Positions 1-31,152 of a stretch of 31,152 bases of DNA are shown in pieces. Origin of the DNA: a virus; the IMG/VR virus record IMGVR_UViG_3300010885_030821, positions 1 through 31,152 of that record; one strand, 5' to 3'. The notes beneath the pieces were generated by a model that was not told the origin of the DNA, did not search any database, and worked only from the letters and a program-made list of their open reading frames with translations. Position 1 is the first letter of the stretch; each line of letters opens with the position of its first letter. A program made the position numbers and the translations under genes.

Positions 1-395
1 AAATTTATTTTATCGTGGCTATCAGCCCGAGTTTTAGTAGTTTTCTTACGACCCGGTGCTAATGGAATATGGTCATATGTCATAATCCTAATAACAATAT
101 CTGTTTTTAGAATAGTTTTATAGTCCGGAGTGCATTCTAACAGCTTAATTTTTTTATCGCCGTTGGCTCGAGCTTGTGCAAATGTGTGGAGTCCGATGCG
201 TTTAGCACGAGCTCGTTTCGCTTCTGCTATGGTTCGAATATTGATTTTATCTAAACTGGTTAGTATAATGTCATGCTGGCTGTACTCTTGTTTGGTAAAA
301 CTAGAATATGTGCATTTACTGTTGTGTATTTCTATTAATAAATCCCTATTATTGAGATATTTTTGTTTTTTTGGTAACATTGGAAGCATTGTCAT
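1..395 (-). CDS. Probable late-transcription sigma factor (gp55-like), N-terminal part, cut by left edge
   Basis: An open frame reads leftward from an ATG at 395-393 with no stop before the edge (about 131 residues). An AAGGA Shine-Dalgarno lies at 410-406. The N-terminus has a short segment (KKQKYLNNRDLLIEIHNSK) that resembles the 'YVNNKELLQAI' start of T4 gp55. It is followed by a basic stretch (EAKRARAKRIG) and by 'VIRIMTYDHIPLAPGRKK', which I recall from late sigma factors of marine T4-like phages. The sigma-70-like core helices would lie outside the window, so the call cannot be confirmed here. The role would be to direct host RNA polymerase to TATAAATA late promoters. Context supports this: the gene is divergent from the late block, and its upstream region holds both a host-type promoter and a late box. 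It could instead be another regulatory protein; my family match is from memory. Confidence 0.55.
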   Translation of the reverse strand, partial: MTMLPMLPKKQKYLNNRDLLIEIHNSKCTYSSFTKQEYSQHDIILTSLDKINIRTIAEAKRARAKRIGLHTFAQARANGDKKIKLLECTPDYKTILKTDIVIRIMTYDHIPLAPGRKKTTKTRADSHDKIN

Positions 396-417
396 TATTA
401 TTTTTTCCTTATGTTCT

Positions 418-445
418 ATTGTAGCACAGAAATATTGGCTGTCAA
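418..445 (-). promoter_or_regulatory. Host sigma-70-type promoter for the leftward gene
   Basis: Read on the minus strand, TTGACA (445-440) is followed after 16 bases by TACAAT (423-418). This is a perfect -35 and a five-of-six -10. Transcription would start near 411, right at the AAGGA Shine-Dalgarno (410-406) of the gene starting at 395. It would allow expression by unmodified host polymerase before late sigma is made. Confidence 0.6.
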
Positions 446-464
446 CCGTTATAAACTGAGCACT

Positions 465-472
465 TATTTATA
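465..472 (-). promoter_or_regulatory. T4-type late promoter box TATAAATA, leftward
   Basis: The minus strand reads TATAAATA exactly, the T4 gp55-dependent late promoter consensus. With T4 geometry (box at -13 to -6) the start would be at 459, giving a 64-base leader before the ATG at 395. If the downstream gene is the late sigma factor, this is a possible positive feedback site. Confidence 0.5.
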
Positions 473-474
473 AT
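469..474 (+). promoter_or_regulatory. Possible rightward -10 element TATAAT
   Basis: TATAAT occurs on the plus strand, overlapping the leftward TATAAATA box. No convincing -35 lies 16-18 bases upstream. A late-like GTAAATA follows at 475-481. Either could start transcription of the tail block about 40-46 bases before the ATG at 527. Support is weak. Confidence 0.2.
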
Positions 475-497
475 GGTAAATATAGCAAAGGACAGGA

Positions 498-513
498 TAT
501 GATTTTTATCATA
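498..513 (+). other. Small perfect hairpin before the first tail gene
   Basis: TATGAT, a TTTT loop and ATCATA form a 6-bp perfect stem ending two bases before the AGGA Shine-Dalgarno (515-518) of the gene at 527. It could influence translation, but a short AT-rich stem like this is easily found by chance. Confidence 0.2.
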
Positions 514-526
514 CAGGAAATAGTTA

Positions 527-1372
527 ATGGAAAATTTATTTGCTAGATTACTAGGCGGTGGTGGTTTATTTGGCGGTGGTGGAGCTTCGGGAAGCTGGGA
601 AGCTAACTCTATTCCGCCACCACTTCCACCGCCAAAAATTCCACCTATAGTTAAACCGCCCGCGTCGGGAACCAACGACGGCCAAGCTGGCTCTGGAGCT
701 TTACCTGAACCACCACCACCGCCTATTGTTAACGTTACTAATACTATAGGAAATAAACTTGTTGCAGATACTCGTGTAAAAATTCGTGTACCTACTAAGT
801 ATTTCACCCCATACACCTCCGGTTCAAATGGCGAATTACAAAATTTAGAAGCAATTATTTTTCCATATACGCCTACTGTTAGCCAAGAATATAAAGCAGA
901 CTACTCGGCTCAAACTCCAATTCACAGTAATTATACACAATATTTTTATAAAAATAGTTCAGTGGGTCCTATAACAATTACCGGTAAATTTTCTGTACAA
1001 AATGACAGCGATGCAGGAGTATATTTGGCAACGGTTCATTTACTAAGAGCATTAACTAAAATGCGGTGGGGAAATGATCCAGACGCCGGTAGTCCTCCGC
1101 CGGTGTGTCGATTAGATGCTTGGGGAGAGTATATGTTCAACAACGTGCCCGTAGCAATAAATAGTTTTCGATTGGAATTACCAAACGGTGTTGATTATTT
1201 TACCCCAAACAAAAGTAGTGAATCTTTTTACGGTCTTTATAAAAAAACAAAAGTGCCAACTCTGTCTGAAATAAGCGTTACGTGCATACCTATTTACAGC
1301 AGACAGGAAATATTAAATTATAATGTTACCGAATATCTTAATGGCAGTCTCAACAACAAAGGATATCTATAA
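527..1372 (+). CDS. Baseplate/tail-tube cap-like structural protein (gp48/gp54 position)
   Basis: The 281-residue product begins with a glycine- and proline-rich stretch (about residues 9-75, runs of GGGG and PPPP) that should be disordered. A compact domain (about 85-275) follows, with 'FPYTP', 'GPITITGKF', 'GSPPPVCRL' and 'ISVTCIPI'. This layout of short beta-strands resembles phage tail-tube initiators or caps that join tube to hub, and the place just before gp53 and the hub agrees. No motif fixes the family, so the function is inferred from position and strand pattern. The start is supported by AGGA at 515-518, eight bases before ATG. The stop overlaps the next start in TAATG, implying translational coupling. 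The homopolymeric N-terminus is unusual for a tube cap. Confidence 0.5.
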   Translation: MENLFARLLGGGGLFGGGGASGSWEANSIPPPLPPPKIPPIVKPPASGTNDGQAGSGALPEPPPPPIVNVTNTIGNKLVADTRVKIRVPTKYFTPYTSGSNGELQNLEAIIFPYTPTVSQEYKADYSAQTPIHSNYTQYFYKNSSVGPITITGKFSVQNDSDAGVYLATVHLLRALTKMRWGNDPDAGSPPPVCRLDAWGEYMFNNVPVAINSFRLELPNGVDYFTPNKSSESFYGLYKKTKVPTLSEISVTCIPIYSRQEILNYNVTEYLNGSLNNKGYL

Positions 1373-1671
1373 TGCCGGTTTATAAAAATTCAAGTCCTTA
1401 TTATACAACTCCGATAACAAATGGGTACCTCGGTGTATTAACATATAGACAAATACCTGCCGAAAGAGATGATATCTTATTCAATGTAACAAAAAATTAC
1501 GAACATCGACCCGACTTATTAGCATATGATTTATATGGAGATGTTAATCTATGGTGGGTATTTGCTGTTAGGAACCCTTCTGTAATTAACGATCCTATCT
1601 ATAGTATGAAATCGGGATTGCACATTTATCTACCTAAAATTACCACCATAAAAACAGCATTAGGAATATAA
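1372..1671 (+). CDS. 53: Baseplate wedge protein gp53
   Basis: The 99-residue protein carries the gp53 signature: 'RPDLLAYDLYGDVNLWWVF' (about residues 46-64), then 'RNPSVINDPI' and a final 'GLHIYLPK'. In T4, gp53 joins gp25 and gp6 in the wedge and is needed for wedges to associate around the hub. It is shorter than T4 gp53 (about 196 residues), and short versions reduced to this domain are usual in marine relatives. AAGGA lies about eight bases before the ATG, and the start overlaps the previous stop by one base. The next ORF starts one base after its stop. Confidence 0.85.
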   Translation: MPVYKNSSPYYTTPITNGYLGVLTYRQIPAERDDILFNVTKNYEHRPDLLAYDLYGDVNLWWVFAVRNPSVINDPIYSMKSGLHIYLPKITTIKTALGI

Positions 1672-1672
1672 T

Positions 1673-4600
1673 ATGGCAGCTGATAGCAAATTAAATCCTA
1701 TTGTGAACGCGGCTAACGTTGCTGGCGAAAAAAAACAAAATTTATATGCTCTTGAGTTAGCACAAAAAAGATTTGTTGTGGGATCTGATGAATATAAAGC
1801 TATTGAAGCACAAAAAGCCGAAATACTAGGGACCAGCAGTACAAAAAAGTCCATGCAAGATGCTTCGCCGGAAGTTGAACAAAAAACAGCAACTACGTCC
1901 ACCAATACTGCATCTACTTATGTTGAAAATCTTGACTATAAAAAAACATCGGGCTCAAATGTTTTAAACTCTTATCGATCTTACACTTATAATTTTACAT
2001 TGGCCGCATTAGATGCTGATTCTGCCAATGATCCAACAAACTATAGAGGCAAACAATTAGAAAGGGTCGTACTGACATCTAAAGGAAAAGGCAATAGAGG
2101 CAAAATATCTTCAATAACATTAACAGATGAGCAGAAAAAAAAGATCGGCCTTACGGCTTACGGCGAAACAGATGAAGAATATGATAGTTCAGTAGCACAG
2201 TTAACTGCACAAGCCGGAGTAGGTTTAGTTGAAGAATTCAATACGTCTAGTCCTGGTAGATTTGATATGTACATCGACGAGTTGACGATTGATAGTACGA
2301 TATCCGCCGGAAGTGCAAACGGTCTTTCACTAGCCAATGGTATGACATTTACCGTAGTTGAACCGTATAGTATGAACGGGTTTTTAGAAGCACTTCAAGT
2401 AGCGGCAGTATCTGCAGGGTATCCTAATTATAATGCTTCGTCTTATGTTCTTTTAATTGAATTTGTAGGATATCCTGACAATCAAGATCTTCCGAATCCT
2501 CAACAACTTACTAAACATGCTAGGTATTTTCCTATAAAATTTAGTACAGTTGATATTGAAGTTAATGAAAAAGGTACAATTTATAAATGTCAACTTACTA
2601 CCATAAACGATAGGGCTTTTGGAAATCCTAATAAACTTAAAGCAACTGTTAACATGAAAGGCGGCACTGTTTATGAAATTTTAACAGACTTAATGTCTCA
2701 ATTAAACAAACAAATTGCACAATCTGATGATCACAGTAAATCAGGAAATCAAACAAAACACGATACGTATAAAATTGCTTTTCCTGCGTGGGACAAAAAA
2801 GATGGTTTAGTTTTTAATTCGGCAAAAGATGCAGAACAGCCTATCGCTAAGGCTAAGATAGCTGATAATCTAAAAGATAGTGTTCTTTTTTCATTTTTGA
2901 ATCCTGGAAATAATACAACACAGGATGCGTATGGAGGAAAAACTAAACCAAAACCAACTCCAGCCGAGCAGACAGATTCGCCTGAAAAAAATAAAGCCAA
3001 TCCGTATACCAGTCATGCTCAGGTTAATGTTAGCGACCAGACAAACATACATGAAATTATTTCATCGGTGATAAGAGACAGCGAATACACAAAAAATATT
3101 TTGAAAGACCCGCAATCACACATTGACAAGTCTGGTATGATAGACTATTTTATGATTAGAATAGATGTAAAAGATTTAAAGGAAATAGACGAACATTCTA
3201 AAAAACCTTTTCAAGAATTCACCTATGTTGTGCATCCTTATAAAGTACATTTTTCAAAAATTCCCGGATTCGAGGCATTGCCAATTGATTGGAAAAATTT
3301 AAATCCTGAAGTATCTCGAGCGTACAATTATATATATATGGGAAAAAATGTTGATATTACAAATTTTAAATTAGAATATAATAATTTATATTACGAGGCA
3401 ATAGCCATGATGAATGGAAATACCGGTCAACCGGCAAGAAGAAATTCTGCAAGTTCAAATGGAGATCCTCAAGTTGTAGTTAATAAAGATAATACTGAAA
3501 ATAAATTAGCAAGCCAATCACCTACCCCTGTGCTACGAACAGCCCCTGAGCAAACACTTGTTATTGTTAACAATACCCCTAATGCTGGACAACCACAGGA
3601 TAGTGCTTACTATGCAATGGCAAGAACATTTCATAATGCCGTTATACAAAATAAAGTTGCACTGACTACTGCTGAAATAGAAATTATCGGGGATCCGTAT
3701 TATCTGTCTACCAGCGGGATTGGAAATTATGATCCTAAAATAGATGAAAAAGAAACAAACACAACAGTTGACGGGGAAGTCTTAACTAACCGAGGGCAAG
3801 TACAAATTGCAATTACATTTAATAATCCAATAGATTACAATACCCTTGAACAAGGCGGCACTATGTACTTTGATGCAAAGAAAGTACCGTTTGGTGGTAT
3901 TTTTATGGTATCTACTCTTAGAAGTGTTTTTAAAGACGGACACTTTAAACAAACATTGTCACTTATTCGACAGCCTGGACAATATGCAGAAGATGGGTCT
4001 GTTCGACCAGTTGCGTTGTCGAGTGCTATATCAACTATTCCAAATCCAGAAAATGAATCGATTGCAATTAATCCGTTAACGCCGGGATCTACAGCACAAG
4101 CTGGCGGTATCGCTGCCTCACTTGTTGGCGGAGTTAGACCAAACTCTTTTGATTTGCAATCAACGTTAGGTCGCGGTTTTCCGAATCCGGGTCTACCCGG
4201 AGTTCCTAGCAACTTTACTAACGCTGTGGGTGGATTAGGAGGAACATCTAATCCAGTATTAAATCAAGTAAGCGGTGCAGTAGCTAACGGATTAGGTTTA
4301 CAAACTGCAAACGGATCAGCATTATTTGGTGGGGCTATCCCCGGAGGAGTTGATCAACTAGCTTCGGGAATCAGAATGCAAGCTTCTGGATTAATTGGAT
4401 TGGGGCAGTCTACATTAGGTAGTGCTATAAATTTAATTAATATAGGTAATTCATTAAACAATAGATATCTTGCTGGTCAATCTGCCTTTATTGCCGGTAG
4501 CGTATCAAATGAAGTATTTAGAGATGCAGGGCTATCTCCTTTAGTATCCTCAATGGCCAGTAGATTAGTTTCCCAACAAGCAGCCACTGCGGTTGCTAAA

Positions 4601-5557
4601 ACAGGAATATTAGGTTCGGGGATTGGAATCAATTCTCAAAAAAATATCAATGCTTTATTAGCGGCTTCTAGTGCTTTAGGAAAAGCTGAACAAATTGCAA
4701 GTATAAATCCGCAATCATACGTACAAGGTCTTACATCTCAAAAAATTAATTCGGCATTAAATATGTCTCCTAAAGATCAAGCTGGAGTTTTAGGGTTAGC
4801 ATCCGCAGCCGCTAATGAATCAGTTAATTCTGCAATCAGAGGAATACCAACTAGTTTAAATAGCGTCGGATCATATAATAATAGTTTAAATGGATTAACA
4901 GGAGTACCGACTAATTATTCAGGTCTAATAGGCGGAAATCCTATCAACCCACAATCGTTAGCCGAACAAGTTGGAATTAATACTTCTCAATTATCAGGAT
5001 TATCAAATTCCTTTTCAAGTTTAATATCAACTGAGATATCTAATATTGTTAATGCATTACCAACAGGGGTTAATTTACAAACAGCAGTAGCACAGGGAGT
5101 TATATTAGATAATCTTTCTGTTGATACCTTGCCTAACTTACCTCCAACTGCTCCGTATACTGTAGCACCGGGCACCACATCCGATTTATCTACCAACCAG
5201 CCGTCTGTAGACGTAAATAATCTTATACTTCCGAGAACTAGTGAAGTGTTATTTGACAACGGTGTAAATTCTCTTAATCAGCAAAATGCCAATATGAATA
5301 TAACTTATGGGGCAGGCCAAACTCAATTTTACGGAGCAGATTTGATTATTACAGGAAATAAATTATCACAATATATGTCAGGACTCCCTAGCCTTACTGG
5401 ATATGCGGGATCGGTTGAATCGTCGCAGGCAAGCATAAACGCTGTTACTGGCGGATTTTTAGGGAATCCGTCGTCGGCAGATTTAAGTAGTTCTGTTGTA
5501 ACACAGTTTGGTTCAACGGCGGCGTTGAGCCCACTGCAAAAATTAGTAGGCGGATAA
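1673..5557 (+). CDS. Large baseplate hub protein (gp27-like position) with a low-complexity C-terminal half
   Basis: 1294 residues. The N-terminal 60 residues are charged and helical. Residues about 90-340 contain 'GRFDMYIDELTIDS', 'MTFTVVEPYSMNGFLEAL' and 'VLLIEFVGYPDN', the style of hub proteins that link tube to spike. A Pro/Lys-rich linker lies at about 412-450. A second structured part (about 455-790) includes 'YFMIRIDVKDLKEID', 'AEIEIIGDPYYLS', 'ITFNNPID' and 'TLRSVFKDGHFKQTLSLIRQ', which resembles hub domains of contractile tails. From about 800 to the end the sequence is rich in Ala, Gly, Ser and Asn with no motif I know. AGGA lies about eight bases before the ATG. The gene sits between gp53 and the spike, as expected for a hub. 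T4 gp27 is about 391 residues, so this protein is over three times larger. The hub role is inferred from motif style and context. Confidence 0.6.
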   Translation: MAADSKLNPIVNAANVAGEKKQNLYALELAQKRFVVGSDEYKAIEAQKAEILGTSSTKKSMQDASPEVEQKTATTSTNTASTYVENLDYKKTSGSNVLNSYRSYTYNFTLAALDADSANDPTNYRGKQLERVVLTSKGKGNRGKISSITLTDEQKKKIGLTAYGETDEEYDSSVAQLTAQAGVGLVEEFNTSSPGRFDMYIDELTIDSTISAGSANGLSLANGMTFTVVEPYSMNGFLEALQVAAVSAGYPNYNASSYVLLIEFVGYPDNQDLPNPQQLTKHARYFPIKFSTVDIEVNEKGTIYKCQLTTINDRAFGNPNKLKATVNMKGGTVYEILTDLMSQLNKQIAQSDDHSKSGNQTKHDTYKIAFPAWDKKDGLVFNSAKDAEQPIAKAKIADNLKDSVLFSFLNPGNNTTQDAYGGKTKPKPTPAEQTDSPEKNKANPYTSHAQVNVSDQTNIHEIISSVIRDSEYTKNILKDPQSHIDKSGMIDYFMIRIDVKDLKEIDEHSKKPFQEFTYVVHPYKVHFSKIPGFEALPIDWKNLNPEVSRAYNYIYMGKNVDITNFKLEYNNLYYEAIAMMNGNTGQPARRNSASSNGDPQVVVNKDNTENKLASQSPTPVLRTAPEQTLVIVNNTPNAGQPQDSAYYAMARTFHNAVIQNKVALTTAEIEIIGDPYYLSTSGIGNYDPKIDEKETNTTVDGEVLTNRGQVQIAITFNNPIDYNTLEQGGTMYFDAKKVPFGGIFMVSTLRSVFKDGHFKQTLSLIRQPGQYAEDGSVRPVALSSAISTIPNPENESIAINPLTPGSTAQAGGIAASLVGGVRPNSFDLQSTLGRGFPNPGLPGVPSNFTNAVGGLGGTSNPVLNQVSGAVANGLGLQTANGSALFGGAIPGGVDQLASGIRMQASGLIGLGQSTLGSAINLINIGNSLNNRYLAGQSAFIAGSVSNEVFRDAGLSPLVSSMASRLVSQQAATAVAKTGILGSGIGINSQKNINALLAASSALGKAEQIASINPQSYVQGLTSQKINSALNMSPKDQAGVLGLASAAANESVNSAIRGIPTSLNSVGSYNNSLNGLTGVPTNYSGLIGGNPINPQSLAEQVGINTSQLSGLSNSFSSLISTEISNIVNALPTGVNLQTAVAQGVILDNLSVDTLPNLPPTAPYTVAPGTTSDLSTNQPSVDVNNLILPRTSEVLFDNGVNSLNQQNANMNITYGAGQTQFYGADLIITGNKLSQYMSGLPSLTGYAGSVESSQASINAVTGGFLGNPSSADLSSSVVTQFGSTAALSPLQKLVGG

Positions 5558-5560
5558 TAT

Positions 5561-8140
5561 ATGGGTTGGGAAACTAGAAAAAGAAGTCCGTTACCAAGTT
5601 CGGGCCCGTTCTTAGCAGAAATTACGAATCACTTAGACCCTACTTTTATGGGTCGCCTTGAAGTAGCATTACTCAAGGGAGTTCCTAATAGTATTATTCA
5701 TCAAGCCGACACTTATATTGTAAAATATCTCAGTCCTTTTTACGGAGTTATGTCAGTAAGATTCGAAGGAACCGACGAATCAAACTTTCAGCACGTACAA
5801 AAAAGTTACGGCATGTGGATGGTACCACCAGATATTGGCACGCAGGTATTGTGTATTTTTATTGATGGTGATCCTAATCAAGGATACTGGATGGGATGCG
5901 TACAGGACAATTTTCAAAATCATATGGTTCCCGGAATTGCGGCTAGTAAACAAACTGCAATGTCTGAAGATCAAAAAAGAAAATATGGTACCGAACTTCT
6001 GCCTGTTGCAGAATTTAATAAAAAATCAAAAAAATTAGATAACCCAAATGTAGAAACGTTTCAAAAACCTGTGCATCCTTTCGCTGATAGATTATTACAA
6101 CAGGGTCTTTTATTAGACACAGTTAGAGGGGTAACTTCTAGTTCTGCTCGTAGAGAACATCCGAGTAGTGTTTTCGGTATATCTACTCCTGGACCTCTTG
6201 ATCAAAGCGAAGGAGCGCAACAGGGTACCTTAGGATATGCAGGCGACGAAATACGACAAGTTCCAGTTACTCGATTAGGCGGAACCTCATTTGTAATGGA
6301 CGACGGCGACATAAATGGTCAAAACGAATTAGTCCGTATAAGAACTAGAACCGGCCATCAAATCCTTTTACACAATAGTCACGATTTAATTTATATTGCC
6401 AATAGTAAAGGCACAGCATGGATAGAAATGACTAGTCGAGGCAAAATTGACGTTTATGCTCAAGACAGTATAAGCATACATTCAGAAGGCGACTTTAATT
6501 TTCTAGCTGACCGAGACATTAATTTTGAAGCAGGTAGAAATCTTAACATTGCAGTCAACGGCAATATGTCTACAGAAGTTACTGCTGGACATAACATAAT
6601 AGTAAATGGAACTAGTAAACAAAGTTACGGTGGAGCATACAATATAGTAGCAGGTTCCGATATCAATATGCAAAGTAGCGGTGTTTATAATTTAAGTAGC
6701 GGCAGAGAAATGAGAATGACTGCGGGCGGACAATTAAGTGTTGGTGCAAGCGGTAATATTATTGTAGCCGGTAGTAAGGTAGATATTAATGGTCCTGCAC
6801 CAACTACGGCCTCATCACCCGATACTCCTTCTACTCTAGCGAGATTTGAATTACCTTATAGAAGTGCCGCATCGTCAAGTTGGGAGAATGGTAAATTTTA
6901 TAAGGCTGGTAATATTACCAGCATCATGTTGCGAGTCCCAACACACGAACCATGGGATCATCACGAAAATACAGATCCTACGAGATTTACAACTAATAAT
7001 ACTAGTGTACAAACTTCTCCAAATCCAAGTCCGACTGTTAATCCCACTAACGAAGGTATAGATAATAGCACTAATACTACTCCTATTGCACCGCCTACGT
7101 CCGGAAAAGCAGGAGATTTAGAAAAATATCTAGAATCTGCTTTAATTGCAGGCGGCATAAAAGAAAAAACAAAATTAGCCGCGTGGATGGCTCAGTGTAA
7201 AATTGAATCTGCTAGGTTTACAACTTTAAAAGAGTTTGGCAACGATGCATATTTTGCTAGGTATGAAAATTCTAGCGGCTTAGGTAATGATCAGCCCGGA
7301 GACGGTTTAAAATATAAAGGACGCGGATTCCTCCAATGTACTGGGAAAAAACTTTATAAAGCAATTTCTGATTACTATAAAGGAGCGATCGACCTTGTGG
7401 CAAATCCTGAATTATTAGAACAACCAGAGTGGGGAGCCAAAGGAGTTTTTTTCTATTTTAATAAGTTCAAACCTAGAAATTTTCAAAACCCTACCATGGA
7501 AAAGTTAGGAGTTAAATATGTAGACACTGTAGAATTTTGGGGAAATTGTCCTGCGGTAACTGCATTAGTTCAAGGAAGTAACGGCAAAGACTCGCATTTG
7601 CCAGAAAGACAGGCCGCTTTTGATTATTACATGAAGAAATATGAAAATGGTATACCGAATGTGGGATCTACAACTGCATCAACATCTACCGGATCTGTAG
7701 TAGTAGTTGGCGATAGTATTGCAGTTGGAGTCGGCGAAGCCCTTCAAAAATTAATTCAAGGTATAAAAGTTAGTGCATTAAAAGGCGCCGGATCTCCTAA
7801 AATTTTAACTGATTATGTTCCCGCTGTAGTCGGTGCCGGTATTGCGGTAGTTAGTGCTGGTAGTAATGATATAGGAATAAAGTTCCCAACTTCTCAAACC
7901 CCAGCAAATCAACAACTTCTTCTCAGCAATTTGAAAAAAATAAGAATAGCGTTAAACGCAAAACGATATATATGGTTAGTTCCTCATTATGAAATCCCTG
8001 CCAAAATAGTAACAGATTTCGCCAGTGCAAACGGAGATCAAACGGTAACTTTTGAAGCCAGTACCCGAGAAGACCCGCCTCTACATCCGGTTAATCCAGC
8101 TGTTGTTGCCCAGGCTGTAAAACGACTTATTGGACAATAG
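5561..8140 (+). CDS. 5: gp5-type baseplate spike with GH19 muralytic and SGNH hydrolase domains
   Basis: 859 residues in four parts. An OB-fold of the gp5 N-terminal type (about 1-135) has 'MGRLEVALLKG' and 'IDGDPNQGYWMGCVQDNF'. A repetitive VgrG/gp5-like beta-helix (about 257-414) has strands such as 'GDFNFLADRDINFEAGRNLN'. A GH19 (chitinase/endolysin) domain (about 512-690) has 'QCKIESARF' with candidate acids E549 and E558 and the diagnostic 'GDGLKYKGRGFLQCTG'. A C-terminal SGNH/GDSL domain (about 711-859) has GDS with nucleophile S719, 'GSND' with N769, and D838/H842 in 'DPPLHP'. The spike pierces the outer membrane, and the enzymes would cut glycan strands and remove ester groups. T4 gp5 has its lysozyme before the beta-helix; here both enzymes follow it. 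The acid-His spacing (DxxxH) is one longer than the usual DxxH. Weak 'aggcgg' precedes the ATG. Confidence 0.88.
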   Translation: MGWETRKRSPLPSSGPFLAEITNHLDPTFMGRLEVALLKGVPNSIIHQADTYIVKYLSPFYGVMSVRFEGTDESNFQHVQKSYGMWMVPPDIGTQVLCIFIDGDPNQGYWMGCVQDNFQNHMVPGIAASKQTAMSEDQKRKYGTELLPVAEFNKKSKKLDNPNVETFQKPVHPFADRLLQQGLLLDTVRGVTSSSARREHPSSVFGISTPGPLDQSEGAQQGTLGYAGDEIRQVPVTRLGGTSFVMDDGDINGQNELVRIRTRTGHQILLHNSHDLIYIANSKGTAWIEMTSRGKIDVYAQDSISIHSEGDFNFLADRDINFEAGRNLNIAVNGNMSTEVTAGHNIIVNGTSKQSYGGAYNIVAGSDINMQSSGVYNLSSGREMRMTAGGQLSVGASGNIIVAGSKVDINGPAPTTASSPDTPSTLARFELPYRSAASSSWENGKFYKAGNITSIMLRVPTHEPWDHHENTDPTRFTTNNTSVQTSPNPSPTVNPTNEGIDNSTNTTPIAPPTSGKAGDLEKYLESALIAGGIKEKTKLAAWMAQCKIESARFTTLKEFGNDAYFARYENSSGLGNDQPGDGLKYKGRGFLQCTGKKLYKAISDYYKGAIDLVANPELLEQPEWGAKGVFFYFNKFKPRNFQNPTMEKLGVKYVDTVEFWGNCPAVTALVQGSNGKDSHLPERQAAFDYYMKKYENGIPNVGSTTASTSTGSVVVVGDSIAVGVGEALQKLIQGIKVSALKGAGSPKILTDYVPAVVGAGIAVVSAGSNDIGIKFPTSQTPANQQLLLSNLKKIRIALNAKRYIWLVPHYEIPAKIVTDFASANGDQTVTFEASTREDPPLHPVNPAVVAQAVKRLIGQ

Positions 8141-8157
8141 ATACAGAATTTTGTAAA

Positions 8158-8164
8158 ATAAATA
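8158..8164 (+). promoter_or_regulatory. T4-type late promoter box ATAAATA upstream of gp25
   Basis: AATAAATA (box 8158-8164) lies in the 29-base gap between spike and gp25 genes. With T4 late geometry, where the box ends at -6, transcription would start at 8170, the A of the gp25 ATG. No Shine-Dalgarno is visible between box and ATG. Confidence 0.5.
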
Positions 8165-8169
8165 CTATC

Positions 8170-8610
8170 ATGCCATATAAAAATTTAATAATTACAAACA
8201 ATTCAAACAAACCTCAGAATACGGTTCAACGTAGTCAATTTTATCGAGGATTTAGTTCTATAAACAGTAATACAACTGATACTAGAATGTACGATCTCAA
8301 TCTTGTTACACAAGATATTATAAATCAATTCAATACTAAGAAGGGGGAACGAGTAATGAATCCCGAATTCGGCAGTATTATATGGAATTTATTAATGGAA
8401 CCGTTAACTGACTCCGTAAGAACAGCATTAGTTAATGATGTTACACAAATATGTAATAGTGATCCGAGGGTAACTGTTGTAGAAATAAATTTAAACGAGT
8501 ACGAGCAAGGATATCTATTAGAATTAACATTGTTATTAAAGGGAACGACTCAGTCTACTACATTAAAGCTAAACTTTAATCAAAAAATAGGTCTTCAAGT
8601 AAACAAATAA
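8170..8610 (+). CDS. 25: Baseplate wedge protein gp25
   Basis: 146 residues with the gp25/gpW lysozyme-like wedge fold. 'YDLNLVTQDIINQFNTKKGE' (about 40-59) leads into 'MNPEFGSIIWNLLMEPLTD' (about 63-81) and then 'RVTVVEINLNEYEQGYLLEL'. This contains the EPR-like sheath-initiating core common to contractile tails, phage and type VI alike. gp25 with gp6 and gp53 forms the wedge core that nucleates sheath assembly. The start at 8170 keeps the N-terminal 'QFYRGFSS' segment usual in relatives. There is no Shine-Dalgarno, and the late box ends five bases before the ATG. The first internal Met (8287, in 'RMYDL') would lose the N-terminal 39 residues and seems less likely. Confidence 0.92.
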   Translation: MPYKNLIITNNSNKPQNTVQRSQFYRGFSSINSNTTDTRMYDLNLVTQDIINQFNTKKGERVMNPEFGSIIWNLLMEPLTDSVRTALVNDVTQICNSDPRVTVVEINLNEYEQGYLLELTLLLKGTTQSTTLKLNFNQKIGLQVNK

Positions 8611-8644
8611 TATACCTATATAAAATATAAAATAAATAGGTATA
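8611..8644. repeat. 9-bp perfect inverted repeat between gp25 and gp6
   Basis: TATACCTAT (8611-8619) and ATAGGTATA (8636-8644) are exact reverse complements around a 16-base AT-only loop. The left arm starts just after the gp25 stop. The right arm overlaps the end of the ATAAATA box at 8632-8638. There is no U-tract after the stem, so a classical terminator is unlikely. It could protect the 3' end of the gp25 mRNA or act as a protein-binding dyad. Confidence 0.55.
8632..8638 (+). promoter_or_regulatory. T4-type late promoter box ATAAATA upstream of gp6
   Basis: AATAAATA with predicted start at 8644 (T4 geometry), leaving a 17-base A-rich leader without Shine-Dalgarno before the ATG at 8661. 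The box overlaps the right arm of the inverted repeat 8611-8644. Confidence 0.45.
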
Positions 8645-8660
8645 ACAGAATAAAAAAATT

Positions 8661-9446
8661 ATGATCCCATCAACTAACAACCAACTATTAGTAGCAGAAA
8701 ATTGGACTAAGATCTATCAAAGTTATCGTAATGCTGACTTTCAAAGTTACGACTTCGAAACCATTCGACGAGTAATGATTGAATATCTTCAGCAAAATTA
8801 TCCTGAAGATTTTAACGACTATATTGATAGTAGCGAATACGTTGCTCTTATTGATTTAATTGCTTACTTAGGTCAAAATTTAAGTTTTCGTATTGACTTA
8901 AATGCACGTGAAAACTTTTTAGAAACTGCTAGCCGGCGAGATAGTGTGCTACAACTTGCACAATTAATTAGTTACGCTCCTAAAAGAAATGTGCCAGCGA
9001 ACGGATTTCTTAAAATAACTGCCGTGTCAACAACTGATAATGTATATGATTCTAGCGGAAATAATTTATCAAATACCGTTGTTGGATGGAACGATTCTAC
9101 AAATAAAAATTGGTATAATCAGTTTTTAACTATTTTAAATTCAAGTATGCCCGGTTCTTACACATTCGGAACTCCGACAGGAAGACAGACTATAAATGGA
9201 ATCTTAACAGAACAGTATACAGTTAACAGTAGCAATACAAATGTTCCTATATTTTCTTTCAATAAAAGTATAAACGGAACTCCGATGAACTTTGAAATAG
9301 TTCCTTGTACGTTTAGTCAATCGTCGACAGTTTATGAAGCCGCTCCTCGACCTGGCGATAATTTAGTTTCTTATATCAAAATGATAACCAAGGTTCGGGT
9401 AGCGGTAACACAGGATTTTTTGTTCATTTCCGTCAAGGAACTTTAG
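8661..9446 (+). CDS. 6: Baseplate wedge protein gp6, N-terminal part (frame interrupted)
   Basis: The 261-residue frame has the strong gp6 N-terminal signature: 'YDFETIRRVMIEYLQQNYPE' (about 30-49), 'SSEYVALIDLIAYLGQNLSF' and 'RENFLETASRRDSVLQLAQL' up to 'YAPKRNVPANGFLKI'. gp6 dimers form the continuous ring that clamps baseplate wedges together. After 'RPGDNLVSYIK' (near 9380) the frame yields about 20 residues unlike gp6 and stops at 9446. Meanwhile the -1 frame, open from 9368, reads 'NDNQGSGSGNTGFFVHFRQG', the expected gp6 continuation. The gene is therefore one gp6 gene, 8661-12004, with a -1 shift. One missing A in the AAAA run at 9378-9381 would explain it. A slippery heptamer at 9416-9422 offers a biological alternative. 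Start: ATG at 8661 after an A-rich leader. Confidence 0.85.
   Translation: MIPSTNNQLLVAENWTKIYQSYRNADFQSYDFETIRRVMIEYLQQNYPEDFNDYIDSSEYVALIDLIAYLGQNLSFRIDLNARENFLETASRRDSVLQLAQLISYAPKRNVPANGFLKITAVSTTDNVYDSSGNNLSNTVVGWNDSTNKNWYNQFLTILNSSMPGSYTFGTPTGRQTINGILTEQYTVNSSNTNVPIFSFNKSINGTPMNFEIVPCTFSQSSTVYEAAPRPGDNLVSYIKMITKVRVAVTQDFLFISVKEL
9416..9422 (+). promoter_or_regulatory. Possible -1 ribosomal slippery site T-TTT-TTG in gp6
   Basis: In the frame of the upstream gp6 part the codons here are TTT TTG preceded by T, which fits the X-XXY-YYZ rule. A -1 slip moves ribosomes into exactly the frame that encodes the rest of gp6, 22 bases before the TAG at 9444-9446. I see no convincing downstream stem or pseudoknot. 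Confidence 0.25.
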
Positions 9447-9448
9447 GA

Positions 9449-12004
9449 TTGTCAAAATTTTCTATTACTAGCCCTGTGCCCAATGAATTAATCGGCATTA
9501 ATATAACAGATATTAACAATACCGATGTTTGGTTATGGCAATTAGATAGTAATAATAATTACAATACTTTATGGACCCCTGTTCCTAATTTAATCGGTAA
9601 CAATATTATATATAATAGTCTAGATACTAGTCAACGAAACATTTACAGTGTTACTACTCGAGATCAAGATCAAATTGATTTAAACTTTGCTGACGGTAGT
9701 TTTGGAAATTTACCCAAAGGAACATTTAATCTATTATATCGACAAAGCAATGGGCTTGCTTATAATATTAAACCTGAACAAATGACCGGAGTATCTGTAA
9801 CTATTCCTTACGTTAATAAAAACGGGCAACGCCAAACATTGACATTAGTATTGGGCTTACAATATACAGTTTCAAACAGTTCGCCTGCGGAGTCAACTGC
9901 TAGTATAAGACAAAAAGCTCCTCAGGCATATTATACACAAAATAGAATGGTCACTGGCGAGGATTATAATATATTGCCATTAACTGCTGGCACCGATATA
10001 CTAAAAATAAAATCAATAGCTCGTGTTGTTAGCGGAACAAGCAAATATTTTGAATTAAGTGACGTTAGTGGCAAGTATAGTAAAACTAATATATTTGCAG
10101 CCGACGGAATTTTTTATAAAAACGAACATCAGTCAAATTTCGAATTTACATTTAATACTAAGAATGATATTTTAGCTGTAATTAAACAACAACTAGAACC
10201 GCTTGTTAAGTCAACGGCGATGCGATCATTTTATTTTGATCAATACCCTAGAGCAGATCTAGCTCATTTAAATCTGTCATGGATTCAGGTAAACAAAGTT
10301 TCTGGAAGCTCTCGAGGATACTTTAAAAATTTAGGTGCGTCTAATTTACTGGCACTTAGCGTAGGTATAGGAATTTCGACTAACCTATACTACGTAACTC
10401 CGGGCGCACTAGTTAAATTTCAAAATTTAAATGGCAGTAACTATATTTGGTCTACTGTAGTTCAGGTTATCGGAAACGGTAGTAATTACGGTAAAGGAAC
10501 ATTAGATGACGGAACTGGTCCTATAATTTTAAGTAATATTATACCTAGCGGATATATTCCTGTTGAAATTATACCTGTATTCGACACTGTATTTTCGTAT
10601 AAATTTGAAATGCAGTTAGTTAACTTATGTTTAATTCAAAAGAATTTTGGATTAAGTTTTAATAAAATTACTAGAACTTGGGGAATTATATCCGATGTTA
10701 ATTTAAATTTAACAAATCCTTTTTCTTTAGATTACCAAGGCGATACTACTTCTGCTAATTTGGATTCGAGTTGGTTTGTAGCCTTTGTATGGCAAGGGAA
10801 CAAATATCAAGTGCTATACAGATCTACTAATTACGTCTTTGAAAGCGAGCGCGAAACAGGATTTTATATTGATCCTACAGATGTGAATTTTGATTATACA
10901 ACAAATACTGTTGTAAAAGATAAAGTGGATGTGTTGTCGTTTAATACAAATCCCACCACATCAACTAGTCTCAGTAAAGATTATTCATTACAAATAGACA
11001 ACTATATTATCGAGCCCGACGGGTATATTGAACCGTCTAAGGTATTAGTTAGTTTCTACGACTATAATAACTCTGGCCAAATCGCTGAACCAGACACATT
11101 TACAAACATTGTTGGAGATTCGTCTAGCTTTGTATATTTTCAAAAATTATCAGATGGGTTAAGATACAAACTAGTTAATCAAACTGTAACTCCAATTATA
11201 GCAACATCTGCCACAGTCGAAACAGACATTGTTGAGCCAGTTGATGGTCAATTATATTATTTTAGTGATCCATTATTAAATGTAGTTAAACTCTACTCGT
11301 TGCAACAATATTATGACACCGGATACGGCTGGATATATCAGCCGGCATATTTTGCCTATCCCGGCCGTGCTGGTCTAAAATTCCACTATGTACACAATAG
11401 TGGCGAGGAAAGACGCATCGATCCAGGAAAGAGCAATATCATGGATATTTACGTTTTAACTGCTAGTTACAATAATGCTTATAGAAACTGGGTAACTACA
11501 GGAAGTGGCTCAACTCCGCAGCCGCCTACTAGTCAAGCATTATCGGACACTATTAGTTCAGCGTTACAATCAATCAAAACTATAAGCGACGAAATAGTGT
11601 ATCATCCTGTATGTTACAAACCTCTATTTGGTAATAAAGCAAACATAAATTTACAAGCAAAATTTAAAGCAGTAAGAAATCCCGCAATTCCGATAAGCGA
11701 TAACGAATTAAAAACACAGATTCTTGCTGGCATTAATTACTTCTTTTCTTTAGACAACTGCGACTTTGGTCAGACTTTTAATTTTAGCGAATTGGCAACG
11801 TATGTGATGAATATAATGACTCCAAGCATTACTAATTTTGTGCTAGTCCCGACAATTAATAATTTTGGAAGTTTATATGAAATAGGATGTGCCAGTAATG
11901 AAATTTTTATAAGCGTGGCAACTATTGACGACATTGAAATTATTGATGCGATAACTGCTAGCCAATTAAACTCCACAATGATAATCACTAACGCAGGAAA
12001 TTAA
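9449..12004 (+). CDS. 6: Baseplate wedge protein gp6, C-terminal part
   Basis: The frame has no stop from 9368 to 12004. The first initiator-like codon after the upstream stop is TTG at 9449, but gp6 homology begins earlier ('GFFVHFRQGTLG'), so TTG is probably not a true start. Motifs in order include 'INNTDVWLWQLD', 'YTQNRMVTGEDYNILPL' (typical gp6 mid-region) and a C-terminal wedge domain with 'ISDNELKTQILAGINYFFSL' and 'FNFSELATYVMNIMTPSIT'. With the N-terminal part the protein would be about 1114 residues, longer than T4 gp6 (660), the extra being in the middle. It ends one base before the next ATG, and AGGA within its 3' end probably serves that gene. Confidence 0.85.
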   Translation: MSKFSITSPVPNELIGINITDINNTDVWLWQLDSNNNYNTLWTPVPNLIGNNIIYNSLDTSQRNIYSVTTRDQDQIDLNFADGSFGNLPKGTFNLLYRQSNGLAYNIKPEQMTGVSVTIPYVNKNGQRQTLTLVLGLQYTVSNSSPAESTASIRQKAPQAYYTQNRMVTGEDYNILPLTAGTDILKIKSIARVVSGTSKYFELSDVSGKYSKTNIFAADGIFYKNEHQSNFEFTFNTKNDILAVIKQQLEPLVKSTAMRSFYFDQYPRADLAHLNLSWIQVNKVSGSSRGYFKNLGASNLLALSVGIGISTNLYYVTPGALVKFQNLNGSNYIWSTVVQVIGNGSNYGKGTLDDGTGPIILSNIIPSGYIPVEIIPVFDTVFSYKFEMQLVNLCLIQKNFGLSFNKITRTWGIISDVNLNLTNPFSLDYQGDTTSANLDSSWFVAFVWQGNKYQVLYRSTNYVFESERETGFYIDPTDVNFDYTTNTVVKDKVDVLSFNTNPTTSTSLSKDYSLQIDNYIIEPDGYIEPSKVLVSFYDYNNSGQIAEPDTFTNIVGDSSSFVYFQKLSDGLRYKLVNQTVTPIIATSATVETDIVEPVDGQLYYFSDPLLNVVKLYSLQQYYDTGYGWIYQPAYFAYPGRAGLKFHYVHNSGEERRIDPGKSNIMDIYVLTASYNNAYRNWVTTGSGSTPQPPTSQALSDTISSALQSIKTISDEIVYHPVCYKPLFGNKANINLQAKFKAVRNPAIPISDNELKTQILAGINYFFSLDNCDFGQTFNFSELATYVMNIMTPSITNFVLVPTINNFGSLYEIGCASNEIFISVATIDDIEIIDAITASQLNSTMIITNAGN

Positions 12005-12005
12005 A

Positions 12006-15000
12006 ATGGCAAATGATAATATTAATTCAGCCAACTTATTACCCGAATATTTTCAAACAGGTAAAAATAAAAAATTTTTATCTAGTACGATTAATCAACT
12101 AATTCAACCAGCTCAGTTAGAAAGGATTAATGGTTTTATAGGTAGCAAATTGTCACCAAACTATAATTCTATAACAGATAATTATATACCAGAAGTTTCA
12201 GAATTACGTAAAGACTATCAATTTAGTCCAGCACTAATTGTCTACGACGAATTAAGAAATGTGCAACGAGCTATCGGAATAGATGATCTGACTAACAGCA
12301 TCTCAATCCAAACTGGCTTAGACGGTAATTTTAATAAATTATACAGTTCTCCTACATATTCATATACCCCACACATTAATTGGGATAAATTTACAAATTA
12401 TCAGGAATATTATTGGTTAGTTACGGGCCCTGAACTTATTGTTATCGGTTCTTCTAATAACTATATCGATGTCAGTACCGATATCGTAGGTCAGACAAAT
12501 TACACATTCACATACATTACAACAATTGGCACGACTGCAACGCAGGCATTATCTAACGGAATGAAAATCCAATTTACGTCTGATATAGTTTCTCAAGAAT
12601 ATCAAAATAAAATATATTATGTCGAAGGAGTCGGCACTGCTATAGTTTTAGTTGATTATGATCAACTACAAGTGTCGACTCAGATGAATGAGGATTTTGT
12701 AGAACATTTTGATACCACACCTCTTGATAAATTTCCTTTTAATAATTCTAGATCTCTTGCAACATCTCCTGATTATATTACTATAAATCGTGCCAGCCGG
12801 GATCTTAATACCTGGTCAAGATATAACCGCTGGGTACACTCTCAAGTAATAACTGCAAGTGCTAAAGTAAATGGTACTATTCCGGTTTACCCTTCTAGTT
12901 ATCGAGCAGTTCGTCCTATTGTTGAATTTAATGCTAATCTTAAATTGTATAATTTTGGTACTATTGGAATTTCTAAAATTGATGTTATTGATACAGATAC
13001 TATAGATGCTTTTTTAACTATAGAAGGATCTGAGGGATATTATGTAGATGGTGTATTATTAGAACAAGGCAATACAATAATTTTTAACGCAGATAAAAAT
13101 CAAGAAGTTAGAAGCACTGTGTACAAAGTTAATTTTATCAAAGTAACCGGTGTTTATCAAATACAATTATTAGCAGTTGATCGACCTGCTATAAATTCTT
13201 CTACTATAATCGATTCCGGAAATACATATACTGGAACTAGTTGGCATTTTGATGGAAATTATTGGATTTTTTCACAGCAACATCAGACCCTCAATGATTT
13301 CCCCTTATTCGATTTATTTGATAACGTAGGAAATAGTTATAGTGACCCGTTGCACTATCAATCAGATTTTGTTGGAAATCGATTATTTAATTATGCAGTT
13401 GGTACAGGTGCGACTGACACTGTATTAGGTTTCCCTCTTCAGTATAAAAATAGTGCAGGAGTTGGAAGTTATTTGTTTAATAATTATTTTATGACAAATA
13501 CGATTACTATTTCAAACAATAATGTATTATCTACATTACCGACTTCGACTGCATATTTAAAATACACAGATCCGGCTGGCGATAGATTTGTAAACGTTTG
13601 GGAAGAGTCAAAAAACTCGCAGATTCCTATTTTACAATTTCAAACTACAACCACTTCGACTTCTCAAATACAATTAACTGCAATCGCTAATCCTACATCA
13701 TCTCAGGTTACAGTTGATGTATATGTTAATAATGAAAAGTTATCTACCGCAACTTATATTACGTCAACTACTTCTGTAAATTATTTTATAAATTTTAATA
13801 ATCCGATACCTGCACATTCAAACGTGTTATTTAAAATTTATAATAATAGTATCTTAACTACATCTGGATTTTATCAACTTCCGTTATCGTTAACTAATAA
13901 TCCTTTAAACGGACCTATTAGCAGTATGACAGACTCCGAAATAACTGATCACGTCAAAACTATGATTGAAACTGTTGATAATTTTTCAGGAACTTTCCCC
14001 GGATCAAATAATCTAAGAGATTTAAACGACCAAAAAGGAACGCAACTGATTTCGAATGCTAATCCATTACCGTTTGCTTTTCTTTTCCTCGGCGATAAAC
14101 ATCATAATGTAATAGATGCTATTCAAGATGCCGCCGAAAAATATAATCAGTTTAAATCAACATTTTTAAAACAAATACAGATGCAGTCAAACCAACTTGA
14201 TTTTGTTTCAGCAGTCGATACTGCAATGGCTGAAATTAATCAAAATAAAATAAATGTGGAATCATATTCATTGTCAGACATGATAGGGTATGGACAAGAT
14301 AAAATTGTAAGAACATGGACTGTAACAGATTCTAGAAATACAATATACCCTTTAACAAATTCATTTGATCTTTCAACATTAACCTTACGTTCTATACTAG
14401 TTTATGTTAACGGTGTTCAATTAATTGTTGACGTGGATTATATATTTGTACCACTTGATTCTTCTGTAGAATTTTTAATTAGTTTAAAAGTTGGGGATGT
14501 TATTGTAATTAATGATTACCAAAATACTTCTAATTGCTATATTCCTTCTACTCCGACTAAGTTAGGTCTATATCCGGCATTCGTTCCTAGCATTTATATT
14601 GACGACACATATATAACCCCGCAAAAAGTAATCCAAGGGCACGATGGTAGCATTACAATCGCATACGGCGATTATAGAGATGAAATTATTCTAGAATTAG
14701 AAAAAAGAATTTATAACAATATAAAAACAAAGTACCGTCTAGAATTGTTTGATATAAATTCAGTGTTGCCTGGCAATTTTAGAAATACTGACTACTCTTT
14801 AACAGAAATAACTCAAGTGTTAGAAACTGATTTTATTAGATGGGCTGGAATTTTTGGTATATATTATTCTACCAATGCCGCATTCGATGAATTCGAGTCA
14901 TTTACTTGGAATTATTCAGGATCAGTTAGTACCGTCGGACATGTACAATTATCTGGGTATTGGAGAAGTATCTATAAATTATTTTACGACACTGATCGCC

Positions 15001-18000
15001 CGCACACGCATCCTTGGGAAATGTTAGGTTTATCTCAAAAACCTGTTGATTGGGAAATCACATACGGTCCTGCTCCGTATACTTCCGGAAACCAAATATT
15101 ATGGGATTATATAGAATCAGGCGGCGGAAATTTAACGTATGCTCGTCCGGGCCTGAGTGATATCTTGCCAGTTAACCAGTACGGAGAATTAATTCCTCCT
15201 AACCAATTGTTGACATTTAATACCACCGCATATTCTATAAGACAGCCATTTGCATTTGGAAATCAAGGACCTGTAGAAACATCATGGCGTAAGAGCAGTT
15301 TTTATCCGTTTGCTATTCAAAGATTATTAGCATTAACTAAACCTGCTATCTATGCGTCTTTGATGTACGATACCAGTCGAATAGATGTTAATATAGCCGG
15401 ACAATGGACGTACGGAGATAAACGCCAATTTTTAAATCCTAAAAATATTGCAATTCACGGAGATGACGGAATATTAACTAGCGGGTACGGAGTTTATGTT
15501 TCAGAATATGGACAACAGCGGTCTAATAATTATATTAACGAATTAAAAGCAGATTTAAAATACTTTGATATTAATTTATTTTATAAAGTAGGTGGCTTTA
15601 TAAACAAAAATAACATGACAGTTACTATTGATGCATATAGTCCAACGTCGGTTGATCCTGGAGCAATACTGCCACAAGAAGATTATTCGTTATTCTTAAA
15701 CATCAGTAATCCAATAGGATCAGCAAATATCAGCGGTGTCGTTATACAAAAATCAAACGGAAAATTTATAGTTAAAGGATACGATCGATATCAAGGATTT
15801 TTTAACATACATTTACCTATAAGAAATAATTCTACCTCGGCTCTTACAGTTGGCGGAATTTCAGAATCTTATGTGACATGGAGTTCGGCTACATCAGCAG
15901 GTCCAACCGGCCTATCAGCTAGCGAAACTACAACAGCTAGATCGGCAACAAACACTTTATTTTATACGCAAGGTCAGATTGTTTTTTATAATAACAAATA
16001 TTATAGAGTAAAAGTTAGTCATACTCCTGAGGGATCTTTTAATTCATCGTTGTATGTGCAAATTCCTGAATTACCTGTTACAGGTGGTGTCACAGTGCAA
16101 CGTGCCACAGGATTTTCAACAAAAATTACAAAAATTCCTTACGGAACAGAATTTTCAACTGTTCAGGAAGTTTATGATTTTATCATAGGATACGGAAATT
16201 ATTTAGAAAAACAAGGATTTATATTTGACGAGTATAATTCAGATGTTGGGGAAATTTTAAATTGGAATTTTACCGGAAAAGAATTCTTATTCTGGTCTAG
16301 TCAAAATTGGGTCGATGACAGTATAATAACACTAAGTCCTTTTGCTGATCGAATCAAATTTCAATCTAAGGTCGCGGTAATTGATAATTTATTTGATAGT
16401 TTTTATGAATATAATATTTTAAGAGCTGACGGAAAACCGTTCTCACAAAAATATCTTTCTGTAAATAGAGAAAATGAAATTTGTACTATATCTACAAATA
16501 ATACCGACCAAGGGATTTATTTTGCTATATTGCGTCCTGTACAAAAAGAACACGGGATGGTATTACGCAACACTAGCTTGTTTAATGATACTATATTTGA
16601 CATAGAGTCAGGGTATAGACAACTGCGTATAAAATTATCTGGATTACGAACTTCTGGATGGAACGGTGATTTTTCAAGTCCCGGATTTGTCTACGATACT
16701 GCAAAAATTTATCCATGGACTCGGTATGTTGATTATGTCTATGCAGACACTATTACTGTCAACGGGAAGTATTATTCAGCCAAACAAAATATCCCCGGGT
16801 CTTCTTCGTTTAATGTTGCAGACGGCTGGATATTATTAGACAAAAAACCTACAGCAAGCTTAATTCCAAATTTTGATTATAAAATTAATCAATTCCAGGA
16901 TTTTTATAATTTAAATATAGACAACTTCGACGCCGGCCAACAAAAGATGGCACAACATCTTACTGGTTATACTCCGCGCCCGTATTTAAATAATATTTTT
17001 AGTAATCCAATCGCACAGTATAAATTTTATCAAGGATATATTAAAGAAAAAGGTACAAAAAATTCTATATCGAAACTTTCTAAAGCAAGTATGTATAATA
17101 TGGAAGGATCGGTAGATTTCTCAGAAGAATGGGCATTTAGAGTTGGTACTTTTGGTTCTTTTTCTACTTATCAAGAAATTGAATTTCCTTTAATGGAAGG
17201 CACTTTTTTAGAAAGCCCACAAATCCTTAATTTCGTTTCTGAAAAACCTGTGAATAAAAATGATTTAACTGTACATATTCTTCCAACAGATTTACAAATT
17301 ACTCCTATAGATTTTAATGTAAATTCAGTATTTGCAACAACTACAGGTACTGATAATTTAATAATAAACACAGCAGGATATGTTAGAATTGATGATGTTA
17401 CGGCTACCGCTTATAACGAAAACAGTTTACTAGATATTGCGAATCCTTCTCTTCCTGAAGGAACAACTGTTTGGGTAGGATTTAAAATTAACGGCGATTG
17501 GGATGTTTTAAGATATGAAAATACCGGTGTAAAATTAATTGGAGTATATGTAAGTTCTCCTGGATATACAATCACATTTACTACGGATGTTCGGCACAAC
17601 TTACAAGTCGGCGATATAATTTTTTGCACACAGTTCAATTCTCAAGTTAACGGAGTTTATCGTATTTTTGATATTCCAACACCTACAGAAATTACAGTTT
17701 CTTCAGCCATATCAAGCATTACTAATGAGCCATTGCTTTCTCCCGGATTATTATTTAAATTCAGTAGTCAACGATTTGCAACATTTTCTCAAATTCCCAA
17801 TGATTATACATTATTAAAATTGCCATATAAATCAAAATTATGGATCGATAATAACGGAGCAGGAAAATGGGCGGTATATCAAAAAATTAATAATTATCGA
17901 TCTTCTTCGATAAAAAATAAAAGCCCGACAATTTTAGAATTTGGTAGAACTATTGCCAAAAGAAAAAATAGTGATATTTTAATGGTGGCAGCTCCGTACG

Positions 18001-21000
18001 GATATGATCAAATTGATACCAGTCCTGAGATTGGCGGAAGCGTAGGCGGATCTGGAACACAGAATGGTATTTCTAGAAGTGCTAGCAGTTCTTTAACTAT
18101 ACTTGGTTCTAGTTTTTCTAGTCTAAGCAGTAGTACCGATGTTACATTATCTCAAAGTTTATCAAGAACTAGTATTTCTCAAAATAACTCAATTATTACA
18201 AATACTCTGAATGTAACAACTTCTACAGGCAAAATTTTTATCTATAATGTATCTAGCTCAACTACTAAGTTATCATTTAGTTACGATATTAATCAAGACG
18301 GATATACTCCAGTATTTTATCATTATTCTCAAGATCCGATTGAGGCTGGTAAGGCAATGGTATACGATGATATTAACTTTAACTATACTCACCTTGGATT
18401 ATTTTTTGTCGGTGCCCCCGGAACGGGAGCAACAGTTTCAAATTCTCCTATAGGCGGATTAAGACAATCAACCGGGACCGGCACTGTGTCTACGTTAGTA
18501 CAAGAAGGTCTTGTAAAAATCAGCAGTAACTCGGTAGGATCGTTGACTCAAAAAACAGAATTTGTTTTATTAAGCCCCGATGCATCGACTAGCTATCAAC
18601 GATTTGGTTCTTCGCTTTTTGTACAATATAACACCAGCACTAAACTAATGTTAGTGGGTGCTCCTGCAACCGGAACTACTGGCACCGGGGCAGTATATTC
18701 GTACATAGTTAATTCTTCAGGACCTGCATTGTCGATAAATTATATAGGACCTGTTACTCCGGGTAATGTAGATACAATTACAGTTGGGTCAGGTAGCACA
18801 GCAGTAACAACTACGTATACCGGGCACTTATCGACTGGAGCATTATGGGGTTATTCAATAAGCGGGTCAGACAACGCAAACTATATAGCTATTAGTGCGC
18901 CCGGTGCATATACAAGTACCGGTTTTGTCTCAATATATCAATATTCAAATAACGCATTAACTATTTTACAAACTATTAACGGATCTGATTTGGGATTTTT
19001 AGTCGAAGACGAGTTTGGCTCGGCAGTAAAAATGAGTCCTGATGGAGATTATCTGTTTATATCAACTCCCTCTCATCGAAACTCAGATAATTCCTATGGC
19101 GTGGTTTCAGTCTTTACTAACACCGGGGGAACTTTTGTAATTAATCAAACTATTACTAATCCTCGCCCTGGAAGAGGAATGAAGTTTGGTCAAGCAATCG
19201 ACTGTAATACCTCTGTAGATAATTTGGTAATATCTGCGGTAGGCGGAAATACTCCTCAATATACAACGTTTGATAGTACATCGTCTTTTGGGCAAGTAAC
19301 CTTTGACACAAATGAAACAGTAATAGTCGATCTTATAGGAAATGCAGGAACAGTTTATGTTTATAATAGAACAAATCAATACGATCGATTCGCACTAGCC
19401 GACGAGTTACGTCCACCTAAGCAGGCCACTAGTTCGTCTTATGGAATCAGCTTACAGGTAGACGACTGTGAAGTATATGTTGGATCACCGTTTCCTGTTA
19501 CTACTACCTCTCCGACTGAATACGGATCTTTTTTCCAGTTCACTAAAAAGAATTGCAAGGTTAATAGCTGGAACAAATTAAGAACGCAACCAAATACTGT
19601 AGACATTGATCAATTTCAAAAGATTTCTCTTATAGATACACTTAATCAAACGGTAGTTGATTACTTAGATATAATTGATCCGGTTAAAGGAAAGATTGCA
19701 GGACTAGCGAAAGAAGAATTAAAATATATATCATCGTATGATCCTGCAATATATTCTATAGGGTCCGCCGGAGTAAATGTTAATACTAATACTAGTTGGT
19801 TAGATGAACATGTCGGAGAATTATGGTGGGATTTAAGCACTGTAAAATACATGTGGTACGAGCAAGGTGAGTTAAGATATCGAAGAAATAATTGGGGGAA
19901 ACTCTTCCCAGGGGCAACTATTGATGTATACGAATGGGTAGGAACAAAATACTTACCTAGTGAGTGGAGTAAATTAGCAGATACTACTGCGGGTTTGGTA
20001 GAAAGCATAAGTGGCCAACCTAAGTATGCTGATGGAAGCGTAATGGCTGTAAAACAAGTTTATACCTCATCAGGCTCTCTTACTAATTTTTATTATTATT
20101 GGGTTAAAAATAAAATTACAATACCTGCAACAAAGAATAGAAGGAAAAGCGCATTCAACGTAGCAAGTCTTATTGCTGATCCAACAAGCTATGGTTATAA
20201 ATTTTTATCGCCACTTGCTCCTTCGGCTGTATCTTTAGCTAATATTGGTACAGAATTAGTTGCTGATAATATCAGTTTAAATATTGCATTTGATAAGACT
20301 AAAAATAGTATTAATAAACACACTGAATGGTTATTGTTACAAGAAGGTAGCGCCGATAGTCGACCAAATACTCTATTAGAGAAAAAATTAATCGATAGTC
20401 TACTAGGACACGACAGTCTTGGCAACTTAGTGCCTGATCCTGCGTTATCTCAAAGATTAGCATACGGAATTGATATTCGACCTAGACAAAGTATGTTTGT
20501 TAATAGAAAAGAAGCATTACGTAATTTAATTGGGTTCGCTAATAGTGTATTAATTTCTCATCAAATTACCGGAAATTATAATTTTGATAAATTAAATTCT
20601 CAAGAAACACCGCCTGATCAATATTCCCATGAATACGATCAAATAGTCGAAGATACAGAACTTCGAGATCTTATAAGTACTGTTCGGTTAGTGCAGGCTG
20701 AATTATCTTGTACTGTACAAAATGGAAAAATTGAAGCTGTTGAAATCATAAATCCGGGTTTTGGCTATAAAATAGCACCTAGCATTATAGTCCATCCTAA
20801 TGATACAGGAGTTGATGCTGTTATAACAACAGAAATTGACGCCAATGGAAGTGTTGTGTCAATCCAAATAATTAATTCTGGTAGCAAGTATGAAATTGCG
20901 CCAACTTTAGCAGTTCGTCCTTATACTGTATTGGTATTATCGGACACTGACAGTAATGGAAAGTGGGCCATGTTCTCCTGGGATAAATTATCTGGGCAAT

Positions 21001-22388
21001 GGATTAAAAATTATACACAATTATACAATACAACTCTTTATTGGAGTTATGTAGACTGGGCCAGTAGTACATATAATAAGTATGTTCCAATATCGGCTAC
21101 TGTTGCTTCTTTAAATTATCTGTCATCGTTGTCGGATATACAAATTAATCAATATGTTAAAGTATCAAACGGCGGTGATGGAAATTATCTAATTTTAGAA
21201 AATACCTCTACAGGAACTGGAACTTTTAATAATGATTATAATTTAGTTTATAAACAAAAAGGAACTATACAGTTATCTGATGCGTTATGGGCTAGTAATA
21301 CTAGCAATCTTGCATTTAGCGATATTAACTATGATCTAACATTATTTGATCAAACAGCAGACATTGAGTTAGTAAATATCTTAGATGCATTAAAAACTGA
21401 CATATTTGTCGGCGAATTGCAAGTCAACTGGAATTTATTTTTCTTTAGTGCGGTAAAATATGCCTTAACAGAACAAAAATTACTTGACTGGGCATTTAAA
21501 ACAAGTTTTATAAATGTAATAAACTATGCCGGAAATTTAGATCAGCGTCCTGTTTACAAATTACAAAACTCTTCTTATTTTATTGATTATATTTCTGAAG
21601 TAAAACCGTACCATACTCAAATAAGAAATTATACAACAAATCACACTTATGTTGATCCAAGTAGGTCATTCATTACAGACTTTGATCTACCAGCAGTGTA
21701 CAATACTGCAACCGGGCAATACCAATCAATTGAACTAGGTAATACTATTTTAAATACCTATCCTTGGAAGGCATGGGCTGACAATTATAAATTTTACGTT
21801 GAGAGTATTAGTATCGGCAATCCTGGAAATAATTATATCAATAGACCAATAGTTGAAATACAAACAGCCGCGGGTGATTACGGGTCAGGAGCGACCGCCG
21901 AGGCATATATTACAAAGGGAAAAATTAGTCAAATTGTTATTTTATCACCCGGCGCTAATTATTTAAAAACTCCTAATGTAATAATACATAGTACAGATCC
22001 TGATGTAACGCCTGCGGTTGCTTATGCACAATTAGCAAACGGTACGATCCGTACTAATTTAATAGGAATGAAATTTGATCGAATAGGAGTTAATAACTCG
22101 ATCAATTCTACAACAGCAGTCGATACTTTTAAGTGCGACGGTCATGCTACTGAATTTATGTTATCATGGTTAGCCGATCCAACGAAATCTGATATAATAA
22201 TCACGCTTGACGGATCGTATGTGTTTTTATCAGATTTTGAAATTAAGTTTTATACTGAAACGATCAATGGCTATTCAAAAAAATTATATAAAATTGTATT
22301 TTTAAATTACACACCGCGTATAGGTCAAATTTTATCAGTTACTTATAATAAAAATATAGAAATTTTTGATGCTACAGAAAGAATTTAA
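12006..22388 (+). CDS. Giant baseplate wedge-region structural protein with FG-GAP propeller
   Basis: 3460 residues (10.4 kb). The N-terminus ('LLPEYFQTGKNKKFLSSTIN', about 11-30; 'INWDKFTNYQEYYWLVTGP', about 123-141) matches very large virion proteins I recall from marine T4-like phages. Residues about 1980-2510 hold seven FG-GAP-like repeats, including 'FGSSLFVQYNTSTKLMLVGA' and 'FGSAVKMSPDGDYLFIST', interrupted by a Ser-rich insert at about 2008-2076. Next comes 'GELWWDLSTVKYMWYEQGEL', conserved in this family. Four 'I-NPG-xxY-xxP' beta-repeats lie near 2896-2975 and 3263-3348. 'YISEVKPYHTQIRNY' lies near 3195. The place after gp6 is that of T4 gp7/gp8, so a wedge role is inferred. AGGA precedes the ATG within the gp6 end. 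The TAA at 22386 seems to cut a longer protein, since the same frame continues into the next ORF. Confidence 0.7.
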   Translation: MANDNINSANLLPEYFQTGKNKKFLSSTINQLIQPAQLERINGFIGSKLSPNYNSITDNYIPEVSELRKDYQFSPALIVYDELRNVQRAIGIDDLTNSISIQTGLDGNFNKLYSSPTYSYTPHINWDKFTNYQEYYWLVTGPELIVIGSSNNYIDVSTDIVGQTNYTFTYITTIGTTATQALSNGMKIQFTSDIVSQEYQNKIYYVEGVGTAIVLVDYDQLQVSTQMNEDFVEHFDTTPLDKFPFNNSRSLATSPDYITINRASRDLNTWSRYNRWVHSQVITASAKVNGTIPVYPSSYRAVRPIVEFNANLKLYNFGTIGISKIDVIDTDTIDAFLTIEGSEGYYVDGVLLEQGNTIIFNADKNQEVRSTVYKVNFIKVTGVYQIQLLAVDRPAINSSTIIDSGNTYTGTSWHFDGNYWIFSQQHQTLNDFPLFDLFDNVGNSYSDPLHYQSDFVGNRLFNYAVGTGATDTVLGFPLQYKNSAGVGSYLFNNYFMTNTITISNNNVLSTLPTSTAYLKYTDPAGDRFVNVWEESKNSQIPILQFQTTTTSTSQIQLTAIANPTSSQVTVDVYVNNEKLSTATYITSTTSVNYFINFNNPIPAHSNVLFKIYNNSILTTSGFYQLPLSLTNNPLNGPISSMTDSEITDHVKTMIETVDNFSGTFPGSNNLRDLNDQKGTQLISNANPLPFAFLFLGDKHHNVIDAIQDAAEKYNQFKSTFLKQIQMQSNQLDFVSAVDTAMAEINQNKINVESYSLSDMIGYGQDKIVRTWTVTDSRNTIYPLTNSFDLSTLTLRSILVYVNGVQLIVDVDYIFVPLDSSVEFLISLKVGDVIVINDYQNTSNCYIPSTPTKLGLYPAFVPSIYIDDTYITPQKVIQGHDGSITIAYGDYRDEIILELEKRIYNNIKTKYRLELFDINSVLPGNFRNTDYSLTEITQVLETDFIRWAGIFGIYYSTNAAFDEFESFTWNYSGSVSTVGHVQLSGYWRSIYKLFYDTDRPHTHPWEMLGLSQKPVDWEITYGPAPYTSGNQILWDYIESGGGNLTYARPGLSDILPVNQYGELIPPNQLLTFNTTAYSIRQPFAFGNQGPVETSWRKSSFYPFAIQRLLALTKPAIYASLMYDTSRIDVNIAGQWTYGDKRQFLNPKNIAIHGDDGILTSGYGVYVSEYGQQRSNNYINELKADLKYFDINLFYKVGGFINKNNMTVTIDAYSPTSVDPGAILPQEDYSLFLNISNPIGSANISGVVIQKSNGKFIVKGYDRYQGFFNIHLPIRNNSTSALTVGGISESYVTWSSATSAGPTGLSASETTTARSATNTLFYTQGQIVFYNNKYYRVKVSHTPEGSFNSSLYVQIPELPVTGGVTVQRATGFSTKITKIPYGTEFSTVQEVYDFIIGYGNYLEKQGFIFDEYNSDVGEILNWNFTGKEFLFWSSQNWVDDSIITLSPFADRIKFQSKVAVIDNLFDSFYEYNILRADGKPFSQKYLSVNRENEICTISTNNTDQGIYFAILRPVQKEHGMVLRNTSLFNDTIFDIESGYRQLRIKLSGLRTSGWNGDFSSPGFVYDTAKIYPWTRYVDYVYADTITVNGKYYSAKQNIPGSSSFNVADGWILLDKKPTASLIPNFDYKINQFQDFYNLNIDNFDAGQQKMAQHLTGYTPRPYLNNIFSNPIAQYKFYQGYIKEKGTKNSISKLSKASMYNMEGSVDFSEEWAFRVGTFGSFSTYQEIEFPLMEGTFLESPQILNFVSEKPVNKNDLTVHILPTDLQITPIDFNVNSVFATTTGTDNLIINTAGYVRIDDVTATAYNENSLLDIANPSLPEGTTVWVGFKINGDWDVLRYENTGVKLIGVYVSSPGYTITFTTDVRHNLQVGDIIFCTQFNSQVNGVYRIFDIPTPTEITVSSAISSITNEPLLSPGLLFKFSSQRFATFSQIPNDYTLLKLPYKSKLWIDNNGAGKWAVYQKINNYRSSSIKNKSPTILEFGRTIAKRKNSDILMVAAPYGYDQIDTSPEIGGSVGGSGTQNGISRSASSSLTILGSSFSSLSSSTDVTLSQSLSRTSISQNNSIITNTLNVTTSTGKIFIYNVSSSTTKLSFSYDINQDGYTPVFYHYSQDPIEAGKAMVYDDINFNYTHLGLFFVGAPGTGATVSNSPIGGLRQSTGTGTVSTLVQEGLVKISSNSVGSLTQKTEFVLLSPDASTSYQRFGSSLFVQYNTSTKLMLVGAPATGTTGTGAVYSYIVNSSGPALSINYIGPVTPGNVDTITVGSGSTAVTTTYTGHLSTGALWGYSISGSDNANYIAISAPGAYTSTGFVSIYQYSNNALTILQTINGSDLGFLVEDEFGSAVKMSPDGDYLFISTPSHRNSDNSYGVVSVFTNTGGTFVINQTITNPRPGRGMKFGQAIDCNTSVDNLVISAVGGNTPQYTTFDSTSSFGQVTFDTNETVIVDLIGNAGTVYVYNRTNQYDRFALADELRPPKQATSSSYGISLQVDDCEVYVGSPFPVTTTSPTEYGSFFQFTKKNCKVNSWNKLRTQPNTVDIDQFQKISLIDTLNQTVVDYLDIIDPVKGKIAGLAKEELKYISSYDPAIYSIGSAGVNVNTNTSWLDEHVGELWWDLSTVKYMWYEQGELRYRRNNWGKLFPGATIDVYEWVGTKYLPSEWSKLADTTAGLVESISGQPKYADGSVMAVKQVYTSSGSLTNFYYYWVKNKITIPATKNRRKSAFNVASLIADPTSYGYKFLSPLAPSAVSLANIGTELVADNISLNIAFDKTKNSINKHTEWLLLQEGSADSRPNTLLEKKLIDSLLGHDSLGNLVPDPALSQRLAYGIDIRPRQSMFVNRKEALRNLIGFANSVLISHQITGNYNFDKLNSQETPPDQYSHEYDQIVEDTELRDLISTVRLVQAELSCTVQNGKIEAVEIINPGFGYKIAPSIIVHPNDTGVDAVITTEIDANGSVVSIQIINSGSKYEIAPTLAVRPYTVLVLSDTDSNGKWAMFSWDKLSGQWIKNYTQLYNTTLYWSYVDWASSTYNKYVPISATVASLNYLSSLSDIQINQYVKVSNGGDGNYLILENTSTGTGTFNNDYNLVYKQKGTIQLSDALWASNTSNLAFSDINYDLTLFDQTADIELVNILDALKTDIFVGELQVNWNLFFFSAVKYALTEQKLLDWAFKTSFINVINYAGNLDQRPVYKLQNSSYFIDYISEVKPYHTQIRNYTTNHTYVDPSRSFITDFDLPAVYNTATGQYQSIELGNTILNTYPWKAWADNYKFYVESISIGNPGNNYINRPIVEIQTAAGDYGSGATAEAYITKGKISQIVILSPGANYLKTPNVIIHSTDPDVTPAVAYAQLANGTIRTNLIGMKFDRIGVNNSINSTTAVDTFKCDGHATEFMLSWLADPTKSDIIITLDGSYVFLSDFEIKFYTETINGYSKKLYKIVFLNYTPRIGQILSVTYNKNIEIFDATERI

Positions 22389-22412
22389 AATTTTTATACA
22401 GCAACATCCGGC

Positions 22413-25400
22413 ATGCCAGGTATTGAATTGGGACAATTAATGACCGGGGTTGATTTCCCTAAGACAAATATACAGTCATTGCCATTCAATTATACTTTAA
22501 TTTGGGATCAATCTGCATCTATTTTTGGAAAGGATCTATTTGCAGATAATTCAAACTATTATAATTCTTCAAAAGTTATAAAAGCAGTTCCTGCCCCTAG
22601 ACTAGATAATTATGTAGTAGTTCCTACAAACTCTATTAATTTATCTAGTAAAACTATCACAATACCTAATCATGGATTTTTAACAGGAACACCGGTATTA
22701 TATTCAGCCGAAGATCAAAAACCAATAGACGGGTTATTTGATAAACACACTTATTATATAAGAGTAATTAATTCTAATACTTTTTCTTTATACGATACTT
22801 TAACTAATGCGTTTAATCAAGAAAGTACTAATGGGCTCCTTGATATGCGAGGATATGGAAATAATGATCAACGGTTTACTGCTATTATTAACTATAATGA
22901 AATAACAGTAGATTCTACAAAAAACATTCGACTTGGACAATTAGTTAACATTATTGGAATAAAAAATTCTGCTATTAAACTTAATACCGCCACCGATGTA
23001 ACCGTCATTGGAGTTGATCAAGATACGTCCCAAGTATTTTTAAGTGCTCCATTAATTGCAGGATTAGATATAGGAGATACTGTTGAATTTTGGACATTCG
23101 ATTCGAATTCTTCTTTATACGACAGTAATATAGACGGCGGAAGTTGGGATAACGGAATTATTTTAAACCCGCTGGGAATTAACCCAGAGGATATCAACAT
23201 TGACGGATCTGGATTTTTTACTCCGGATTATGGTCATGCTCCGGAAGAACTAGTACCAGGGCATGCATTAGATAGTTTTTCTTTAAATGTTTATACTATA
23301 AATGATAGAAGTGCTCCGACGGTTGTTTCTAATTATGCACCATTAAATAAAAATGCAAGCACTACTATATCGCTGCCAATACAACCAACTAATTCTGCTA
23401 GTATTTCAGTTTACTATCAAAACAAACTGTTTACGTATAGTACCGATACAAATTTTACTCAATATATCGATTCTACAGAATTTACAATTGATTGGATTAA
23501 TAATACCTTAATAATTGCCCCACAATCGACCGGCGGAAACATTGGTTATAGAATTGTAAGTATTGGCGGCGAGGCATACGGTACATATCGAGGTGTTATT
23601 GACAGTTCTTCACAGGATTTTGTTAATAATCAAACTATCGGTCAGGTACAAAGTTTGTCAGATACTAATACTGTTAAAGATGCTATAGTTTATTTAAATG
23701 GTAAAAGTGTTCCTAAAAAACCATTAGGGTTTCATCTGACATCAACTGCCTCATATTCTTACTTTGAATTAGGTCCAGTAAGCTCACAAAATAATAGAGC
23801 CGCTACAACAGTTTATAATTTACCACAAGGTAACAATAATATACATTCTTGGTTCTTTGGCAATCCTTATAAATTGTTTAATGAAATTAATCAACAGACA
23901 TTTGTAGTAAACAACACTGCACAATCTATATTTGATTTAGAATATCCGCCCGGCATTATTCTTCCAGAGGCGGCGCAGGCAATAGTTGAAATTAATACAG
24001 GCACAGGATTTAAAATAATGTTACCTCCTCCTGTAACCTATTACAATATTACTAACTTGCAGGTAGCTACATTCTTAATAGATCCTCAACAAAAATTTCC
24101 TCAAAATAGAAATTATGTGCCTGTAACTGAAAATATAACCACGGTGGTTCCTGTAGGATCTAATGCAATAAAAGTTCAATCGGTAGATAATTTTCACCTC
24201 GGAAAAGTAATTGTAGGAACAAGCAATAATTTATTTGGAACAAACACTAATGTAATTATAAATGATATTGATTATGTTAAAGATGAAATATATTTTAGTG
24301 CTACTACGCTGGTTCCTATGAAACCTGGCGATATTGTAGATTTTTATGTCTATGATTATAACTATTCTTATAATCCTGATACTGTAAGAGTTTATGTAAA
24401 TGGTCAACAAATTATTAAAGAAACCGACTACAATGTTAATTTTGATCAAAACTCTGTAACTATTAATAATCAATTATTAGCAATTAATGACGTTGTTGCT
24501 ATTCTTTGGCTCCCGGAAGGGTTTTATGATTATGATCTTGTTGGTTCACAAGTTACTTTAGTAAATCCTGTTACAAACATTGATTTAAATGTAATAACCT
24601 ACACCAATCATGATAGCATGATGATAGAAACTACAACCTACACAGGAAATAGCATAGGAAGATTTAAAGTTGCAAGACCTATATTGAATAATAATTATAT
24701 ATGGATAATTTTAAATGGTATTCCGTTAGTTAATACACTTGACTACACCGTGTTAGGCGATAGATTAACCGTTCAAATAAGTGATAGGTATCATTTAACT
24801 GAGGACGATAGAGTTGAAATTATTAGTATTAGCGATCAAGGATTAAATGCCAAAGTTGTTGGATTTAGAATGTTTAATGATATTTTTAATAGAACGGTCT
24901 TTAAGAGACTGTCAGCAGAAAATTCTACAGCATTAGCACAACCGTTAGATGTTTTAGACACTGAAATTTATGTTGAAAATGCGTTAGTACTGACCAGACC
25001 GATTATTTCTAAAAAAATTCCAGGCGTAGTAATAATCGAAGGGGAAAGAATTGAATTTTATCAAATAAATGGCAATGTGTTAAGTCAATTGCGTAGGGGA
25101 ACTCTTGGTACAAGTCCTAATGCACATCTTGAAGCAGGCACAAGAGTCACAGATCAAAGCAATGAACAAAACATACCTTTTCGAGAAACTGTATTACAGC
25201 AATCCTTTTTAACAACAGCATCAACTACTGCGTATCAAATTTATTCTACATCAACAAACTTAAATAACGGAATAATATTAAATTCTGAAATTCCTGCGGT
25301 TGATCAAGTGTTGGTATTTTATGGAGGCCGACCTCTTAGAAAATCTGGTATTTTTGTGCAAGATACTACATTATCATATGACGATAATCTTATTTCTGAA

Positions 25401-25772
25401 TATAATATAATGACAACTTCTACAGTGAGTTTATTACCAACCGGGGCAAATATAGGAGATGCATATCGTGTTGTTGAAACCAATCAGGTTTGGATTTATG
25501 AAAATTCTTTATCGACTGACGCAGTAAATGGCTATGTCTATAAAGGTTTAAATTATCTCCCCCCAGAATTTGACATCGACACAGCAACACAGACACTAAC
25601 TTTAAATATTATTGGGGGTGTAGAATCAAATATCAAAGTGGTAATTATAAAGAAAGAAACTTCCGTTCTTTCGGATTGGAACTATTTAAATACTTCGACA
25701 AGTCTAGTGGCAACATTTTTACAAGAAAAACCTTCAAAGTTACCCGACATTTGGTATTACGGAGGAAATTGA
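22413..25772 (+). CDS. Large baseplate structural protein, probable continuation of the upstream giant protein
   Basis: 1119 residues in the same frame as the 3460-residue ORF, with only one stop (TAA 22386-22388) and eight codons (NFYTATSG) between them. There is no Shine-Dalgarno before ATG 22413, while the text '...ATERI-stop-NFYTATSGMPGIELGQLMTG' reads smoothly across the stop, and I recall 'GMPG..L.QLMTG' inside single proteins of this family. Visible segments are 'FNYTLIWDQSASIFGKDLF' near the start, many short beta-strands and, near 860-915, 'IPGVVIIEGERIEFYQ' and 'LSQLRRGTLGTSPNAH', a pattern frequent in these giant proteins. The likely role is structural in the wedge or fibre attachment region. 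It could be a genuine separate subunit starting at 22413 or at ATG 22440. Confidence 0.65.
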   Translation: MPGIELGQLMTGVDFPKTNIQSLPFNYTLIWDQSASIFGKDLFADNSNYYNSSKVIKAVPAPRLDNYVVVPTNSINLSSKTITIPNHGFLTGTPVLYSAEDQKPIDGLFDKHTYYIRVINSNTFSLYDTLTNAFNQESTNGLLDMRGYGNNDQRFTAIINYNEITVDSTKNIRLGQLVNIIGIKNSAIKLNTATDVTVIGVDQDTSQVFLSAPLIAGLDIGDTVEFWTFDSNSSLYDSNIDGGSWDNGIILNPLGINPEDINIDGSGFFTPDYGHAPEELVPGHALDSFSLNVYTINDRSAPTVVSNYAPLNKNASTTISLPIQPTNSASISVYYQNKLFTYSTDTNFTQYIDSTEFTIDWINNTLIIAPQSTGGNIGYRIVSIGGEAYGTYRGVIDSSSQDFVNNQTIGQVQSLSDTNTVKDAIVYLNGKSVPKKPLGFHLTSTASYSYFELGPVSSQNNRAATTVYNLPQGNNNIHSWFFGNPYKLFNEINQQTFVVNNTAQSIFDLEYPPGIILPEAAQAIVEINTGTGFKIMLPPPVTYYNITNLQVATFLIDPQQKFPQNRNYVPVTENITTVVPVGSNAIKVQSVDNFHLGKVIVGTSNNLFGTNTNVIINDIDYVKDEIYFSATTLVPMKPGDIVDFYVYDYNYSYNPDTVRVYVNGQQIIKETDYNVNFDQNSVTINNQLLAINDVVAILWLPEGFYDYDLVGSQVTLVNPVTNIDLNVITYTNHDSMMIETTTYTGNSIGRFKVARPILNNNYIWIILNGIPLVNTLDYTVLGDRLTVQISDRYHLTEDDRVEIISISDQGLNAKVVGFRMFNDIFNRTVFKRLSAENSTALAQPLDVLDTEIYVENALVLTRPIISKKIPGVVIIEGERIEFYQINGNVLSQLRRGTLGTSPNAHLEAGTRVTDQSNEQNIPFRETVLQQSFLTTASTTAYQIYSTSTNLNNGIILNSEIPAVDQVLVFYGGRPLRKSGIFVQDTTLSYDDNLISEYNIMTTSTVSLLPTGANIGDAYRVVETNQVWIYENSLSTDAVNGYVYKGLNYLPPEFDIDTATQTLTLNIIGGVESNIKVVIIKKETSVLSDWNYLNTSTSLVATFLQEKPSKLPDIWYYGGN

Positions 25773-25809
25773 GGATAATTAAGTTTTTTAACTAACTGAT
25801 AGTCTAGTA

Positions 25810-25816
25810 ATAAATA
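25810..25816 (+). promoter_or_regulatory. T4-type late promoter box ATAAATA (distal) before the fibre block
   Basis: AATAAATA in the 83-base gap after the 1119-residue ORF. The T4-geometry start is at 25822, giving a 34-base leader to the ATG at 25856. It is one of two such boxes in the same gap. Confidence 0.45.
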
Positions 25817-25843
25817 TAGAATAAGAACGCAATTTTAACCAAC

Positions 25844-25850
25844 ATAAATA
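25844..25850 (+). promoter_or_regulatory. T4-type late promoter box ATAAATA (proximal), leaderless geometry
   Basis: CATAAATA ends five bases before the ATG at 25856, so T4 late geometry puts the transcription start on the A of that ATG. No Shine-Dalgarno lies in the intervening TCACT. The arrangement repeats that at gp25 (8158-8170). Confidence 0.45.
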
Positions 25851-25855
25851 TCACT

Positions 25856-26518
25856 ATGGATACTAAAAACACACAACCGTTACCGAAAGAATCTAACATG
25901 ACACAACCATCAAAACCCAACGAACAAGGCGCTTTTAGTATACAAGGACACATAAAAATATTTGATCCTGTGACTAAAGAAGTGTTTATTAATAAGCGTA
26001 ACGCAATTCACTACGAAAATTTTGCTGTATCACTTGCACAGAGTATTAGTAATCAAGGGTACGGATTTATCGTAGATATGAGCTTTAGTAATGGCGGAAC
26101 TAGAGTAGATCAAACTGGTATTATTACATACCTAACTCCAAATACCGTTGGCATCAGTGCCAATTTGTATAATCAAACTTATGCTAAAACAATTGATGCA
26201 AAACAATCAACTGATAAAGACCCTTCAAGAAATTACATGGAAGTGCGACATGTAGCCGGTACTTCTTACGCAGATGTTCTAGTAAATTGTTTATTAGATT
26301 TCGGAGAACCTGCGGGACAGGCGGCTTTTGACAATGCTACAGATTCGTCGGGTGACTTTATATTTGACGAATTAGGATTAAAAGCGTATAGTGCAAATGG
26401 TGTAGGTACTGGGGACTTGTTAACTCATGTTATTTTTCATCCTGTACAGAAATCCTTAAACAGAATGATACAAATAGAATATACAGTGCGTATTCAAAGT
26501 TTAACTGCTGGAATGTAA
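25856..26518 (+). CDS. Conserved tail/baseplate structural protein of unknown role
   Basis: 220 residues. The first about 25 residues are polar and probably disordered. The body contains 'HIKIFDPVTKEVFINKRNAI' (about 32-51), 'MSFSNGGTRVDQTGIITYLT', 'ADVLVNCLLDFGEPAGQAAF' and a C-terminal 'LLTHVIFHPVQKSLNRMIQI'. I recall similar proteins beside tail-fibre genes in marine T4-like phages, annotated only as structural or hypothetical, so no role is claimed beyond probable virion component. The place between wedge proteins and fibres would suit an attachment or connector protein. No Shine-Dalgarno is present, and the late box ends five bases upstream. A second Met (25898, residue 15, 'NMTQPSKP') is an alternative start that would remove only the disordered tail. 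The stop is one base from the next ATG. Confidence 0.65.
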   Translation: MDTKNTQPLPKESNMTQPSKPNEQGAFSIQGHIKIFDPVTKEVFINKRNAIHYENFAVSLAQSISNQGYGFIVDMSFSNGGTRVDQTGIITYLTPNTVGISANLYNQTYAKTIDAKQSTDKDPSRNYMEVRHVAGTSYADVLVNCLLDFGEPAGQAAFDNATDSSGDFIFDELGLKAYSANGVGTGDLLTHVIFHPVQKSLNRMIQIEYTVRIQSLTAGM

Positions 26519-26519
26519 T

Positions 26520-28319
26520 ATGCCCCTAACAATAAACTTTTCAGACCCGACTAAAACAGCTATAACAGTTCCTGATTTTCCTCCAGGTATAAATGCAGTC
26601 GACACTAGTTTAGCATTAGTGGGAAAAGGCTACCCTAACTATGGTCAAAAGTTTGCCGAAAGCTTTGTACATTTATTGGAAAATTTTGCCAGCCCTACAC
26701 CTCCAGAAAATCCGATTGAAGGGCAGTTATGGTACGATACCAGTGATATTAATAATAAAGTATTAAAAATTATGGATGGTACCGCCAGTGCAGTAAGATG
26801 GCCCAATGCCAACGGAATTTATCAACAACCTACTGATCCTAAAACTTCCGATACTGCCGGTTTAAAAAATGGCGACATCTGGGTAGATACATTAGCTAAT
26901 CAAATTAAAATCTATAATCAAAATTCTTGGACATTAATCGGCCCTTGCGCTACTAATTTAGCTGTTGATAGCAACGGTAATATAATTGCAACAAATACTA
27001 CAACAGGTAGTTTTCCGACTATCGAAGCCGATAACCAAATTCCTCCAAGGAGTCACGAAGTAATTGAAAATTATGTAAATGGTAAAGTAATATCTATAAT
27101 TTCTAATGATTCGTTTACACCAAAGAAAGCTATTAGCGGATTTGGAATTAATCCTATAATTAAAGGAATTAATTTATCAACGGGTGCAATTATAAATGGT
27201 ATGTCGTTAGTATCGAGATATTTAGATATTTCTAATACTGCTAATATTCAATTTCAAGGAACAACTGTTATTGCCGCAGGGAACTTTTTAAGAAAAGAGG
27301 ATTCAAGTCAAACTGGCCAAGTTATCACGGGAAAAATAAATTTACAAAATAGTTCAGCTGGTGGATTAATATTTTCTTCAACGGTTAATTCAGAAACATC
27401 AAACATATTATTTTTAGAAAATAATACAATTATATCTAATAGTGCTTCGTTAGGCAAAATAATTTTAAAGGTTAATAGTGTTGATTTAATCACAGTAAGT
27501 GCTGAGCAAACACAGATTGCAACTGATTTAATAGTATCTGGAAAACAGACGGTAGCATCGTTAACTGCTACGAACGACATTTCTACGCTAGCTAATCTAA
27601 ATGTTGCAGGTGATATCAATAATCAAGGAAAAATTTATTCTGGAGATGACATTCAGGTAACGGGACAATTATACTGTAACTGGAACAATGGGCAAGCAGG
27701 TCCTGTTATATTGCCAGGTACTGCTTCCACTCCGAGAACAAATACATTTGATATTGGAAGTCCGTCAGCATCGTTTAGAACGGTTTATGCCAAGAATGTG
27801 GGTACTGCAACAACAAACTTATACGGAAGCTTAATTGGTACAGCAAATACCGCGAGCCAATTAACAAATTACACGCATGCTCAAATTGTGGGAGCAGTAA
27901 CTTCCGATGAATTTATATTTAACGGCGACGGCTATCTTAGAGATGTGGACGGATTAAATCTTGGAAAAAGTATAGATGTACAGTTAACCAGTGCGGCAAT
28001 TTACGAACAGCCTATAAAAACAAATGGCAATAGCACTACTACAAGTATATTGGCATACGATTCTACAAATCCTACTCAATTATTTCAGTTAGTAAATAAT
28101 ATCTTTTTACCGGGAATGATGATGCCATATGGGGGCAACACTGCTCCTCCCGGATGGTTATTGTGTAATGGGGTAGGGCAATCGACGTCTGATTATCCAA
28201 ATTTATTTTCAGTGATACAATATACATACGGCGGGTCGGGCAATTCTTTTGTTTTGCCTGATATGAGGCATTCGACCCAAGCTGAAGGGATTTCCGTAAA
28301 TTACATTATAAAAACTTAA
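26520..28319 (+). CDS. Short tail fibre-like protein with phage tail collar domain (gp12-like)
   Basis: 599 residues. The N-terminal 140 residues hold two related segments, 'PIEGQLWYDTSDINN' followed by a 'KVLKIMDGT' strand and 'KNGDIWVDTLANQIKIYN'. They share 'TSLALVG' and 'GQLWYD' with the next gene and probably attach the fibre to the baseplate. The middle (about 200-490) is beta-rich with 'DIQVTGQLYCN' and 'PRTNTFDIGSPSASFRTVYA', a shape common in trimeric fibres. The C-terminal 70 residues form a Phage Tail Collar domain: 'FLPGMMMPYGGNTAPPGWLL', 'CNGVGQSTSDYPNLF' and 'YGGSGNSFVLPDM'. The place after the wedge genes fits T4 gp12, the short fibre that locks to the host surface. Receptor and host are not predictable. 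The gene starts one base after the preceding stop. Confidence 0.8.
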   Translation: MPLTINFSDPTKTAITVPDFPPGINAVDTSLALVGKGYPNYGQKFAESFVHLLENFASPTPPENPIEGQLWYDTSDINNKVLKIMDGTASAVRWPNANGIYQQPTDPKTSDTAGLKNGDIWVDTLANQIKIYNQNSWTLIGPCATNLAVDSNGNIIATNTTTGSFPTIEADNQIPPRSHEVIENYVNGKVISIISNDSFTPKKAISGFGINPIIKGINLSTGAIINGMSLVSRYLDISNTANIQFQGTTVIAAGNFLRKEDSSQTGQVITGKINLQNSSAGGLIFSSTVNSETSNILFLENNTIISNSASLGKIILKVNSVDLITVSAEQTQIATDLIVSGKQTVASLTATNDISTLANLNVAGDINNQGKIYSGDDIQVTGQLYCNWNNGQAGPVILPGTASTPRTNTFDIGSPSASFRTVYAKNVGTATTNLYGSLIGTANTASQLTNYTHAQIVGAVTSDEFIFNGDGYLRDVDGLNLGKSIDVQLTSAAIYEQPIKTNGNSTTTSILAYDSTNPTQLFQLVNNIFLPGMMMPYGGNTAPPGWLLCNGVGQSTSDYPNLFSVIQYTYGGSGNSFVLPDMRHSTQAEGISVNYIIKT

Positions 28320-28320
28320 T

Positions 28321-31152
28321 ATGTCATACAATATTTTAAATCCTAATAACACAATTTTAACCATACTAGCAGATACTACGGTAGATCAAAATACCACATC
28401 TTTAGCATTAGTAGGAAGAGATGCAATTTCCTATGGTCAATATGTTAACAATAATTTTGTTAGATTGTTATCAAATTCAGCAGGAGATCCTAATCCAAGA
28501 AGCCCGTTACAAGGTCAACTGTGGTACGACAGCACAACTCAACGATTAAAAATATACAAAGGAATTTGGACTCCTATTGGCGGAGCAACGGTATCGTCGA
28601 CTCCCGATAATAGCCAGTTAGTTGGGGATTTATGGTTTGATCTTAATTCAAAACAATTAAAAATTAAATTATCTAGCGGGTACGATGTTATTGGACCAAC
28701 GTTTGAAGAGCAAAATAATACAGGTTGGAAATTGCCTAATTTTACTGTTAACGATTTTCCGGGTAATGATCAAACTCAGCAAATTGCATTATTAAAAAAT
28801 CATAATATTACTCTTGGTTTAATTTCAAATTCTTCTTTTACAATAGATCCTCCTACTTATCAATCTTTTGTATCTAATGCAAATTCTACTCTTACTAATA
28901 ATATAGTAATGCAGGGATTAAACATTTACGGAAATATAAATTTTACAGGATCTGTTTATCGTAATGGCGTTAGAATGCCATTAGTTGGCCCTCAAGGTCC
29001 GTCCGGGCCTCAAGGTGTTCGAGGACCTCAAGGAGTTCAAGGACCTCAAGGTGTTCAAGGTGTTCAAGGACCTCAAGGACCACAGGGAGTTCAAGGCCCG
29101 TCTGGTCCTCGCGGACCTACCGGTGTTTACGGAGTACAAGGACCTCAAGGTCCGTCCGGTGCAGACGGTTACGGTGTTAATATTATAGGTAGTGTTCCTA
29201 CAGCATCTGAATTTAATTTCAATTCTATAGATCCTGCTCCGTCAAAAGGGGATGGGTGGATAGCATCTGATACAGGACGATTATGGGTTTATAATCAAAC
29301 AGGTCCAGTCGCCGGATTTGAGGATGTCGGAGAAATTGTAGGCCCTCAAGGACCCCAGGGAGTCCAAGGACCACAAGGAGTTCAAGGACCCCAGGGAGAT
29401 ATTGGGCCTAGGGGAAATCAAGGCCCGATAGGATCGCAAGGAGTTCCGGGACCACAAGGTCCATCTGGTCCCCAAGGTGAAGTTGGCCCAAAAGGCGATC
29501 AAGGAAATGTTGGCAATCAGGGGGATAAAGGCGATCAAGGGGATAAAGGCGATCAAGGGAATCAAGGTCCGGCTGGCCCAAAAGGCGATCAAGGTCAATC
29601 TGCAGTTAGTACAAATTTAAAAGGGTCAGTAGGTACTTATACGCAACTTCCTGTAATAGCACAGCCCAATGATGGGTATGTTACAACTGATACCGGTGAT
29701 GTATGGTTTCGCGGAACAGATAATACATGGCACAACGCTGGACCAATTGTAGGACCAAAAGGCCCTGCCGGAGATGTTGGCCCTAAAGGCGATCCCGGTC
29801 CGCAAGGACTGCCGGGAGATACCGGTGCTACTGGCTCAGATGGTCCGAGTGGACCGTTAGGACCCCAAGGTCCGTCTGGCTCTCAAGGAGTTGCAGGTCC
29901 CCAAGGTCCTCAAGGAGTTGCAGGTCCCCAAGGTCTGTCCGGTCCAAAAGGGGATCGAGGAGAATCTGCAGTTAGTATAAATTTAAAAGGATCAGTTGGT
30001 ACTTATGTACAGCTTCCTGCAATAGCACAGCTCGGTGATGGTTACATCACAGCCGACACAGGTGATTTATGGTTTTGGGGAGCAGATAATACATGGAATT
30101 ATGCTGGTAAAATATCCGGCCCGGTAGGACCATCGGGCCCGACTGGCCCAACAGGAAAAAATATTTCTATTTTAGGTTTAATACCAACAGCATCTACTAC
30201 CTATTTTAATAGTGTAGACCCAAATCCAGAAATAGGTGATTCTTGGATCGCGGACGATACCGGGCATTTATGGGTTTATAACGGGACTGAAAATGGTTCT
30301 AACTTATTAGGCAGTGTCTCTGGATTTTTAGATGTTGGACCATTCCAAGGACCGAGAGGTGACAAGGGTGATCAAGGCGAACGAGGAACTATAGGTCCAA
30401 AAGGCGATCGAGGTTCTAAGGGAGACCCGGGTCAGCGAGGACCGAAAGGTGATCGGGGTGATCAAGGACCTAAGGGTATTCAAGGTGATCGTGGAGAAAA
30501 AGGTAATCAAGGAGCCAAAGGAGATCAAGGACCTAGCGGACCTCAAGGTGAAAAAGGTGATCAAGGTAGCCAAGGTATTCAGGGTGATCGAGGACCTAAG
30601 GGCGAACAAGGTGATCAAGGTAGCCAAGGTATTCAGGGCGATCGTGGAGAAAAAGGTGACAAAGGTGATCAGGGTAACCAAGGACCTAGCGGACCTCAAG
30701 GTGAAAAAGGTGACAAAGGTGTAAGTAATATTCCAGGACCATCAGGACCAAAAGGCGATAAAGGTGATCAAGGTAACCAAGGACCTATTGGAAATCAAGG
30801 TAACCAAGGACCTATTGGAAATCAAGGTGTTGCAGGACCACAAGGACCGCAAGGTGTCCAAGGACCACAAGGTGTCCAAGGACCATCGGGTCCTTCAACT
30901 TATGATATATCTAATTTTATCAACGGTCAACCCCTTACTAACGAGGTTGTATTACGTATGTTGGCTGTGAGAATATTCACGCTTGAGGCAAATTTTGCAG
31001 GAAGTTTAGCTCAATGTAAAATTCCAGCTACTGGCACAGTTTTACTTAGAATATTAAAAAATAACGTACCTTTTGGTACTATTACATTTGCACCAGGATC
31101 ATATACCGGAGCATTTAGTTCTCCGAGTGCAATTACTTTTAATATAGCTGAC
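28321..31152 (+). CDS. Collagen-like tail fibre protein, C-terminus cut by right edge
   Basis: 944 codons stay open to the window end. The N-terminal about 140 residues ('[20 protein letters not shown]', '[20 protein letters not shown]', '[16 protein letters not shown]') parallel the N-terminus of the preceding collar fibre and should be the attachment module. From residue about 222 come five Gly-X-Y blocks (about 28987-29166, 29341-29595, 29749-29955, 30115-30155, 30346-30894) separated by four small globular modules with 'DTGxLWVYN' or 'DTGDxWFxG'. Blocks one and two are rich in GPQ/GVQ; block five is rich in GDK/GDQ/GDR triplets, able to form salt bridges without hydroxyproline. After the last block, '[20 protein letters not shown]' begins a beta domain seen at the ends of phage fibres. 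The role is probably a trimeric adhesin. The start follows the previous TAA by one base, without Shine-Dalgarno. Confidence 0.85.
29176..30339 (+). repeat. Duplicated globular modules (A-B-B-A) between collagen blocks
   Basis: Module A occurs at about 29176-29330 ('[12 protein letters not shown]') and 30156-30339 ('[12 protein letters not shown]'), both introduced by 'PTAS' and 'DPxPxxGD'. Module B occurs at about 29596-29751 and 29962-30120. The two B copies match at 39 of 53 aligned residues, from 'SAVS' to the following 'GP'. All four share the 'GDxWxxxDTG' core. Confidence 0.7.
30554..30638 (+). repeat. Exact 31-base direct repeat in the collagen block, period 54
   Basis: Positions 30554-30584 and 30608-30638 are identical (beginning AAGGTGATCAAGGTAGCC). 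The period is 54 bases, or six Gly-X-Y triplets, so gain or loss by slippage or recombination keeps the frame and the triplet register. Confidence 0.75.
30772..30825 (+). repeat. Tandem 2 x 27-base exact repeat in the collagen block
   Basis: 30772-30798 is repeated exactly at 30799-30825 (GGTAACCAAGGACCTATTGG then AAATCAA), encoding GNQGPIGNQ twice. A similar 18-base repeat (GGTGTCCAAGGACCACAA) begins at 30853, with a near-complete second copy at 30871. Confidence 0.8.

Follow-up and report, generated by a model that had tools for sequence, protein, structure and literature searches.

Late promoters of the gp55 type very probably give rise to leaderless mRNAs, that of the baseplate gene gp25 included, in a virus represented by a 31,152-nt stretch of DNA (IMG/VR record IMGVR_UViG_3300010885_030821, hereafter the window). 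This reading is based on the promoter box, its spacing from the start codon, the absence of a Shine–Dalgarno (SD) sequence and the conservation of the arrangement in related genomes.

Putative promoter boxes and a gp55-like sigma factor in the window

The protein encoded from position 8170 is a GPW/gp25 baseplate wedge subunit (PF04965, phrog_43), and the sequence at its start reads ...TTTGTAAAATAAATACTATC-ATGCCATAT. As had been pointed out in an earlier reading made without database searches (the sequence-only reading), ATAAATA ends exactly 5 nt before this ATG, and the same geometry recurs at the gene starting at 25856 (Table 1). The lack of an SD sequence, also claimed there, was confirmed: none was found upstream of ATG 8170 or ATG 25856, unlike genes 527 (AGGA), 1372 (AAGGA) and 1673 (AGGA), which have one. 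The 8-bp TATA box TATAAATA with a variable position -13 is matched by AATAAATA at 8157–8164. Applying T4 numbering (-13 to -6) to the gp25 box places A at -13 and would place +1 on the A of the ATG. A at -13 is the commonest deviation in T4, being present at nine of fifty listed sites (PMC2988020).

ATAAATA is rare in the window, with 6 copies observed versus 25.4 +/- 4.9 in dinucleotide shuffles, and four of the six lie in short gaps directly before 8170, 8661 and 25856 (two at 25856). The product of the 25856 gene is probably virion-associated, given its location in the tail region. The box of the neighbouring gp6-like gene sits 22 nt from its ATG and that of gp25 only 5 nt, so both layouts occur in the same phage. 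An inverted repeat is present at the gp6 promoter (8611–8644; 9-bp stem, -7.5 kcal/mol, z -2.9), and in the gp6 leaders of many relatives its left arm corresponds to the first 7 nt past the box, with an SD-like loop. Late transcripts would therefore lack this arm; transcripts of this kind, without one arm of a hairpin, have a precedent in T4 gene e (PMC3014915). The tail gene region also contains a single ORF of 3460 aa (10.4 kb, 12006–22388).

Table 1. Positions of putative late promoter boxes, associated genes and the sigma factor gene in the window
Feature	Position	Strand	Remarks
First part of a gp55-like late sigma factor gene, truncated at the window end	3..395	-	phrog_12791, 27-374, E 7.7e-22
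ATAAATA, putative T4-type late promoter box of gp25 (A at -13)	8158..8164	+	NTAAATA kept in 66/69 orthologues
5-nt spacer CTATC, pyrimidine at -1; predicted +1 = A of ATG 8170	8165..8169	+	
gp25-like baseplate wedge subunit, predicted leaderless	8170..8610	+	PF04965, phrog_43; without SD
ATAAATA, putative box of gp6-like gene, 22 nt from ATG 8661 (leadered layout)	8632..8638	+	15-27 nt in 61/61 orthologues tested
gp6-like baseplate wedge gene, leadered contrast in the gp25 operon region	8661..9446	+	
Further ATAAATA copy 39 nt upstream of ATG 25856; may be an additional promoter, for a leadered transcript	25810..25816	+	
ATAAATA, putative late promoter box, 5 nt (TCACT) before ATG 25856	25844..25850	+	spacing 5 in 49/70 orthologues
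phrog_11259 gene, probably virion-associated (tail region), predicted leaderless	25856..26518	+	

The box and its probable reader, a gp55-like sigma factor, are encoded within one 31-kb stretch, and the sigma gene (phrog_12791) is also present in all 11 other records searched. Upstream of it, at 418–472 on the minus strand, lie TATAAATA (472–465), then TTGACA-N16-TACAAT (445–418), close to the consensus of host promoters, and an SD sequence, AAGGA. A search for a gp45-type clamp in G001–G008 using the models phrog_223 and PF02916, by which a diverged clamp could be missed, gave no match; both models detect the clamp of T4, and phrog_223 also that of Syn9. The activation step, which in T4-type late promoters depends on the gp45 sliding clamp, may therefore differ from that of T4. 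No conserved -35 element shared upstream of the box was seen by eye among gp25 orthologues.

Conservation and spacing of the box in related genomes

Relatives were drawn from viral contigs using the gp25, gp6 and 25856 proteins as queries. NTAAATA is located 4–7 nt before the ATG in 66 of 69 distinct gp25 orthologue starts; 62 of these 66 lack an SD-like motif, and in the other four AGGA or AAGG is located before the box or at its edge. An SD is present in each of the three boxless orthologues (L116, L201 and L169). Of the 70 starts in the 25856 family, 49 are exactly 5 nt away from the box, although the start codon itself is displaced by -21 to +42 nt when the sequences are aligned. The spacing in gp6 orthologues varies from 15 to 27 nt (61 of 61 tested).

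A genome-wide control was run on relatives, since the record of the window comprises only 31 kb. Five large relatives (G001–G004 and G006) were read; these contigs are metagenomic, genes were called as the longest ORF with an in-frame ATG, and kinship was handled by family counts. The box-to-ATG spacing in these genomes is bimodal, with 62 genes at 4–8 nt (the close class), very few at 9–13 nt and 85 at 14–44 nt (the far class). An SD-like motif precedes 1 of 62 close-class genes, versus 52 of 85 in the far class (Fisher P 7e-16) and 418 of 935 genes without a box (P 3e-14). The spacing class is stable within families (44 of 44 close for gp25, 81 of 82 far for gp6), the family tally being 28 close, 61 far and 2 mixed. 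In one of the far families the box is only 12–14 nt away, which corresponds to a short leader.

The comparison of box-to-start distances with controls, proposed in the sequence-only reading, was strongly positive: in a scan of heptamers and offsets over 1368 gene starts, ATAAATA at 5 nt ranked first (23 seen, 0.13 expected), outscoring every single SD heptamer. Chance and base composition as the source of the signal were ruled out by permuted heptamers and shuffles. At the 5-nt spacing the first base of the box is relaxed (A 31, T 13, G 13, C 8), and the other one-base variants tested gave at most 3 cases each. A wider locus set with spacings of 4–8 nt contained 153 ATG, 2 GTG and 1 TTG start codons, with a modal spacing of 5 and a pyrimidine at -1 in 91% of the close class; both the AUG bias and this pyrimidine are as expected if the A of the AUG is +1. 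T4-type late promoters are expected to start roughly a helical turn downstream of the box. In the far class a YR start signature is modest, with its maxima 5 and 8 positions past the box and not at 6, making the exact +1 uncertain by about one base. At spacing-7 sites, A occupies position 5 in 14 of 16 cases, and members with spacings of 4 and 7 may need a shifted start or leaders of 1–3 nt.

One could hypothesise that the box serves as a late promoter for downstream genes and has an incidental spacing, while most gp25 translation takes place on transcripts of the upstream operon, through coupling or through reinitiation behind the preceding stop codon. gp25 does follow closely behind gp5, in several orthologues with a changed first box base TAAATA appears to overlap the gp5 stop codon, and in 21 of the 62 close-class genes the start overlaps a same-strand gene or is no more than 20 nt away from it. 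However, coupling is excluded for another 22 of the 62, where the upstream gene is divergent, and for 7 more that are separated from a same-strand gene by over 50 nt. The distance from the gp5 stop to gp25 is 29 nt in the window, where the 25856 gene begins 83 nt past the preceding gene, and gp6 has a box of its own at variable spacing. We consider this explanation unlikely.

It is less likely still that AUAAAUA is not a promoter but a translation signal in the mRNA, although it occupies the position of the SD and substitutes for it. The same box lies 14–44 nt upstream of genes of which most also have an SD (the 52 of 85 noted above), is depleted elsewhere, and occurs on both strands where divergent genes begin. 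Moreover, it agrees with the consensus of T4 late promoters, and the phage codes for a gp55-like sigma factor.

A gene-calling error would be another source of an apparently leaderless layout, if the true starts were downstream and provided with an SD, a possibility which the sequence-only reading had itself raised. An in-frame ATG with an SD-like motif does occur within 40 codons in 8 of the 62 close-class genes of the relatives, but not in gp25 or the 25856 gene of the window. The gp25 orthologues keep their N-terminus from the present ATG, and the close-class ATGs of the cultured Pelagibacter phage HTVC008M coincide with deposited, independently annotated gene starts. Such an error appears the least probable of the three explanations, and leaderless late transcription remains the preferred one.

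The products of the close class include virion structural and tail-tube proteins, but also apparent enzymes and homing-endonuclease-like proteins (identified by eye). The proposal that this phage expresses some virion genes from leaderless late transcripts is supported by comparison of the sequences, and the predicted layout extends further, to the freshwater relatives and the ocean phage HTVC008M and to non-virion genes.

Several other features of these genomes were observed. A conserved family of about 97 aa (MALAKGT/MSLNRGE; L175, L198, L221, about 50 loci) has the box 12–14 nt before the ATG and a short, conserved AAGTAGGTA-like leader without a classical SD. N-termini like MRINELFE or MKTFKDYLTE are common to many box-driven proteins (L192, L195, L222, L364, L380). 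These termini are similar to the sequence that targets the internal proteins of T4 to the capsid, and the proteins may therefore be injected head proteins. The ribosomal protein bS21 is encoded in G003, G004, HTVC008M, Phosso, PA5oct, Atu_ph07 and SCTP-2. Its distribution does not match that of the leaderless class, and it was rejected as a driver of leaderless translation, being present in Phosso and PA5oct, where the class is absent, and missing from G001 and G002, where the class is present. A search for a phage IF3 found none, and megablast against phages gave no match.

Comparison with cultured phages and known leaderless mRNAs

No gene with a box at 4–8 nt was found in T4, Syn9, CBB or Phosso; for the last two and for Atu_ph07, a 372-kb part of each genome was covered. 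The recovery of 22 boxes at 16–30 nt in T4 validates the method; the statement that the gp25 layout is not the T4 pattern thus holds. PA5oct and Atu_ph07 have 2 genes each at 4–8 nt, which corresponds to background, and Atu_ph07 has no clear close class. In SCTP-2, 6 genes were found, all at exactly 5 nt, versus 3.6 for control heptamers at 4–8 nt, which is a weak hint. By pattern count only, S-PM2 showed no excess of close boxes, and KVP40 and Cr30 few matches. In the cultured distant relatives Phosso, PA5oct and CBB, gp25 itself has an ordinary layout: its box lies at a distance of about 20 nt in Phosso, with AGGAG, and of about 21 nt in PA5oct, with AGGA and GTG as the start codon, and CBB has AAGGAG but no box.

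The late promoters of T4 (TATAAATA; gp55, gp33, gp45) and those described here are alike in having a box with a relaxed -13 position, no visible -35 conservation, a phage-encoded gp55-like sigma factor and structural genes downstream. Unlike in T4, many genes here carry the box 4–8 nt from the AUG, and no gp45-type clamp was detected in the relatives. The RaK2-like jumbo phages CBB and GAP32 have an ATAAATA late motif before structural genes and a gp55-like factor, as here, and neither gp33 nor gp45 was detected in them (PMC5259590). However, the boxes of CBB all lie further away, with 40 at 16–60 nt.

The closest counterpart among cultured phages is HTVC008M, with 12 genes at 4–8 nt, of which 9 have a spacing of exactly 5, none at 9–15 nt, and leadered boxes at >=18 nt accompanied by AGGA-type SDs. 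Its close class includes baseplate and tail genes. Among the members are a baseplate wedge subunit (31132, where gp25 should sit), a tail tube cap (19456) and, on the minus strand, a tape measure (16007) and a DNA end protector (18916). HTVC008M differs in being smaller (147 kb), in belonging to Kyanoviridae, and in having an annotated late sigma factor together with a polymerase processivity factor (gp45 function). We found no published account of this layout for HTVC008M and no prior report of leaderless T4-type late genes in the open-access literature.

Leaderless mRNAs are known from lambda cI and mycobacteria. As in these cases, the AUG here is at the (predicted) 5' end, is preferred as the start codon and lacks an SD; unlike them, a gene class under one phage sigma factor is involved, in lytic-type phages. 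Lambda cI has been named as a leaderless mRNA, and a strong preference of such mRNAs for an AUG start has been described in E. coli (PMC9031893). Phage AR9 was rejected as a leaderless precedent, since its mapped leaders are 26–491 nt long.

Proposed mechanism and its implications

In the mechanism we propose, 8158–8164 takes the role of a -10-like element in a late promoter of the T4 type, and RNA polymerase carrying the phage gp55-like sigma factor would read this promoter. The polymerase would open the DNA at ATAAATA and begin transcription at the sixth base past it, which is the A of the gp25 AUG; where relatives have a different spacing, +1 would fall within about 3 nt of the AUG. The gp25 mRNA would then be leaderless and translated from its 5'-terminal AUG without an SD. 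With the same box 14–44 nt from other genes, such as gp6, and often combined with an SD, one promoter type would support two translational layouts. We infer the start site from promoter spacing, and the late timing and leaderless translation are inferences as well.

The late promoter of T4 is a standard textbook case, and T4 itself has no box at so short a distance from a start codon. In the 28 close-class families, the predicted start of a T4-type promoter coincides with the AUG, and gp25 orthologues have either the box or an SD. Sets of leaderless mRNAs would thus be predictable from sequence alone, with start codons fixed for gene finders. A late promoter prediction method failed for pelagimyophages (PMC7029224), and the close layout may explain why their late promoters escaped it. 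HTVC008M offers a cultured phage–host pair in which the layout is testable.

A more tentative idea is that leaderless late mRNAs constitute a translational regulon, in which a fixed set of gp55-controlled genes is leaderless while the rest retain leaders and SDs. The output of virion parts would then be set by changes that the translation machinery undergoes late in infection (free 70S ribosomes, initiation-factor ratio), and this layout would have arisen or been kept in large freshwater phages and SAR11 phages.
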